Below are positions 1 through 64,000 of a DNA stretch of 64,000 nt, in pieces (the stretch's first letter is position 1; each line of letters starts with the position of its first letter). Made by a program: the position numbers and the translations under genes. Source of the stretch: Haloarcula pelagica (GTDB lineage Archaea; Halobacteriota; Halobacteria; Halobacteriales; Haloarculaceae); contig NZ_CP126164.1 of NCBI RefSeq assembly GCF_030127105.1, positions 124,001-188,000 of the forward strand, read 5' to 3'. The notes under the pieces are model-generated. The model had not been told where the DNA came from. It searched no databases and saw only the letters and a list, made by a program, of their open reading frames with translations.

Positions 1-304
1 GACGCCCTGCTACGTGGCCGTCATCGGGAAGATACACAGCTACGAGACGGATTACGGAATCAACGTCTCGCTCCAGCCTGAACACATTTCGGTGGTGGAC
101 GAAGCGGTTCGGGACTCGTGGGTAGCAGAGACGCTGGACGCTACGCAGGACCGACTGGGGGCACTGGAAAGCGGTGAGACTGAGGAAGCAGACGCTGTGT
201 TGGCTGTCTACGAGGGGAATACGGCCGACGTCGAGGCGGCGGTTGAGGACGCTGTAGACGAACTGGTAGCCGAGATGGACGTTCCGGAGACACCAGCTCA
301 GTAG
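1..304 (+). CDS. RPA-associated protein (COG3390-like), C-terminal part, cut by window edge
   Basis: The open frame enters from the left edge, so only about 100 C-terminal residues are visible. The first residues (TPCYVAVIGKIHSYET) and the following NVSLQPE and VVDEAVRDSWV segments resemble the OB-fold-to-helix transition of haloarchaeal RPA-associated proteins, which are normally co-transcribed with an RPA32-like gene and bind single-stranded DNA with it. The tail is acidic and alanine-rich. The internal GTG at 14 is not taken as the start because the frame is open upstream. The RPA partner would lie outside the window. The assignment rests on recalled family resemblance and is moderately sure. 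Confidence 0.55.
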   Translation, partial: TPCYVAVIGKIHSYETDYGINVSLQPEHISVVDEAVRDSWVAETLDATQDRLGALESGETEEADAVLAVYEGNTADVEAAVEDAVDELVAEMDVPETPAQ

Positions 305-514
305 GAGCCCCAGTTCTGGTTGTCCTTGCGTAGGAAAGATATCTAAGTGGATTGAGGCTGCTTACCAGAATCGGTTTGTGCAATGAGTGTATCGGGTACT
401 ACCTCAACTCTAGTTTGCTCAGTAGAGCCTCCCTAAGGATTGCTGGCTTGATTTCAGATAGAAGGAACTCATAGATTTTATACCAGACAATCATCTAAGC
501 AAACATGACCTACC

Positions 515-727
515 ATGCCGAGAGCCACTCTTGATACTATAGAGGAGTTGCTTGAGAGTGTTCAAGACGATGTGACCGATTCGGAAACTATCTATAAAAT
601 CAGAAGCGCACGGCAACTTCTCAACGTATTGCGACAGAAGCATGATGACCTTGACGAAGCCATCAATGAGACAGTTTCTGACGAAGAAATCATCGAAAAT
701 CTAACCCAATTGGGATATCTGGATTGA
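515..727 (+). CDS. small acidic hypothetical protein (70 aa)
   Basis: A 70-residue ORF with an ATG start, rich in Asp, Glu and Leu and predicted to be mostly helical, possibly a short coiled coil. It stands alone in a 500-bp interval between the partial RPA-associated gene and the convergent fic gene. There is no recognisable domain, cysteine motif or membrane segment. The acidic composition and haloarchaeal codon use support it being real, but no function can be given. Confidence 0.45.
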   Translation: MPRATLDTIEELLESVQDDVTDSETIYKIRSARQLLNVLRQKHDDLDEAINETVSDEEIIENLTQLGYLD

Positions 728-823
728 ATTAGAGAGGCTATTGATACGGTCCCCACCTGCTGAACAGGTCTTCAAACGGAATTGCGCCTGTAAAGGAATT
801 CAACAACCGTTCCGTGCCGCTGC

Positions 824-1969
824 TCAGCTGAGAATATCGAAGACTTCGACCGCTCTGTACTCTTTCCCGCGCTCTTTCCCGGTTACCTCTTCAATGAGCC
901 CGTCTGCTTCGAGGTCATCCACGACCTTGTAGGCAGTGCGGCGTGAGACATCAAGGTAGTCCACCAGATCTGGAGCCGTGAAATACGGGTACTGAAGCAA
1001 CTGTTGGGCAAACTTGTCCGTATTCGTGTTGCCGGAGTATTCCTTTTCGTAGCGCTCTTGTAGTTCTCTCAGCTGCTGTGTCCGTTCGTAGGATGTCTCG
1101 GCTTGGCTTCTGAGCCCTTCGAGGAAGAACGTCAGCCACTCCTCCCACGCGCCTTCTTCACTCACGGCACGCATTCGATCAACGTATTCGACTTTATTCC
1201 GGTTGAAGTACGCGCTGGGGTAGATGTACGGACTCTCGAGGTAGCCGTTCTTCGCAAGGTAAAGGATGATCAGCAGCCGTCCAAGCCGTCCATTCCCATC
1301 TGAAAATGGATGGACTGTCTCGAAGTAATAGTGGATGATGGCGGCATCGACGAGTGGGTGATATTGGCCGCCCATCTGGATATAGGATTCAAGCGACTGC
1401 ATCAGCGGGGTGAGTCCTTCCGGCGTCGGTGGGACGAACGGATGCTTTCCCGGCCGTGGGCTCGTCAGGTGGACCATGTGGTCGCGGAAATCACCGACCA
1501 CGTCGCCGTCATTTCGGACGTCTTCGAGAAGCATCGAATGGAGTTCTTTGATCAGCGAGAGCGTTATTTCCTCCCCGCTTTCGAGCCGGTCGAGTCCATA
1601 CGTCAGCGCGGCTTCGTAGTTGAGGGCCTCTTTCAGGTCTTTCTCGACTGTCGCGTCTTCGTCCCCCGAGGGGTTCTGGGTGTGATACGCTTCGACGTCC
1701 TGGTACTCGACGTCAGCGCCTTCGATACGCGCTGATTCGACCGCTTCGATACGTATAAGAGAAGTGTAGAGAACTGCAGCAAAATCGACCGTTGAGCTAA
1801 TTCCGTCGACACGACCGATTTGATACGCTGCTTCAGAAACTAGATCATGCACTTGCGCAGAAATTTCGAGCTTTGGCTCCACCGGCAACGGCTCTGGTGA
1901 ATAGTACGGATTTGGATGATAGGGGACGTATTTTCCCGGTGCACTGTCGGGTAGGTCCTTCTCAGCCAT
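824..1969 (-). CDS. fic: Fic family protein with C-terminal winged helix
   Basis: A 381-residue Fic protein. Fic enzymes transfer AMP (or another nucleotide moiety) from ATP to a target hydroxyl. The core motif HPFSDGNGRLGR is at residues 220-231 with the catalytic His220. An N-terminal segment carries SARIEG at 79-84, which fits the inhibitory (S/T)xxxE(G/N) helix of self-inhibited class II Fic proteins. The last ~70 residues form a winged helix (DLVDYLDVSRRTAYKVVDDLE), so the protein may bind DNA and regulate itself. It is monocistronic. A TATA-like box and a 22-bp palindrome precede it. Targets cannot be told from sequence. Confidence 0.9.
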   Translation of the reverse strand: MAEKDLPDSAPGKYVPYHPNPYYSPEPLPVEPKLEISAQVHDLVSEAAYQIGRVDGISSTVDFAAVLYTSLIRIEAVESARIEGADVEYQDVEAYHTQNPSGDEDATVEKDLKEALNYEAALTYGLDRLESGEEITLSLIKELHSMLLEDVRNDGDVVGDFRDHMVHLTSPRPGKHPFVPPTPEGLTPLMQSLESYIQMGGQYHPLVDAAIIHYYFETVHPFSDGNGRLGRLLIILYLAKNGYLESPYIYPSAYFNRNKVEYVDRMRAVSEEGAWEEWLTFFLEGLRSQAETSYERTQQLRELQERYEKEYSGNTNTDKFAQQLLQYPYFTAPDLVDYLDVSRRTAYKVVDDLEADGLIEEVTGKERGKEYRAVEVFDILS

Positions 1970-2014
1970 TTCAGTAGTCCAATGTCTTCGCTCTATTGGT
2001 ATAGTTGTTTTTAT

Positions 2015-2036
2015 ACTCGGTATACGTATACTGAGT
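2015..2036. promoter_or_regulatory. 22-bp near-perfect palindrome at the fic promoter
   Basis: The sequence from 2015 to 2036 reads ACTCgGTATACGTATACtGAGT, a palindrome with one mismatched pair. It abuts an AT-rich TATA-like box (2008-2015, minus-strand sense) about 40 bp upstream of the fic ATG at 1969. This is the usual place for an archaeal repressor or activator operator. Because the Fic protein carries its own winged helix, autoregulation is a reasonable inference. Confidence 0.55.
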
Positions 2037-2228
2037 GAGAGGCCGCTGATGTAACATTCTGCTCGAATTGTATACGTGGAGGCGCTGATTCCTGCTCTAT
2101 GTGAAGTGAATACTTAAACAACTATATTACTGTGGTAGGATACCTGACCGACATGCGAAATAGGTGGTGCTGCTGCACTTATGCTGTGGATTGTAATAGC
2201 GGATCTCAGCCCAAGTAGGAGGGTGCAT

Positions 2229-2263
2229 GTGTCCTCACCTGATTAGGAGGGTAATGAGGACAC
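2229..2263. other. 9-bp inverted repeat in the fic-UPF0212 intergenic region
   Basis: The arms GTGTCCTCA (2229-2237) and TGAGGACAC (2255-2263) are perfect complements with a 17-bp loop. TAGGAGGG occurs just before the left arm and again inside the loop. The remaining interval 1970-2353 has no convincing gene. The hairpin could be a terminator for the minus-strand UPF0212 gene or a protein site. Confidence 0.35.
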
Positions 2264-2353
2264 GAACATTAGTAGGGGACGCAGTAAGAAATACTCAGAG
2301 CCTGATATTCACTGTCTTCAATCTCTTTGATACATTTCCAAGACAATGTCTTG

Positions 2354-2827
2354 TTATCTCCCAGATTTGGTGGTGTTTCTGGAACTCGAACGGTCTGTAG
2401 CCTCCGGACGATTCTCTGCTGGAAGACCGAGCTCCGCGAACGAGACCGACGAGTCCTCGATGTCGTCGACTGCGATTGAGTCGAGGACTGTTAGTGGGAT
2501 ATCTTTCATCCGAGAGCCGAGTTCGCGTTTGACCAGGGTCGTGCTTTCATCTACTGAGCTGGCCTCTATCTCCACAGTAATGTCCAGTACGACCATAGCG
2601 TAGCCGTGTGTGCAAAGCACTGCTTCCATCTCCCAGCTACAGCTTGGGCAGGCCACGTCCTGGACCGATATATCGGCAGAGTGAACCGCTGAGGCGTCTG
2701 CTCGACGGCCAACCTCAGCAACGGCGATATTGATCGCATCTTGGACGCCTGGAGCCCCCGGCACGACCCATGGCAGCGTGAGTCGTACTTGATACCAGTC
2801 TTCTGCGTGCGTTGCATGCTTGTTCAT
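2354..2827 (-). CDS. UPF0212 / DUF555 family protein
   Basis: A 157-residue protein whose first ~115 residues match the archaeal UPF0212 (DUF555) pattern: an N-terminal strand ending in a V-pair, then INIAVAEVGRR, a CPSC dyad (residues ~58-61) and the closing LGSRMKDIPLTVLDSI segment. The family is widespread in archaea and of unknown function; the CxxC may bind metal. This copy has an extra ~40-residue polar, Ser/Arg-rich tail beyond the usual family length. It is monocistronic with no functional neighbour, so context adds nothing. Confidence 0.75.
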   Translation of the reverse strand: MNKHATHAEDWYQVRLTLPWVVPGAPGVQDAINIAVAEVGRRADASAVHSADISVQDVACPSCSWEMEAVLCTHGYAMVVLDITVEIEASSVDESTTLVKRELGSRMKDIPLTVLDSIAVDDIEDSSVSFAELGLPAENRPEATDRSSSRNTTKSGR

Positions 2828-3439
2828 ACTAGTCTTCTATTGCGTGTATTCGTCTTCACACAGCTCGATACAGTGGACACTGCGCTGGCTGTTGAAACGG
2901 TTCTATTCTTCAAAATCTGACTATGGATCATGATTCGGAGGGTATCCAAACGAGCGCTAATGGGAGGGCTGACACACTGGAGGACAACGACCCCTGCTCT
3001 GTCTTGGAGAGGGGTACATTGGTGGGGTGACCAGGGAGGGCTGTCTCACCTGCAAGCGGTGCATTGCAGGGTTCGATTCAGGCTTTCTCCGCAATGCACT
3101 CCTTAGTGGGAGTGGATATAATGACTCCAGAGTTACAACGGTTGTAACGAAATCCGTCATCGGGCTCGAACCCTTGCGGAGAAGGCGAGGTGCACGACTT
3201 GACGACGGGCGCCATCCGGTCGGGTTCGCAGCGGCCTGCCTCTACAAGGCCGGCGCGAAGAGAACCGATGGCTGACGCAAAGTGACGTTGACCGGGTCCG
3301 GGTATGTCACCCTAATCCCGATTCTGAGACATCACGAGACGTTAGAGTGATTCATAGTCTGACAATACCCCTGTACAAGTACTGACATTAGATAATTTTC
3401 TCAGGAAATTATTTGTTCCTATGGCGCGTAACACCCAGT
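2828..3439. other. 612-bp region without a convincing gene, rich in inverted repeats
   Basis: No reliable CDS is seen. Three structures stand out: GTGCATTGC (3059-3067) facing GCAATGCAC (3091-3099); a perfect palindrome GTTACAAC-G-GTTGTAAC at 3132-3148, about 15 bp downstream of a TATA-like sequence (GGATATAA, ~3113-3120); and a GC-rich segment in which CGAACCC (3167-3173) can pair with GGGTTCG (3222-3228), followed by the hairpin CGGCCT/AGGCCG (3232-3252). The last segment may be an RNA or a gene remnant. It does not fold as a tRNA. Confidence 0.3.
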
Positions 3440-3952
3440 ATGACCGAGACGTGGAATGACGTCAACGAGCAGGTCAAAGCGGACTGGAAAGACGACACAA
3501 CGCCATTTGAGCGGGTGTACGAAATCATCGAACAAACCCACGACGGACAGTCGGCCGCCGAGATCGCCGACCGTGCCCTCGTGAGCGAGCCGACGGCGCG
3601 TCGCCACTGCAAGACGCTCGTGAACACCGGGTTCGGGGAGACGGAACAGGATGGCCAAACAACGCTGTACAAGCGCAACAGCGACCGGGTATTGATGTCC
3701 CGAATCCGCGAGCTGCGTGAGGAGGTTACTCGGTCGGAGTTGCTTGACAGTATCCAGGATATGAAGGCCGAAATCCGGCGCTACGAGGACCGTTACGAAG
3801 TGGTGTCTCCAGAGGAACTCGCCCAGCAACTCGACGCTGACGAGACGGAGGGCTGGGACGACCTCACCGCATGGCGCACGACGCGGCAGAATCTCGCCGT
3901 TGCCCAAGCTGCACTCGCCTACGACGAGGCTAGTCACCAGCTCGCTGTATGA
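3440..3952 (+). CDS. winged-helix regulator (DUF7342-like), probable antitoxin or repressor
   Basis: A 170-residue protein from the ATG at 3440; the frame also opens at 3413, but the MTETWNDV start is more typical. An N-terminal helix-turn-helix lies at about residues 30-75, with AAEIADRALVSEPTARRHCKTLV as its core, followed by a helical region that begins LMSRIRELREEV and runs on for ~90 residues. The stop overlaps the start of the next gene (ATGA), so the two are translationally coupled. The partner resembles TumE-like toxins, hence the antitoxin suggestion. It is paralogous to the convergent gene at 4409-4960. Confidence 0.65.
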   Translation: MTETWNDVNEQVKADWKDDTTPFERVYEIIEQTHDGQSAAEIADRALVSEPTARRHCKTLVNTGFGETEQDGQTTLYKRNSDRVLMSRIRELREEVTRSELLDSIQDMKAEIRRYEDRYEVVSPEELAQQLDADETEGWDDLTAWRTTRQNLAVAQAALAYDEASHQLAV

Positions 3953-4401
3953 GCAATGACGACCGTGCCGGCGAGTTCGGGCCGATTTATCTGCCGGCAC
4001 TCCAGCGGATTCGTAACCTCTGGCTCGAACTAGAGCCGTTCGTCGAAGCAACGTCGTACGATGACATCGTCGCACCCACGGAACTGCAGATCAGTCTCAG
4101 CGACGGACTCGGCGACGCCGAGAGCGCTCGGCTCGATATCCAGTGGAGCGAACTGGGGATGTATTCGTTCCATTATGTCGATAGCGACGATGTAAATTGG
4201 CGCTTCGATCGCCACCCCAATACACATTCTCCCGGGATCCATTTCCACCCGCCGCCCGAGGCTACGACGACGGACGCCGAACCGTCCTGTATCGAGGTGA
4301 CCGAGGTGTCACTCGTGACTCGTGCAGTTCATGCGATGTGGCGGGCAGCGTACGAGAACGACCACGTCGATCAGCTAAATAGCGTATCAAACCCGCCGTG
4401 A
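3949..4401 (+). CDS. TumE/DUF6516-like small protein, possible toxin
   Basis: A 150-residue protein coupled by a 4-bp overlap to the preceding HTH gene. The segment YSFHYVDSDDVNWRFD and the following HFHPPP resemble the beta-hairpin and His-rich core of TumE-type (DUF6516) proteins, where a YxxHY motif precedes RYD and a His cluster. The same family appears to occur again at 7798-8136, also beside an HTH gene. Toxicity is inferred from family and gene pairing only. The gene order here is regulator first, unlike the second pair. Confidence 0.5.
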   Translation: MSNDDRAGEFGPIYLPALQRIRNLWLELEPFVEATSYDDIVAPTELQISLSDGLGDAESARLDIQWSELGMYSFHYVDSDDVNWRFDRHPNTHSPGIHFHPPPEATTTDAEPSCIEVTEVSLVTRAVHAMWRAAYENDHVDQLNSVSNPP

Positions 4402-4408
4402 GCCGATA

Positions 4409-4960
4409 TTAACGCATGGTCCGGTCAGCCACGTCGATCATCTGGTCGCGAGCAGCTTTGACATCCGAGTAGAGTTCCAAAGCGTGCCTGATGAGGCGGC
4501 GGTCGTCCAGATTCTCCTCCCACTGCGTGATTACGTCACGGCGCTCTCGGAGCTCGGCACTTGTGAGGTCGCCGTCGGCGAGCGACTGTTCAAGCTCCTC
4601 CCACGTCTCGATGTCGTAGGTCGCCTGCCACTCCTCAATCTCCTCGGTGACTGCGGTCAATTCGTTCCGCAACTCCTCGCGCGTGTTTGTCTCGATGAGC
4701 GTACGGATCTCCTCAAAGAGCAGTCGCGTGTAGTCCGGCTGGTAGCACGTCGTCTCGCCGGCCTCGACGCGGCGCAGCTGGCCCTGGTCGACGAGATCCT
4801 GGAGTTCCTCGTTGGTCGTGCTCCAGGCGGCGTCGGCCTGCTCGCTGATCCAGTTGACCGAGCGGGGTTCGCGAAGCGTATCGACGACTGCCCGTATACG
4901 GTCGCGGGCGCTCATCGACTCAGTCCACGACTGGACCCCATCTCGCGAGGATTCGACCAT
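4409..4960 (-). CDS. winged-helix regulator (DUF7342-like), solitary paralogue
   Basis: A 183-residue protein from the ATG at 4960. The longer frame upstream lacks a plausible start and is not haloarchaeal in composition. The N-terminal HTH (IRAVVDTLREPRSVNWISEQ and the following helix) is at residues ~18-65, with a long charged helical C-terminal half. It has the same architecture as the protein at 3440-3952 and converges on that pair, but has no TumE-like partner of its own. It may be an orphaned antitoxin or a simple regulator. Confidence 0.65.
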   Translation of the reverse strand: MVESSRDGVQSWTESMSARDRIRAVVDTLREPRSVNWISEQADAAWSTTNEELQDLVDQGQLRRVEAGETTCYQPDYTRLLFEEIRTLIETNTREELRNELTAVTEEIEEWQATYDIETWEELEQSLADGDLTSAELRERRDVITQWEENLDDRRLIRHALELYSDVKAARDQMIDVADRTMR

Positions 4961-5168
4961 GGTTAGCACCTCTTGTGACAGTGTTGGCGGTAAAAATCTC
5001 ATATATGTTTGCACATTCTCGCATAATTGAGACTCGATTTTGAGCGAGGGCGTCCGGACGTTGAAATGCCGGTTCAGTATCTCCAAACCTCTCGGGAGTG
5101 AAGTCACCACCACAGAGACGCGGCATTGACGACTAATCCAAGGCCGAAAAGCGCATCGCTGGCGATCT

Positions 5169-5211
5169 ATTAACCAACATTTGAGGGTGGCGATCGGAAT
5201 TGTTGGTTAAT
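5169..5211. repeat. inverted pair ATTAACCAACA ... TGTTGGTTAAT
   Basis: Perfect 11-bp arms at 5169-5179 and 5201-5211 are separated by 21 bp. A matching pair with the same 10-bp core (TTAACCAACA) lies at 14017-14058, at the other end of the replication block. The interval 4961-5375 holds no convincing gene. The arms sit between two minus-strand genes and not at an obvious promoter, so a protein-binding site of the ORB or partition type is more likely than a terminator; this is inference. Confidence 0.5.
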
Positions 5212-5375
5212 AAAGCGGACACTCTCGTTCGGGAGGTATCGAAGGAAAGAATAGAGTTCTGAGTTCGTTGCTGAACTCGGGGGGTGTTAGTAGTCGTTAC
5301 AGTTCGGTTGGACAGCTATACCCTCGTTAGTGAGAGAGACGTGCACTGAAGTTCTCACGGCGGTCTCGGGAGTGT

Positions 5376-7286
5376 TCACTGGTGAACCTCCTGGGACCGG
5401 AGTTCTTCGTACTCAGAGCAGCTGTCGACACCAGCACGGTCGAGGCAGATTGGGTGATAGAACGCCCGGACATCGCTGTCGTAGGACATCGAGCCCGATT
5501 GCTGTTGGCACACCCAGCAGGCTGAGGAATCCCATGCACTATCCGAAGATAGGTGGGTATCAGTCTGCTCATCCGGTCCGTTGGAGATAGTCTCACTGGT
5601 GTTGGGCTGCGCTATCGTCGATTGACGGATGACGGTAGCGATCTCGGCAGACATGATCCAATTCAGCCAGTCCGAATCGGGCCATTCAGTCGAGGTATCG
5701 CCAACATATCTCACCATTGCGTTCGCAGATTCGCCCGTAGACTCGTCTTCACTGGCAGCGTTGCTGCGCTTGTGGGTCGGCGGCGTAGGGCGGTGTTGCG
5801 TTGGCGGTCGCCTCGTCGACGTTCGAGAAGCCTTCTCAAGGATGCAGATGTCGCTATCCCATCGAGAATTTAGCGAGGGCTGGTCGTTGAACTCGCCTTT
5901 GCGGAAGTCCGTGAGACGAACCAAATCGCCTTCGGCCGGTTCCACAAAGATGCTCTCAGACACAATCACCTCGCCGTCGGCATCGTCTGGATCCGAAGTC
6001 GAACGGGTGATAACTCGTTCGCTGGGTTTCCAGACTGCAACGTACGCGAAGCCGGAATCATCCTCCAGAATAAACCCGAACTTGATCTTCGGATTATCCG
6101 GATAATACACTCGCTTCACTCGTCCCTGAGTGGAGACATACCCTCTCGTAGAGTAGGTATTGGTGTACTGGATGTTGCCGATCTTCAGTACGTTTCGAGG
6201 ATCGTGTTTCTCCAGTTCTGACTGAGCCAGTACTGCAGATGAAAGATCCCGTCCATCTAACACGCAGCGTGCTAAGACAGATGCCATCTGGACAGGCGTC
6301 TTCGTTCGAATTTCGTGGGCATGCGGGAAGTCCGTGTAGAAGCGCTTGGCTTCAGCTAGAACTTTAGGCACACTCTCAGGATAGCTTGCTTCGAGTTCTC
6401 GAAGCGGGTCTGACTGTTTCTGAATCGATTGTTCGAATCGCTCGCTACGTCGCTGTGGGACGATGCTGTTCTGCTCCTCGCGATAGATCGCTAAGGCATC
6501 AGTGTGTGCATCGAGTACAGCAGCAACGCCAGACGTCTGACCGTGTTGGTCGATTCCGTTGGTCACCTTCTTGAGCTCGTAATCGAGTGCAAGTCGGCGT
6601 TCGATACCTGGAATCGAGGACCGCGAGTACTGCTCCGGGTTTGGAACGATTGCTCCGAGTGGGATCGTCGAACCATCCGGGAGTGATACTTCGAGGTCGG
6701 TCGGTTCTATCCCCAAAGCAGACGCAGGCGTCTGTTCTGTGTTCGGGATGTAGTCACGCGAACGGAGTCGAAGCGTCTTGAAATCGAGTTGATTCCACGG
6801 GACGAGTTTCTGGTCCGTCGGAGTCTTGGTATCAGCGGAACCACTGGGGTAAGATTCGTCCAGGCCAGAGGACACACCAACTAACTGATCGCCAGTCGGG
6901 TCGGTGAGTTTGTCTGCGCCTTTCAGAATGAGCGCGCTGCTCGGCGGAACAGAGTCCGGTTCGGACAGTGCATCGGGTGCGCTGCCGATCACGTTGATCT
7001 CTGCCCTCCGTTCGTCGCTACGGGAGGGAACCATGGGTTGCCCATCGAACCATCCATAGCAGCCGCTCTCGGGGAACGTCGCGCTTTCCTGCCCAGCCAC
7101 GTCCCAGTCAGCAGGAATGTCGTCACTGCGAGCCTCGACCGCGTCGAGGCCCATGTAGCGTCGGACATACGGGGACTGGGGAACGTTGCCATGGTGGGTG
7201 TCGGTACTACCGCTCTTGCTGTGATCGTCCTCGTTGGAGCGATCGCTGTTGCTGTCGCTAGTCATAACTCTGGAAAACAAGCCCAT
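5376..7286 (-). CDS. large OB-fold (RPA-like) DNA-binding protein with C-terminal zinc motif
   Basis: A 636-residue protein. A single OB-fold domain at about residues 385-480 (GRVKRVYYPD, FGFILEDDSGFAYVAVW, GDLVRLTDFRKGEFNDQPSL) resembles the single-stranded-DNA-binding domains of RPA. A helical segment precedes it, a low-complexity Thr/Pro linker follows, and the tail has a CWVCQQQ...HPIC metal-binding-like motif. It shares its layout (helical region, OB-fold, linker, zinc motif) with the protein at 8822-10627. The ATG at 7286 fits a leaderless transcript behind a TATA-like box near 7315-7322; the ATG at 7265 is an alternative. It probably acts in plasmid replication or repair. Confidence 0.7.
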   Translation of the reverse strand: MGLFSRVMTSDSNSDRSNEDDHSKSGSTDTHHGNVPQSPYVRRYMGLDAVEARSDDIPADWDVAGQESATFPESGCYGWFDGQPMVPSRSDERRAEINVIGSAPDALSEPDSVPPSSALILKGADKLTDPTGDQLVGVSSGLDESYPSGSADTKTPTDQKLVPWNQLDFKTLRLRSRDYIPNTEQTPASALGIEPTDLEVSLPDGSTIPLGAIVPNPEQYSRSSIPGIERRLALDYELKKVTNGIDQHGQTSGVAAVLDAHTDALAIYREEQNSIVPQRRSERFEQSIQKQSDPLRELEASYPESVPKVLAEAKRFYTDFPHAHEIRTKTPVQMASVLARCVLDGRDLSSAVLAQSELEKHDPRNVLKIGNIQYTNTYSTRGYVSTQGRVKRVYYPDNPKIKFGFILEDDSGFAYVAVWKPSERVITRSTSDPDDADGEVIVSESIFVEPAEGDLVRLTDFRKGEFNDQPSLNSRWDSDICILEKASRTSTRRPPTQHRPTPPTHKRSNAASEDESTGESANAMVRYVGDTSTEWPDSDWLNWIMSAEIATVIRQSTIAQPNTSETISNGPDEQTDTHLSSDSAWDSSACWVCQQQSGSMSYDSDVRAFYHPICLDRAGVDSCSEYEELRSQEVHQ

Positions 7287-7666
7287 GCTTTCCGGTCTCT
7301 ACAACGCTTGAACTGAGTATAACATTAGCTGCTGAATTAGGCGCTGTCTTGCGATTATCGAAGGATAACCACATACATTCCACACATCTACCGTGAAGGC
7401 TGGCTTCGGCTTGTCGGACGGACCAATGAGAACGGTGGTTGCACGCGAATCTCTACACCAGCAGTTGCTCAGAAGCATCGAAAGGAAAGGCGAGGTTCGC
7501 CTTCCAGAGTTATGACGGACCGTTCAAGGTCCATTTTCAGATACGCTTGACGTGGATATAACCATAGCGGTGTAGGAGATTTCCTTTGGGCAGCGTATCC
7601 CGGATTCAGAGGCTAGCTGAGGTGTAGATGCACTACTCTACAGTCGAGATATTCTCCATTCAAGAA

Positions 7667-7684
7667 TGATACTCTAAAGTATCA
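7667..7684. promoter_or_regulatory. palindrome TGATACT-CTAA-AGTATCA
   Basis: A perfect 7-bp-arm palindrome in the 7287-7797 intergenic region, followed by a degenerate copy (CATACTCTGAAGT from ~7683). Together with the CCAAT-type repeats at 7741-7790 it probably forms the regulatory region between the divergent OB-fold gene and the toxin-antitoxin pair. The rest of the interval shows no gene. Confidence 0.4.
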
Positions 7685-7740
7685 TACTCTGAAGTTTGAT
7701 TATTGGAAGTATGATTTTGTTGTTGTAGCTGGCTAGCACA

Positions 7741-7790
7741 CTATTGGTGTGGTAACCAATAGCGTTATCTCATTGGCCTACAAACCAATG
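7741..7790. promoter_or_regulatory. two ATTGG-N8-CCAAT inverted repeats before the TA operon
   Basis: CTATTGG (7741-7747) faces CCAATAG (7756-7762), and CATTGG (7771-7776) faces CCAATG (7785-7790). Both have an 8-bp spacer, and the centres are about 29 bp apart. They end 8 bp before the ATG at 7798. Twin operators directly at the start of a toxin-antitoxin operon are typical of autoregulation by the antitoxin, here the HTH protein at 8159-8608. Confidence 0.6.
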
Positions 7791-7797
7791 GTTGAGG

Positions 7798-8136
7798 ATG
7801 GGCTCGCTGACCGACGATGACCTCGATGGCGTAAGCAAGGGGCAGAAGTATCCTGACTGGACTGTCGTCCGCGTATTCTGTATGCGGACTGACCGCGATG
7901 CGTACCCGTCTGGGTGGGCCTACAAGCTCCATTACGGTGCAACAGAGCCAGACTTGCCCCGTACGCTTGACGACGGTACGATTCGTCGGTACGACAACTC
8001 GCACGAAGACACAAAAGGTCACGAACTCCATGTCCCACCCGATCCAGAACCAGAAATCATCGAGTTCCCAGGGATGATCGAACTCTGGGAACGATTCTGG
8101 AGCGAAATCCCGAAATCCGAAATCGAGGTCAATTGA
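7798..8136 (+). CDS. TumE/DUF6516-like toxin candidate
   Basis: A 112-residue protein from the ATG at 7798; a TTG six bases upstream is also possible. The central AYKLHYG, then IRRYDNSH and HELH motifs, and the closing FPGMIELWERFW match the TumE (DUF6516) pattern of a YxxHY strand, RYDN and a His pair. The next gene, 22 bp downstream, is an HVO_A0114-like HTH protein, the usual partner. Function as a toxin follows from family and pairing, not from visible catalytic residues. Confidence 0.65.
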   Translation: MGSLTDDDLDGVSKGQKYPDWTVVRVFCMRTDRDAYPSGWAYKLHYGATEPDLPRTLDDGTIRRYDNSHEDTKGHELHVPPDPEPEIIEFPGMIELWERFWSEIPKSEIEVN

Positions 8137-8158
8137 GGCCATCACTACGGTGATATCC

Positions 8159-8608
8159 ATGAACGAATCAACGCCACCACTACATCCGATGGAACGCGAA
8201 CAGCTTCGAGCTGCGTCGTCTCTTGTCGTGACAGTCACATCGTCCGACGACTTTCACGACGACGTCACTGATGAGATTGAGTCACTGAAACACGGTGATT
8301 CGGGGGACGCGACGCCGACACTATCGTTCACCAGCTACGACGATCTTATGGGCACGCTGACTCCTCGTGTCCTTGAGCTCATTGAGGCTGTTCGACGGGA
8401 AGAGCCGTCCAGTATCAACGCGACTGCCCGGGTTGTGGATCGAGACGTAAAGAATGTCCACGAGGAACTCAGTCGACTCGCGCAACTGGGAATCATCTTC
8501 TTCGAAGAAGAAAGCCAGAGTAAGCGACCTGTCGTCTGGTTTGACGAACTCATCATCAACCTCCCGTTTGATCCGGAAGGTGGAGACACAGCGGCTGCGG
8601 CGCCGTGA
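8159..8608 (+). CDS. HVO_A0114-like HTH protein, probable antitoxin
   Basis: A 149-residue protein from the ATG at 8159 (GTG at 8150 is an alternative). TLSFTSYDDLMGTLTPRVLE and the helix RDVKNVHEELSRLAQLGI followed by the wing (RPVVWFDELIINLPF) match the haloarchaeal HVO_A0114-type DNA-binding family. The N-terminal ~50 residues are acidic and may wrap the toxin. It is co-transcribed with the TumE-like gene and probably represses the operon at the twin CCAAT repeats. Confidence 0.75.
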   Translation: MNESTPPLHPMEREQLRAASSLVVTVTSSDDFHDDVTDEIESLKHGDSGDATPTLSFTSYDDLMGTLTPRVLELIEAVRREEPSSINATARVVDRDVKNVHEELSRLAQLGIIFFEEESQSKRPVVWFDELIINLPFDPEGGDTAAAAP

Positions 8609-8821
8609 ACGAGACAGACCCAACAACTGTCTGGGAGTATCTCTCTTGAGTCTGTAAAGGTGTAATCGGGTTGACTGCCTTCTGATTAGGCTCTTCACAA
8701 CACTAGCCAGGGATCCAATCTAACACCACGGCCAGTATTTGCCCCCAAAGGGGGCTGAGGGAGTTCGAGAGGTGGCGATGGTGATGTCTCCCCTCTCGAC
8801 TTTCACGTGGTGTTCAAACCA

Positions 8822-10627
8822 ATGAGAGCCAACTACAGACAGCGTGGACAGAACCGACTGACGAACGCAGAGATCGAGCAGGGTAGCCGCTTCGACGAAT
8901 TAGATATGCGCGGCCTCTACGCGAGCCCGCATCTGCAGAGTGACTGCTTGGGGACTCGTTTGGAGAACGCCGGCGAACTGTTACTCGCCGCTCGCTCCGA
9001 GCCCAAATACGATGAATTCGGGGAGCCAATCGAAGGCACCGGTCAGGTAGAACTCGACGCCCACTGGGTGAACGCTAGCCTCCGAACGAGCGTTGCGACA
9101 GATATCGACCCGATAGATCTGGCCGACGAGGATCTCACTGGCCTCCCACTGGAAGCGCAGGAGCGCCTGCATGGGCTTCGATCCGAGCGTAAACGCCAGC
9201 GTGAGAAAGCCTTAGCTGCAGCTGTGATCGGCATCGACCGAGAGGCTCGTCGACGGGATGAACTCCTCGATGAGCAGCGCAATCGTCGGGAGGATTACCT
9301 GGACCGCGTACTCGACGCCGGACTCACTCGCTACGTTCCGTTTGCCCGACTCGACGAGGAGACGGCAGCTAGCGTTCGCGAGACGGCCGCGAAACTGTCT
9401 GATCGGTTGCTCACTGGCCCAACACTCGAGGCGCTCGAACACCGCCTTGCGGGCAAGGTTCTCGGTGGACAGTCACTCTACACAGCGATGTCGAACCTTC
9501 AGGATGAGTGCTTCCAGGAGGCAGGCGTCATTCAGCCCATCGCGACGGTCCCTGTAATCCCATCGAAGTACAACGTCGAAGCAGACGTCCAGGGCGAGGT
9601 CACGACACTCTGGCAGCCAAAATCGTCGTCCCAACAGCAAGTCGGCATCATCAAAGACGACACGGGGACAATCAAGTTCACCATCTGGACTCGCTCAGGG
9701 CAGGATGTCATACTACACGAAGGGGACCTCGTCCGAATTGTCGCCGGAAAGGTCGGAAAGTACAACGACCAAGCGACGCTTGCGGCGGATTCTGAAACGC
9801 TCATTACTATCATCGACCGGGGAGATGGGCCGGCGCCACGCGGCGACATCGCTGACGTCGACTGGGAAGCGGTCAAAGAGTGCAACATCAAGCGCGGAAT
9901 CGAACAACCCCACCAAGTGCATTCAGCGAAGACGATCCCGGCTATGGGTGCGCCTGGTGTCGAGAAAGTTTCTCGTCCTGTCCATACGCCACCCGACCGG
10001 CTTGATGAGTCGGAGGGTAACGGCGTCGACGCCGGCGAGTGGCTGAAGGCGACGGAAATCTACGAAGAGGGTGGCGCGATTCCACTCCCCGAGTGGTGGC
10101 GGACTCAGGATAACGTCGTCACCGTCGACGTCGACGAGGATGCCTCCAGTCAGGTGGTCAACGCTGCTCTCAAAGAAGTGGTCGCGAATACGTCAGCACC
10201 GTATTCTGAGCCTGCATCAGCCGGACGGGAGGCCACTGGTACGGCTGAGGCCGGTTCCGAACAGTTGGTCGTTCCCGATGGCGGGCAGACTATGCTCACG
10301 ACACCGATTCCTCGCGGGAAACGCCGATTCTGGGCGCTCATTCGTGATGAAGCGTTATTCGGAACCGCATTGCAGTCAGCGAGTGAATCCGCGCCAGCGT
10401 CGACTGCAACTAGCGAACTCGTCGGTGTCGCAGAGCCTCAGGAAGATGTCGTGACGACGGCCACCTCAGAGCCGGATATCACCTTCCCATCGACAATTGC
10501 GACGTGTCCGGAGTGTAATCACGACCGAGCACACTATCGCCTCGTCCAGCTGCGTTCTATCGACGAACCGCCAACGCGAATGCTGACCTGCTGTGAGTGT
10601 GCAAATCGATGGCGTGAGGACAACTGA
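8822..10627 (+). CDS. RPA-like OB-fold protein fused to a TFIIS/TFS-type zinc ribbon
   Basis: A 601-residue protein from the ATG at 8822 (GTG at 8807 is possible). It has a basic/acidic helical region (residues ~110-230), an OB-fold at ~245-345 (QGEVTTLWQPKSSSQQQ, TIKFTIWTRSG, GDLVRIVAGKVGKYNDQATL), a long variable linker, and a C-terminal zinc ribbon at ~560-600 with CPEC...CCEC. Between the cysteine pairs the ribbon keeps QLRSIDEPPTRM, matching the RSxDE acidic hairpin that TFIIS and archaeal TFS insert into RNA polymerase to stimulate transcript cleavage. The fusion joins ssDNA binding to a polymerase-facing motif. It is followed by TFB and PCNA genes on the same strand. The exact role is unknown. 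Confidence 0.75.
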   Translation: MRANYRQRGQNRLTNAEIEQGSRFDELDMRGLYASPHLQSDCLGTRLENAGELLLAARSEPKYDEFGEPIEGTGQVELDAHWVNASLRTSVATDIDPIDLADEDLTGLPLEAQERLHGLRSERKRQREKALAAAVIGIDREARRRDELLDEQRNRREDYLDRVLDAGLTRYVPFARLDEETAASVRETAAKLSDRLLTGPTLEALEHRLAGKVLGGQSLYTAMSNLQDECFQEAGVIQPIATVPVIPSKYNVEADVQGEVTTLWQPKSSSQQQVGIIKDDTGTIKFTIWTRSGQDVILHEGDLVRIVAGKVGKYNDQATLAADSETLITIIDRGDGPAPRGDIADVDWEAVKECNIKRGIEQPHQVHSAKTIPAMGAPGVEKVSRPVHTPPDRLDESEGNGVDAGEWLKATEIYEEGGAIPLPEWWRTQDNVVTVDVDEDASSQVVNAALKEVVANTSAPYSEPASAGREATGTAEAGSEQLVVPDGGQTMLTTPIPRGKRRFWALIRDEALFGTALQSASESAPASTATSELVGVAEPQEDVVTTATSEPDITFPSTIATCPECNHDRAHYRLVQLRSIDEPPTRMLTCCECANRWREDN

Positions 10628-10794
10628 CTCAGAATCGTAAACAAAAATCCAGAATCATATAAATACAATTTTGACTTGCAGTTTACGCAGCTCCCTGATT
10701 ACACCGTTCAAAACACCCGGTTTCTTCCCTCCCGGTGAAGAGAGAGGAGAGCCGGTGAGTCTTTCACACTGGGATTGTTCTTCCCGCTTTCAGT

Positions 10795-10809
10795 TTCACG
10801 TATCGTGAA
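10795..10809. promoter_or_regulatory. palindrome TTCACG-TAT-CGTGAA upstream of 10839
   Basis: Perfect 6-bp arms with a 3-bp centre, ending 29 bp before the ATG at 10839. A half-site (TTTCACG) also precedes the OB-fold/zinc-ribbon gene at 8801-8807, so the same regulator could serve both genes. A TATA-like ATATAAATA lies farther up near 10667-10675. Confidence 0.4.
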
Positions 10810-10838
10810 CCCACTCATCAGCGCTTCCAAACACTATC

Positions 10839-11357
10839 ATGAGCTTCTACGCTTCTATTGCCGGCTACATCACGTACCGTTCGAACGAACATCTCGAAGC
10901 TGTACTAGACTATCTCAAAGATAGAGACTGGATCAATGACAGCGAACAGTGGCTTGTCTACGGTAATTCAACTCACACCCGAGGCCAGCCCGCTATCAAT
11001 CACCACAGCAATTCTCTCTTCATCCCATTTGGACACTATCGCAATTTGGCCCGAGTGACGACGGAACTTTTTGCAGGAGCGACTGAGGGGTGCGTCGTCA
11101 CCGCATCTACCGATGGTTGCTTCGATGCCTGGCGTGAGACACCGCTCGACAGTGCTTCTGGTGTCTCCCCGGGGGCACACGGAGCTGTTTCATCGGTCGA
11201 GTGCATCGATCTCGTTGACTACGCACGGCTCCGAGGGCTGGGATCGAGAACCCCCAGTGAACCTGGATATATCGAGTGGCAGCAGTCTGTAATCGGTGCG
11301 TTCCACGATGAGTATAATCCTGATCCTCCTGCGTCTCTGACGCAGTCTGGTTCTTAG
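10839..11357 (+). CDS. hypothetical protein (172 aa) in the replication block
   Basis: A 172-residue soluble protein that begins SFYASIAGYITYRSNE, with Trp, Tyr and Gly spread through it and no membrane segment or zinc motif. It lies between the OB-fold/TFIIS-ribbon gene and TFB, all on the plus strand with gaps of about 200 bp. No family is recognised. Its position suggests a plasmid maintenance or replication accessory, but nothing in the sequence proves this. Confidence 0.6.
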   Translation: MSFYASIAGYITYRSNEHLEAVLDYLKDRDWINDSEQWLVYGNSTHTRGQPAINHHSNSLFIPFGHYRNLARVTTELFAGATEGCVVTASTDGCFDAWRETPLDSASGVSPGAHGAVSSVECIDLVDYARLRGLGSRTPSEPGYIEWQQSVIGAFHDEYNPDPPASLTQSGS

Positions 11358-11541
11358 ACCAGTATTATCTCGATGGAGAGTACTGACTGGAGTGCCACTC
11401 CAGTTGCTACGTTCTCTTTTGATTAGTCACAGAGCATCAACCCCGAGAAATGGACTGTATGAATTCGATACGAAACAACTCTCCACGCTGATTTGTGCGC
11501 CCCTGTTGGATAGGGGCCGACGAACTGTTGTCCCGTAACTA

Positions 11542-12558
11542 ATGTCTACAGAATCTTCACCCATAACCGGTCATCGACATCAGAATCAAGACCGCTCAAA
11601 ATGCTCTACCGAAGAAACCCCGACGTCCCGACTAGCATCTGAGCGCTGCTGTCCTGAGTGTGAGAGCGACCATTTGGTTGTCGAGCAAAACGAAACGTAC
11701 TGCGAGGGATGCGGCCTCGTTGTCCACCGTGACGATCTTGATCGTCGCCGGAAGTGGAACTACACCGAGGGTGGACGTGAGCCCGAACGGACTGGCTCTC
11801 CAACCACCCATCGGCTCCACGACCGAGGCCTCTCGACCGATATCGGCTACTACCGGGACGGCGCCGGAAACCCGCTCAATGCGAATACTCAGCGACTGTT
11901 TTCGCGCCTTCGTCGCTGGGATGCTCAGTCGAAAGTTCCCTCAAAACGGGATAAATCGCTGCGGGATGGCCTTAGCGAGATTGCTCGGTTAATTAGCGTT
12001 CTAGACCTCTCTGACTCGGTATTCGACGAAGCAGTGGATATCTATCGGAATGCGTGGGATGCGAACTTGCTCAAGGGTCGCTCTATCGAGGCGATTGCCA
12101 GTGGTAGTGTCTTCGCTGCCTGCCGACTGGAACAGCTCCCCCGGCATAGAAGTGAGGTCGCCGACGTCGCCCGTGTCGACAGTGATGCGATCAACAACGC
12201 CTATTCGCAGTTGAATCGGGAATTGGGATTGGCAATCCCACCACCTCTTCCGCAAGATTTCCTCCCACGTATTGCGTCGGTAATCGGGGCGGGCATTCAC
12301 ACTGAACGACGTGCTCGAGAGCTGCTTCTTTGTCCTGCGGTCGGCAGACTTTCGAATGGTCGACCGCCGTCTGGCGTTGCAGCCGCCGCATTATATCACG
12401 CTCAGCAAGCTGAGACCGGTGAAAACCGTGCATCGCAAAAAGCCATTGCTGAAGCTGGCTTCACCTCCGCACTCACTATTCGAACGATCTGGCGGAAGCT
12501 TCAGGAATTCGAAGAGGACGGCAAACTGTGTGACAACGCCGATACGAACCCTACCTAA
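11542..12558 (+). CDS. tfb: transcription initiation factor IIB (TFB)
   Basis: A 338-residue TFB of normal length. The N-terminal zinc ribbon uses CPEC (residues ~37-40) and CEGC (~54-57); the B-reader/linker follows; then two cyclin folds (about 135-230 and 235-325) that contact TBP-DNA and BRE. A 35-residue polar extension precedes the ribbon. TFB recruits RNA polymerase to TATA promoters, and haloarchaea carry several paralogues with different promoter preference. Its place between OB-fold and PCNA genes suggests a plasmid-encoded TFB dedicated to this replicon's own promoters, which is inference. Confidence 0.93.
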   Translation: MSTESSPITGHRHQNQDRSKCSTEETPTSRLASERCCPECESDHLVVEQNETYCEGCGLVVHRDDLDRRRKWNYTEGGREPERTGSPTTHRLHDRGLSTDIGYYRDGAGNPLNANTQRLFSRLRRWDAQSKVPSKRDKSLRDGLSEIARLISVLDLSDSVFDEAVDIYRNAWDANLLKGRSIEAIASGSVFAACRLEQLPRHRSEVADVARVDSDAINNAYSQLNRELGLAIPPPLPQDFLPRIASVIGAGIHTERRARELLLCPAVGRLSNGRPPSGVAAAALYHAQQAETGENRASQKAIAEAGFTSALTIRTIWRKLQEFEEDGKLCDNADTNPT

Positions 12559-12741
12559 CACACCCGTCAGTAATCCAGACAAGCAGTAGCGTAGGACGAT
12601 TGAAAAAGAATATCTCCTATGCTGGTTTGTTACCCCCGATTCGGTGAGGGGAGATAAGCCTGCAATTGCGCTACCAAGGAGCCACTGCATTCCTTGGATT
12701 TTCCCGCCACTGCGAATCTATCGCAGAGCAACTAATCGATC

Positions 12742-13758
12742 ATGAGCACGAACACTGAATCCACAGCGGACGCACAGCCCGAAGACGATATCGACAATCT
12801 GGAAATCGAAGCAGACCCGGAAGATACGGTTGAAGAAAACGTTACTGACACAACAATAGACGAAGACGTCGATGGTGAGGATAATATCGACGGTGAGCCG
12901 GTAGCCGACCTGACCGACGAGCAAGACACCAGTGAGGAGTCGATAGCAGAGACTTCCGATGAAGCTGATGCCGAAGACGAGACTGAGGAGGAAAGCGTAC
13001 TCACGGGCCCTCCAGAGCGCTTTCAGGCTGCGATCTTGGGTGGCGAACTCAAGAATTTCGTCTCAACGCTGCGAGTCATCGTCGACGAGGCGAAACTGAC
13101 TGTTGGACCGGACGGCATTACTAGCAGAGCGGTTGACCCAGCGAACGTCGCGATGTATGATCTAGAGCTGTCGGCTGCTGCATTCGAATCCTACGAGTCC
13201 AGTGACGGTTTGCTGGGAGTCAATCTGGAGCGATTCGAGTCTGTTCTCAAACTCGCAAAGAAAGATGATCTCGTCCAGGTTTCGTTCGACACTTCCACGT
13301 ACAAGCTTCTCATCGTCATCGACGGTGTCGAGTTCACGATGGCGTGTATCGACCCCGATAGTATACGGCAGGAGCCCGAAATTCCGGAGATGGAACTCCC
13401 AATCAGCCTTACCGTCGAGGGGAGCCAGATATCGCGAGCGGTGAAGGCTGCTGACATGGTCTCCGATCACATCGGATTCCGCTGCGTAGAAGCTGACAAG
13501 ACACTGTTCATCGAAGCTGAAGGCGATACCGATGACGTCTCGCTCAGACTCACTGCTGACGAATACGAGAGTCTAGACGCCGCTGACGGACGAGCACTAT
13601 TCAGTCTTGACTATATCAAGAACATCTCGAAAAAGCTCCCCAAGACTGACGAAGTCACTCTCACATTCGGCGATCAATTCCCGATGATGGTAGACTATGA
13701 GATTGCAGACGGAGATTGTAGTGTCGTAGCGATGGTTGCCCCACGAATCGAAACCTAA
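12742..13758 (+). CDS. pcn: PCNA-like sliding clamp with ~90-residue acidic N-terminal extension
   Basis: A 338-residue protein. Residues ~92-338 form a complete PCNA (start FQAAILGGELKNFVSTLRVI, with GITSRAVDPANVAM and the LPKTDEVTLTFGDQFP C-terminal repeat), a trimeric clamp that tethers polymerases and repair enzymes to DNA. Residues 1-90 are an added, almost uninterrupted Asp/Glu/Thr-rich tail absent from the usual ~247-residue haloarchaeal PCNA. The tail could mimic DNA or recruit basic partners. The interdomain loop is present. The stop codon overlaps the start of the next gene (TAATG). Confidence 0.93.
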   Translation: MSTNTESTADAQPEDDIDNLEIEADPEDTVEENVTDTTIDEDVDGEDNIDGEPVADLTDEQDTSEESIAETSDEADAEDETEEESVLTGPPERFQAAILGGELKNFVSTLRVIVDEAKLTVGPDGITSRAVDPANVAMYDLELSAAAFESYESSDGLLGVNLERFESVLKLAKKDDLVQVSFDTSTYKLLIVIDGVEFTMACIDPDSIRQEPEIPEMELPISLTVEGSQISRAVKAADMVSDHIGFRCVEADKTLFIEAEGDTDDVSLRLTADEYESLDAADGRALFSLDYIKNISKKLPKTDEVTLTFGDQFPMMVDYEIADGDCSVVAMVAPRIET

Positions 13759-13964
13759 TGTCGGCCAAAGAGCGACTCCGAATGCATCTCGTACAAGCGC
13801 TGACACGGGCAGAATCTCCAGATGTCATCGCACACCTCCAGGCAGCAATTCGAGAATGCGATACTCTTCCGCCGACACCGTTAGCTGAGTGTCCGATCTG
13901 TGGGTGCTGTGGCCTACCAGAACGTGTCCTATCGCATGACTGTCGCAACGGAAGCGATTGGTAG
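13758..13964 (+). CDS. small zinc-binding protein (68 aa) coupled to PCNA
   Basis: A 68-residue protein whose ATG overlaps the PCNA stop codon, so it is translationally coupled. The N-terminal half is helical. The C-terminal half has ECPICGCCGLP and a later HDC, a CPxCG-type zinc knuckle of the kind found in haloarchaeal micro-proteins. A role as a clamp-associated factor is suggested only by the coupling. Confidence 0.6.
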   Translation: MSAKERLRMHLVQALTRAESPDVIAHLQAAIRECDTLPPTPLAECPICGCCGLPERVLSHDCRNGSDW

Positions 13965-14016
13965 CCGCAGATTCAGTGGTTCACGCGGAAATCGGTGGGT
14001 CCAGCTCTCTTGAAGA

Positions 14017-14058
14017 TTAACCAACACAGTGGTCCCTATCCGCATCAGTGTTGGTTAA
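14017..14058. repeat. inverted pair TTAACCAACAC ... GTGTTGGTTAA
   Basis: Perfect 11-bp arms at 14017-14027 and 14048-14058 with a 20-bp spacer, in the gap between the convergent PCNA operon and orc gene. The 10-bp core and spacing match the pair at 5169-5211. Such long spacing with identical arms suits a dimeric DNA-binding protein or paired origin-recognition boxes better than a terminator. Confidence 0.5.
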
Positions 14059-14195
14059 AATATCTCTGTTTTCCAGATCTGGTGATTATCTGTGTTCCTA
14101 CTCGCAGTCATCCTACCCGGCTCACCGCCGTTACAGTCTATCAAAGTGTACAGTCGGAGAAGAGAGAAGCGGACTGAAGGTGCGGAATCGAGGAA

Positions 14196-15404
14196 TCAGG
14201 CATCCAAAGTGAGTACGATATCCGCGTCCCACAGGAGGGTGTACTGGCTGTAATGTCCTTTTCCTTCGCCAGTTCCCCGTCGGCTCCCCGCGATCTCTAG
14301 GAAACAGAGTTCGTTGAGCAATTGCCGTGTTCGTTCGGCTGATAGCGGATCGGCACCACTCTGCTCACACACGTCAAGATACGTCTCGCGTATCTTCATC
14401 GTCCGGAACCACTCCCGCTCAGGCTGGTTTTTCGTGAGATTCGCTAGCGCAATCAAGACATGTTTGCTGTGAGGGGGCAATCCCGATATGAGTTCGAGTA
14501 GACGGTCAACTTCCGCCGATGCTCGTGCATCAGAGAGGTGAGACTCCTTTACCCGGTCGGCGTTCTCCTTATTGGCTTGATCACCGGCATACCGAAGGAG
14601 TCGCATCGCCTTTCGAGCATCTCCGTGTTCTTTCGCGCTCAGAGCGGCTGCACGAGGAATCACCCCATCATCGAGAACTCCCTCAGCAAAGGCATCAGTC
14701 CGATTCTGGAGAATCTCACGGATTTGACTGGCGTCGTAGGGCTCAAAGATGAATTCATTGTGCCCGAACGAGCTCTTTGTCCGCTCGCTCATCTTCTCTC
14801 GATAGTTGATTTTGTTCGACACTGCAATTACACCAATCGGAACATCCACACTACCGTCTTCTCCTGCCCGGGAAAGCGCCATCAACAGGTCGTCGTTATT
14901 GAGTTTATCAACCTCGTCAAGGATGATGATCGCAGCGTCGTAGAACTCGTTTAGGACTGACCAGACTCGCTCGAAATACTCATTCTCGGAAATTCCCCGG
15001 GCTGGGAACGTCATACTACTCTCTGGTGGGTTAATCTCCCGACCGTACTTGCTCAGTGCGTCGGAGTTGCCCTTTGCTTGCTGGCAATTGACGTATCCCG
15101 TTGCAAGCCTCACACCGCGATTCTCAGCTTCTTCCTTCGCGATTTTTGAGACGTGTTTTGCGACGAGGGACTTTCCACAACCCGTTTTCCCGTAGATGAT
15201 GATCGAATTCGGCGGCTGACCAACGACTATCGGCCCGATCTCCTCCGCAACTTTCTCAATTTGCTCATCGCGACCGACGATGCGCTTCTCACTAGGGACG
15301 TAGTCGATTTGGAGTATCTCTCGTTGCTCAAAGATTCCACCACCACCTTCATCGACATTCTCAAAGACACTGTGGATGGTGTCTGACCCATCTCCACTAT
15401 CCAT
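14196..15404 (-). CDS. orc: Orc1/Cdc6 replication initiator
   Basis: A 402-residue AAA+ initiator from the ATG at 15404; the frame extends to a TTG at 15416. Walker A is YGKTGCGKS at residues ~71-79 and Walker B is IIILDEVDKL (~residues 150-160); sensor-1 (IAVSN) and a C-terminal winged helix follow. Orc1/Cdc6 binds repeat elements at the origin, opens DNA and loads the MCM helicase. It is transcribed away from an intergenic region with four copies of a ~24-bp repeat, the classical arrangement of a haloarchaeal orc gene and its cognate origin. A TATA-like TTTATT lies ~35 bp upstream of the ATG. Confidence 0.93.
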   Translation of the reverse strand: MDSGDGSDTIHSVFENVDEGGGGIFEQREILQIDYVPSEKRIVGRDEQIEKVAEEIGPIVVGQPPNSIIIYGKTGCGKSLVAKHVSKIAKEEAENRGVRLATGYVNCQQAKGNSDALSKYGREINPPESSMTFPARGISENEYFERVWSVLNEFYDAAIIILDEVDKLNNDDLLMALSRAGEDGSVDVPIGVIAVSNKINYREKMSERTKSSFGHNEFIFEPYDASQIREILQNRTDAFAEGVLDDGVIPRAAALSAKEHGDARKAMRLLRYAGDQANKENADRVKESHLSDARASAEVDRLLELISGLPPHSKHVLIALANLTKNQPEREWFRTMKIRETYLDVCEQSGADPLSAERTRQLLNELCFLEIAGSRRGTGEGKGHYSQYTLLWDADIVLTLDA

Positions 15405-15525
15405 TATCGAAATCAAACAACTGAAACTGCAATAAAGATTGTGGGGACTGGATTATGAGTAATAGTGGTTAGATAGAACCTGAGAGTCTCGATATTAGGA
15501 CTTGCACCTTAAGCAAAACTCAGTC

Positions 15526-15549
15526 GAGACACACCAGATTTTGAGTAAG
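15526..15549 (+). repeat. origin repeat copy 1
   Basis: GAGACACACCAGATTTTGAGTAAG. It agrees with the inverted copy 4 over the whole shared length, so this pair is the best-conserved version of the repeat. Confidence 0.75.
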
Positions 15550-15557
15550 GCAGTGCA

Positions 15558-15583
15558 GAGACACACACCAAATTTTGAGTAAG
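15558..15583 (+). repeat. origin repeat copy 2
   Basis: Same orientation as copy 1 and only 8 bp after it. It has an extra AC dinucleotide in the ACAC run and AAATTTTG in place of AGATTTTG. Confidence 0.75.
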
Positions 15584-15690
15584 AAATGAAACAGGGGTGA
15601 GGTCGAAGAGAACCGCGGTTAGAACTATGGCTGGTCGTTCATAGCTTCTACACTCACTATACTACTACCTACTAGAACAACTAGACTAAA

Positions 15691-15714
15691 GAGACACACC
15701 TAGTTTGGAGTAAG
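15691..15714 (+). repeat. origin repeat copy 3
   Basis: GAGACACACCTAGTTTGGAGTAAG, the most divergent copy (TAGTTTGG replaces AGATTTTG). It lies about 107 bp after copy 2, beyond the AT-rich stretch. Confidence 0.7.
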
Positions 15715-15767
15715 GGAACCTCTCCAGACACGTGTATCCAATCTCCTACCCCACTGGTTCTACGTTC

Positions 15768-15790
15768 CTTACTCAAAATCTGGTGTGTGT
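15768..15790 (-). repeat. origin repeat copy 4 (inverted)
   Basis: The minus-strand sequence ACACACCAGATTTTGAGTAAG matches copy 1 exactly. It faces copy 3 across 53 bp, giving the inverted arrangement typical of origin-recognition boxes. Confidence 0.75.
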
Positions 15791-16032
15791 GCCGACTCCT
15801 GTACTTCCAGGTACTGCCAGTTCGATTAGCACAATGTACGCCGCGTGAATCGCTGATTTGTCTCCCCCGAAGCGGTGTGGGGTTGAAGCCTGACTGGAAT
15901 ATCTCCTACGTCCAGTGGCGCTCTCTCTACATCAACACAAAGGTAGTCTCAGTCAGGCTCGTCACATCCCCACGCCGCTGGACGCTCCATTTGCGACTCT
16001 CTCTTTCTCTTTTTATACCATCCCAAAGTCCA

Positions 16033-17535
16033 ATGTCAGCAAACTCACCCAAGCGCTCTGACCAGCAGAGTGCAGTTACACCCAGTGAACAGAGCGCCGA
16101 TGGATCGGCTGAACCGACGTCGCGGAAGAACAACTCGCCAACTGTACCGATAGCCGACCTTCTGAATCAAGAATCTGTCCTTCGATTCGCTGGTCTCACT
16201 GAACACGATTCTCAGGACTATCCAAACGAACTCGAGAGTAACATGTGGTGTCGGTCGAGTACTCCACGGACGTTCAAAGATGTCGTAAAGGCACTCCCAG
16301 CAGCGTCTTCTGGTGAACTGTGGGCGACAAACGAGTTTATCGGGACTTCCGGAGACGTTGATATCGACGCTATACGCTCCGTCGATGGGCTGGATATCGA
16401 GTGTCTGGAACGAGGCACTGGCTCAGCTCTGGAGACGATAGCACAACGGTCGGCTGCTGAACCTGTAGTAGAAGTACAGGACCACCAGGACATCGTCGAC
16501 AAGCGACGAAAAGCGTTGCACGCTCTTGGCTACGATGTCAAATTCCGGTGGCAAATCGCCAGCGACTCATACACCATCATCAATCCGCAAGAGGCGTATC
16601 TCCCCATCATCAGTGCCCTCCAGCAACGGGGAGAAGATGACGTATTCGGATGGGCTTCCTACCGGGATTGGGGTGGACTATTTAAGATGGTCGTCGTCTG
16701 TCCGAGTCTTCGCCGTGTCGTCTCTGCCGGTGAGGAAGATCTGGAAGAACTGGATGGCGATGGTCTCACAGCTGCCACCCCCGAAGACGAAGCTCCGGAA
16801 ACAGTGGTGTATGGGGGCTTTCAAACTGGCTACGATTTCCGGGGGACACAGACACTCTGGGCACGGCCTGTTCTATTCTTCCCTGCTTCTGGAACTGTCC
16901 TTCCCGACACGGGAAAGCGATACACCCGCCGCCACTACGGAAAGGCCACTGATGCGGCTCACGAACGGGCACACAATCGGACTCCTATCAACGAGTGGTG
17001 GCGGTCGATCTACGACGATATCGATACCCGGATGGTCACAGTCGAAACGGCAATTCAGCGGTCGCGGGCAATCGCGTATGACTTCGAAGAACTCCCGTTC
17101 AGTCTGCAGGAGTGTTACACGTACTGGGGGATCGCGAAGAAGTACGCCGAACCGGCGGCGAATCGAGCACAGACAATTGCCCGTCCGACAACTCGCCCAA
17201 CCGTGTTCAATATCCAGTTGTCGTTGCTCATTGCGCTTCTTGAAGGGTACAACGGGTCGATGGCTTCGAATTCCTATCAAGAGTATATCGAAGTCGCCGG
17301 CGAGCTCTACCGGACGCCGTCGATGATGATTCAACTGGCCATGCAGGAGCACGATAGGCAAACTATCAATTCAACTGACCGAGTGCTACCTGAGGACCAG
17401 CAGACACTCTCTGACTCGTTAGAAGATATTGTCGATATTCCTGGAATCACCGTCGACTCGGAAGTGGATCTCTCGAACAAACAGGCGCAGCGTGTCCAAA
17501 ACGGTGTTCAGCGGCAATTGGACCACTTGGGATGA
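16033..17535 (+). CDS. unknown plasmid protein next to the origin (500 aa)
   Basis: A 500-residue soluble protein from the ATG at 16033, only 15 bp after a TATA-like TTTTTATACC, so probably leaderless. The longer upstream frame overlaps the origin repeats and is not accepted. The central part (SYTIINPQEAYLPIISALQ, then VVYGGFQTGYDFRGTQTLW and YTRRHYGKATD) faintly recalls DUF932-type phage/plasmid proteins, though the match is not secure. The N-terminal ~40 residues are polar and low-complexity; no catalytic motif is evident. Divergent transcription from orc across the origin suggests a replication or copy-control role, which is inference. Confidence 0.7.
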   Translation: MSANSPKRSDQQSAVTPSEQSADGSAEPTSRKNNSPTVPIADLLNQESVLRFAGLTEHDSQDYPNELESNMWCRSSTPRTFKDVVKALPAASSGELWATNEFIGTSGDVDIDAIRSVDGLDIECLERGTGSALETIAQRSAAEPVVEVQDHQDIVDKRRKALHALGYDVKFRWQIASDSYTIINPQEAYLPIISALQQRGEDDVFGWASYRDWGGLFKMVVVCPSLRRVVSAGEEDLEELDGDGLTAATPEDEAPETVVYGGFQTGYDFRGTQTLWARPVLFFPASGTVLPDTGKRYTRRHYGKATDAAHERAHNRTPINEWWRSIYDDIDTRMVTVETAIQRSRAIAYDFEELPFSLQECYTYWGIAKKYAEPAANRAQTIARPTTRPTVFNIQLSLLIALLEGYNGSMASNSYQEYIEVAGELYRTPSMMIQLAMQEHDRQTINSTDRVLPEDQQTLSDSLEDIVDIPGITVDSEVDLSNKQAQRVQNGVQRQLDHLG

Positions 17536-17704
17536 CTGACTCTGCAGCAGTACGGCGACACTATATCATAGATTCCTCGGAAAATATAATATATGTATGA
17601 GGGTCATTCTCGACACCCCCATCCGCTCGATTTGATGCTCGCCGTATCTGATGTCGTGGTCAATAAGAGGTACGCCCAAATCTACAGGCGGAGCAGGCCG
17701 AGTG

Positions 17705-17725
17705 CCTCGGGGCTTGACCCCGAGG
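17705..17725. other. hairpin CCTCGGGG-N5-CCCCGAGG of an IS200/IS605-type end
   Basis: A perfect 8-bp stem with a 5-bp loop, 92 bp before the truncated tnpB. Subterminal hairpins of this kind mark the ends of IS200/IS605 and IS1341 elements. The gap 17536-17816 otherwise holds no gene. Confidence 0.5.
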
Positions 17726-17816
17726 GTGAAGGCCGTAAGCTCAGGTGGGTGTTCCACTTTCACTGTGGATGGCTGGCATTCAAGATAATCGCACTACGAC
17801 ACTGGTACTGGGGCGA

Positions 17817-18494
17817 ATGACCGACGCACAGGCTCTCGTCAAGACGCTGGTCTTCCAACTCGACATCCAGAGTGACAACGAGGGCCTGCTGTACGACGCC
17901 ACACTTGAAGCGCGGTGGGCGTACAACGAAACCATCCGACTCGCCAAAGACGGCGTGGACTGGGACGCCATTCCCGACAGGGTAGCCGACGACGCTGACC
18001 TCGTTAAGAACACCACTCAGCGTGTCGTTGCGAAGGCACTCGGTGCGATGGAGAACTACTACGAATACGACGACTTCGGCCAACCGAGCCACACCAAGGG
18101 CGGAACGTACCCGCTTCGTGCGAACTACGAGGAAGGGTACAACCTGTCGCTCACCGACGACGGCGACGTGGCGTTCCGAATCAGCGCGAAGCCGTACAAG
18201 CACGTCAAAGGCGTCGTTAAGGGCGACGACGCGCACCTCGACATTCTCAAGAACGCACTCACGAGCGACGAGTGGAAAATTGGGACAGCGGAAGCCCTGT
18301 TCCACGACGACAACCCCGAGTTGCACGTCAACGTCACCAACACCGAGCAGACCGTTCGAGACAAGTCGGACTCACAGACAGTCGTCGGTGTGGACGTGAA
18401 CGAGGACAACGTGGCTCTGACCGCCCTGTCCGAGAATGGCGTCGAGAACACGCTTGTTATCGACTTTCCGGCCGTGGTGAATCGCCAGACGTAG
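17817..18494 (+). pseudogene. tnpB: truncated tnpB (IS200/IS605 OrfB), interrupted by an IS5 element
   Basis: The frame gives the first ~220 residues of a TnpB RNA-guided nuclease, up to the first RuvC motif (VVGVDVNEDNVALTAL) and VIDFP. It then runs into the IS5 terminal repeat at 18470 and stops at 18494. The second catalytic Glu, the zinc ribbon and the last Asp are missing, and no remainder is found beyond the IS, so the loss exceeds a simple insertion. It is less than half similar in layout to the intact copy at 25100-26353 and represents a different lineage. Confidence 0.85.
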
Positions 18495-19406
18495 CTTGAT
18501 TTCACGGGGTCAGCGATTGCTTGATGTTGTGAACCGCACACATCAGAATGATCTCACGAAATTCAGCATACCAGGTTCGCGCACGCACGGCGTCGCCGAG
18601 CGTGCGCTTGATCGTGGAGAATACGGTCTCACACATCGCTCTCTGGCGGTATCGAGGCCCATCGATCCGCGCGTTGTGCGCGTGATCGATGGGCCGGAAC
18701 TCTCGATGTTTGATCAGCGGTCTCACGCCCTCTTCGCGGAGTTTTTCGCGTAAATCCATCCAGTCATAGCCTTTGTCGGCAGCGAGGCTGGCGAGGTCGC
18801 CCGCGTTGCGACGGGCGACCTGCCAGCCGAGCTGTGTGTCGTGGCGTTTTTTCGTCGTACAGTGAACGTCCAGAATGGCTTGACTTTCTGTGTCGACGAG
18901 AGCAGTCGCTTTGAGCGTTTGAACCCGGTAATTCGTCCGACGGCAGTAGTGTTTGCTAGCGTTTTGCCGGTCGAAAAACGTCGCGTCAATGGCGGCGTGA
19001 CCGCTCGGCTTGTGCAGCTGCGCCGACAGGCGCAGCAGCACTCGCCAGAGTGCGGTCTTGATTCTGTCAAACCACTTGACTAGGGTGGAGTGGTCGGGGA
19101 GATCGGCGGCGTCGAGGCCGATCTCCCCGAGTATTTGTGGCATCTCGCTCAGCAAATCGAGTGCTTCCCGGTAGGATTTTTCCAAGTAAACCCGCAGACA
19201 GTGCAGCGACACCACCGCATACTCGGCGAAGCCGCCACCCCCTCGGGGGCGGCGACTTCGCCTCGCTCACCAACAGCATTTTTAGCTAACTGGACCGCTT
19301 TCTTCGTGAAGCGGGAAATCTTCGACATGGATCATCGGCGGTTTCCCGCTTCAACTTCCTAGTTCTGACGGTCGAAGCCGACGCTGTACAGCGATTCACC
19401 AGAGCC
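18470..19406. mobile_element. IS5-family insertion sequence (~937 bp)
   Basis: GGCCGTGGTGAATCGCCAG at 18470-18488 and, on the minus strand, GGCTCTGGTGAATCGCTGT (19406-19388) are imperfect terminal inverted repeats sharing TGGTGAATCGC. They enclose a single transposase gene on the minus strand, and the ~0.94-kb length is normal for IS5-type ISH elements. A target duplication could not be recognised, consistent with a deletion of the tnpB remainder on one side. Confidence 0.7.
18502..19329 (-). pseudogene. IS5-family transposase, frameshifted near its N-terminus
   Basis: The main frame (18502-19215) encodes 237 residues with DDE features: AAIDATFFDR, then LAADKGYDW, and RQRAMCETVFSTIKR with the final Glu. 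The expected N-terminus (MSKISRFTKKAVQLAKNAVG) is present in another frame starting at the ATG 19327-19329. The two join across a run of five G (minus strand) at about 19241-19246, where six would restore the frame. This is a one-base loss, or a programmed -1 frameshift as known in some IS5 subgroups, or an assembly error. Confidence 0.8.
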
Positions 19407-19489
19407 GAAGAGACTAGAACTGCTGAGATTCAGGGTTGTAAGGGTTGTAAACTCCACTGTTTTATGCGGATATCGACGTATTGTAACCC

Positions 19490-19756
19490 GTGAATGTCGC
19501 CCAAAAATATCCCACTCTCAGCCCAAAATCCGATGTCGAAGCCGATTCTTACAGGATGCTAACGATAATGGATGGCCCAGGAGTGACAGGGCTAGAGCGG
19601 TATTGGCTCGGTTATTATAGAGAAGACCTACACGACGATGATGGATCGTTTCTGGCACGTCCAGTGGGCCATCATGAACTACCCCACCCGATGACACGGC
19701 CTGAAGTCGAAGACTGGGCAGTTGACCGGTTGAGTATTCCTGACGACTCGTTCTGA
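19490..19756 (+). CDS. small acidic hypothetical protein (88 aa)
   Basis: The frame starts with GTG at 19490; the ATG at 19556 is an alternative, giving 66 residues (MLTIMDGPGVTG...). The C-terminal half is rich in Asp, His and Pro (DDDGSFLARPVGHHELPHP). CACTGTTTTATG at 19455-19466 resembles the promoter seen at 22854-22865 and supports a leaderless GTG start. No family recognised. Confidence 0.45.
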   Translation: MNVAQKYPTLSPKSDVEADSYRMLTIMDGPGVTGLERYWLGYYREDLHDDDGSFLARPVGHHELPHPMTRPEVEDWAVDRLSIPDDSF

Positions 19757-19786
19757 ATACTGAAAGCATTGGACAGGGGCTGAGTC

Positions 19787-19802
19787 GGCTCTGTTGAAAT
19801 CC
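19787..19802 (+). repeat. IS-end-like 16-bp repeat GGCTCTGTTGAAATCC, left copy
   Basis: An exact inverted copy lies at 29654-29669, and a one-mismatch copy (GGCTCTGTCGAAATC) at 27123-27137. The sequence resembles IS6-type terminal repeats. No transposase is seen beside any copy. The left and right copies bracket the regulator island. Confidence 0.5.
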
Positions 19803-20032
19803 ATAGTTGCTGAGAGCTTTTTCAGGCCGTGTTGAATACAGGGCGCGAGTCGATTAGCGTTCTTCGCCTCAAAACAGAACTGTGAATGGATTAACACAGA
19901 GTTCCTATTCCCGCACGTTCGTGAGCAGTGTGTTCTCTCAGGGCCACCACGGCAGATCTTTCCATGTCCTTCGGATTCAGCTCTACTTCCAGCGTTCACA
20001 AACATGTTATGTATTCTACCACTAGGTAGTGT

Positions 20033-20686
20033 ATGGCCGTTATCACCGATATCGAAATCCCGGCTGACGAGTTCGCTCTCGGAAAACTCCTCGAACAGTA
20101 CCCAGATATCGACATCGAACTCGTTCGCGTCATCCCCCTTCGAGATGGAATCATGCCACTGTTTTGGGTCGAAGGCGCCGACCCCGACGAGATCGAAGCC
20201 ACGATCCGTGGCGACCCCTTGGCAGAGGAGATCGAACTGCTCACCGAAGCCGACGGACGGTACCTTTTCGAGATTCGCTGGGCCACCGAGGTTGACGCAC
20301 TCATCAAACCGATGATCGAGAGCCGTGCCGAAGTCCTGATCGCCGAAGGAAGTGCAAATCGCTGGTCCTTCCGCTTGCAGTTTGCAAACCGCTCAATGCT
20401 TGCCGACTTTCGCCAGCGATGCCAAGATAACGACATCCAATTCAGTCTGGAAGCACTGTACAACCCCACGGTTCCCGACGAGCCGGTGGAAGAGGGCGAT
20501 CTCAGTTCGCAACAATATGACCTTCTGGCTACTGCCCACCAGAACGGCTACTGGCACGTTCCCCGGGATATCGAACTCGGCGAGCTAGCAGATCTCATCG
20601 GCGTCAGTTCAAATGCGGCCTCACAGCGAATGCGTCGTGGTCTCGATACCGTCGTTGGTCAAGCGGTTGCCCGCAAACCGGACTGA
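20033..20686 (+). CDS. HTH-10 (bacterio-opsin-activator type) regulator, copy 1
   Basis: A 217-residue protein of the short haloarchaeal Bat-like class: an N-terminal sensory half (residues ~1-150; IEIPADEFALGKLLEQYP, IELVRVIPLRDGIMPLFWV) and a C-terminal HTH-10 domain (~160-210) ending in YWHVPRDIELGELADLIGVSS and the recognition helix AASQRMRRGLDTV. These proteins are transcription activators in haloarchaea; no PAS or GAF module is fused here, so the signal is unknown. A HalOD1 gene follows on the same strand. Six paralogues lie within 8.5 kb. Confidence 0.85.
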   Translation: MAVITDIEIPADEFALGKLLEQYPDIDIELVRVIPLRDGIMPLFWVEGADPDEIEATIRGDPLAEEIELLTEADGRYLFEIRWATEVDALIKPMIESRAEVLIAEGSANRWSFRLQFANRSMLADFRQRCQDNDIQFSLEALYNPTVPDEPVEEGDLSSQQYDLLATAHQNGYWHVPRDIELGELADLIGVSSNAASQRMRRGLDTVVGQAVARKPD

Positions 20687-20829
20687 TGCTACAGCTGTGA
20701 TCGATGGGCCTTCGTGGTCGCGCCGTCAGGAGGGGGCAATCAGCGTTCGGGGGTCAGATTTTCTCGGAGCTAATAAAGGCCGGTTGTGACAAAGGCATAG
20801 ACTATGACTGCTGTCAGCTATATTTGCAT

Positions 20830-21150
20830 ATGGACTCTCAAATAAGCAGAGTGAACACTGAGCACGACATCGAAGTGGGTGCAGACGGCAGTGTGCAGAC
20901 GCGGTTTAACGCTGATGACTCGCCAGCAGAGGAGGCAGTCTATGCGGTTGCAGCTCTCAAAGGTGTTGAGCCAACAGACCTCAACCCGCTGTATAACCTA
21001 ATTGACCCCGATGCAGTGGATGCACTGTTTGAGGGACCATTGGATGGCGGCGAGAATCCGGTCGTACTCATGTTTACGATGGCCGAGTGTCGCGTGGCAC
21101 TCCGAAGCGACAGAACCCTCTCCGTTCATCACACCGACGAGACCAGCTAA
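20830..21150 (+). CDS. HalOD1 output-domain protein, copy 1
   Basis: A 106-residue stand-alone HalOD1 (halobacterial output domain 1), from the ATG at 20830. The ORF upstream to 20704 lacks haloarchaeal character. Family marks are EEAVYAVAALKGVEPTDLNPLYNLIDPDAVDALF and the C-terminal beta strand CRVALRSDRTLSV. HalOD1 is known as an output module in haloarchaeal signalling, and here it is a single-domain protein. It follows the HTH-10 gene by ~145 bp and converges on the DUF7344-type gene at 21170. Confidence 0.8.
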   Translation: MDSQISRVNTEHDIEVGADGSVQTRFNADDSPAEEAVYAVAALKGVEPTDLNPLYNLIDPDAVDALFEGPLDGGENPVVLMFTMAECRVALRSDRTLSVHHTDETS

Positions 21151-21169
21151 CCGTTGGTCTGCGTGACAC

Positions 21170-21511
21170 TCAAATCCAGTCGTCGGGTAACTCATCGGCG
21201 TGATTCCGCATCAAATTCAACAGCGGGCGGAGCTCGTCGAACTTCGGGCCTTTGCGGACAGCGCTCTCTGCCTCGTTCCACTCAATCACTCCGGCGTCGA
21301 CCAGTTTCGGCAGGTGGGTGTGGGTCATGTGGACTTGGAGGTCAGCCAGTTCCTCGTCTTCGAGCGAGACATCGGCTGGGACTTGCGTGTCCTCGTCATC
21401 CTGCGGGTTGTGTTCGAGGAGAGCCAGTAACAGTCGTCGGCGGTACTTGTCTGCCATGAGGCTCAACAGAGTGTCCAGTGAGACTTTCGACCTAGAGTCA
21501 CTATCGTTCAT
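21170..21511 (-). CDS. ArsR-like winged helix (DUF7344-type), copy 1
   Basis: A 113-residue single wHTH protein. Diagnostic segments are LLSLMADKYRRRLLLALLEHNP, the recognition region MTHTHLPKLVDAGVIEWN and the conserved tail KGPKFDELRPLLNLM...ELPDDW. The family is haloarchaeal and small, and probably represses or activates nearby genes. It converges with the HalOD1 gene. Members of the same family occur at 27258, 29147 (broken), 39928 and 40597. Confidence 0.8.
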   Translation of the reverse strand: MNDSDSRSKVSLDTLLSLMADKYRRRLLLALLEHNPQDDEDTQVPADVSLEDEELADLQVHMTHTHLPKLVDAGVIEWNEAESAVRKGPKFDELRPLLNLMRNHADELPDDWI

Positions 21512-21575
21512 CTTGTCCGTTACTTAGCGAACAACTCAATTGAGCCCTCGGTGTTCGCATGCACCCACTATATTG

Positions 21576-21661
21576 CTATAGTAACAATTGAAACGATTTA
21601 CACACCGATCGCACCGTCGTCGTGCGGTCGGGTGTGCATTGATTTTCAATGGCTACTATAG
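21576..21661. mobile_element. 86-bp MITE-like imperfect palindrome
   Basis: The ends CTATAGTAACAATTGAAA and, inverted, CTATAGTAGCCATTGAAA enclose a second inverted pair (CACACC-GATCGCAC / GTGCGGTCGGGTGTG). The palindrome is flanked by near-identical 14-mers GTGTTCGCATGCAC (21551-21564) and GTGTTCGTACGCAC (21661-21674). A lone end (TATAGTAACCATTGA) occurs again near 28943-28957. It has no coding capacity, so it is probably a non-autonomous transposon relic. Confidence 0.55.
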
Positions 21662-21723
21662 TGTTCGTACGCACTCTCGTCGTTTGTGAGAACGGGAGGA
21701 TACCCCCACTGGGTTGCTGTGGG

Positions 21724-22371
21724 TTACGGGGTGGCCATGACCGTCGTGGCGAGGACCCGGTGGAGCCCGCGATTCAGCCGCCGTGAATAGGACTGGCGCG
21801 TGATGTCAACCGTCTCGGCCAGATTGGTCAGGTTGGTCTCGCGGGGCACCTTGAAGTAGCCCTCTGTGAACGCGAGTTCGACGGCCTTCCGCTGTTTACC
21901 AGTCAACCCGTACGGGTCGCCCTTCGGCCCGTGAGGGTTCCAGACGCCGATGATAGTGCTCGAAATCCCGGCTTCTCGTAGTGTCTCGCGGAAGGCCGAG
22001 AGGTTCTCGTGGTCGGGGCCGCGCAACCGAAACTCCCACTCCTCGGGTCCGCCGACTGCTTTCTCGACGACGAGGCTATGCTCGGTGAGTGCGTCCAGGA
22101 GTCCGTCGATGGGCCTCGCCCACTCGACCCGGAAGAGATACTTGCCGGGACCGTCGTCGAGTCGTTCGAGGGAAGCGACGCGGTCGTCACCCAGCACGGT
22201 CTCTTCGCATGACGACGGGTCGTCGGTCTCGACCCAGAAGTACGGCACGAGTTCGTCACCCGTCGGTACCAGTTGGGTCAATTCGATGTGGATGTCCCCG
22301 CTGTCGTGGAGGATCTGCCCGAGTTCAAGGTCGGCACTCGGAATCGTGAGGCGGACTTCGACGATACTCAT
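21724..22371 (-). CDS. HTH-10 regulator, copy 2
   Basis: A 215-residue protein from the ATG at 22371. The longer frame upstream runs through the structured RNA region and is rejected as coding. The N-terminal half contains LTIPSADLELGQILHDSGDIH and PYFWVETDDP, with HTH-10 at ~160-212 (GYFKVPRETNLTNLAETVDI). The upstream leader holds a copy of the three-hairpin element (22521-22617) about 150 nt before the start, behind a minus-strand TATA-like box at 22658-22665. Confidence 0.85.
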   Translation of the reverse strand: MSIVEVRLTIPSADLELGQILHDSGDIHIELTQLVPTGDELVPYFWVETDDPSSCEETVLGDDRVASLERLDDGPGKYLFRVEWARPIDGLLDALTEHSLVVEKAVGGPEEWEFRLRGPDHENLSAFRETLREAGISSTIIGVWNPHGPKGDPYGLTGKQRKAVELAFTEGYFKVPRETNLTNLAETVDITRQSYSRRLNRGLHRVLATTVMATP

Positions 22372-22520
22372 GGTATCGACCCCGGCGTCTCGATTCGCGT
22401 TGCTAGATGCAGGTGAGCATGGTCTATCGACTCGGACGGCGTGCCGGCGATATTCGACGCCGGGATGGTGAACGTGGTGGCTGGCATGGCTGGTGCGGAA
22501 CACGGTGGGGGGTGAGTGAT

Positions 22521-22617
22521 GTGTCCCGCGTGGCTGCCACGCGAAGAGAACAGGTGTTTCGCACGACCGGCAGACGCCGGTTCAAGCGACCCCTCGTCGG
22601 GGGCGAACACACAGTGC
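22521..22617 (-). ncRNA. three-hairpin structured element, copy A (97 nt)
   Basis: Read on the minus strand, the order is stem 1 (CCCC...GGGG, 22602-22590), linker GCTTGAA, stem 2 (ACCGGC-GTCT-GCCGGT, 22581-22566), linker with TTCTCTT, and stem 3 (CGCGTGG-CAG-CCACGCG, 22543-22527). Copies B and C keep the same order and length with different stem bases. The reading frame is not conserved among copies, which argues against a protein. A TATA-like TCATATACTT (22657-22666) lies ~40 bp before its 5' end. It is either an untranslated leader of the gene at 21724-22371 or a free small RNA. Confidence 0.65.
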
Positions 22618-22843
22618 GGCCTTGGGATTCCGTCTATCACATTTGTAGCCTGTATGTCATATACTTGTTGGTCCTACCTGTCCAAGCAGCGAATGAGCGT
22701 TTTCTCACGTACGCTGGTGGGCTATTCGAACGTTGCAACCGATTTCGGCAGAATCGAACAACTCCTCAGTGCTGAGTACCCGGTGCGGATACGGCAGATC
22801 CGGCTCTGAGGAGTGAGTCAGCGCGCGAAAGAAGTTTATAAAT

Positions 22844-22859
22844 ACCATCGACATCACTG
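22844..22859 (+). promoter_or_regulatory. 16-bp promoter motif ACCATCGACATCACTG, site 1
   Basis: An exact copy occurs at 28902-28917, and a related one on the minus strand at 24958-24941 (ACCATCTATATCACTGCC). Here it sits between TTTATAAAT and TTTTATGTA, ~100 bp before the HTH-10 ATG at 22959. Location next to TATA-like boxes of regulator-island genes suggests a shared activator site. Confidence 0.5.
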
Positions 22860-22958
22860 TTTTATGTATTAGTAACCGCCTGTCGTACGACACGCTAATG
22901 GACTGTTTGGTGGTTCCGACTGTGTTGCTTGACCCGACCGAGGAGGTCAGTTAGTGTC

Positions 22959-23633
22959 ATGAGCGTCGTTGCTCAATTCACCATTCCCGCGACCCAGTTC
23001 GTCCTCGGTGAGCTACTCGAAGTCGGGAGCGGGCCGGAAATACAACTCGAATCAGTAATCCCGACCGGTGACTCGGTCGTGCCCTACTTCTGGGTGGGCA
23101 ACGAGCACGCCGATGCCGTTCAGGTGGCACTCGAAGAGTCCGAGTTCGTCGACGAGGTAACGATTGTCGATTCCTCACAGTCAGAAACGCTGTTTCGCGT
23201 CGTGTGGAACAACGATGTCGATGGATTATTTGGACTTATCCGCGATACTGACGCTGCACTGTTAGAAGCCGAGGGCCTGGGTGACGACTGGGTCTTCCGG
23301 ATGCGGTTCTCCGAGCGTGAGTCACTTTCCGAGTTCTATCAGGCCTGCATCCAGAAGGGATTGACACCAGACTTAGAAGAAGTGAACAGCCCGTTCAGCT
23401 CAGCCGATACCAGCAGTTTCGGCGTCAGCGAGCCCCAGAGAGAGGTACTTCTCGCCGCCTTGGAGAAAGGGTACTTCGACGTTCCCCGGGAGATCAACCT
23501 TACCAACCTGGCCGAGGATCTGGACATCTCGGATACGGCAGCGTCACAGCGCATCAGGCGCGGAATGAACACGTTGCTGTCTGGCACGCTCGCTTCCCGT
23601 GAGAAGCGAGATCTGGACAGTGACGACGAGTAG
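22959..23633 (+). CDS. HTH-10 regulator, copy 3
   Basis: A 224-residue protein from the ATG at 22959. The N-terminal half has FTIPATQFVLGELLEVGSGP and PYFWVGNEHADAV; HTH-10 is at ~165-210 (GYFDVPREINLTNLAEDLDI, then SDTAASQRIRRGMNTL) with a charged tail (SREKRDLDSDDE). It is divergent from copy 2; the 590-bp gap carries RNA element A and the 16-bp motif. Confidence 0.85.
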   Translation: MSVVAQFTIPATQFVLGELLEVGSGPEIQLESVIPTGDSVVPYFWVGNEHADAVQVALEESEFVDEVTIVDSSQSETLFRVVWNNDVDGLFGLIRDTDAALLEAEGLGDDWVFRMRFSERESLSEFYQACIQKGLTPDLEEVNSPFSSADTSSFGVSEPQREVLLAALEKGYFDVPREINLTNLAEDLDISDTAASQRIRRGMNTLLSGTLASREKRDLDSDDE

Positions 23634-23893
23634 CTGATCGGTCCGCCAGTCACGGCTGTTGTGGAGTCTCGATGTCCAGTTACAGTTAATTAAGTTTACA
23701 GGAATGAACGCCGCTACTGGCACGCTCGATACAGGTTTATTATAACAGCCTTCTATATCACTGCATAGGCCGAATGTACGACGCGCGAAAATATTCTGGT
23801 GAGGTCAAACACTGGTTATGTCTCGATGAATAATCACAGTGTTCGAGGGAGGAGTGCTGTCGAACCGGACCCCGTGAGAGGTTGGGCAAGGAG

Positions 23894-24619
23894 ATGAGTC
23901 TCTTCGTCAACGTGGGTCTCTCGGTACCCGCTATCCCGCCCGGTGGTGTCGTTCCAATCCAAACGGACGTGACACTCGAACTCGAACGAGTCGTGCCGAC
24001 GGCAAGCGCAACACACTTTCTTTGGCTCGTCGGCGAGAACCACCAGCAATTTTTCGAGGGCCTCCGAGGCGAGTCTACTGTCGAGTCGATCACTGTACTC
24101 GACGAGTTCGACGACCGGCTGTTCGTTCGCCTCCACTGGACGGCCCTCGAGAATCCGTTTCTCGACCTGCTCGACGAGAGTGACGTGGTCCTCGTGGAAG
24201 CACGGGGAACGGCGGATGGGTGGGAGGCTACACTCCGATTTCCCGACGAAGCGGCACTCAGAACCTTCTACGAGGCCAGCGAACAGCGTGGACTCGGGGT
24301 CGAACTCCGTGCGATCAACGGTTCACGAATCGACGAGTCTGGGGACATGGACGCGCTCTCCCCCGTGCAACGGGAGACGCTCGAGGCCGCCTTCAGGGCC
24401 GGGTACTTCGACGTGCCACGGTCGATTACGATCGCCGAACTCGCAGCGCAACTCGACCGCTCAGAGCAAGCGGTCTCCGAAGCACTCCGGCGAGCGATGG
24501 CGAACTACCTGCAGACGACGCTGCAACAGGGAGACACTAGTGAGGCTGACGCTGACGACGAGGGCGAGGCGAGCGACGCCACATACTGCACGGATACCGA
24601 CACTAACGGCGACGGCTGA
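23894..24619 (+). CDS. HTH-10 regulator, copy 4
   Basis: A 241-residue protein from the ATG at 23894, preceded by AAGGAG, a good ribosome-binding site and unusual in this window where most starts look leaderless. The N-terminal half is the most divergent of the set (MSLFVNVGLSVPAIPPGG). HTH-10 is at ~165-215 (GYFDVPRSITIAELAAQLDR), and the tail is an acidic Asp/Glu stretch. It converges on the HalOD1 gene 24623-24895 with 3 bp between stops. Confidence 0.85.
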   Translation: MSLFVNVGLSVPAIPPGGVVPIQTDVTLELERVVPTASATHFLWLVGENHQQFFEGLRGESTVESITVLDEFDDRLFVRLHWTALENPFLDLLDESDVVLVEARGTADGWEATLRFPDEAALRTFYEASEQRGLGVELRAINGSRIDESGDMDALSPVQRETLEAAFRAGYFDVPRSITIAELAAQLDRSEQAVSEALRRAMANYLQTTLQQGDTSEADADDEGEASDATYCTDTDTNGDG

Positions 24620-24622
24620 TGC

Positions 24623-24895
24623 TTAAGTCTCGGTCGAGCCAGCGGATTCGACGGTCGGCTCTCGGACCTCGATATCGGTGGCCGACCGGACCCGGACCTC
24701 ATACCCTGCATACGAGAACAGAATCGTCGGGGGGGTCCGCTCCGCCGAATCAGCGCTCGCGTGTGTGTACATCGCATCCATTGCCTCAGCTTCAATCGCG
24801 TTTTGAAGCGGTGGCAGTGCCTGCGGATCAGCTCCCCTGGCTCGTGCGACCGCCTCGACGACGCGAACACTGACAGAAGTCTCTGGTTGACTCAT
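24623..24895 (-). CDS. HalOD1 output-domain protein, copy 2
   Basis: A 90-residue single HalOD1 domain: VSVRVVEAVARARGADP, LPPLQNAIEAEAMDAMY and the C-terminal strand YEVRVRSATDIEV. It is transcribed from a promoter near 24920-24960 in which a variant of the 16-bp motif (24941-24958, minus) lies just upstream of ATTTATATTT. It ends 3 bp from the convergent HTH-10 copy 4. Confidence 0.8.
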   Translation of the reverse strand: MSQPETSVSVRVVEAVARARGADPQALPPLQNAIEAEAMDAMYTHASADSAERTPPTILFSYAGYEVRVRSATDIEVREPTVESAGSTET

Positions 24896-24983
24896 TATTT
24901 TGAACTACTACCATTGGTTTAGCCCCCAACAAATATAAATGGCAGTGATATAGATGGTCGCCCGGTCGTTATATACGAGATAC

Positions 24984-26354
<1,371 letters not shown>

Positions 26355-27047
26355 TCAAGTATCCTCAGCAGTTGGTTTCGTGTCGTCAGTCGTCTCCTCC
26401 TGGCCGTGGGTGAGCGTCGCTCTGAGGAGGGCTGCGGTGCCTCGTGAGATTCGCTGTTTCGTCGCTGTGTCCGAGAGCCCCAGTTCAGCAGCGAGGTCGG
26501 TGAGGTTGATGTTCCGGGGCACGTCGTAATACCCCGCTTCGAGTGCGGTCATGAGCGCCTCTCGCTGTGCCTCGGTGATGTCGAACCCGAGCCCGAAAGT
26601 CTCGGGGATTCCAGGGTTGTGGATGGACTGAATATCGATCCGTATATCGCGGTCGACACACGCACGATAGAACGAAGAGAGGTCGTCGTGGTTGCGAAAA
26701 CGAAACGAGAACGTCCAGGTGTTGGCTTCCCCGACTCCTTCGATGATCGACCCATCTGCCGTTGCCAGTGCATCGAGGACCCCATCGATGTCCTCAGCCC
26801 ACTCGGCACGAACGAGCGTCTCACCGTCGGTCGAATCGAGAATTTCGAAGGAATCGATATCGTCGTCTACTTGGAGCGCGGCTTCGATAGCGTCGATACT
26901 GTCGTCCGATGCCCAGAAGTACGGGATGAACGTCGACCCGACGGGGATGACCCGTTCGAGGCGAACGCGAATGCCCGGATTCTCGCTGAGTGCCGAGTCG
27001 AGGACGAACGCATCCGCCGGGAGTTCAACGGTTGCGAGGACACTCAT
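26355..27047 (-). CDS. HTH-10 regulator, copy 5
   Basis: A 230-residue protein, start ATG at 27047. The N-terminal half has VELPADAFVLDSALSENPGI and PYFWASDDSID; HTH-10 is at ~165-215 (GYYDVPRNINLTDLAAELGL, SDTATKQRISRGTAALL) and the tail is acidic. Its stop lies immediately after the tnpB element, so the insertion just spared the gene. No RNA element of the 97-nt type is seen upstream. Confidence 0.85.
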   Translation of the reverse strand: MSVLATVELPADAFVLDSALSENPGIRVRLERVIPVGSTFIPYFWASDDSIDAIEAALQVDDDIDSFEILDSTDGETLVRAEWAEDIDGVLDALATADGSIIEGVGEANTWTFSFRFRNHDDLSSFYRACVDRDIRIDIQSIHNPGIPETFGLGFDITEAQREALMTALEAGYYDVPRNINLTDLAAELGLSDTATKQRISRGTAALLRATLTHGQEETTDDTKPTAEDT

Positions 27048-27122
27048 AGCTGTTCCCCCGCTCGGACTCGGTTGTAATTGTGTACCTGCCTCGCTGTTGT
27101 ATCGCTAATTGATATCTCGTGT

Positions 27123-27137
27123 GGCTCTGTCGAAATC
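27123..27137 (+). repeat. IS-end-like repeat GGCTCTGTCGAAATC, internal copy
   Basis: One mismatch to the repeats at 19787-19802 and 29654-29669. It lies in the 210-bp gap between HTH-10 copy 5 and the DUF7344-type gene, with no transposase nearby. Confidence 0.4.
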
Positions 27138-27257
27138 ATATTTTTGACACCTTTCTTGCCAGAATAGCCGTTAGGCAGGTTGGGGAAGGGTAATTAGAGA
27201 AATCACCAGTTTCAATGGATAATTTTGCGAGCGTACTGCATACATAGCGCGTATTTC

Positions 27258-27560
27258 TCACGGGTGGTTTGAGTGTTCCCCATGGTCATCCACCCATTCA
27301 AGAAGTGGCTGAATCTCACCGAACTGCGGTCCTTTGAAGACTTCGTTGGCGGGCCTGTCCCACTCGATGTAGCCGTAGTCTTCGAGTTTGGGCAGATGCG
27401 TGTGGTACATCATTATGTGCGCGTGTTTCTCGACGTCTGTCAGTGCTGACGCTCCCGTGGATGAGTTAACCTTCACATCCTGCGAATTCGATTCGAGAAA
27501 ATCGAGCAGGAATGTACGCCGCTGTTTGTGTGCGAGCGCGTTGAAGGCGTTGTCGTTCAT
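27258..27560 (-). CDS. ArsR-like winged helix (DUF7344-type), copy 2
   Basis: A 100-residue wHTH: FNALAHKQRRTFLLDFLESNS, the recognition part MMYHTHLPKLEDYGYIEWD, then KGPQFGEIQPLLEW. The ATG overlaps the TGA of the 56-residue fragment encoded at 27557-27727 (ATGA), so translation is coupled. It is slightly shorter than other family members. Confidence 0.75.
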   Translation of the reverse strand: MNDNAFNALAHKQRRTFLLDFLESNSQDVKVNSSTGASALTDVEKHAHIMMYHTHLPKLEDYGYIEWDRPANEVFKGPQFGEIQPLLEWVDDHGEHSNHP

Positions 27561-27727
27561 GTGTGGTCTCCCACTTGGGGGTTGTCTTGTGCAATGGCCA
27601 TGAGGATGCGACGCCGATACGGGTGTGTGAGGGCGTCAAACATCCGGTCCAGTCGTGAGTGGCTCCTGCCGTCCGTTCTTAACGGGGATTGGCCGGACTC
27701 ATTCACCGGTGGTGTTTTTTCAGTCAT
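27557..27727 (-). pseudogene. 56-residue N-terminal fragment of a DUF7344-type protein, coupled to the next gene
   Basis: The frame from the ATG at 27727 reads a polar leader, then LDRMFDALTHPYRRRILMAI and AQDNPQ, the first two helices of the DUF7344-type fold, and stops in a TGA that overlaps the ATG of 27258-27560. It repeats helices that the next protein also has, so it is not simply a split gene. It may be a remnant of a tandem duplication or a short regulator that dimerises with its neighbour. Confidence 0.55.
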
Positions 27728-27823
27728 GTGATGTTAGCACTGTTGCGGAATGCGTCGCTTTGTAAGTCTCACTGAACCAGAAGAGGTCGGCCACTCTTAG
27801 CTTTGATTTTGGGTATACAACCC

Positions 27824-28492
27824 TTATTTATGCCGCGGGCCTTCACCCTCCAGGGCGGTGAGTGTCTGACCGAGAATCTGGCGGATACCACGCCGGAGGC
27901 GAGAAGCGATCGCCTGTTGTGAGATTCCGAGTTCTTCTCCCAGTTCGGCCATCGTCACGTCGCGCGGTGAGTTGAAATATCCACGTTCGTAGGCCAGCAC
28001 CAGCGCCTCCAGCTGGGGGTCGGTGAGTGCGGCCTCGGTGGTAGTCTCGACCGGCGTCAGCGCGTGCAGGGCTGTCAGCGTCACCTGGATGTCGCGTTCC
28101 CGGCACCGCTGCTGAAACGTGGCGATATCGCTTCGCTGGTCTCCGCGGACCTCGAAGGTCCACTGGTCGTTCGTCCCGATCGCCGTGATGAGCGGTATCT
28201 CCGTCTCGCCGAGCGTGCTGAGTATCCCCTCGTACTTCGGGTTCCACTCAACGCGCAGGAGGTATTCGTCTTCGACGGAGTCTATCAATCGAATAGCCTT
28301 CACGCCGGGATGTGTCGAGAAGGCTGCCTCGACGTCCTCGACATCGACACCTCGGACCCAGAAGTACGGAATGATCACGCCCTTGCGCGGGACGATGCGC
28401 TCCAGTTCGACCGTCACGCCCGGCACAGACGCGAAGATCGACCCCAAGGGGAACTCGTCGGGCGGGACCGTAAACGTCGCCTCGGTAGCCAT
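27824..28492 (-). CDS. HTH-10 regulator, copy 6
   Basis: A 222-residue protein from the ATG at 28492 (TTG/other upstream starts rejected). The N-terminal half has FTVPPDEFPLGSIFASVPGV and PYFWVRGVDVEDV; HTH-10 is at ~160-212 (GYFNSPRDVTMAELGEELGI, SQQAIASRLRRGIRQIL). The long upstream region contains RNA element copy B (28680-28776), whose 5' end lies ~25 bp after a minus-strand TATA-like box at 28797-28804. Confidence 0.85.
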   Translation of the reverse strand: MATEATFTVPPDEFPLGSIFASVPGVTVELERIVPRKGVIIPYFWVRGVDVEDVEAAFSTHPGVKAIRLIDSVEDEYLLRVEWNPKYEGILSTLGETEIPLITAIGTNDQWTFEVRGDQRSDIATFQQRCRERDIQVTLTALHALTPVETTTEAALTDPQLEALVLAYERGYFNSPRDVTMAELGEELGISQQAIASRLRRGIRQILGQTLTALEGEGPRHK

Positions 28493-28679
28493 ATCCAAAC
28501 CATCGGCCCGCGTCGAAAAAGACCTGTGCACCGATGCGAGTCTCTCTGAGAGGATTATCCAGCAATATTGCGTACTCCTGGCTCGTCGTGACCACCGATT
28601 CGCGCTGTGTTATCGACACGGTTCCCGAGAACATCAACGCAATCTGGTAGAAGCTACAGCGATTCTTTCACAGGCATTT

Positions 28680-28776
28680 GTGTCCCGCGCGGCGGCCACG
28701 CGAAGAGAAACGAGGAACGGTTGGACCGACCAACCGTTTTCAAGCAGTCCCTTCATGATCGGGACTGAACACAGGG
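28680..28776 (-). ncRNA. three-hairpin structured element, copy B (97 nt)
   Basis: On the minus strand: stem 1 GTCCC...GGGAC (28765-28747), linker GCTTGAA, stem 2 with nine pairs (AACGGTTGG-N5-CCAACCGTT, 28738-28716), TTTCTCTT, stem 3 CGCGTGG-CCG-CCGCGCG (28702-28686; one U-G wobble). Stem bases differ from copy A but pairing is kept. The spacing to its TATA-like box puts the predicted transcription start at or near the element's first base. It is upstream of HTH-10 copy 6. Confidence 0.65.
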
Positions 28777-28901
28777 ATGGACCTGCTATTCCAACTTTAA
28801 TAATTGTCGATACAGACGCATACATCTGCCGGTCGGTGTGGTGTCATTCGCAAGCAATCGTGGATACCTCGTCGACACCGCCAATATGGGGTATTGAAAA
28901 G

Positions 28902-28917
28902 ACCATCGACATCACTG
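28902..28917 (+). promoter_or_regulatory. 16-bp promoter motif ACCATCGACATCACTG, site 2
   Basis: Exact match to 22844-22859. It lies ~125 bp to the right of RNA element B, as site 1 lies to the right of element A, so the two divergent intergenic regions descend from one ancestor. The rest of 28493-29146 shows no gene; a lone MITE-type end lies near 28943-28957. Confidence 0.5.
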
Positions 28918-29146
28918 CCGTAAGGTAATCCGAAGTGGCAGTATAGTAACCATTGAGCAAGATGCTGAGCGATATCATCATCAACAGACCAGATGCAGAC
29001 AAGTTTTTTCACGCTGGTAGCGCCGGAGCGTCGGCGACACGTACCAGGATACTCAGACGGCAGCGCAGCAATCTTCCGCACCCAACTAGACGCCGAGGCT
29101 TCGGTGGCCCAATCGCCAGCAGGTACCGTCACGGAGCTGGCAGATC

Positions 29147-29535
29147 ATGACCGGTGGTGACCAAGTAGATGACTCTGGCCTAGATTCGATGCTCAATGTG
29201 CTGTCGAACCGGTACCGTCGACGGCTACTCGTCGCGTTGCTGGAGCACAACCCCCAGGAGGACGACGACCCACAGGCTCCAGACGACGTTACCTACCAGG
29301 ACGAGAATCTGGAAGAGTTGATGGTACAGATGCGTCACTCGCACCTGCCCAAACTGGCTGACGAGGGATTTATCGAGTGGAGTCGGGAGACGAACGCCAT
29401 CAGGTCAGGGGCCCCAAGTTCGAAGAGATTCGACCACTACTGGAGTTGATGACGAACCACGCCGACGAACTTCCTGACGACTGGGTCAGACCCACCGGAC
29501 GGTCACTGAGAACGCCGAAACGCGGAGCGATGTGA
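29147..29535 (+). pseudogene. frameshifted DUF7344-type winged helix
   Basis: The first ~86 residues are normal (LNVLSNRYRRRLLVALLEHNP, MRHSHLPKLADEGFIEWS). The frame then changes in AGGTCAGGGGCCCC at about 29405-29412. The expected tail GPKFEEIRPLLELMTNHADE...LPDDWV continues in the next frame to a TGA at 29535. Two extra bases or one lost base explain it. It is either a broken gene or a sequence error; the short frame stops at 29449. Confidence 0.75.
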
Positions 29536-29653
29536 GTGCACCGGTTGTGGCTCCATCGACCGCCGGTTCCTGCTTCCCGACCAAAGAACGCCGGTTTCGC
29601 CGTCCGTGCTGCATCCACCTTCTGTATCTAATGACATCACTGTTAGTTTCAAA

Positions 29654-29669
29654 GGATTTCAACAGAGCC
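29654..29669 (-). repeat. IS-end-like 16-bp repeat, right inverted copy
   Basis: GGATTTCAACAGAGCC is the exact reverse complement of 19787-19802. The pair encloses the 9.9-kb regulator island. No transposase is attached. Confidence 0.5.
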
Positions 29670-29796
29670 GCTGAGTCGGTAGGTGGTCCCACCCTCCGCG
29701 AACTATTTTGGTTTATTTTCCGCGGGTGGACTGGCGGGAACGTGACGGCTATCCAGTGACGCCGTTGACGGAGTCTTTTCCGCCGACGAGGATACC

Positions 29797-30210
29797 ATGG
29801 CTACAGAGAATCCTAAGAAAAGCAGCTGCACAGAGCGATCGTTCGCAATCCATTATCAGAGTGTATTCGTAGAAGAGACGGCCAGCTCTGACGGTATCGA
29901 CGAGACTGAACTGCTCGAAATCGATGACACACCCTTCGAAACCACACTGTCTGACCACGGGCTGGATATCGACACTCAGGTCAGGACCTCACGAATCGAC
30001 AGTGGAGGGAGCCAAGAATTCGTCGATGACAGACCGTTGTCTGCTATCCGGGCGAGTAACGGAGGGAACAGCACGGAGGAAAGACAAGAAGCACTCTTCG
30101 TCAACACCGAGGCGGACCAACGTACGTTGGGTGGCGGTCAAGCCAGCGCCAGGTGCCTGTTCGAAACCGAATCTCGACAGGTATCCAGACCCAATGCCGG
30201 TGAGAAATAG
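29797..30210 (+). CDS. hypothetical acidic protein (137 aa)
   Basis: A 137-residue polar, acidic ORF from the ATG at 29797 (MATENPKKSSCTERSFAIHY). It has no membrane segment and no recognisable domain; the C-terminal third is low complexity. A TATA-like GGTTTATTTTC lies near 29709. Codon and residue composition fit a haloarchaeal gene, but support is weak. Confidence 0.4.
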   Translation: MATENPKKSSCTERSFAIHYQSVFVEETASSDGIDETELLEIDDTPFETTLSDHGLDIDTQVRTSRIDSGGSQEFVDDRPLSAIRASNGGNSTEERQEALFVNTEADQRTLGGGQASARCLFETESRQVSRPNAGEK

Positions 30211-30274
30211 CTCGTAGTTCCTGGAGATTTGTCGGCAGCGGGTCCTTGAGCGGCCAGCTGGTCGCTTCTCATCG

Positions 30275-31356
30275 ATGGCAAGTTCATTAGATTCCCGAGA
30301 TGATTCTCTGAGTTCGCATAGCCCAACTCAGGAATGTACAGGGCGGCAGGCTGCACCGGACATCGGCGATGAGATCTCCCGAGCCCGCAGCGCGGAGTAC
30401 GTGGCGTTCCTGTCTCGACACCCGTTCGCGACGGACGCATTTGAAGCAGGCTTCGTGACTGGGGTCCGTGAAGACTGTAGCCTGCAAACAGGGGCCCTTC
30501 GAAACGTCGACATCCCGATACTGATGTTAGATAACGACTTCAAAAATCCTAATCTAGAACGGTACGTCTCGCGATTTCGGGAGATCGAGCCTGAAATTGG
30601 GGTGGTCGGGGACGCTCGTTCAGCGGAGGAAGCATACATCACTGTTGACGCGGTCCGTAAGCTGAAAACAGAGTATCCAGACTCAACGCTCATCATAGTC
30701 CCAAAATGCCACGAAGCAATCGATATCATCGGTTCCGCCGACGTACCGGGCACGGAGATTGTACTGGGCTACTCGATGGGATATTCAGATATCCTGGCCT
30801 CTGACTTCTCGGACTACTCGGACTGGCGTGGACGGCGTGTACACCTGCTGGAGCAAGCCCGACCAAACAGTGGGAGGTGATTCAGCTACTGACATCGCCA
30901 ACGCTGTTCGGCGATCCACCTGCAGACATCGTCGGGTTAGATTGGAACGGTGCGCACAAAGTCGCCTACATGGGTGAGTCTTGGAGTCGAGAAGGCTGGC
31001 AACGAAGCGACCATCTCTCCATCAGGGAAACCGTGAAGAAGAGCCTTCGTGAGATGCGCATGTTCTGGAAAGAACGCGGTGTCTGGCCTCGTGAGGGGAC
31101 GACCCCAGTTGACCGTTTAGGTCAAGCCGTCCAGGTGCCAGACGATGAGGTGTTTGCAAACGGAATGCACATCTCTGAAGTGGGTGACTACGAGGGCCCA
31201 GATGATTGGGAGGACCGACTTGACCCCGAAGACGATGAGACGCTACCACTCGAACATGCAATCGTCAACCAGTATACTGATGGCAGTATACGGGCATTTC
31301 GCTCGGAAACCGAGCGGGCATTCATCGAATACCACGAGGGCTTGATTACGTCATAG
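30275..31356 (+). pseudogene. DUF6610-like protein, split by one frameshift
   Basis: Two overlapping frames (30275-30880 and 30877-31356) together make one ~360-residue protein. The first ends VHLLEQARPNSGR, while the next frame reads GASPTKQWEVIQLLTSPTLFG across the same DNA. Adding one G after CTGCTG at ~30850 would join HLL to GASPTKQW. The second half (DIVGLDWNGAHKVAYMGESW, KSLREMRMFWKERGVWP) resembles the haloarchaeal DUF6610 family of unknown function. Genuine decay or a sequencing error are both possible. Confidence 0.65.
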
Positions 31357-31503
31357 ACAGTCCGTAGATAGCAAAATACGGAATCACCACAGACTGTGGG
31401 CGAGTCTGTTAATCATCAACTTTGCAAGGTGATTGGTAGCGTAGAATAAGAACTCCTCTCTGTCGAATTTGTCTCTCCCAAGAGAGGTGTGGGCTTCGAT
31501 TCA

Positions 31504-31860
31504 ATGGACACCATCATAGCGTCGCAAACCGTTGCTCGACCACCCGTTTTCTCAGAAAAAAGCATCGCGCACATTCGCCGTGTAAAGCACCTGAGTGCTA
31601 TCGTCAGAGAAGACCTCGGCCCTGATGTTGAACGCGACGGTCTGGAGCAAAAGGTCGCCGGCTCACTGTATCACCACCACCCGGAGATTCGGCTCGAAGA
31701 TGCACTGGAACTGAAGTGCCATCTGAAAGAGCCGTCCACGGAGGGTTCGACGGACTCTGCTATCAAGGGGATCGTCGACGAAGCTTGTACACTACTAGAG
31801 AGCTGGGATCGTCTCGGTCAGACCCAGTCTGAGGACTCGAATGCAGCCTTTGACTACTAA
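31504..31860 (+). CDS. hypothetical protein (118 aa), first of a coupled pair
   Basis: A 118-residue helical protein from the ATG at 31504 (MDTIIASQTVARPPVF). It has an IRRVKHLSAIVREDLG region and an acidic C-terminus. Its stop overlaps the start of the next gene (TAATGG), so the two are co-translated. No family recognised. Confidence 0.55.
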   Translation: MDTIIASQTVARPPVFSEKSIAHIRRVKHLSAIVREDLGPDVERDGLEQKVAGSLYHHHPEIRLEDALELKCHLKEPSTEGSTDSAIKGIVDEACTLLESWDRLGQTQSEDSNAAFDY

Positions 31861-32204
31861 TGGCCACCGACCAAGCGGTGCTTGAAACACTTCCTCCAGA
31901 GAAACTTCTCGCCGCTACAAGATTACGTATCATCAGGGCAGCGATTCGAATGTTTACCGACCCAGAGAGTCTAGACTCCTATATTTCTCACGAGAGAAAT
32001 AGTTGGGGACGGGAGGGTATACTCAGACTGCTTCGTGACCGGAAAAACGAACTCAGTGCGCCATCCGACGGAATCCCCCAAGATGGAAAAATGAAACAGT
32101 ATCCAACAAAGGCCGCCCACACGGAACCATTAAAGATTATCCACACGGAATACGAACCTCGTTTGATACGGCGAGAGTTTGCACCCGACTGGAATGACCT
32201 ATAA
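31860..32204 (+). CDS. hypothetical protein (114 aa), second of a coupled pair
   Basis: A 114-residue protein with basic patches (LLAATRLRIIRAAIRMF, REGILRLLRDRKNEL). It starts on the stop codon of the previous gene. The basic N-terminal helix could bind nucleic acid, but no known fold is recognised. It converges with the minus-strand gene ending at 32222. Confidence 0.5.
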   Translation: MATDQAVLETLPPEKLLAATRLRIIRAAIRMFTDPESLDSYISHERNSWGREGILRLLRDRKNELSAPSDGIPQDGKMKQYPTKAAHTEPLKIIHTEYEPRLIRREFAPDWNDL

Positions 32205-32221
32205 ATAGTCCTGAGAAGAGT

Positions 32222-32569
32222 TCAATCTCTTTCGCAGAAAACTTGCTTGACCGGGTGGCGAAGCGCTGCTAATCGGCTGAGATCGCCTTTTCGATACGGG
32301 ACTGACCAGGTGCGAGTGTTCCCTTTCAGGTCTTTGCGGCCGATAATGATTCGTACCGGACCTCTCGGAGTCTTCGCGAGAGATAACCAACTCTCGCATA
32401 GTGATGTTCCACGGAAACTTATTGATGGTCCTGATACCCACAGGTTGCTATTCTCGTTCGAATACCCACGTTTGAACCAGGCTTGAGCACCGTCCATGAA
32501 CTGTTCAAACCGCTCTGGGAACTCTTCGCCGATGTGGCAGATGAGATATGATGAATCACTCCTGTCCAA
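32222..32569 (-). CDS. hypothetical protein (115 aa) coupled to the CoiA-like gene
   Basis: The frame overlaps the end of the preceding gene by 14 bp and uses a TTG at 32569 as its likely start. The sequence has an acidic N-terminus (YLICHIGEEFPERFEQFMDG) and a basic C-terminal half. No family is recognised. Overlap suggests a small partner of the CoiA-like nuclease. Confidence 0.45.
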   Translation of the reverse strand: MDRSDSSYLICHIGEEFPERFEQFMDGAQAWFKRGYSNENSNLWVSGPSISFRGTSLCESWLSLAKTPRGPVRIIIGRKDLKGNTRTWSVPYRKGDLSRLAALRHPVKQVFCERD

Positions 32570-33365
32570 ATCTTTCTTCCAGAACTCTAAAGATGTGATC
32601 AGACGGAGCTTGAATTACGTTTACCCAAGCACGCTCTGGGCTCTCTCCATGGAGAGATATAGAGGAAATTTTCTGCCATCCCTCCGGTGACATGCCCGAG
32701 TCATAGTGCCCCCGAAGCGGGGGGACCACTTCGAGAGCGTGAGCACGAAGATATTCGTCTGGGAACGGGATAGAAATCTCAACCGCATCGGGGGAGTCTG
32801 GTTTCAGCAGCTGATGGACAACTTCAGAGTAGCCGTCGACATCTTCAGTAATTGGGATAGCGTGAGGCCATGGAGTCCAAAGTTGGTCTTCGCTAAAGGT
32901 CATATCATGGCCGTCGAAATCTTTCTGATAGGCCCAGTAGACTGTGTAGCCCGCCCAGAGCACCTCACTCGATATAGCATCTACTTGTTTATCATCATTC
33001 GTTGGCCGGAACTCGACGGCAATGCCATTCCCGTACGGAAACTCGGGACTTTCGAAGGTTGCAAGGACATCAGCAGTATGCTCTATCCTTGGGATCGGTT
33101 TTTCGTGGGCAACAGACGCCGACGGAAAATTCTCCCTGAGCTTCATTGCCGCCACGGTCTTCATTTTTGCTTGAGCAGAAGATTCTCCCGGACACTTCGA
33201 CCCCACAGGATGAAAGAAATGCTGTGCAACAAAGTTACCACGATTATAATGGGAGCTTCGAACGCGCAGATTGCACTCACACAGTGGGCACAGGACCGGA
33301 TCATTTACCCCGACGTCGAGCGGAAGGACACGATCTCCGTCGAGATTCATTGCTAGATAGGGCAT
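32556..33365 (-). CDS. CoiA-like predicted nuclease
   Basis: A 269-residue protein from the ATG at 33365 (ATG at 33350 is possible). N-terminal zinc-binding part: LCPLCECNLRVR, then FVAQHFFHP, as in CoiA, where CPxC precedes a His-rich hFaH. The nuclease core has ADVLATF (Asp) and GIAVEFRPTNDD (Glu), the D-ExK-like strand pair of restriction-endonuclease folds; Arg replaces the usual Gln after EF. CoiA proteins act in DNA uptake or recombination; in archaea the role is unknown. Confidence 0.6.
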   Translation of the reverse strand: MPYLAMNLDGDRVLPLDVGVNDPVLCPLCECNLRVRSSHYNRGNFVAQHFFHPVGSKCPGESSAQAKMKTVAAMKLRENFPSASVAHEKPIPRIEHTADVLATFESPEFPYGNGIAVEFRPTNDDKQVDAISSEVLWAGYTVYWAYQKDFDGHDMTFSEDQLWTPWPHAIPITEDVDGYSEVVHQLLKPDSPDAVEISIPFPDEYLRAHALEVVPPLRGHYDSGMSPEGWQKISSISLHGESPERAWVNVIQAPSDHIFRVLEERFGQE

Positions 33366-33760
33366 TTCAATCGGTGACGAAGGTCTCTCTTCGCAAACTA
33401 GTACGTGATACGACGATAAATACAGAATAGACTCTTCAGGTCCAGAACCTCATGATATCCACACATACGCACTATCAGGAATCCTCGCCAGATTGGCTAT
33501 AGCTCAACTCGGATGAGAAGGCGACTTCACACTCACGTCCACCCGCACCGATAGTCAAACACCCTCCAATGGTGCAGCTATCGTCGAAGCACCCTCCTAA
33601 AGGCTCGAAAATGATTTGCTCATTTTCTGCGGGTCAGACTTGATGAGTATGCTTGTCGCTATAGTATATCGATGGCTGAGGTATATATCAGTACCTGCCA
33701 ACCTCTCGTTACTGATATTCACCAGAAGCGGTGTGGGTAGCAAGCGAAATATGTTCAAAG
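33366..33760. other. gene-free interval with a hairpin at 33607-33627
   Basis: No convincing gene. GAAAATGA (33607-33614) and TCATTTTC (33620-33627) form a perfect 8-bp stem with a 5-bp loop. A TATA-like TATTTATCG (minus sense, ~33415-33423) could serve the CoiA-like gene. The right part is AT-rich up to the parA operon stop. Confidence 0.35.
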
Positions 33761-34195
33761 CTATCGATCGCGCTGATTCAAAACAATCTCCTCCAGATCG
33801 TCATGATCTAGACCGGCCTTGATGAGACCTTCAAAGAAGTGTTTGTGCTTCTCGATTTCTTCTTTACCGTCAATCATCAGCTGGCCATTGATTTTCCGGT
33901 ATCGGTCGTCGACTTTCTCCACCAGATCCTCTGAGATGTAAATCGCAGTATGCGGCCTCGACCGTCTGGTATCAGTATCCGATGAGTCAGAATCACCGGT
34001 GTCCTGGCTGTCCGATTCACTGTTTTTCGCCGAGGTCTCGGCTGTCTCCTCTGCTTTTACCCCTTCTGTATTATCCAGGTTATCCGTAGTATCCGAAGAC
34101 GCTGTCTCGTTGCCCGTCGGTGAGTCCGCATCCTCGTCACTGCTCTGAGGTTTATGCTCCTCAAACCGGTCCATCAGTGGGTTATCGTCGCTCAT
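33761..34195 (-). CDS. small acidic partition partner of ParA
   Basis: A 144-residue protein from the ATG at 34195, overlapping the parA stop by 4 bp (ATGA). The first ~85 residues are an acidic Ser/Thr/Asp/Glu tail. The C-terminal ~55 residues (AIYISEDLVEKVDDRYRKIN, then EIEKHKHFFEGLIKAGLD) look like a small DNA-binding fold, perhaps ribbon-helix-helix. The position matches the centromere-binding partner of plasmid partition operons. Confidence 0.65.
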   Translation of the reverse strand: MSDDNPLMDRFEEHKPQSSDEDADSPTGNETASSDTTDNLDNTEGVKAEETAETSAKNSESDSQDTGDSDSSDTDTRRSRPHTAIYISEDLVEKVDDRYRKINGQLMIDGKEEIEKHKHFFEGLIKAGLDHDDLEEIVLNQRDR

Positions 34196-35001
34196 TGGTA
34201 CTGCTCCAGGTGATCTGCGATACGGTCGTACGCTGCGATCACATCCTGCTGAGGACCGTCGTCCCATGGGTATCCAGCATCTTCAGGGTCGTATTCGAAT
34301 ATCGATGTCCGATATTCTATCGCGTGTTCCACGACGTCGCGTTCAGGAACATCGAAAACATGGTCTTCACCAAAGGTCTCGAAGAACCACTCCTCGACTT
34401 CACGAGCTACATTACCTTGAGACGGAACTTCATTGAGTACGGCTCCAAGCGTCGTGATACTGTACTGGTCGAATTTCGCCTCGATTGTATCTATCTCCTC
34501 GAACAGTATCTCGAGACTGTCTCGCGCAATCGTATTGGGATGACTCGGGAACAGGACGTTTTCAGCTGCTATTAGTGCCCCATCAGAGAGTGGGCCGAGG
34601 TTCGGCGGACTGTCAATGACGATGAAATCGTAATCTGTGTCCAGCCTATCTACGGCCTTTCGCAAAGATTCGTGACCACCAGCTTCGGAGTACAGGTATT
34701 TTTCGAGGTTGAAGTTCTTGAGGTGGCTTGGGACGATATCGAACTCTGCAGAGTCGATAATTAACCGGTCTAAATCATCATACGTGAGATCGCCCATATC
34801 GCTGAGAACGTCAAACAACGCAAACTCACCAGACCGGTACTCCTCTCGAAGCCCCATTTTGAGTGTTGCACCCCCTTGTGGGTCAGCGTCGACGACGAGA
34901 ACATCGTGGCCTCTGGCATTCAGCGCCCCTGCGGTATTGATACTGGTAGTCGACTTTCCAACGCCGCCCTTCTGCATTGATATTGTAACTCTAAACGTCA
35001 T
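34192..35001 (-). CDS. parA: ParA-family partition ATPase
   Basis: A 269-residue ParA/Soj-type ATPase from the ATG at 35001. The deviant Walker A is QKGGVGKSTTS (residues ~9-19); VLVVDADPQGGAT is the second motif and FIVIDSPPNL the Walker B. It has no N-terminal HTH, so it belongs to the short plasmid type. It sits in a two-gene operon with the acidic partner. The 9-bp repeat array begins 20 bp upstream of the start and is the likely centromere and autoregulatory site. Confidence 0.93.
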   Translation of the reverse strand: MTFRVTISMQKGGVGKSTTSINTAGALNARGHDVLVVDADPQGGATLKMGLREEYRSGEFALFDVLSDMGDLTYDDLDRLIIDSAEFDIVPSHLKNFNLEKYLYSEAGGHESLRKAVDRLDTDYDFIVIDSPPNLGPLSDGALIAAENVLFPSHPNTIARDSLEILFEEIDTIEAKFDQYSITTLGAVLNEVPSQGNVAREVEEWFFETFGEDHVFDVPERDVVEHAIEYRTSIFEYDPEDAGYPWDDGPQQDVIAAYDRIADHLEQYQ

Positions 35002-35020
35002 GGATTGTTTGTATTAGTCA

Positions 35021-35343
35021 TATTATCCGGATTATCCGTCTTATCCGACCTATCCGTGTTATCTACATTATCTCTCTGGAACAGGCAATCTTATAAAATT
35101 ATGTCAGACACAGTATTTACGGAGTGTTTAGCGTTCTAAGGGAACTTTGGCCATACCGGATTATACGGATAATACGTATGTGGGAGGACTCTGTAGCAGG
35201 GTGAAATACGGATAATCCATATAATCCAAGTAATCAAGATAATCCGTCAGCCCACATGTCGAGGACAACTTGGATTATCTGGATAATCCGTATAATCTAG
35301 TTAACATCAGTAATCCCGATTTCTGCGGATTCTCCGTACAATC
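35021..35343. repeat. array of degenerate 9-bp repeats (candidate centromere)
   Basis: Array 1 (35021-35074) has six units in tandem with consensus NNTTATCCG. Array 2 (35157-35174) has two units (CGGATTATA, CGGATAATA). Array 3 (35209-35244) has four units of CGGATAATC type, the reverse complement of array 1's GATTATCCG. Array 4 (35271-35297) has three units, and two weaker ones follow at 35326-35343. All keep exact 9-bp phasing. The clusters lie between parA and the recombinase gene, with inverted orientation either side. Likely bound by the acidic partner. Confidence 0.75.
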
Positions 35344-35369
35344 CACTTGAGGCCCAAAAAAGACGGAAT

Positions 35370-36590
35370 CTACTCAGTAGAATCTTGATTATCCGATTGT
35401 GGGGCTTCGTCGAAGGCTTCAGCAGCGAGATCAGCGAGCTCTCCGGCCTCGATATGTGAGTAGTGCTCACGGACAACCTGTTCAGAGTTGTCCAGCAGTC
35501 GGGCAGCTTCACCATGTCCGTATTTTCGGACCATTACTTCGCCAGCCGCTCGACGAGCCCCATGGGGAGCGAGATATCCGTGGGTGTCATCGTCTAATTC
35601 AATTCCCGCTCGGTCAGTGAGACGCTTCATGACGTCGCGACCGCCATGCGTCGTCATCGCGGAGGGTGCTACCCCGTACTCGGCACAGAGTTCTATCATC
35701 GAGATTTCACCTTCAGAGACCTTTTCAAGGCGTATTTCTTCTATTTCTTCGGTATCATACCCTCTCTCCAGTAGACTGTTAGAGAAGTCCTGAACGAGCG
35801 TTGAATACGAGAGCGAAGGGAAGACAGGCCAATCATCAGATGGTGGGTCCAGAATCTGATTCAACCGTTCCAGAGACGGTACAGCGGGTTCTGGAAGTGC
35901 TCGGTCATCCCACCGCTGCTTCTTCGCGAGCACCTGGAGACTGTTATCCGCAAGCGAAAGGTCGGACCATCGTAGGCCATCTCGACCACGGCGGCCGTCG
36001 TCGACGTCAGCAAGAATCTCGGCACCGCGAACACCGGAAAAGCAGAGCAAATTGACCAATGCTCGGTTTCGGCCGTCTTTGATCGCGGCTTTGCGGTCAT
36101 CACTGATAGCGTCGATCGCGTTGTGCGCCTGCTCGTCGACATATGAGAGCAACTGTTCCCGGTGCTCACGGGACCACGCCTGTTGCTCACCCGATTTTCG
36201 TCCCGTATCTTCTGGCAGCGGTTCCTTGGCCCGAGTGCGCTGGGCGGGGTTCTCTGCAAGGTGTCCTTCCCGAGCTGCCCATCCCAAGAAGCCCGAAACG
36301 TGCGCGTAGTAGTTCTTGATGGTACCTTCAGCCCAGCCCTGACGAGAGAGGTATCGAGCGTACTCACGAAGGTCAGCGACAGATAGCTCCTCAAAAGTTG
36401 CAGGAGAACCGGGCCGGCCAGAGAGAAACTCCAGGAATCGGTCTATCTCACGCTCCGCGTGTCGTCGATAGTTTCCACTCTCGCCGTCCCGCCCCTTTCC
36501 CTTGTCGAGCAAATAGTCCTCGACCACGGAGGAGATGGCGATGGCACCCGTCTCAGTATCGCCGGACCCCGTGTTTGGCTTAGATGGCAT
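35370..36590 (-). CDS. tyrosine recombinase (XerC/D-like integrase)
   Basis: A 406-residue recombinase. N-terminal SAM-like DNA-binding domain (~40-115), catalytic domain ~140-385 with Arg188 (FSGVRGAEI), a Lys near 223-224 (LAKKQRW), the box II PHGARR (His343, Arg346), His359 and the nucleophile Tyr377 (REHYSHIE). The catalytic set is complete. It is divergent from no gene. A perfect inverted repeat of recombination-site size lies 139 bp upstream of its start. It probably resolves plasmid multimers or integrates the element. Confidence 0.9.
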   Translation of the reverse strand: MPSKPNTGSGDTETGAIAISSVVEDYLLDKGKGRDGESGNYRRHAEREIDRFLEFLSGRPGSPATFEELSVADLREYARYLSRQGWAEGTIKNYYAHVSGFLGWAAREGHLAENPAQRTRAKEPLPEDTGRKSGEQQAWSREHREQLLSYVDEQAHNAIDAISDDRKAAIKDGRNRALVNLLCFSGVRGAEILADVDDGRRGRDGLRWSDLSLADNSLQVLAKKQRWDDRALPEPAVPSLERLNQILDPPSDDWPVFPSLSYSTLVQDFSNSLLERGYDTEEIEEIRLEKVSEGEISMIELCAEYGVAPSAMTTHGGRDVMKRLTDRAGIELDDDTHGYLAPHGARRAAGEVMVRKYGHGEAARLLDNSEQVVREHYSHIEAGELADLAAEAFDEAPQSDNQDSTE

Positions 36591-36728
36591 CAGTACGTCC
36601 TCCAGGAACAGCAGTGAACCGCTGCACCAGACCCGACAGAAGTGATCGGGTGATTTGATGGGGTTTACCCCAGGTTCTGGGCCGAGACATCGTGTTCGCG
36701 TTGGGGGACGGCGGCCGTCCTCAAAAAA

Positions 36729-36760
36729 GTGCTTACGTTTATTCGACTAAACGTAAGCAC
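36729..36760. other. perfect 12-bp-arm palindrome, candidate recombination site
   Basis: GTGCTTACGTTT (36729-36740) and AAACGTAAGCAC (36749-36760) are perfect complements around an 8-bp centre (ATTCGACT). Two ~11-13-bp inverted arms with a 6-8-bp spacer is the geometry of tyrosine-recombinase core sites such as dif. The rest of 36591-37069 has no gene. It also holds GGACGG-CGG-CCGTCC at 36706-36720 and is AT-rich from ~36820. An operator or hairpin function is not excluded. Confidence 0.5.
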
Positions 36761-37069
36761 CTGTGCTCAAACGAGAATAGCTTGAATTCGGGCGTTTGAA
36801 GCTTTTAAACAGTGAATTTTGGCTCAACAATCACATAATAAACTATATATCGCGATACTATTTTCTGGATCACAGGTGATCACTAGTTTCACGAACAAAC
36901 AGCAGAGAGGTGACTCCTACAGTATATTTACGACTATTTCAATAAGAAAATATATTGGGTAGAAAGGTTTCCTCGGTCAACGGCAGGCGAATACGGTTGA
37001 GAACAGCAAAATAGCGAGTTTCAGAGAGTGTTGCCACTCACCACTAAGCACACCGAGAAGGAGTATCTT

Positions 37070-39133
37070 CTAATCTGGCGGGTCCAAGCCGGCGTAATCC
37101 TTCGCTATCGTCAGGAACAGGTCAGCTGTAACCAAGGGCTTGAAGCGGAACTCAGAGTCTGCCAATAACTCCAACTTCACCAGCAGATCCACTAATCGCC
37201 AAGCATTGTACATGGTGCAGGCGTAGAGAAAATTGAAGAAGCGGTACTCAAACTTCATCGACATCGTCCGAACACGGAACCGCTTAATCTGCTTGAAGCC
37301 GTTCTCAATCCCCCACCTGTACTTGTACTTCCGAATGATTCGACTCACCATGTGAGCCTTCTCGACCTCGGAAAGGCTTTCACTGTCATCTGGTGGTTGT
37401 AGGTCCGGGTGGTTCGTCTCGAACAGCAGGTACAAGCGCGTGTCTTCATCGTTCCCCGGCAGTCTCCGCTCTTCTTCCTCCTCACGGATTTCCTCAATCA
37501 GGTCACCGAACATGCGACCGGCGCTCTCTTCATCCTCTTCGGTAGCTTCTGCGAAGTCTGAAAGCAGTCCTTCACGATACTCGTTGCTGTCCTGCGACTC
37601 GTCCTCCTGTTTTGACTCCTGTTCCTCATCATCAGAATCGTCGGCAGTCCGTTTCGCTTTCATCGCAGGCACGTACACGGATTTGCGTGCGGGCGCGTCC
37701 TGACCGGCTTCTACACCTGTTTCCGTAGATTCCTCTGTGAAGTCCGTGAGAGTTGTCCGGGCAGGGGTGTTATCGCTGCTACTGTCTTCCTCTTGCTCGA
37801 TGTGAACGAGCTTGCCCTGCCGGCGAAGGCGGGTACACGTTGCTCGTTCACTCGTATGCATCATTCCAGGATTCAGGTAGTAGACACCGCGGTCTTCGCA
37901 CACGTCCTTCACGGGGTCGTGGGCGAATTCCCGGTCCATCATGACCATCTCAATGTCGATCATGTCTGTTGCCTTCGACAGCAATTCATCGACGATAGCT
38001 GCACGAGACAGTCCACGGGAGACGGGAATTGCGTCTAGAACCAAGGGGACATCTAACCCGACAATCTGGATGCTCGCCCATTGGAAGTGCAGGTCCGGCA
38101 GGTCATCCTCATCCTTGCCTTTCTCCTTGTACCCGAGAAGCCACGTATTCGCCAGTCCGTCCTCATCGAATTCTAACTCCGTGTTTTCCCGGTACGGGTT
38201 CGATTTCGTAATATCGATACTCGCCAGGACACCTCCTACGAGTTCGGAATCTCGTCGTGCACGCTCAATGAGCGCTTCCGTCGTATCTCGGTGCATCTGC
38301 CGGGCTTCTTCCGGATTTATCTTCTGTATGTGGTGACGGTGAGTGCTTCCCGTCTGAACACGGTCGCGTGTGGTTTCGGCTGCGAAGTTCCGCGTCCCGT
38401 CTTCGGCATACATCTCCGCACGAGAACCCATGTATGCGTGACTCTCCCAAAACGCATTCTCGTGAACCTCGGCATTATCTCCTCGGGAGAGTGAGTAGTT
38501 CTCTGTCAGCATCGGCTTCGCGTGCTCCCACACTTCCCGAGTGTTGGCTATTGTCCGGTCTCGAACCGTCGAATCGTCCTGCTCGACGTCACCCGGGTCA
38601 TCCACACTCGGGTCAGGGTGAAACACTTCCTCTGGCGCGGGAACATCGTTCTCCCGCGCGACGTTCACGAGTACCTGCCCAATAGTCCAGATGACTCGCT
38701 TGTGATCGAGTTCAAGCCGGCTGTCGTTCCAGACACGCCACAGCGTCGATTTCGAGGCACAGCCATCCTCGAAGCCGAGAGACTCGACGAGTTCAGGCTC
38801 ATCCTCAAGATACTCAATAAGGTTTGTCTCGCCGCTCCAGCCTTTGACAATCCGAAGGAGATGGGCTCTTAGCAACGCTTGGGGTTCTTTCTTGTCGTGC
38901 CAGGTGGTGATGTCATATCCGAACTTCCACGGGTTGAGCGGCAGATAGCAGATCGCCTCTTCGAGGTCATTATGCTCTGAATGGGCAAACCATTCCTCGA
39001 TGAATGCAGCAGCATCCCACGCAAGCGGCCAGGGGTCATTCACCGTATCGTGGTTGTCAGAGTACGGCCACTCTCGGTGCGACGCGCTCAGCGCATCGAG
39101 CACCGCTTGTTCAGTAGCGGGGGTGGCCGTCAT
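37070..39133 (-). CDS. DDE transposase, IS4-like, with acidic insertion
   Basis: A 687-residue transposase. DDE residues: Asp in LASIDITKSNPY, Asp in VMMDREFAHD, Glu in YRWGIENGFKQIKRF, the Y-x2-R-x3-E-x6-K signature of the IS4 superfamily. Between the second Asp and the Glu lies an ~140-residue highly acidic, low-complexity insertion (EDESQDSNEYREG...EEEEERRLPGND), longer than in typical IS4 enzymes. I could not find terminal inverted repeats. The promoter carries an operator-like palindrome (39151-39167) also seen before the divergent wHTH gene. Confidence 0.85.
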   Translation of the reverse strand: MTATPATEQAVLDALSASHREWPYSDNHDTVNDPWPLAWDAAAFIEEWFAHSEHNDLEEAICYLPLNPWKFGYDITTWHDKKEPQALLRAHLLRIVKGWSGETNLIEYLEDEPELVESLGFEDGCASKSTLWRVWNDSRLELDHKRVIWTIGQVLVNVARENDVPAPEEVFHPDPSVDDPGDVEQDDSTVRDRTIANTREVWEHAKPMLTENYSLSRGDNAEVHENAFWESHAYMGSRAEMYAEDGTRNFAAETTRDRVQTGSTHRHHIQKINPEEARQMHRDTTEALIERARRDSELVGGVLASIDITKSNPYRENTELEFDEDGLANTWLLGYKEKGKDEDDLPDLHFQWASIQIVGLDVPLVLDAIPVSRGLSRAAIVDELLSKATDMIDIEMVMMDREFAHDPVKDVCEDRGVYYLNPGMMHTSERATCTRLRRQGKLVHIEQEEDSSSDNTPARTTLTDFTEESTETGVEAGQDAPARKSVYVPAMKAKRTADDSDDEEQESKQEDESQDSNEYREGLLSDFAEATEEDEESAGRMFGDLIEEIREEEEERRLPGNDEDTRLYLLFETNHPDLQPPDDSESLSEVEKAHMVSRIIRKYKYRWGIENGFKQIKRFRVRTMSMKFEYRFFNFLYACTMYNAWRLVDLLVKLELLADSEFRFKPLVTADLFLTIAKDYAGLDPPD

Positions 39134-39150
39134 GTGTCGCGTACTCTAAA

Positions 39151-39167
39151 TACTTTGATTCGAAGTA
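39151..39167. promoter_or_regulatory. palindrome TACTTTGATTCGAAGTA at the transposase promoter
   Basis: A near-perfect 17-bp palindrome ending 17 bp upstream of the transposase ATG. A related one lies at 39263-39277. Together they suggest repression of both divergent genes by one regulator, plausibly the wHTH protein. Confidence 0.5.
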
Positions 39168-39262
39168 TTAGGTCCGGGCGTGTTGTTTCCATATTTCCGG
39201 ATAGAGCTGCGTATAGGGTGGATAAACGCCCATCTCAGGCAGTAGAGTTCAATTTTCGACTG

Positions 39263-39277
39263 ACTTTGAATCAAAGT
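39263..39277. promoter_or_regulatory. palindrome ACTTTGA-A-TCAAAGT near the wHTH promoter
   Basis: A perfect 7+1+7 palindrome directly before a TATA-like AGTATAAATC (39275-39284), about 80 bp upstream of the wHTH ATG at 39356. It shares ACTTTGA and the AAGTA end with the site at 39151-39167. Confidence 0.55.
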
Positions 39278-39355
39278 ATAAATCCGAATGAAGTGCCATT
39301 CGGAAAGAGAAGGAAGTTTGACTATGACGGGGGATTGAGTTCAACAGTATCGGGC

Positions 39356-39832
39356 ATGGTAGACACGCTTAGGGAGTACTTCGAGTTGCGCGGTGGGATT
39401 GGGCTACTCGTCGTGTTGAAAGGTGATGCAAAGAGATTCAAAGACCTGGCCGACCGGCTACACATCAGCTCTTCAACGCTGACGAAACGGATTGGCGAAG
39501 CGAAAGATTACGGGCTTATAACACCCGAAATCGACAATAAGGAAACCTCTGTGAATAATCGGTATCGACTCACCGAGCGTGGGCAGTACGTAGTTACGAA
39601 GATGGAGCGGATGAACATCATTCACGCGTACCGGACGATGCTGGATATGCAGGCACAAATCGAGGACGGAAAAACCGAGTTACTGGAGTGGGTGGAACTT
39701 GATGAGACGAAAGAAGAATTGGCCAGGCAGAGCGATAGCGACCCATACGTTGACCCATTCGGCAACGATGTGACAGAGTTCTCCAACGACGATGATGATC
39801 GTGACTACGATGAGTTCATGACGGAAGAATAA
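39356..39832 (+). CDS. winged-helix regulator next to the transposase
   Basis: A 158-residue protein from the ATG at 39356. N-terminal wHTH (GIGLLVVLKGDAKRFKDLAD, then RLHISSSTLTKRIGEAKDYG, wing NNRYRLTERGQYVV) and an acidic tail rich in Asp. It is divergent from the transposase, with two related palindromes in between, so it may silence transposition. Longer upstream frames lack a good start. Confidence 0.75.
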   Translation: MVDTLREYFELRGGIGLLVVLKGDAKRFKDLADRLHISSSTLTKRIGEAKDYGLITPEIDNKETSVNNRYRLTERGQYVVTKMERMNIIHAYRTMLDMQAQIEDGKTELLEWVELDETKEELARQSDSDPYVDPFGNDVTEFSNDDDDRDYDEFMTEE

Positions 39833-39927
39833 TCCTCTAAAAGAATATGTTTCAAGTTGGATTAGCTGAACTAACCGCTCAGTAGGCCTGCGGATGTAAT
39901 GGTTCGCTCCCGAAGAACGAGCGTGAA

Positions 39928-40269
39928 TTACGGCCAGTCGGCTGGTAACTTGTCGGCATTGTCGTCCAACAACTGGAGGAGCGGTGCGATGTCGTGGAAG
40001 TTCGGTCCCCGCCGAATCGTCTCCGCCTCGGGATTCCAGTCGATATACCCCTTCTCAGCCAGTTTGGGCAGGTGAGAATGGAGCAATTGCACTTCCAGCC
40101 GTTCGGGGCCGGCTTCATCTTCAGAGACGGGCGCGAACTGGTTCCGGGTGAATTCGGTTATCTCACATGGATTGTGGTCGGAGATGGCGACGAGGATTCG
40201 TCGGCGATACGGGTTCCGTAGGGCGTCGAACATCACGTTGAGTGACGCCGAGTCGATGTTTTGCGGCAT
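39928..40269 (-). CDS. ArsR-like winged helix (DUF7344-type), copy 4
   Basis: A 113-residue protein from the ATG at 40269: LNVMFDALRNPYRRRILVAI, LLHSHLPKLAEKGYIDWN, RRGPNFHDIAPLLQLLDDNA and a LPADW end. An upstream in-frame stretch to 40509 has no start of its own and coincides with the structured element; it is rejected as coding. RNA element copy C ends 40 nt before this start. Confidence 0.8.
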   Translation of the reverse strand: MPQNIDSASLNVMFDALRNPYRRRILVAISDHNPCEITEFTRNQFAPVSEDEAGPERLEVQLLHSHLPKLAEKGYIDWNPEAETIRRGPNFHDIAPLLQLLDDNADKLPADWP

Positions 40270-40309
40270 ACTGGTGGCTCGTAGTGCGGAACGCTGAGAC
40301 TCGCTAATG

Positions 40310-40408
40310 CGTTCCGCGTGACGACCACACGAAGAAAAACGGGTGTATCTGCACGTCCGGCACACCGGTTCAAGCGCCCCTTCATCGTCAGGGACAAACG
40401 CACAGTGT
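40310..40408 (-). ncRNA. three-hairpin structured element, copy C (99 nt)
   Basis: On the minus strand: stem 1 CCCT...AGGG (40393-40378), linker GCTTGAA, stem 2 CCGG-TGTG-CCGG (40368-40357), TTTTCTT, stem 3 CGTGTGG-TCG-TCACGCG (40331-40315) with two G-U wobbles. Read on the plus strand, stem 3 would have C-A mismatches at the same positions. A TATA-like box (GTATATAAAA, plus-strand letters, 40445-40454) lies ~37 bp before its 5' end. It leads into the DUF7344-type gene at 39928-40269. Confidence 0.65.
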
Positions 40409-40596
40409 GAAACTGTTATTCCGTACAATAACTTGACACCGAGCGTATATAAAAATGGTGTAGACCAAGTGTTCTTATCCATGCTGGAAGCAGGGAACAA
40501 GTAAAACATTCATTGTCTGAACCCGGCGATAATGCGCATAAGACCCGGGATTAATCTTGAAGGAAGGTTTATTGAGATTTGTTGTCAACTCGTTCC

Positions 40597-41055
40597 ATGG
40601 ACGACGAGGATTTCGAAGGGACACAGTCGAACGCCTCGGACCATTTCATGACGGACTCAGGCAGTGACGCAAGCGGCGTACTGGAGCTCAACGAGGTGTT
40701 TGCCGCGCTCGGCCATCCACGTCGGCGGTACCTGATGTACACCCTTGTCAACGAAAGTACCGAGGAGACGCTCCCTAAGTTGGCGACCAAGATCGCTGCG
40801 TGGGAACAGGACAAGACAGTCAACGAGGTAACGGACGATGAACGCCGCCGCGTCCATGCATCGTTGTATCACTCACACATTCCGAAACTCGCGGACCTCG
40901 GCGTTCTCGAATACAAAGAGGCGGATGACATAATCGTGAAGGCACTAAACACCGAACAGGTCCAGGCAGTCCTGAACGGGGCGGGCGCAGAACTCGATAG
41001 CCGACAAGAAACGCACGCACAGCAACGAGACCCGGACACGGAGAAAGATGAATAA
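40597..41055 (+). CDS. ArsR-like winged helix (DUF7344-type), copy 5
   Basis: A 152-residue protein from the ATG at 40597 (ATG at 40648 is an alternative). A polar leader of ~30 residues precedes LNEVFAALGHPRRRYLMYTL, the longer loop NESTEETLPKLATKIAAWEQ, LYHSHIPKLADLGVLEYK and VKALNTEQVQAVL. It overlaps the next gene by 8 bp, so a DUF7344-type and a HalOD1 protein are co-expressed. Confidence 0.75.
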   Translation: MDDEDFEGTQSNASDHFMTDSGSDASGVLELNEVFAALGHPRRRYLMYTLVNESTEETLPKLATKIAAWEQDKTVNEVTDDERRRVHASLYHSHIPKLADLGVLEYKEADDIIVKALNTEQVQAVLNGAGAELDSRQETHAQQRDPDTEKDE

Positions 41056-41455
41056 CGGCCCGGGCGACGACTCTCCGTCCTCGAATGGAGACAACCAAGG
41101 GCCGAACGGAGATGTACAGCCCGAGGCATACGAGTCCGCCGAGTCCGTCGAGAACGTGGATACCGACCAGTGGGTGCAGGTCCACCAGGAACACTACGAC
41201 CGTGAATCTGATGGCGAACTTGCGACGGCACTCGCCTTTGCCATTGCGGAGGCGAAGGGCGTCGATCCGCTCAACCACACCGAGATGCCACCACTGTACG
41301 AGTTCATCGACGCCCAAGCACTCGAAGAGACATTCTTCGGTCCGTCGGGTGCTGGCACCCGACGGACCGAAGCCGGAGCCATCACGTTCATGTACGACAA
41401 CCATAAGATCGCGCTCCAGTCAGACGGCTGGATTTCCGTCTACGAACCCGGATAG
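41048..41455 (+). CDS. HalOD1 output-domain protein, copy 3
   Basis: A 135-residue protein, coupled by overlap to the DUF7344-type gene. The first ~50 residues are an acidic Asn/Asp/Glu leader. HalOD1 follows: LATALAFAIAEAKGVDPLNH, MPPLYEFIDAQALEETFF, and the end strand HKIALQSDGWISV. The pairing repeats the regulator/HalOD1 association seen in the 20-25 kb island. Confidence 0.8.
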   Translation: MNNGPGDDSPSSNGDNQGPNGDVQPEAYESAESVENVDTDQWVQVHQEHYDRESDGELATALAFAIAEAKGVDPLNHTEMPPLYEFIDAQALEETFFGPSGAGTRRTEAGAITFMYDNHKIALQSDGWISVYEPG

Positions 41456-41741
41456 CTCAAATCGGTGTGGGTCTACGAGACCTATCCTCTATATCTTGCA
41501 TGGCGTTTCTGATAGATTTCTGAGAAGTAGTCGCCCTGCACGGTAACTGAGTATCCGTACTGACCAGTCAAGATAGTAGCTGAGCCTCCTTCGGATTAAG
41601 AACCATTATAGACTCATGAAATGAGCGGAAGCTAGTGAACTCGTCCTGGATCATCTACTAATTACGGCACATCCAGCAATCAAGGCGGTAGCGAGATTCC
41701 TGAGTGTAGCACTAAGTTCACAAATCACAATTATACTAAAT

Positions 41742-42872
41742 ATGACGACTCCGGCAGATGTCGAACGCTACCGTCGCAATCGCCAAGACGAAATCGACAG
41801 TGCGACGGTCTATGCGGCGATGGCTGACGCCGAATCGCAACCACAGGTCGCAGATGTGTACCGGCGGTTGGCCGACACAGAGCGAACCCATGCGGATTTC
41901 TGGACCGAGCGGATTCGTGAAGCCGGTTCCGAGCCGGGAGACGCCAATCCATCTCGTAGAGCCAGAGTACTGGCGTGGTTAGCTCGTCATTTCGGACCGG
42001 GAATGGTACTTGGCTCGATGCAGGCCGGAGAGGCCATCGGTGGGAGTGACTATGCGACCCAACCAGAAGTCACGGGGACCGGAATGGCAGCCGACGAGCG
42101 CTCTCACGACCGTCTCCTGACGGTTATCGCGGAAACGCCCGGAAAGGGGGCACGGGGAGAGGTCCTCGCCCAGCTCGAAGGCCGCCACCGTGCGACCAGC
42201 GGCAACGCACTGCGCGCTGCAGTGCTCGGAGCGAACGACGGTCTCGTCTCCAATCTCAGTCTCGTGATGGGCGTCGCTGGTGCGGCGCTGGATTCACCGG
42301 CGATTCTAATTACGGGTCTTGCCGGACTCCTCGCTGGATCAGGGTCGATGGCGATGGGCGAGTGGCTTTCCGTCCAGAGCTCACGGGAACTGTATCAACG
42401 TCAGATTGGCATCGAGGCTGAAGAACTCGCTGAGGTTCCCGAAGAGGAGGCAGAAGAACTGGCACTCATCTACGAGGCGAAAGGACTCTCGAAAGCTCGC
42501 GCCAGAGAGATCGCTGAACAGTTGATCGCCGATGAGGAGATGGCACTTGACACACTCGCCCGTGAGGAGCTGGGCATCAACCCAGAAGAACTAGGGGGCT
42601 CAGCATGGGAAGCGGCGGCGACGTCGTTCGTGCTCTTCGCACTCGGAGCCATCGTCCCGGTACTCCCGTACTTCGTATTAACTGGGTCAATCGCCGTCGG
42701 CGTGAGTCTCGTGTTGAGTGCAGTCGCGCTGTTCGTCATCGGTGCCAGCATCACGCTTCTCACGGGACGGTCTGTGCTCTTTTCTGGACTGCGTCAGGTC
42801 GGGATTGGACTCGCTGCTGCGGTCCTTACCTACGGTGTCGGGAGCCTGATTGGCGTGACACTCGTCGGCTAA
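41742..42872 (+). CDS. VIT1/CCC1-family transporter with ferritin-like N-terminal domain
   Basis: A 376-residue protein. The N-terminal ~140 residues are ferritin/rubrerythrin-like (IDSATVYAAMADAESQPQV, RLADTERTHADFW with a Glu-x2-His pair) and the rest is a VIT1/CCC1 iron-manganese transporter (ALRAAVLGANDGLVSNLSLVM, GSGSMAMGEWLSVQSSREL, Glu-rich loop, three C-terminal membrane helices). This is the architecture of membrane-bound ferritin-like exporters that move iron out of the cytosol. It starts a plus-strand run of unrelated transport genes. Confidence 0.9.
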   Translation: MTTPADVERYRRNRQDEIDSATVYAAMADAESQPQVADVYRRLADTERTHADFWTERIREAGSEPGDANPSRRARVLAWLARHFGPGMVLGSMQAGEAIGGSDYATQPEVTGTGMAADERSHDRLLTVIAETPGKGARGEVLAQLEGRHRATSGNALRAAVLGANDGLVSNLSLVMGVAGAALDSPAILITGLAGLLAGSGSMAMGEWLSVQSSRELYQRQIGIEAEELAEVPEEEAEELALIYEAKGLSKARAREIAEQLIADEEMALDTLAREELGINPEELGGSAWEAAATSFVLFALGAIVPVLPYFVLTGSIAVGVSLVLSAVALFVIGASITLLTGRSVLFSGLRQVGIGLAAAVLTYGVGSLIGVTLVG

Positions 42873-42995
42873 TGCAGACAGACTGTCGGGTGACCGCTGG
42901 GTCGCTGGCCAATAACAAAGTCAATTCGCCACAAGATTCACTATGAACGCGAGAAGGGGCTCGGAAGAATTCACCGCGTTCGTACACCCAGTCCG

Positions 42996-44372
42996 ATGAA
43001 TCCAATCGAGCGAGGAAAAATCACACTCGACGCCTGGCGGGCCAGAAGAACCACCCGCGCGGAGATAGCAGAACGGCAGCGCCGGCGTCTAGTAGAGATG
43101 CTCTCATTTTCCCGGCGACGGTCACGGTTCTACAAGCGACACTACGCCGACGTGCCGGAGGGAACTACCGACCTCACACAGTACCCACCGGTAACGAAGC
43201 CGATGCTCATGGAGCACTTCGACGACGTCGTTACGGACACCGCGATTACCAAAGCCGAGGTCGACGCCTTCGTCGCTGACGAGACACAGATCGGCGAGCG
43301 CTTCCTCGGCAAGTATCCAGTGTGGACGACGTCTGGGACGACCGGGGAACCGGGGGTATTCGTCCAGGATGAAACAGCATGGACCATTTCAGACGTGCTG
43401 GGTGACCGGTGGATCGTGCCCGCAATGGCGAACCGTTCGTCACTCTCCCGCCTCTTCACACAGAATATCCACGTTGCACTCGTCGCAGTTTCGGGCGGTC
43501 ACTTCGCCGGTGCGGCCGGACTCGAGTTGATGCGTCGAGAATCCGTCCTTGGAGAACGTCGTCTGCGACTCTTTTCGCCGACGAGTCCGATCGACGACCT
43601 GACTGCCGAGCTGAACCAGTATCAGCCCGCCATTCTCGAAGGCTACTCGACCGTCCTCGTCGAGTTGGCGCGAGCCCAACGAGACGGTCGTCTCGACATC
43701 AGCCCCGCACTCGTGCTCCCCACAGCAGAACCCATCTCTGAGTCACAGAAGCGACTGCTCCGAGACACGTTCGATTGTGTCGTCCGGGAACTCTACGGAG
43801 CGACGGAATTCGTCCCGATTGCTGTCGAGTGCGACCACGGAAATCTCCACGCCAACACCGACTGGGTCGTGGTCGAACCGGTCGACGAGGACTATCAGCC
43901 GGTCGAACTTGGAACGCCGTCGGACACCGTCCTTATCACGAGCCTCTCGAATCGTGTGCAACCGCTCGTTCGGTACAACCTCGGGGATAGCATCACGATG
44001 TACGAAGAGCGGTGTCAATGCGGGAGCGCGTTCCCAATCATAGAGGTCGGCGGACGGCAAGGGGATGTCCTCCAGTTCGAAACCGATGAGGGAGAAGAGG
44101 TTCCGATTTTCCCACTCGCACTCGCAACTGTCGTCGAAGACGTTCCGGGAGTCCGTCGAGTTCAGATTATCCGCACGGCCCCTACGACACTGCAGGTCCG
44201 CTTCGATGTCGATCCTGATGCGACCGAGGAGGCGGTCTGGAACCAGATAAAGGGGGATCTCCAGTCGTTCCTCGGTAATCACGGGATTACCAGCGTAACC
44301 ATCGAAGCGGCAGCCGAGCCACCACGACGGGAGAGACGAAGCGGAAAGTTCCGCCACGTCTGGGCAGAATAG
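42996..44372 (+). CDS. phenylacetate-CoA ligase-like adenylate-forming enzyme
   Basis: A 458-residue member of the PaaK/CapK group in the acyl-adenylate superfamily, which activates a carboxylate with ATP. The P-loop is WTTSGTTGEPGVF; ELYGATEFVPI is motif A5, LVRYNLGDSI motif A7 and EVGGRQGDVL the hinge. The C-terminal region ends RRSGKFRHVW, with the Lys often used for adenylation. Substrate cannot be told; no phenylacetate pathway genes are nearby. Confidence 0.85.
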   Translation: MNPIERGKITLDAWRARRTTRAEIAERQRRRLVEMLSFSRRRSRFYKRHYADVPEGTTDLTQYPPVTKPMLMEHFDDVVTDTAITKAEVDAFVADETQIGERFLGKYPVWTTSGTTGEPGVFVQDETAWTISDVLGDRWIVPAMANRSSLSRLFTQNIHVALVAVSGGHFAGAAGLELMRRESVLGERRLRLFSPTSPIDDLTAELNQYQPAILEGYSTVLVELARAQRDGRLDISPALVLPTAEPISESQKRLLRDTFDCVVRELYGATEFVPIAVECDHGNLHANTDWVVVEPVDEDYQPVELGTPSDTVLITSLSNRVQPLVRYNLGDSITMYEERCQCGSAFPIIEVGGRQGDVLQFETDEGEEVPIFPLALATVVEDVPGVRRVQIIRTAPTTLQVRFDVDPDATEEAVWNQIKGDLQSFLGNHGITSVTIEAAAEPPRRERRSGKFRHVWAE

Positions 44373-44529
44373 CAGAAGTAATCCATCCTTTGCGAGTGGT
44401 AGGATGGCTACGTACGCACACAACTGCCACATTCTTACAGCAAGTCAATGAGAACGCGGCGCTATCGCTGGCCACAGACATCGGGTCGGATGAGTTCTAC
44501 CGAGTTACAGCCGCCAACAACTGGAACTA

Positions 44530-45665
44530 ATGAGCGACGAACGCGCCCGCTGGGACGGATTGTCGTCGTCGGAGACAGCGAGACGGTTGTCACGGGACGG
44601 ACCGAACGAACTGCCCACCCCTTCACCGCCGTCGATGCCCCGCTTGCTGCTCGCCCAATTCGTTCACTTTTACGCGCTCATGTTGTGGGTGGCAACTGGG
44701 TTGGCCGTCATCGGTGACTTGCCGTCGCAGGTGTTGCCATCGTGCTAGTCATCGTTATCAATGGCGTCTTCGCGTTCGCACAGGAGTATCGTGCTGTCCG
44801 CGCAGCCGAGCAGCTTCGCGAGTTGCTGCCCGAACGCGTCTACATCTGTCGAGACGGCCGACGGGTAGAGGTGAATGCGACGGTCCAGCACTGCGCCAGG
44901 CCGACATCGGCGTGGCGATAGGTGCCGCAGGGACTGACGTCGCTCGGGAAGTCTTGGACCTCGTATTGCTCGACGACCACTTCGCGACTATCGTCACAGC
45001 TGTTGAACTCGGGCGGTCGACGTTCTCGAACATACGGAAGTTCCTCACGGACAACGTCGCGGAACTGACTCGGTTCGTCGTGTGGGTACTCTCGGACGGG
45101 TAGTTCCCCCCTCGCTATCGGTGTCTTTCAGATTCTCGCTATCGACCTAGTCACAGACCAGTTCCCCTCTCTCGCACTTGCGCTGGAGCCGCCCACCGAA
45201 CGACAGCGGACACACACCCTCACCGGCCAGCACCTCATCGATGGGGCGCTGCTGCGTCGGGTGTTTTTCGTCCTTGGACCGACGATATCAGTGGTCACAC
45301 TGGTCGCGTTTTCCGCGTCACTGCTATCGGGCGGTTGGCAGTTCGGTGACCCCGCCACAGGGACGACGATGCTTGCGGCATCGGGGGCCGCGTGGGCGAC
45401 CATCGTCCTCGGGCAGATGGCCAACGCCTTCGCCGTCCGTAGCCCGACCCAGTGGCCTGGCGCGCTCGGGTGGACCTCGAACCCGTATCTTCCGTGGGCC
45501 GTCGCTTCTGGACTCGTTTTCCTGGTCGTCTTGCTGTACGTACCGTGGCTCGCGCAGTTGCTCGGGCAAGCGCCCCCATCAGCAATCGGCTGGGCAGTCG
45601 CGGTAGCCGTAGTGCCAGCGGTGTTCGGGATGGATATGATTTACAAGCGATGGCGGGCCGAGTGA
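44530..45665 (+). pseudogene. cation-transporting P-type ATPase remnant with large internal deletion
   Basis: The N-terminus is present ([20 protein letters not shown]; first membrane helices), then a frameshift at ~44720-44730 to [20 protein letters not shown] in another frame. At ~44885-44892 the sequence jumps from the early actuator domain ([10 protein letters not shown]) to the hinge after the phosphorylation domain ([20 protein letters not shown]). The DKTGT phosphorylation site and ATP-binding domain are therefore missing. A third shift is near 45100. The last membrane helices (45261-45665) are intact. Inactive beyond doubt. Confidence 0.9.
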
Positions 45666-45881
45666 CAGTCTCGGTCGGTAGGGGGACCTCGTCGCCGACA
45701 GCGGGACACTGAATCAACCACATTGCTTATCCAGAAGATTGGCTCAACACTCGCTGATATACGTGATTTCGATAGGTTCATGCGACACGTCACACGCTTT
45801 TTCGACAGATGCGCCAGCACAGTTGTAGCCACGCGTCCACGAATTCGCTGAACCAGCTACCGATGGAGGACCGGTGAGTCG

Positions 45882-47098
45882 ATGGCCTCAGTACTACTCG
45901 TTCTGGCAATTGCACTGTTGGCGGCACTGTTCATGTCGTTCACCGTCGGTGCAAACAGTAACTCGGCACCAGTCGCACCCGCTGTTGGGGCCAACGCGCT
46001 CTCTGTGCTCCGAGCAGCTTTGCTCGTCGGGATTGTGGCTGGGCTCGGTGCGATACTCCAAGGTGGCAGTATCTCAGAAACCATCGGCAAAGACCTCATC
46101 ACGGGCGTCGCGATTACCCCGCTGGCCGCAGCGGCAGCGCTGTTGACCGCTGCGACCCTCATCACTATCGGGAACACGTATGGCTATCCCATCCCTTCGG
46201 CGTTCACCGTTACGGGGGCGATGATCGGGGCCGGCATCGCTCTTGGTGGTGGTTTCGCTGTCCACGAGTACGCCGTCATTCTCGGGTTCTGGTTCGCGAT
46301 TCCACTGGTCGAGGGCGTTCTCGCGTACGGGATTGCCCGTGGCCTCCGAAGCGATGCTATCCCCGAAACTGTCGGTATCCCGCTCCTCGGAGGGACAGTC
46401 GGCTATGCGTTGGCCAACATCCAACTCACTATCATTCCGACTGCGAGCGGCGCACAGGGCTCTGTCGCTCGCTATCTCGCCACCACGTACCAGTTCCTTC
46501 CAACAGTCGTCGGCGGCGCGTACACGCTCGGCATGGTTGTCGTGAGTGTGTGTAGCGGGCTCGTTGCACTCGTCGGGACACGGGCGTTGCTCCACCGCGA
46601 CGAGACCGCCGGTATCAATCAGTTCCTCGTCGTACTGGGACTCATCGTCGTGTTCACGAGTGGTGGCACACAGGTCGGTCTGGCAACCGGCCCGCTGAGG
46701 CCGTGTTCGAGACAGACCTCCAGCTCCCGTCGATCTACTTGCTCGCACTCGGTGGCGGCGGGATTCTCCTCGGCGCCTGGATAAGAGGCCCGCGACTCGT
46801 CCAGGCAGTCTCGAACGAATATGCCTCGCTGGGGCCGAGACGGTCGATTGCCGCGCTGATTCCCGCCTTTCTGGTCGCGCAACTGGCTATCGTACTGGGA
46901 ATCCCGATATCGTTTAACAAGGTGATGATCGCAAGTATCGTCGGCAGTGGACTCGCCGCGAGTTCGACTGGCGGGAGCGGCGTCTCGGGACGAAAAGTCG
47001 GTATCACTATCGGGTCGTGGGTCGGGTCAATGCTGGGCGCGGGCATCATCAGCTATGGTCTCTATCACCTCTTGAGCGCAGTCCCAGGTGTAGGATAA
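45882..47098 (+). pseudogene. PiT-family inorganic phosphate transporter, one frameshift
   Basis: Two frames make one ~405-residue PiT permease that imports phosphate with a cation. The first half has FTVGANSNSAPVAPAVGANA and TIGNTYGYPIPSAFTVTGAM; the second has GPRLVQAVSNEYASLGPRRS and FNKVMIASIVGSGLAASS, the two repeats of the family. The frames meet at CCGCTGAGGCC (~46693-46703); one extra G (CTGGAGGCC) restores GPLEAVFETD. Either a recent pseudogene or a base-call error. It starts with an ATG at 45882. Confidence 0.85.
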
Positions 47099-47422
47099 TT
47101 ACGTGACAATCAGGTCAATAATCTCTTCCTCCGCGGCCTGCGTTTTCATCCCCTCCCACGTCTGGAACTCGGTCGTGTCGTCGATATACTCGTTGAGTTG
47201 CTCACGCGAGAGATCCTGTACATCGCCGATGCTATCGAGATTCCACGGGCTCTGCGTGCAGAACGCCTCGAATGAGTTGAACTCGGTGTGCTCTCGCATA
47301 AACTGCTGCGAAAAGAACGTCTCAGACTGGATCCGAGTGCCAGCTTGCAGTTCACCGATTCGGTCAAGTGCGTCCCCGACTTTCTCTTCGAGGTCCTCAA
47401 GCCCGGCGACCTGAAGATCCAT
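47099..47422 (-). CDS. hypothetical acidic protein (107 aa)
   Basis: A 107-residue soluble, helical and acidic protein (MDLQVAGLEDLEEKVGDALD; TRIQSETFFSQQFMREHTEF). Its stop abuts the PiT stop on the opposite strand (convergent, no gap). No domain recognised. Confidence 0.6.
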   Translation of the reverse strand: MDLQVAGLEDLEEKVGDALDRIGELQAGTRIQSETFFSQQFMREHTEFNSFEAFCTQSPWNLDSIGDVQDLSREQLNEYIDDTTEFQTWEGMKTQAAEEEIIDLIVT

Positions 47423-47584
47423 AGCTAAGATGAACTCTGGACGCGGGTAAAAGCCACGGCTAGCGATATCGGACCGTCTGTCAGGAACTGCAAATTACGG
47501 TCGCTCTTCGTGGGTAGCGTAGCCAATGCAACGACCAAGGATGGCGGCCGAACCTACTGGAGAGGACGGTGAAGGCGATCTATT

Positions 47585-47716
47585 TCAGATCGGTTTCGCC
47601 CAGGAGTGGCCGCACTCTGAACACTCGAAATTGTGGAAGGCATCGCCGTCTCTGACCTCCGTCGAAATCGCAGTGGCCAAATTATATCCACACTCCGGGC
47701 AGCGGCTATGTGGCAC
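47585..47716 (-). CDS. small double zinc-knuckle protein (43 aa)
   Basis: A 43-residue reading frame from a GTG at 47716 to a TGA at 47585. It has SRCPECGYNLATAI and FECSECGHSW, two CPxCG-type knuckles that would form one zinc ribbon. Such micro-proteins are common in haloarchaea. The stretch is short and the start is not certain; a plus-strand ORF on the other side looks like its shadow. Confidence 0.5.
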   Translation of the reverse strand: MPHSRCPECGYNLATAISTEVRDGDAFHNFECSECGHSWAKPI

Positions 47717-47782
47717 TTTCTGAAATAATACCTGAGATTTGATAGTTCTTTCCTGATACTGTGGGAGGATTCTCGTTCAAGC

Positions 47783-49321
47783 TCATCTACGCCACTGTGA
47801 CTTCGTAAACAGGACCAGTACCGGGATGATTTCAAGGCGTCCGACCCACATGAAAAACACCATGAGGAGTTTCGAGACCCTCGGAAACGCGTTGAAGTTG
47901 TACATCGGCCCGACGATTCCGACGCCGGGACCGACGTTCCCCAAGGTGGCCGCGACAGCGCTCGTCGCCTCGAACGCGGACAGCTCAGCACCTCGGACAT
48001 CAATGAGAAGGACGACCAGTGTGCCAAGCGCAAAGATGACCAGATAGAGCATCGTGAAGGCGTAGATGCCTCGAATAGCGTTCTCATCCACGACCACGTC
48101 ACCTAATCGAATCGGCTGGACGGCTCGCGGATGCGCACTGGTGAACAGCTCCCGTCTGAGCGTTTTCAAAATCACGATCCATCGAACGACTTTGATACTC
48201 CCCCCTGTGCTCCCGGCGGAACCGCCGATGAACATCCCGAATAGCAACACGAATTGCGCGTGTTCTCCCCAGAGATTGAAGTCGATGCTGGCGTACCCTG
48301 TCGTGGTTACGATGGACGCAATCTGAAACGTCGCGTGCCGAAGCGATGGTTCAACCGCGTTTGCGAGTGTGTTGAGGCCGGGTGTCGTATACAGCAGCCC
48401 CGCCACGAGCGCCGACAGGACACCGATGGCACCCAGATAGCCCTTCAGTTCCACATCCTCCCAGACGGTCCGAAAGTTCCGGTTCCAGAGATGCCAGAAG
48501 AGGGCGAAATTCATTCCGGCGGCGATCATGAACGGGATGATGAACCACTGGACAATCGCTGAGAAGGCTTCGATAGAGCGCGCTTCTGGTGAGAAGCCAC
48601 CGGTCGGCATCGTGGTGAAGCCGTGTGCAACAGCGTTGTAGAGCGTCATCTCCGGTGCCAGTCCCACCAGATGGAAGCCAAACAGGCCGAGAATCTCGAT
48701 AACGGTGAGTCCGATGTACAGTCCCCAGAGTGCTCGAGCCGTCTCTGCAATACGCGGTGTGAGTTTCTCGAGGCCCGGTCCCGGCGCTTCCGCGTCCATG
48801 AGCTGCGCACCGCCGACGGAGAGTTCGGGCAAGATTGCGACCGCCAGGACGACGATACCCATCCCACCCAGCCACTGGGTCTCTTGGCGCCACATCATCA
48901 GCGCTCGTGAGTGATTCTCAAAGGATATCGACCCCATGACTGTCGACCCAGTCGTGGTGAACCCGCTCATCGTCTCGAACAGGGCGTTCACTGGATAGCG
49001 AAGCGTCGACGTCGCTCCGTAGTCCGTGAGCACCCCCTCGAGTACGAACGGGACCGCACCGACGACGCTGACCAGTAGCCAGGTCAGGGCGACCATCAAG
49101 AAGCCTTCCCGAACGCCGAGGGCGCCTGCAGCATCCTCGTGAGCCTGTTCGAGTGCCCAGCCAACAGTGATGGCAAGCGCCAGACTCGCCAAGAAGGTCG
49201 TAAACCCACGGCCGTAGTACAGCGCCAGAAGCAGCGGGAACAACATCGGCACCGCTAGCCACTTGATAATGCGCCCGGTGAGACTAACACTCGCTCGCCA
49301 GTCTGTGTATGCAGTAGTCAT
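47783..49321 (-). CDS. trkH: TrkH-type potassium uptake channel
   Basis: A 512-residue TrkH from the ATG at 49321; the frame extends upstream but into the neighbour gene. Four selectivity-filter loops can be seen: ETMSGFTTTGSTVM, HGFTTMPTGGFS, IVTTTGYASIDF and AATLGNVGPGVG, the last being the most degenerate. It forms the K+ channel of the Trk system, driven by a TrkA subunit not found in the window. Potassium import is central to salt-in haloarchaea. A small membrane gene lies 28 bp upstream. Confidence 0.93.
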   Translation of the reverse strand: MTTAYTDWRASVSLTGRIIKWLAVPMLFPLLLALYYGRGFTTFLASLALAITVGWALEQAHEDAAGALGVREGFLMVALTWLLVSVVGAVPFVLEGVLTDYGATSTLRYPVNALFETMSGFTTTGSTVMGSISFENHSRALMMWRQETQWLGGMGIVVLAVAILPELSVGGAQLMDAEAPGPGLEKLTPRIAETARALWGLYIGLTVIEILGLFGFHLVGLAPEMTLYNAVAHGFTTMPTGGFSPEARSIEAFSAIVQWFIIPFMIAAGMNFALFWHLWNRNFRTVWEDVELKGYLGAIGVLSALVAGLLYTTPGLNTLANAVEPSLRHATFQIASIVTTTGYASIDFNLWGEHAQFVLLFGMFIGGSAGSTGGSIKVVRWIVILKTLRRELFTSAHPRAVQPIRLGDVVVDENAIRGIYAFTMLYLVIFALGTLVVLLIDVRGAELSAFEATSAVAATLGNVGPGVGIVGPMYNFNAFPRVSKLLMVFFMWVGRLEIIPVLVLFTKSQWRR

Positions 49322-49349
49322 CGGATATCTCGATAGATAGTAGTAGCAG

Positions 49350-49583
49350 TTACAGGTGCTGACGAACGGCTGGCAGCAGTTTTCGATATCCGAGCATGTA
49401 GATGCCGACGTACAAGAGCAAGAGCCCCATCCCGAACTCCCAGATAGCAAACGTCGAAACGTCTGCGGAAAGATCAGCGAGCGCCGCCTGTTCGAGCAGC
49501 GCGCCACCAACTGTGAGCACGGGAGCCAATATGAGCGAAACCAACAGTTCAGGAACGACGACAACCGACTCTGATGCGGTCAT
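49350..49583 (-). CDS. small membrane protein (77 aa) upstream of trkH
   Basis: A 77-residue protein with two predicted membrane helices (VVVPELLVSLILAPVLTVGG and FGMGLLLLYVGIYMLGY). It precedes trkH on the same strand and may assist it. The family is not recognised with certainty. The promoter region faces the divergent gene at 49669. Confidence 0.65.
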   Translation of the reverse strand: MTASESVVVVPELLVSLILAPVLTVGGALLEQAALADLSADVSTFAIWEFGMGLLLLYVGIYMLGYRKLLPAVRQHL

Positions 49584-49668
49584 GGTATATTTGAGTTACT
49601 CTGGCCTGGGTGTATCTTTTTCGGTCCAATGGAAAAAGCGTATAATGGCCGCTCGCAACAGATATCGT

Positions 49669-49896
49669 ATGAGCCAGTCGAAACAGCGGGACTATCCGCG
49701 CCTCGCAAAGCGTGGGTTCCTCCTCGGTTTGGGATTGTTCCTGGTGGGTGCAGGCGGCGCCATCGGCGGAACGGCGCTATTTGGCACACTTCCAGCGTGG
49801 AGTAACACACTGTTTACCGATATGGAGCTACTCGGCATCGTCCTAGGTCTGTTCTCGCCGCTCATCTTCGGAATCGTCATGCCCCTCGTCGAGTGA
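49669..49896 (+). CDS. small membrane protein (75 aa)
   Basis: A 75-residue protein from the ATG at 49669, with two membrane helices (FLLGLGLFLVGAGGAIGGTA and LLGIVLGLFSPLIFGIVMPL) after a basic N-terminus. A TATA-like GTATAATGG lies ~20 bp upstream, giving a nearly leaderless transcript. The upstream CTTTTT/AAAAAG pair at ~49615-49638 may be an operator shared with the divergent gene. Family unknown. Confidence 0.6.
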   Translation: MSQSKQRDYPRLAKRGFLLGLGLFLVGAGGAIGGTALFGTLPAWSNTLFTDMELLGIVLGLFSPLIFGIVMPLVE

Positions 49897-49968
49897 CAAC
49901 CACTAAGTGCCTGTCACGCGAAGCACTGAACGCGGCAAGTTGATACGCCGCCGACCGCGAGAGCGGTT

Positions 49969-50028
49969 CTGAGAGACAGAGTCAGGACATGCTCGTGTCC
50001 ACTGTCGCGTGTGAGTTCTGTCTCTCAG
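49969..50028. terminator. 60-bp double inverted repeat between convergent genes
   Basis: The arms CTGAGAGACAGA (49969-49980) and TCTGTCTCTCAG (50017-50028) are perfect 12-bp complements. Inside, GGACA/TGTCC make a second stem. It lies in the gap between the convergent genes ending at 49896 and 50077, so a bidirectional terminator or a MITE relic is likely. There is no T-run. Confidence 0.45.
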
Positions 50029-50076
50029 CCATCGTCCACCACTTTTCACGCCCCCACTACCGGACAGCACCAGTGT

Positions 50077-51526
50077 TCACGGCCGGTGGACGATAGCGAG
50101 GTCACAGTCTATCTCCTGGATACACTCGTGAGTCGGTGGCGAGAGCAGTCGAGATGCGGCGTGTCGGTCAGTACTGGCCCCCATGATCGCGAGGTCGTAA
50201 TTCCCGGCGTACCGCTCTAAACTCTTCGACGGGCTCGTGGGCAACTCTGGTCTCGATGGGGTCTGCAAACGGCTCTGCGAGCGTTTCGAGCGTGATCTCT
50301 GCACGCCGATGTCGGCCTCGGGTAGAAATGCACGTACAGAGACTGATGGCGCCACGAGCATTACAGAGCCGCTGTGCGAAATCAAGCATCGTGTTGGCGA
50401 CCGGCCCAGCAGACCGAACCATGACTAGAATCTCCTGCCAGTCAGTCGTCCCGTTGCCGGAGCGAAAGGTGATGACATCAACCGACCCGGACAACAGATG
50501 CCTGACGAACGATGTCGGTTCGCCCTCGTCGGTTTCGTACGGCGCCACCACGAGGTCGCAGTTCTCGTCACTGGCTGTCTGGAGCACGGTTTCCCCGGCG
50601 GAGTCCGATGCCACAGCGACGACGAACTCACAGGGCACGTCGACGACGGCCGTGATAGACGATTGCAACTGTTCGAGCCGTTCTAGCGATTGTTCCGTGA
50701 TTAGTTCCTCTGCGGACGCGTCCGGTCTGTCTCCAGGCGACGTCGATTCATCTGCTGGATCGGTAGCGAGGTTCGCTTCGACCTGTTCGATGGTGGCTGG
50801 TTCGACGGTGTCCATCAACACGACCTTCCCTGCATCGTGGGCCGCAGCGATACGGCCTGCGAAGAGTGCGAGGGTGGTCGGCTGTGTATCGCGTACCGGG
50901 ACCAGTATCTGGTCGTCCCCGTTCGTCGATTGGAACAGATACCGGGCCCGTTCGCGATAGAGGTGCCGCCGCCAGATGATGAAGGTTCCCGCAATCAGGA
51001 CGCTCGCAACGGTGACACCTGCCACGTAGCGGAGTTGGGCCGACCCAGTCACGAGGACGAGGAGCGCGGAGGAGTACGCGGTGGGTAGTTCGATTTCGAA
51101 CATCCAGGTCACCAGACTGGTGAGAAAGATACCGAGCGCGGCCGCCCCGGCGTGGACCTGGAACTGGGCCGGGGGGACGGTGTACCAGAACTGGGCCGTC
51201 AGTTCCAGTGCCACCCACCCGCTGAGCGCGCCTGCAGTCATCCCGCCGACGAAGCGTCGTGGGTCGGCGTACCGGCTTCCGGGATCGGCAAACAGTGTGT
51301 ACGTCCCCGACGCTAACGGCGGATAGACGAGAAACGAGACGATTGGCGATATGTTGGATAGCCACGTCACGAGCGCGATGAGGAGTGGGACGATGACGAG
51401 TACCGAAAGGTGGAGCAGATTCTGCGTGTTTTCGAGCCAGCGCCGTAACGCTCGCATATGTCGGCGCTTCTGCCGTCGCAGCCGACGGTGAACGGTCTGC
51501 AAGCTGTCCCGCAGGTACTCTCGCAT
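50077..51526 (-). pseudogene. HPP-family membrane protein fused to a universal-stress domain, frameshifted at the C-terminus
   Basis: The main frame starts at 51526. Four HPP-type helices with SFLVYPPLASGTYTLFADPG and YADPRRFVGGMTAGAL are followed by tandem USP-like domains (DDQILVPVRDTQPTTLAL, EILVMVRSAGPVANTM). At ~50218-50222 the frame breaks: GAGTTTAGAG reads EFRAVRRE, but one added base gives EFVERYAGNYDLAIMGA, which continues in the next frame to a stop at 50077. Either a recent pseudogene or a base-call error. Confidence 0.8.
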
Positions 51527-51709
51527 GATTCGTAACTACTCGTTGGCCAGTATCCGGTCTATGTGTTTCGGCTCATACTGGTCGCCGTGCGCTCGTAACG
51601 ATATTTGCCACCCGGGGGGACAAAGGACGTTAGTTCGTTACAGCCACCAGTAACAGGCGTGTTCGAGAAAGCGAAAGCTTAGTCAATGCCCTTCCAGAAC
51701 GCCTAGAGG

Positions 51710-54121
51710 ATGACAGACAGCACTGCCGGCACAGAGACATCAGTCTCGGCGGAGTCGTCCGGCGACGTCGAGACGGAACTGTCGAGAGACATGAGCCTAT
51801 TCGATATCACGTTCATCGGCGTCGGAGCGATGATTGGGGCAGGCGTGTTCGCCCTGACAGGCTTTGCCGCCGGGCTGGCCGGCCCGGCGCTGACAGTCGC
51901 CTTCTTACTCAACGGCTTCGTCGCGCTGTTCACTGCCGTCTCCTACGCCGAGTTGGGGGCTGCTTTCCCTGAGGCTGGTGGCGGTTACCTCTGGGTCAAA
52001 GAGGCACTGGTCGACCCGAATGGGTTCTACGCAGGGTGGATGAGCTGGTTCGCTCACGCGGTGGCCTGTTCGCTATACGCCGTCACGTTCGGCGTCTTCC
52101 TGACCGAATTCATCGTCTACGGAACCGGTCTGACCCACGAGTTCGTCCTCTTTGGCTTCCTCACACCGGGGCTGTTGGAGAAGGTACTTGCCGTTGGAAT
52201 GGTCGCGCTATTCGCGTTCATCAACTACCGCGGCGCCGAGGAGACCGGGAAGGCAGGCGTCGTCGTGACTGGGATCAAGGTCAGTATTCTCGCGGTGTTC
52301 GTCGCCTTCGGTCTCCTCGCGACGGTCAACACCCCCCAGTGGCCCCAGAAGTTCGTCGGGAGCCCCGGCTTCGCCCCCAACGGTGCTATCGGTATCATCG
52401 GCGCGATGGGATTCACCTACATCGCCTTCGAGGGGTACGAAATCATCGTCCAGTCCGGCGAAGAGGTCGTGGATCCGGGTGAGAACGTTCCCAAGGCGGT
52501 CTTCTACTCCCTCGCCATCGTCGTCCCGATATACATTCTCGTCGCCTTCGCCGCGCTGGGTGGTATCGAAGTAGTGCCAGAATTGGCCGAGCGGGCCGGT
52601 GTCGCCGCCGACGCGCCGACGTGGCGACTGCTTGGCAACCTCGGCGAACTCGGTATCATCGAGGCCGCCGGACAGTTCGTCCCCTACGGCGTCCCGCTGT
52701 TGCTCGTCGCGGGGTTGACGGCGACGATGAGCGCGCTGAACGCGACGGTCTATTCGTCCTCCAGAGTCTCCTTCGCCATGGGGCGGGACCGCGCGCTCCC
52801 TGAAGCGTTCTCACAGATTCATGAGGACAAACGGACGCCCCATATCGCCATCTTCCTATCGGCAGTGCTCATCGCCGCTATGGCGGTCACGCTGCCTATC
52901 GAGGCCGTCGCAGCGTCGGCTGATATCATGTTCATTCTACTGTTCGTGCAGGTCAACTGGACGGTCATCAAGATGCGGAAGACGCACCCGGACTTACCAC
53001 GGACGTACGAAGTGCCCTACATGCCGTGGCCCCCGCTCATCGGTATTGTCCTCCAGTTCCTATTGACACCGTTCCTCCTGTCGGCACTCGGTCTCAAGGT
53101 TGGTCTCGGGCCGGATTCACACGGATTCATCGCACTGGTGACAACTGTCCTATGGATGGGACTCGGACTCGTCGTCTATTACGGCTACTCCCAGCAGAAG
53201 GAGAAAGAAAAACTCGAAGAAGAGACGCCGACTGTCGTTGCGGAACAAGCCCCGGCACCGGAACGAACGACTCGAGAGGAGCGGTTACTCGTCCCCATCG
53301 CGAATCCGGAGAGTGTCGACCAGCTGATGGGGACTGCGTTCGACGTTGCTGCGGACCGCAACGCAGAAATCGAAGTGATGAGCGTCGTCACGGTCCCACA
53401 GCAGACTCCGCTATCGGAGGGGCGCAAGTTCGTCTCCGAGGAACGGGCCGTATTAGATTCGGCGCTGGAGTTCGCGGAGAACGAATACCCCGATGTCCCG
53501 GTCAGCGGGACGATACGCATCGGCCACGAGGTCGCACCGGCCATCCTGAATACTGTAGAACAGAACGACATCGACGTGGTGTTGATGGGGTGGCGCGGAC
53601 AAGGTCGCCGACGGGACGTTGCCCTTGGGAGCAACGTGGACCGAGTAGTGACCCAGGCAGGCTGTGACGTCCTCGTCCAGCGCATCGGGGACCAGCCTGC
53701 TGTCGACGACATACTGGTCCCGACCGCAGGCGGACCGCACGCCGAGTTCGCCGCGGAGGTTGCCAGAGCGCTGGCACGGGCCAACGACGCCCGAGTCGAG
53801 ATATTGACTGTCGCCGACCCCGGCGAGCCAGCCGATGCCAGCGAGGGTTTGCTTGAAATGACGGCTTCGGTTCTCGAAGACATCGAAACTACCCGCACAC
53901 GCATCGAGAGCGACGACATCGCCGGAACAATCGTCGAGGAATCGGCTGGTGTCGACGTGACTGTCATCGGCGCATCCCGTGAGAGTCTGCTCCAGCAGTT
54001 AGTCGTCGGAGCGATTCCCGAAGCCGTCGGCCGACGGGCCCAGAGTACGGTCATCATGGCCAAGCGGGACCTCGGTATCACATCGTTCCTGACGCGGTGG
54101 CTTCGCGGGTCCCGCCGATAG
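51710..54121 (+). CDS. APC-superfamily amino-acid permease with tandem USP domains
   Basis: An 803-residue protein. Residues ~30-480 form a twelve-helix APC transporter (FIGVGAMIGAGVFALTGFAA; GYLWVKEALVDPNGFYAGW), starting after an acidic leader. The cytoplasmic C-terminal ~290 residues hold two USP-like domains (ERLLVPIANPESVDQLMG; DDILVPTAGGPHAEFAAEV) that may sense nucleotide or stress. This fusion is common in haloarchaea. Substrate unknown. It is intact, unlike several neighbours. Confidence 0.93.
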   Translation: MTDSTAGTETSVSAESSGDVETELSRDMSLFDITFIGVGAMIGAGVFALTGFAAGLAGPALTVAFLLNGFVALFTAVSYAELGAAFPEAGGGYLWVKEALVDPNGFYAGWMSWFAHAVACSLYAVTFGVFLTEFIVYGTGLTHEFVLFGFLTPGLLEKVLAVGMVALFAFINYRGAEETGKAGVVVTGIKVSILAVFVAFGLLATVNTPQWPQKFVGSPGFAPNGAIGIIGAMGFTYIAFEGYEIIVQSGEEVVDPGENVPKAVFYSLAIVVPIYILVAFAALGGIEVVPELAERAGVAADAPTWRLLGNLGELGIIEAAGQFVPYGVPLLLVAGLTATMSALNATVYSSSRVSFAMGRDRALPEAFSQIHEDKRTPHIAIFLSAVLIAAMAVTLPIEAVAASADIMFILLFVQVNWTVIKMRKTHPDLPRTYEVPYMPWPPLIGIVLQFLLTPFLLSALGLKVGLGPDSHGFIALVTTVLWMGLGLVVYYGYSQQKEKEKLEEETPTVVAEQAPAPERTTREERLLVPIANPESVDQLMGTAFDVAADRNAEIEVMSVVTVPQQTPLSEGRKFVSEERAVLDSALEFAENEYPDVPVSGTIRIGHEVAPAILNTVEQNDIDVVLMGWRGQGRRRDVALGSNVDRVVTQAGCDVLVQRIGDQPAVDDILVPTAGGPHAEFAAEVARALARANDARVEILTVADPGEPADASEGLLEMTASVLEDIETTRTRIESDDIAGTIVEESAGVDVTVIGASRESLLQQLVVGAIPEAVGRRAQSTVIMAKRDLGITSFLTRWLRGSRR

Positions 54122-54181
54122 CGCATCGGAGATTTCCCTTCCCGCAGATTTATGCGGGTGTGCACGAGAGTTGCAAACGAG

Positions 54182-54859
54182 ATGGACAGACGGCAGTTCG
54201 TCCAGACAGCCGGAGGTACAGCGACTGCTCTGAGCACACTCGGCGTGTCCGGAACCGCAGCGGCCCAGGAGGAGGGCGGCGGTGAGGGTGACGGCGGTGG
54301 CGGAACCACAGTCCCGGACTACGGCGACTGGTTCAGCGATGTCGACAACTTCAGCGACCCCACCAGTACCGTCGACGCGACGGGACAGGACTCGGCGACG
54401 GTCGAAGTCGGTGTGCAGGCCAACGGCGGCGCGTTTGGCTTTGGCCCACCAGCGATACACGTCGATACAGGCACGACAGTCCAGTTCGAGTGGACCGGAC
54501 AAGGCGGTGGGCACAACGTCGTCTCGGATGGAGGCGGCACCCTGGATTCGGGCTCACCGACAGGGAGCAGTGGAGTCAACTACGAATACACGTTCGAAGA
54601 GGCAGGGATATACAAGTACTACTGTGATCCCCACAAGGGGCTCGGAATGAAAGGCGCGGTCGTCGTCGGTGAAGAGTATCCGACGACGACTGTCGGTGGC
54701 GGCGGTCCAGTCGAAGTCGACCCTCATCAGGCCGGCGTCCCGTTGCAGCCACACTTCATCGGGTTCGGTGCCGGCTTGGCGGTGATTCTCCCACTGATAT
54801 TCGCCTTCTTCCAGCTCAAGTACGCCGAATCACCGCACACCAGCGGCGGCAACGACTGA
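54182..54859 (+). CDS. halocyanin-like blue copper protein with Tat signal and C-terminal anchor
   Basis: A 225-residue protein from the ATG at 54182. The Tat signal is MDRRQFVQTAGG followed by a hydrophobic stretch and AAA. The cupredoxin domain (~75-165) keeps the type 1 copper ligands: His in GGHNVVS, then Cys, His and Met in YYCDPHKGLGMKG. A C-terminal helix (GFGAGLAVILPLIFAFFQLK) anchors it. It carries electrons outside the membrane. No terminal oxidase gene is nearby. Confidence 0.93.
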   Translation: MDRRQFVQTAGGTATALSTLGVSGTAAAQEEGGGEGDGGGGTTVPDYGDWFSDVDNFSDPTSTVDATGQDSATVEVGVQANGGAFGFGPPAIHVDTGTTVQFEWTGQGGGHNVVSDGGGTLDSGSPTGSSGVNYEYTFEEAGIYKYYCDPHKGLGMKGAVVVGEEYPTTTVGGGGPVEVDPHQAGVPLQPHFIGFGAGLAVILPLIFAFFQLKYAESPHTSGGND

Positions 54860-54866
54860 TTCGGAT

Positions 54867-55220
54867 TCATTCCTCTTCGGCGTACAGACCCATGAACTCC
54901 CAGTGAAAGTGTGTCTCACCGTTGGGTCGTTTCTCGCGTCGTACCTCGTAGACGTACGGGCCATGCGGACAGTCTGCACAGCCATCGGTACAGGGCTGCC
55001 GTTTTATGACGGTGAACCGGTCACCGTCGCCGTGGACCTCGACGATCTCTTCACCCGGTAGCGGCTCAATCTGCTCGGTCGGCTTATGATGGTACTGTAA
55101 TAGCTCCTGTGCGTACATCACACTCTCCCGGAGGTCGTGAACAGAAGCGTCCTGTAGGTCAGCCGTGAGATGGTCGGGGAGGTCAGCCGGCGGTCTTGGG
55201 AGGTTATTCTCTCTATCCAT
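54867..55220 (-). CDS. DUF6788-like small protein
   Basis: A 117-residue protein from the ATG at 55220 (the frame opens at 55241). The Cys motif CTDGCADCPHGPYVYEV near residue 80 matches the C-GC-C-HGPY pattern of DUF6788, with a preceding acidic helical part. The fold and role are unknown; metal binding is likely. It converges with the halocyanin gene. Confidence 0.65.
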   Translation of the reverse strand: MDRENNLPRPPADLPDHLTADLQDASVHDLRESVMYAQELLQYHHKPTEQIEPLPGEEIVEVHGDGDRFTVIKRQPCTDGCADCPHGPYVYEVRREKRPNGETHFHWEFMGLYAEEE

Positions 55221-55378
55221 GCAGACAAACACGCGCTCCATGATACTATAACTCCCGAAACGAGAACATGTTAACAGAGGCTTAGGTGTTGTTTTGGGTC
55301 GCGTCTTTAGGGGCTACCCACATGAAACGACAGAGAAATCGTGTGGCGCTGAGAGAGGCAGGCCTAATTGGTCGACTG

Positions 55379-56728
55379 CTACGATTCGGGCTGAATATAG
55401 GGGATTTTCTCCTCTATCACACGTCGTTCGAAGTAGAGCGCTTCTACTGCTAGAATTGCCACAGCTATTAGCAGTACCGCGTAGAATGTCCCACGCTCAG
55501 CTACGTACAGGTGATAGAACATGAGTATGAAGAACCCGATAGTACCGACGACACCAACAGCGGGGGGAACTGGGTGTATCTGATCCGAGTCCCGACGAGA
55601 GAATGCCAGTGCACTCATCGAACCGAAAACGACGATGAAAGCAAGCGATGCAAACGAGGTTATCGCTTCGAGGCTCCCGTAAATCGTGAACACGACCGTC
55701 ACGAGACCGAGCAAAAGCAACGTACGGCTCGGCACACCGCTCACGCTCGAATCACCGACGCGATCCGGCAGGAGGTCGTCCGATAGCATCCCCTTCGCGA
55801 AGTACCCCGCAGAGAAGAGGGTCGCGTTGATCGCTGACCCAGTTGAGAAGAGCGCGGAGACGGACAACACCACGCCGCCAACAGCGGCCAGTCCGACCAC
55901 GCCGGCGATAGTCGACGCGGCTTCGGTCAGGGCCGTATGGGGATGGGCCTGCAGTGCCAGCGGGGCAAGCGCGAACGTCGCGACCGCGACGACGACGTAG
56001 ATGAACACGGCGACAGGGATTGCGATGTAGATGGCCGTCGGAATCTGGTCGAGGGGGTCGTCCATACTCTCCTGATCGTAGAAGAGCAACTGCCATCCCT
56101 GAAAGGCGACAAAGGAGATCGCCGCCGCCATAATCGGGCTCACTGTGGTGAACTGGTCGGTCCCGAACTGCACCGGCTCGGTCGAGATAGTGACGGCATA
56201 GAGGACGCCACCGATGCCGAGAGCGACCAAGATGACGACTTTGACACTGACGAGTACGTTCTCCGTAGAGCCAGTGGCACGTGTACCGAGCAGATTCAAC
56301 CCGACGAAACCCGCGACAGCAAGGGCCGAGATAATCGGTCGAAGCGGCAGGCCAGCCACTGCGGCCGGAACGAGGGGGAGTGCCACTGCGAACTCCCCGA
56401 AGGCGAACGCATACATCGCCATCGACCCGATGTATCCGACCAGTAACGTCCAGCCGACCATCCCGGCGATGTCCGAGTTTCCGGTAAACGACTGGACGAA
56501 CGTCACTGAGCCACCGCCCTGTCCGTCTTGGTCTGCAACGAGTTCGTTGAGGCCGATATACGAGTAGGCCGCGGACAGCGCGACAATCCCGGCGAGAACG
56601 AACGCAAACCACGTCGCTGCGCCCGTAATCTGTGTCACGACGCCCAGGACGGCGTAGATACCGCCACCGATCATGCCACCGAGTGCTATCGAGATAGCCT
56701 CGGTGAGGCTAAAGCCTCCGTCACTCAT
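55379..56728 (-). CDS. APC-superfamily permease
   Basis: A 449-residue permease with twelve predicted helices (ISIALGGMIGGGIYAVLGVV start motif; SFVAFQGWQLLFYDQESM). There is no USP tail. The C-terminal part (LAFSRRDSDQIHPVPPAVGV and LYFERRVIEE) closely resembles the partial gene at the right edge of the window. Substrate unknown. Confidence 0.9.
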   Translation of the reverse strand: MSDGGFSLTEAISIALGGMIGGGIYAVLGVVTQITGAATWFAFVLAGIVALSAAYSYIGLNELVADQDGQGGGSVTFVQSFTGNSDIAGMVGWTLLVGYIGSMAMYAFAFGEFAVALPLVPAAVAGLPLRPIISALAVAGFVGLNLLGTRATGSTENVLVSVKVVILVALGIGGVLYAVTISTEPVQFGTDQFTTVSPIMAAAISFVAFQGWQLLFYDQESMDDPLDQIPTAIYIAIPVAVFIYVVVAVATFALAPLALQAHPHTALTEAASTIAGVVGLAAVGGVVLSVSALFSTGSAINATLFSAGYFAKGMLSDDLLPDRVGDSSVSGVPSRTLLLLGLVTVVFTIYGSLEAITSFASLAFIVVFGSMSALAFSRRDSDQIHPVPPAVGVVGTIGFFILMFYHLYVAERGTFYAVLLIAVAILAVEALYFERRVIEEKIPYIQPES

Positions 56729-56792
56729 GCAGCGTCATCTTCTCGTTCGAGTCGGGTATATCTGTTCAACAGGTAGGTGGGCCAGCCCGACA

Positions 56793-58260
56793 TTACCCGA
56801 ACAGCTGGCGCATCATGGGGTGCATCTCCATGAGCTGCTCTTCGGCTATCTCCTCGTACAGTTTGTACGTGATGGAGACCGTCAGCAGCAGGCCCGTCCC
56901 TCCGACGCCGCCGATGGTACCGAGCATATTCGCGAGTACGGCAAGGACACCAACTGCGCTCCGCCCAGCACGGTGACCTGTGGGATGTATCGTTCAAGGA
57001 CCTTCTCGATGACACCGACGTTCTGACGGAAGCCGGGAATCTGCATCCCCGAATTGTGAATCTGCTGTGCCGTCGACGCGGGACCCATGTCGGCCGTCTC
57101 GACCCAGAAGACGGCGAAGATAGCGCCACCGACAATCATAAACGTGAGGTCGATACCCATCCGAAGCAGCACTTTCCAGACGGGTTGGGTCACGCCACCG
57201 ATGAACCACATCCAGTCTCGGGGGACTGGATAGGTGCGAGATAGTAGAACAGCCCGCTGACCGGCTGCCCGTTCGCGTAGACGCCCAGCCACGCGGGCAT
57301 ACTTGTCAACTGCGCTCGTAAGATGCGCCCGAGGAACTGGATATTGGCCTGTATCGCGCGGACAAATATCATCGGCAAAACGCTGGCGTAGATGAGTTTC
57401 ACCGGAAATCTCCCACGCGCACCCTTGACCCGTGCGTTGGAAAGCGGGATTTCGACGCGTACGGACTCAGCGTAGACGACGACGGCGAATATGAGGAGCG
57501 TCGTGAACAGTTGGAGCAACTGGCCTTGTGTGAACAGGAGCACCTGGAGTCCATCGGGGCTGAACACAGAGCCGATGGGGATCTCGCCTGTCGCCATCTG
57601 AATCCATGTGGGAATGATGCCGAGTTGCTGACCACCGATAGCCGGATGTGTGAGAAGTCCGCCGACGAGACGCTGGCTGATACCAGCGACGATGAACAGG
57701 CCGATACCGGAGCCAACGCCCCACTTGGAGATGACCTCGTCCATGAAGAGGATGAGGACGCCGCCGGCGAACATCTGTGCGAAGATTAGCCACTGGACGG
57801 TGAACGTCCCGACGCCAAGGGACTGGGCCACTTGCGTATCCACCGGTAGGAAGTTCCCGGCAAAGACCATCGGCAAGCCGGTGAAGCAAATCATCACCAG
57901 CACCAGCAACTTCTGCAGGCCCTGGTAGAGAATCTGGTCGCGCGGGTCGTTCTGCGTATCGAGACCGAGGAGATTCGCGCCACCGAGCAGCTGCAAGACG
58001 ATGCTCGCAGTGACGATGGGACCGATACCGAGTTGCAGCACCGATCCCTGACCGGACGCGAGAATCGAGCTAAAGCGGCCGAACACGGCCTGGTCACGGG
58101 TGATATCGAGCCCGAACAACATCACGTTCGTCAGGAAGAAATAGAGGACGAGTACGCCGGCCGTCCAGGCGAGTTTCCGCTTGAAAGGTATGTGTCGCTC
58201 CGGCTTGCGGACGGCTGGCATCCGGACCAAGACGGGTTCCGCGACATCTTTCCAGCTCAT
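56793..58260 (-). pseudogene. secY: SecY translocon paralogue broken by two frameshifts
   Basis: The first ~345 residues are a normal archaeal SecY (MSWKDVAEPVLVRMPAVRKP; GGANLLGLDTQNDPRDQILY; plug and lateral gate). At a five-C run (minus strand, ~57220-57224) the frame shifts: SPETGCGSS ends early, but one more C gives SPRDWMWFIGGVTQP. A second shift is near 56955, after VTVLGGA, where [14 protein letters not shown] lies in another frame, and the protein ends [13 protein letters not shown]. SecY forms the membrane channel for secretion. A plasmid copy is unexpected; it is probably a decayed duplicate. Confidence 0.88.
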
Positions 58261-58451
58261 CGCTGTCCTCCAGCTAACGGCCAGGAGACGATACCAAACT
58301 CACAGCTGTACCGGCGGCGAGCAGTATGGGTCATGCTTGTGGTTTCCTCCACGCCGGGGTGGGCACAGACAGCGCTCCCCAGTGGCGCGTTCGTATCGCT
58401 GCCGATGACCACGACTGACGTGTTGGTTGTAGCCAACTCTGGCGTGGGCTT

Positions 58452-59129
58452 TCAAATGTCTACTGGTTCAGGGAAGTCCGGGTTCGCCGTTGCATCTACC
58501 GTTTCGAGGCGACGGCGTCGACCTGCCCGATCAAACACCGCGATTGAATCCTCGTCCCATGGTGGCACTGCCACGAAGACGACTTCGTGTAAGTCGTCAC
58601 GCTTGGTCACCTCTAGAGCTGAGCGGGGGTGGGAGAGAAATCGTCCTTGTGTGCGCTGCGGTGGGGTTTCCAGGTCTATACCGAAAACGGAGCTCACCGA
58701 GTTCGGCTGTTCGGGGAGATAGAGATCTGAAAACACTGGGGTCTGATCATGAACATCATCACAGGATGTGAGTTCGCCAGCGGGTGTGACCGCGAGACCG
58801 AATGAGACCCTGTCCGGTTCTGCCTCAGCGGCAAATGAAAGGAGTGTCTCCTGTAGCGGTTCGGTAATGTACACCGTTGCGTGAGCTCGGGTAGAAGGGG
58901 TGTCACGGTCTCCCGGTGTGAGGACCGATTCACCGAGCAGCGCGACACTGCCAGTAAGCACGCCGATGATCTCCAAGTTCTTATCAGTATACAGCCCCCA
59001 TCCAGAGACACCGAACCTTGGGTGCGTGTCTGCCAGTGCACCCACTGCGCCCAGAATTAGGAGGGTAATTCCGATGGTGAATACGACAAGCGATACCGGT
59101 GACTGGAGACGCTGGCGTAGCGGAGTCAT
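58452..59129 (-). CDS. hypothetical membrane-anchored protein (225 aa)
   Basis: A 225-residue protein: two membrane helices near the N-terminus (LVVFTIGITLLILGAVGALA and NLEIIGVLTGSVALLG) and a ~150-residue soluble C-terminal domain rich in Asp/Glu and Pro. No family recognised. It lies between the broken secY and the DUF106 gene. Confidence 0.65.
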   Translation of the reverse strand: MTPLRQRLQSPVSLVVFTIGITLLILGAVGALADTHPRFGVSGWGLYTDKNLEIIGVLTGSVALLGESVLTPGDRDTPSTRAHATVYITEPLQETLLSFAAEAEPDRVSFGLAVTPAGELTSCDDVHDQTPVFSDLYLPEQPNSVSSVFGIDLETPPQRTQGRFLSHPRSALEVTKRDDLHEVVFVAVPPWDEDSIAVFDRAGRRRRLETVDATANPDFPEPVDI

Positions 59130-59210
59130 CCACTCATCACCGCGTCGGCGTCTCGCTAATCAGTTTCGCCTTCGTGCTATCGAGCATTTTTGACAATCAC
59201 TTAGCCCCTG

Positions 59211-60107
59211 TTAATTGGACGGTGAGTGGGACAACTGAATATCGAGCGCCTTCTGAATGATCTGACGCGCTACCATCGAACAGAGAAAGTACCAGACAAT
59301 CCAGGTCGTCATAGGTCCGAGCAGCGGCTCTTGCCAACCGACCGCACCGGCGATGGGAACGACCAGCCCGGTCTCATTGGGGCCGAGGTGACCACCGCGG
59401 ACCTTCCACCTGAGCCAGAGGAACACCGGGATAGTAAGGAGCATTATCCAGACCATCGGCCGGAATTGCAGTTTGAACATCCCGAGTTGGTCACCGACAG
59501 CTTCCATCTGTTCTGCTTGGATGTCTTCGACCACATCGTCGTCTCCGCGTTCCTTGGCAGCTTCCTTGCGTTCTTTCAATTCGGTTATCCGCTCCTGATA
59601 CGCCCGCATTGTCTCGGTGTCTTGCAGCCGAGCCTGCAACATGGTCGAATACAGTCCGGTAACGACTGAGAGTACGATGACGACGGCGAAGAACGGCAGT
59701 GCGTCAGTGACTGGCGCGAGAAGTAGATCGTCGAACGACGCGATCATATCTCTGATGCCAGTGTTCCAGTAGCCGGCAAAGAGAAAGAGGGTCGCCAGTC
59801 CGGCCGCTTTGTCGTACCACGCCCACGGTTCGACATCTATGTCATTCGCCTCCGCAGTTGCCTCGGCCGATTCAGTCTGTCGGAGTATCTCCCCTACCCT
59901 GTCGGGATTAGCGACGCTGAATCCAGCACCGTCACTGACGAGGAGCCCGTCCCGGATGAGACGCCCCCATTCTTCACTGGACAGCGTATCGCTTACGTCC
60001 CGCCATTGTAGTGATTCGCTTCCGTCGTCACTGCGCTCGAACACCGTCGTGATAGCTTCACGCATCGCTGGGTCCTCGAGCACTGAGGCTACCCGTTGGT
60101 CTGGCAT
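59211..60107 (-). CDS. DUF106 (EMC3/TMCO1-type, Oxa1 superfamily) insertase-like membrane protein
   Basis: A 298-residue protein from the ATG at 60107. The N-terminal ~95 residues are a soluble winged-helix-like part (LQWRDVSDTLSSEEWGRLIR). The three-helix DUF106 core follows with a charged coiled loop (QERITELKERKEAAKERGDD), as in EMC3/TMCO1. These proteins insert membrane proteins. In haloarchaeal chromosomes DUF106 usually lies near secY, with adenylate kinase between; here a broken secY lies 2 kb away and no adenylate kinase, so this cluster is probably a partial copy. Confidence 0.85.
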   Translation of the reverse strand: MPDQRVASVLEDPAMREAITTVFERSDDGSESLQWRDVSDTLSSEEWGRLIRDGLLVSDGAGFSVANPDRVGEILRQTESAEATAEANDIDVEPWAWYDKAAGLATLFLFAGYWNTGIRDMIASFDDLLLAPVTDALPFFAVVIVLSVVTGLYSTMLQARLQDTETMRAYQERITELKERKEAAKERGDDDVVEDIQAEQMEAVGDQLGMFKLQFRPMVWIMLLTIPVFLWLRWKVRGGHLGPNETGLVVPIAGAVGWQEPLLGPMTTWIVWYFLCSMVARQIIQKALDIQLSHSPSN

Positions 60108-60267
60108 TCGCGTACCTGAATCTACGAGTAAGTCGTTATCAACCCTTCCGTTTTGCCGTCGCCACTCGGGAGCGGCTACGCCACCCGCTTTGTACGGACT
60201 GCTAACAATGGCTTTGTGGTTGTCACTGTACGCCAGACCTGGAGCTACTCCAGCAGCGTCTGTGCAT

Positions 60268-60486
60268 TCAGATGTCGATATCGAGCACTTCCTCGGTCTG
60301 ACAGTCCGGGCACGTGAGCTGGTACTGAATGTGTCCAGACCGGTGGTCCGTCTCGACGTGCGTCCGCCAATCACTGTGGAGGACTGTGTCGTGGAACCCA
60401 CAGTTGCTACACGTCTGCTCTTTGTGCAGGAGACTCTGCGTGAACGCATCGACGCCCCGCTGGTGGGCCTCGGTAAACTTGCTCAT
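60268..60486 (-). CDS. small zinc-finger protein (72 aa)
   Basis: A 72-residue protein from the ATG at 60486. It has QTCSNCGFHDTVLH and LTCPDCQTEEVLD, a four-Cys zinc ribbon, with a preceding helix. It may bind nucleic acid or act as a protein adapter. It is near the SMC-like operon but 93 bp separate them. Confidence 0.65.
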   Translation of the reverse strand: MSKFTEAHQRGVDAFTQSLLHKEQTCSNCGFHDTVLHSDWRTHVETDHRSGHIQYQLTCPDCQTEEVLDIDI

Positions 60487-60579
60487 CGCGTTTGCTGGGT
60501 AGAGCGACTGAAAATATAAATCTGGCGAGAACGTGTTACACGGTATCACGAGTCGAGAAGGCCACACAATGGGCCAACG

Positions 60580-62358
60580 TTACGCCTTGGGTTCGGCCCG
60601 ATGAGAGACAACATCCCAATCCGAGGGAGAGAGTTCGTTCGCCTCGAAACCGTCGTGTTCCGGATAGGCGGTCAAGACGAGATACGTCACCCGGCCGGCG
60701 GTATACTCGACGAACGTGGCGATGTTGTCGCTGGCGAGACTTCCCAACCCATCAAGGAGTAACACCGGAACGCGCTCACCCACGTCGTAGGCCTCGTGAC
60801 CGGCCAGTGCGACGACGAACCCCAACAACTCCCGTTCGCCCTCACTGAGGGCATCGAGCGTCGTCTCGCGCCCGTCGCGAGCGACGACGAGGTCGAACGT
60901 GCTGGTCAGGCGAGCCATCTCGAAGCCGGTATCGAATCGCTCGAACAGCTCTCCGAGCGCCGCCGAGAACGACTCCCGGAGTTCGCGTTTGACCTCGTCT
61001 TTGCGGTTTCGGAGTGCAGCTATTTCATCTGTGAGGTCGTCGTACTCCTCACTGAGCATCTGGCGTTGTTCGGCACGGGACTCGGCGTCGGCGAGTTCCT
61101 CACGTGCGTCTTCGAGTTCGGCTTCGGTGTATTTGATATCGCTCTCGATATCGGTGAGTCGGTCAGTTTCCGTCTCCACGGAGTCCGCAACGTCGTCGAT
61201 GCGAGCCTCTAGGTCGGCCAACCGGTCACGGGCCCCAGCGAGGTCGTCGGTTTTCTCGGCGAGCGACGCTTCCAACTCGCCGATACGGTCGGTCAGGTCC
61301 GTTTCCCGTCGGCGAGCCGTGCGGACCTCGTCACGGCGAGTTTCGAGTTCTTCGACCCGCGTCTGGTATTCGGATTCCTCCTGTCGTAGCTCCGTGATTC
61401 GTGCGTCGAGTGCGTCGAGCTTATCTGTTATTTCGTCACGCTCTGTTTCCGTTCCACAGACCCAACATTCGACGCTGTCACCGAGGAGATCCCGAGACAC
61501 GTCGGTCAGTAACTCGGTTCGGTCAGCGTCGAGTACCCGCTTGTTGGCCTCGAAGACGCCCTGTAACAGCTCTCGGTCCCGTTCGAGTGCGTGGAGTCGG
61601 TCGCGGACGCGCGCTAACTCCGACTCGATATCACCCGCGTCCGGCACGGTGTGCTCGGAGAGTTCCGTGCGGTTCTCGGCGAGTCGGTCTTCGACGCGCT
61701 CGACAGTCTGCTCCAGCCGGTCGATGCGTCGCTGCACGCGTTCCCGCTCGGCACGGAGGTCGCTCAGTTCCGCCCGGGTATCGGTGTCGCTGGTCTCGGC
61801 ATCGAGCGACGCCCGTTCAGTTCGCAGCTCTTCCAGGTCGGCTTCGAGGTCAGTCACTCGTTCCTGCAGTTTCGGCAACCGCTCCGCCGCATCGTCTGCC
61901 CGTTCGAGTTCGCGTTCGACCTGCTCCCGTTCGGATTGCAGGTCGGCTATCTGGCTGTCGATATCCTCGAAATCCAGTGGCTTCGTGAGCAGCGGCTCCA
62001 GCGGTTCGTCGTCCCGAACTGCCTTTCGAACAGCGTTGTTCTCGTCGAGGAACGCAAAGAGGTCAGCACAGATGCGGTCGTATTCGGACGAGAGATACGG
62101 GTTCCCGCGGCGGCGAACCGCCGTGCCATCCCGTTCGAGTCGCACTTCGAACGTGTCGTCGTCAGTATCGAGTTCGACCAGGCCGTGGTCGGCACCTTCG
62201 GTAAGGGGGGTCTCGGTCCCCAACGCAGTTTTGATGCCGCGCAGAAAACTCGACTTGCCCTGCCAGTTGCTCGCTCGGACGGCGTTGACGCCGGGTTCGA
62301 TAGCTTCGTCTGCGGTACGAATCCCGGCGATGTTCTCGACTGTGAGTTGCCACGTCAT
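60580..62358 (-). CDS. archaeal SMC/Rad50-like coiled-coil ATPase
   Basis: A 592-residue protein from the ATG at 62358 (GTG at 62364 is possible). The N-terminal ATP-binding half has a degenerate P-loop (ASNWQGKSSFLRG); a long coiled coil with the hook CWVCGTE near residue 300 follows; the C-terminal half has the signature LSEGERELLGF and VLLLDGLGSL, where Gly replaces the Glu of the usual DE. It is coupled to the RdfA-like gene (overlapping stop/start). The family includes the haloarchaeal SMC-related proteins tied to chromosome and cell-shape functions. Confidence 0.85.
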   Translation of the reverse strand: MTWQLTVENIAGIRTADEAIEPGVNAVRASNWQGKSSFLRGIKTALGTETPLTEGADHGLVELDTDDDTFEVRLERDGTAVRRRGNPYLSSEYDRICADLFAFLDENNAVRKAVRDDEPLEPLLTKPLDFEDIDSQIADLQSEREQVERELERADDAAERLPKLQERVTDLEADLEELRTERASLDAETSDTDTRAELSDLRAERERVQRRIDRLEQTVERVEDRLAENRTELSEHTVPDAGDIESELARVRDRLHALERDRELLQGVFEANKRVLDADRTELLTDVSRDLLGDSVECWVCGTETERDEITDKLDALDARITELRQEESEYQTRVEELETRRDEVRTARRRETDLTDRIGELEASLAEKTDDLAGARDRLADLEARIDDVADSVETETDRLTDIESDIKYTEAELEDAREELADAESRAEQRQMLSEEYDDLTDEIAALRNRKDEVKRELRESFSAALGELFERFDTGFEMARLTSTFDLVVARDGRETTLDALSEGERELLGFVVALAGHEAYDVGERVPVLLLDGLGSLASDNIATFVEYTAGRVTYLVLTAYPEHDGFEANELSPSDWDVVSHRAEPKA

Positions 62359-62360
62359 GT

Positions 62361-63113
62361 TCACAGTGCCGGCAAGAGGAGTGTCTCCATGAGGAACGGC
62401 CCATCGAGCAAGAGGCCCTGAGCTGCTTCAGCCGCACCATAGGGCGTAATAACCGCCGAGAGCGTATTCTTCCAGCTCTCGACAGTGCCGTCCTCCTCTT
62501 CGAGCGAGACATGCTGTTCACAGACGTACCCGCGTTCGACCGCCTCGTCGAACGGGACCCGGACCGAGCAGTCCGAACAGCCGAGCTTGACCTGAACGTC
62601 CACTTCAGCTGCTTCGGCATCGACGAGTCGTTCTTTTGAGGCGAGCGAGGAGAGGACAGACTGTGCCTTCTCTTCGGTTCGCTGTCGGGCGACTTCTACG
62701 GTATTCGCCTCCCAGTCTGTCTTCGCCTCGCCAGTGTCTTTCTCGGCATCGAGACAGCCCTTGAGGTGATGGCGCATCGTACTCCAGGAGATGAGTTCGC
62801 TCTCGATGCGCTCGATGTCGAGTCCGTCAGCAGCAAGCGCGGCCGCCAGTTCGTCACGCGCTACGTCGTCGTCACCGGTGAGGAGTTCGTACTCCCGGTC
62901 CAGATGGACGCCCAGCGTCTCGCGGTCCGCTTGTGCGTATAGCTCCTTGAGAAGTCGTTTGTTGAACCACTCTGTGAGCGATTTGTAGCCGTCGGCTGAC
63001 CGACCGTCGCGGCCGGTCCAGCGAGTGACGAGATACTCGTCGAGAGAGTGGTCGGCCGACCCCGGCGCCGTGAGGTCGTACCGATCAGCCAGCGTATCGA
63101 CCTTGCATCCCAT
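62361..63113 (-). CDS. rdfA: RdfA-like protein (rod-determining factor family)
   Basis: A 250-residue protein: MGCKVDTLADRYDL, then LVTRWTGRDGRSADGYKSLT, YFN-like WFNKRLLKELYAQAD, and a zinc-binding pair CSDCSV...CEQH near residues 180-200. This matches the haloarchaeal RdfA family, known from Haloferax as a regulator of rod shape. The adjacent SMC-like gene is its usual partner, and the two overlap. A plasmid copy may be a paralogue with a separate function; the name is by family resemblance. Confidence 0.75.
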   Translation of the reverse strand: MGCKVDTLADRYDLTAPGSADHSLDEYLVTRWTGRDGRSADGYKSLTEWFNKRLLKELYAQADRETLGVHLDREYELLTGDDDVARDELAAALAADGLDIERIESELISWSTMRHHLKGCLDAEKDTGEAKTDWEANTVEVARQRTEEKAQSVLSSLASKERLVDAEAAEVDVQVKLGCSDCSVRVPFDEAVERGYVCEQHVSLEEEDGTVESWKNTLSAVITPYGAAEAAQGLLLDGPFLMETLLLPAL

Positions 63114-63196
63114 ACAGTTTCTATCCGTATGAATGGGGTCGCGACTATTAAACGTGCGTGCTGCCGTTTTGCGTGCTACCGCTTCAGTTGAATCAG

Positions 63197-63703
63197 CTAC
63201 TCCGGATTCCCCAACCGCACAGTGAGTACAGGGGCATCCGCCGCTCGCACCACCTTCTCGGTCACACTACCGAGGAGATATCGGTCGACACCGGTCCGGC
63301 CGTGGGTCCCCATCACGATGAGGTCTGCGTCGGATTCATCCGAATAGTCGAGAATCCGTTTGAATGGATTGCCGCTCCAGACCGCAGTTTCGACGGCAAC
63401 GTCGTCGTCGATAGCATCGGCGGTGTCACTCACAACCTGCTCGGCGTGTGCGGTGACCGCGTCCTCGTGCTCTTCGTTGACGAGCCCAGACGGCTGTTCT
63501 TGCTCGTGTTCCTCTCCGACCATCTCGGATTGTGCCACGCCGTCGTGTTCTTCACCGACCATACCGGAATGGACAGCATCAGTGTCTGCCACGAACAGGA
63601 CGTGGAGCGTCGCATCGTACTGTCTGGCATGGTCTACGGCGTGTTCGAGCGCTGCGTCGGCTCCGTCGCTCCCGTCAGTCGGGAACAGAATGGTCTCGTA
63701 CAT
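63197..63703 (-). CDS. universal stress protein (UspA domain) with three 13-residue repeats
   Basis: A 168-residue USP: start YETILFPTDGSDGADAAL, ATP-binding GTHGRTGVDRYLLGSVTEKV near the C-terminus with the G-x2-G-x9-G(S/T) pattern. Between the first and second halves, residues 46-84 hold three tandem 13-residue units (SGMVGEEHDGVAQ, SEMVGEEHEQEQP, SGLVNEEHEDAVT) in the usual loop. The domain binds ATP and is made under stress; the repeats may bind metal or a partner. Confidence 0.9.
   Translation of the reverse strand: MYETILFPTDGSDGADAALEHAVDHARQYDATLHVLFVADTDAVHSGMVGEEHDGVAQSEMVGEEHEQEQPSGLVNEEHEDAVTAHAEQVVSDTADAIDDDVAVETAVWSGNPFKRILDYSDESDADLIVMGTHGRTGVDRYLLGSVTEKVVRAADAPVLTVRLGNPE
63452..63568 (-). 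repeat. three 39-bp tandem units inside the USP gene
   Basis: They encode the three MVGEEH-type 13-residue units. The DNA copies are diverged but keep frame and length, which suggests selection on the protein. Confidence 0.7.
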
Positions 63704-63787
63704 GTGCCTTCAGTATCTATTTATCGGCCCCATATATAAAATTTTGTAGGTGTTAACAAGTCAGATAGTTTTTATATCCACGGCCTA

Positions 63788-64000
63788 TTACTCCAACAGA
63801 GTTCGCTCGAGCGGTTGTCGTTCGAAGTATACCAGTTCGAGAAGGACGACCGACACGACGAGGGCTAAGACGACAACGAACGTCCCGAATTCCTGGGTCA
63901 GGAGATACCAACAGAGCGCACAGATAGTAGCTATCGCCCCGACGGTGCCCAGGGCCGGACCGACCGCAGACCAGCGGGAGTCAGAACGGTGTTGGAACGC
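63788..64000 (-). CDS. APC-type permease, C-terminal end, cut by window edge
   Basis: The minus-strand frame enters from the right edge and stops at TAA (63788-63790). The 70 visible residues have two membrane helices (TVGAIATICALCWYLLTQE; FVVVLALVVSVVLLELVYF) and end VYFERQPLERTLLE. They are similar to the C-terminus of the permease at 55379-56728 (both have a YFER motif). Only the C-terminal fifth is in the window. Confidence 0.8.
   Translation of the reverse strand, partial: AFQHRSDSRWSAVGPALGTVGAIATICALCWYLLTQEFGTFVVVLALVVSVVLLELVYFERQPLERTLLE

Follow-up and report, generated by a model that had tools for sequence, protein, structure and literature searches.

Results

The locus

The genome of Haloarcula pelagica comprises 4.46 Mb in four contigs, and the window analyzed here is the 64,000-nucleotide stretch at positions 124001-188000 of contig C4. 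Its minus strand carries three copies, A, B and C, of a structured element that had been reported from the sequence alone and that we recovered by both alignment and covariance models. The copies are members of an apparently undescribed family of folded leader RNAs of about 160 nucleotides. Their parts are listed below in window positions (P1 to P5, helices; Px, a competing hairpin; R1 and R2, the first and second covariance models).

Copy A
22655-22663, minus: TATA-like box, TATATGACA, assigned by position; a TATA box lies at fixed spacing in 59 non-redundant leaders
22627-22633, minus: predicted RNA 5' end and 5' strand of P1, ACGGAAT; the start at A 22633 is inferred from the TATA spacing
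22518-22615, minus: core (R1 99.8 bits, R2 95.6 bits)
22605-22611 with 22520-22526, minus: P2
22588-22604, minus: P3
22577-22587 (GCTTGAACCGG) and 22544-22551 (GTTCTCTT), minus: P4
22527-22543, minus: P5
22496-22501, minus: 3' strand of P1, GTTCCG, also within the 3' strand of Px (GTGTTCCGC with GCGGGACAC)
22368-22487, minus: short open reading frame of 39 aa, ending in a TGA that shares bases with the HTH_10 start codon (ATGA)
21724-22371, minus: downstream gene, BAT-HTH_10 regulator (PF15915, E 9.8e-15; PF04967, E 7.7e-12)

Copy B
28788-28794, minus: equivalent of the 5' strand of P1, TTGGAAT
28677-28777, minus: core (R2 84.1 bits); the 3' strand of P1 is absent downstream
28767-28773 with 28679-28685, minus: P2
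28746-28766, minus: P3
28730-28745 and 28703-28710, minus: P4
28686-28702, minus: P5
27824-28492, minus: downstream gene, BAT-HTH_10 regulator, with its ATG 184 nt 3' of the core rather than about 36

Copy C
40444-40455, minus: TATA box, TTTTTATATACG
40418-40424, minus: predicted RNA 5' end and 5' strand of P1, ACGGAAT, with the predicted start at A 40424
40306-40406, minus: core (R2 83.3 bits)
40396-40402 with 40308-40314, minus: P2
40376-40395, minus: P3
40365-40375 and 40332-40339, minus: P4
40315-40331, minus: P5
40287-40292, minus: 3' strand of P1, GTTCCG, also in Px (GCGTTCCGC with GCGGAACGC)
39928-40269, minus: downstream gene, DUF7344 regulator of 113 aa, with its ATG 36 nt 3' of the core

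Copy B is partly degraded or recombined: it keeps P2 to P5, and has lost the 3' strand of P1 and the usual spacing to the gene. In the host genome, all confident matches are on C4; contig C1, of 3.5 Mb, has none. A fourth plasmid copy is located at C4:97490. The last 44.4 kb of C4 duplicate its first 44.4 kb (C4:1-44390; window 23018-64000 and onward) with 99.95% identity, which looks like an uncut assembly overlap of a circular plasmid of approximately 147 kb. Because of this terminal repeat, the further matches at C4:5659 and C4:17294 are copies B and C again. The genome has 28 DUF7344 and 42 HTH_10 domain hits, some of them double-counted in the contig overlap, and only four true leader loci; thus, belonging to these protein families does not entail having the leader.

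Two further features of the region should be mentioned. A dense cluster of BAT-HTH_10 genes spans window positions 20033-28492 (20033-20686, 21724-22371, 22929-23633, 23882-24619, 26355-27047 and 27824-28492); it also holds a HalOD1 gene (20704-21150) and is broken by a TnpB/Cas12f1-like gene (25100-26353). In addition, DUF6610 is encoded in two overlapping frames, 30275-30880 and 30877-31356 (30275-31356 overall), which is likely to be a frameshift.

A four-way junction supported by covariation

Single-sequence folds of copies A and C showed no clear gain in stability over shuffled sequences, with modest z-scores and competing folds. Since folding of single copies is indecisive, we relied on comparative evidence. 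The sequence-only reading had described three stems, the bases of which change together. The stems are real, and the co-variation of stems 1 and 3 among the three copies is borne out, as is stem 2 in the form in which it was quoted (ACCGGC/GCCGGT in A, AACGGTTGG/CCAACCGTT in B and CCGG/CCGG in C). The description was incomplete, however, in that it missed two helices, the closing stem P2 and the outer helix P1. P2 pairs TGTGTTC with GGACACA in A and B, and TGCGTTT with GAACGCA in C, a compensatory change. Hairpins P3, P4 and P5 lie inside P2, and the four helices P2/P3/P4/P5 meet in a tight four-way junction with almost zero linker. The length of 97-99 nt given for the element also falls short, as the unit extends from the promoter to the start codon.

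The pair statistics were derived from an alignment of 83 matches (A5). We found standard pairs in 91.9% of the pair cells, and a double (compensatory) change in 24 of the 27 core pairs. None of the 500 shuffles reached any of the five pairing measures, and partners that were slid along the alignment were only 36-54% paired. Covariation was further compared to a tree-aware null, in which a G-test with APC was applied and substitutions were re-placed on a FastTree tree in 60 simulated alignments; this was done with our own script and not with R-scape. Six pairs inside the proposed structure were significant, namely, two in P2, two in P3, and one each in P4 and P5. The expectation that covariation would hold up in a larger alignment is therefore met under shuffles, slid partners and the tree-aware null. 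It should be noted that an alignment fitted to a model is biased towards the proposed structure.

The GCTTGAA and TTCTCTT blocks, previously read as single-stranded, are in fact opposed to each other and form the base of P4, the middle stem. At this base, 75 of 77 sequences have a standard pair at position 42-85, for the most part G.U, A-U or G-C. Position 43-84, the C of GCUUGAA with a U of UUCUCUU, has the second-highest covariation of all column pairs, being C.U, U.C, A-U or G.U, with the two bases changing together. In the diverged members L068, L055, L059, L075, L077, L056 and L095, standard pairs occur in place of the three pyrimidine mismatches, and in four of these (L068, L075, L077, L095) the base of P4 is fully paired by Watson-Crick or G.U pairs. 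With the two blocks facing each other, P4 begins directly at the junction. One locus has a P4 insert (L030:1501-1649) that contains CTGTCTCTTATACACATCT and its complement flanking an N; it looks like a sequencing-library transposase adapter left over in the assembly, not biology.

Promoter, outer helix and start codon

In 59 non-redundant upstream regions anchored on the motif ACGGAAC, a TATA box occupies positions -30 to -26, counted from the C of this motif, and a BRE-like sequence precedes it at positions -38 to -33. The spacing between the TATA box and the transcript start is regular in archaea, and on account of this ordinary spacing we place the start at or beside the near-invariant A of ACGGAAC, about 27 nt past the TATA box; this position is inferred. 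The outer helix P1 joins CGGAAC to GUUCCG, which lies about 13 nt 3' of the core and usually 17-20 nt 5' of the AUG. P1 has covariant forms, UGAAAU/AUUUCA (L038), AGAAC/GUUCU (L092, L093) and GGGAC/GUCCC (L055, L059), and none of 2000 shuffles paired as well. No P1 pair is significant under the tree-aware null, so the support for P1 is weaker than that for P2 to P5. An additional helix between P1 and P2 was sought by eye, and no consistent one was found.

At most of the 78 distinct loci, a start codon on the same strand follows 24-42 nt past the core. We did not find a Shine-Dalgarno stretch before this AUG. The remark that the reading frame is not kept among the copies holds for the family at large: core lengths range between 80 and 149 nt, and the frames of P5 relative to an AUG common in the P3 loop are split 21/17/7 (45 sequences). 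These same mixed frames and core lengths led us to reject a conserved peptide starting at the P3-loop AUG.

Distribution of the leader

The first covariance model (R1), which was built from six sequences, had matches in 34 of the 391 Halobacteria genomes searched, the best E-value being 1e-22, and recovered dozens of further copies, which places the leader far beyond chance. The second model (R2), applied to five families, matched 15/146, 15/170, 15/125, 10/28 and 1/9 genomes. With the third model (R3), the leader was detected in 39 of the 391 genomes and in 25 of 86 genera. In a phylum-wide draw of 295 genomes, three had the leader, every one of them haloarchaeal and already seen. A sensitive BLAST search of plasmids located the element in Halorussus, Halosimplex, Salinirubellus and Haloprofundus, where a few dozen bases separate it in every case from a downstream gene of the same orientation. 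Named haloarchaea were retrieved with a DNA pattern and then confirmed by the covariance model; the named carriers of the leader include Halorussus limi, Halosimplex aquaticum, Haloprofundus and Natrinema.

Several candidates were discarded. Pattern matches in Phenylobacterium, Achromobacter, Rubrivivax and Acidobacteria fail the covariance model; an Izemoplasmatales contig that scored 21.8 bits is probably a chance match; and hit H5, from Haladaptatus, is confined to a short segment inside an annotated gene, with the remainder of the element absent. Viral contigs scanned with two patterns yielded no match to the leader.

The family also appears to lack a name, as the sequence-only reading had supposed. 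Nothing in the whole window reached the gathering score of any Rfam 15 family. When four homologue loci were compared to Rfam at E<=10, the leader remained unmatched, and a single sub-threshold miRNA match fell outside it. We found neither a described haloarchaeal motif of this type nor a paper on DUF7344 in the open literature; non-open papers and preprints were outside this search.

Downstream genes

The proposal that a structured RNA lies between a TATA-like box and genes of the HTH_10 or DUF7344 type is supported by the association of promoter and gene across dozens of genomes. Among 74 downstream proteins scanned, we detected DUF7344 in 31, BAT in 19, HTH_10 in 19, HalOD1 in 2 and HisKA in 2, along with small DUF7542-like proteins. 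When loci with frame-broken copies are included, approximately 40 of 78 encode DUF7344 proteins, 22-23 BAT-HTH_10 and 7 DUF7542-like proteins (assigned by hand). The DUF7344 proteins, which are winged helices, thus account for about half of the downstream genes. No ribosomal protein genes were found among the downstream genes scanned. The genes served by the leader are mostly regulators from unrelated families, and are largely plasmid-borne. The leader tree, which is poorly resolved, requires at least 14 changes of gene family, the minimum possible number being 5; hence, the leader and its promoter appear to move between gene families. Taken together, the data reveal a covariation-supported RNA structure that, across Halobacteria, occupies a fixed place ahead of regulator genes, between a promoter-like sequence and their start codon.

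Some peculiarities of the genes deserve a note. In several BAT-HTH_10 cases (window 22368-22487, L060, L062, L030, L066, L069, L078, L095), the usual AUG after the leader opens a short reading frame of 34-42 codons, the stop of which overlaps the HTH_10 start (by ATGA, GTGA or more), an arrangement that suggests translational coupling. Near the start of some DUF7344 genes there are A-runs of 5, 7 or 10 (L024, L081/L121, L061/L065/L122, L027), with the gene body in the same wrong frame, and in L035, L114 and L033 the start is in frame; programmed slippage, phase variation and decay are all possible. One distinct leader clade precedes genes for small proteins (about 63 aa; motif RIVCTEC.FSK) that have only a weak likeness to DUF7542 (E 0.003-0.005; L034, L038, L039, L073, L074, L076, L079).

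A competing hairpin

Folding of the whole leader brought out a hairpin, Px, in which GCGGRACRC, at the end of P5/P2, is paired to GYGUUCCGC in the region of the P1 3' strand. All nine pairs can form in 20 of 77 sequences, including A and C, and at least eight of the nine in 40 of 77. Formation of Px excludes both P1 and P2. The covariation of Px is weak (39 of 2000 shuffles are as good), and Px is broken in DUF7542-type leaders that retain P1. These observations suggest Px as a candidate expression platform, that is, a switch; this has not been shown, and may hold only in some clades.

Discussion

Functional interpretation

We conclude that the family probably represents cis-acting 5' leader RNAs of haloarchaea that gate translation, with the reservation that both transcription and the effect on expression are inferred, as no transcript data are available. 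In the proposed mechanism, the first seven nucleotides of the mRNA would pair with GUUCCG upstream of the AUG to form P1, and the leader would gate the access of the ribosome to the AUG; the gating is inferred from the presence of a start codon without a Shine-Dalgarno sequence. With P1 and P2 formed, the 5' end of the mRNA would be held beside the initiation region. If P2 opens, its 3' strand could join the 3' strand of P1 in the Px hairpin just 5' of the AUG, an inferred step that would not apply to all clades. The proposal leaves undetermined which state is 'on' and whether the trigger is a protein, ions or a small molecule. Since the leader is common to regulator families with no relation to one another, a shared signal is more likely than autoregulation within one family. 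A tentative reading of these features, possible but not established, is that of a haloarchaea-specific, riboswitch-like sensor: a four-way junction closed by the 5' end of the mRNA that gives up P1 and P2 in exchange for a hairpin at the AUG and has spread among unrelated regulators, often on plasmids. If this is true, one signal controls a set of regulators.

Two other accounts of a cis-acting leader appear unlikely, and neither can be set aside. The fold might be constitutive, guarding the 5' end of the mRNA (P1 against 5'-end-dependent decay) or aiding translation start without any sensing. This would fit with P1 holding the predicted 5' end and persisting in clades without Px, and with the reuse of the leader across many gene families; however, a hairpin that protects an end needs neither a four-way junction with closing stems nor a conserved P4 base, and the genes involved are almost all regulators and not highly expressed genes. 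With about the same low likelihood, a single conserved RNA-binding protein, which could itself come from the regulator network, might bind at the junction and block or free the AUG. Such a protein would explain the conservation of the junction and of the P4 base, as well as the clustering with regulator genes, and this account overlaps with our main proposal of a gating leader, differing in that it names the signal. Simple autoregulation by the encoded protein is nevertheless a poor fit given the unrelated proteins downstream, and the 28 DUF7344 and 42 HTH_10 domain hits of the host stand against four real leader loci.

It is also conceivable, but quite improbable, that the leader yields a stand-alone, trans-acting small RNA with a length of about 100 nt, either by processing or through transcription starting inside it. 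The compact fold, with the core shut by P2, is compatible with such an RNA, whereas the conservation reaches out to P1, the 3' strand of which lies at a near-fixed distance from the AUG (no search for a terminator or a second promoter was performed). Still harder to sustain is the view that the element acts as DNA and not as RNA, either as inverted repeats for a transcription factor or as a MITE-type mobile repeat. Its plasmid location, the several copies per replicon, and the arms ACGGAAC and GTTCCG as possible half-sites could be cited in favor of this view. Nonetheless, the stems change in a compensatory manner, including one-sided changes to G.U, and the copies are strongly divergent, have a single orientation and keep a fixed position between promoter and start codon. 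Near-identical copies at unrelated positions, as expected of a MITE, were not met; what we observe are divergent copies at a fixed site 5' of genes.

Comparison with known systems

The leader family is present in roughly one-tenth of the haloarchaeal genomes sampled, in a group where regulatory leaders with a defined structure are considered rare; it marks regulators of unknown role (DUF7344, DUF7542-like), and it offers a system in which RNA-level control can be tested in the absence of a Shine-Dalgarno sequence and in a molar-salt cytoplasm. Genome-wide mapping of transcript starts in Haloferax volcanii identified 72% of transcripts as leaderless, and structured leaders were judged untypical of haloarchaea (PMC4983044). 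The leaders described here resemble the long 5' UTRs of that species in belonging to leadered mRNAs, of comparable length, that have no Shine-Dalgarno sequence, but differ in that a conserved structured leader is common to 25 of the 86 genera sampled.

Few cis-regulatory RNAs are known in archaea (PMC7247131). The archaeal ribosomal-protein leaders, including the S15 leader of Halobacteria (PMC7247131), are similar to the present family as covariation-supported haloarchaeal leaders discovered by comparison; in contrast, the four-way-junction leader does not precede ribosomal protein genes and serves several unrelated families. As of 2021, the fluoride riboswitch of Thermococcus kodakarensis was the sole natural archaeal riboswitch determined experimentally (PMC8241225). 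With riboswitches such as this one, the haloarchaeal leader shares a structured 5' leader, a conserved junction ahead of the start codon and, possibly, an alternative helix by the AUG. Unlike them, it has no Rfam match or known ligand, its fold is much larger, and it is associated with genes for regulators instead of fluoride exporters or metabolic genes.
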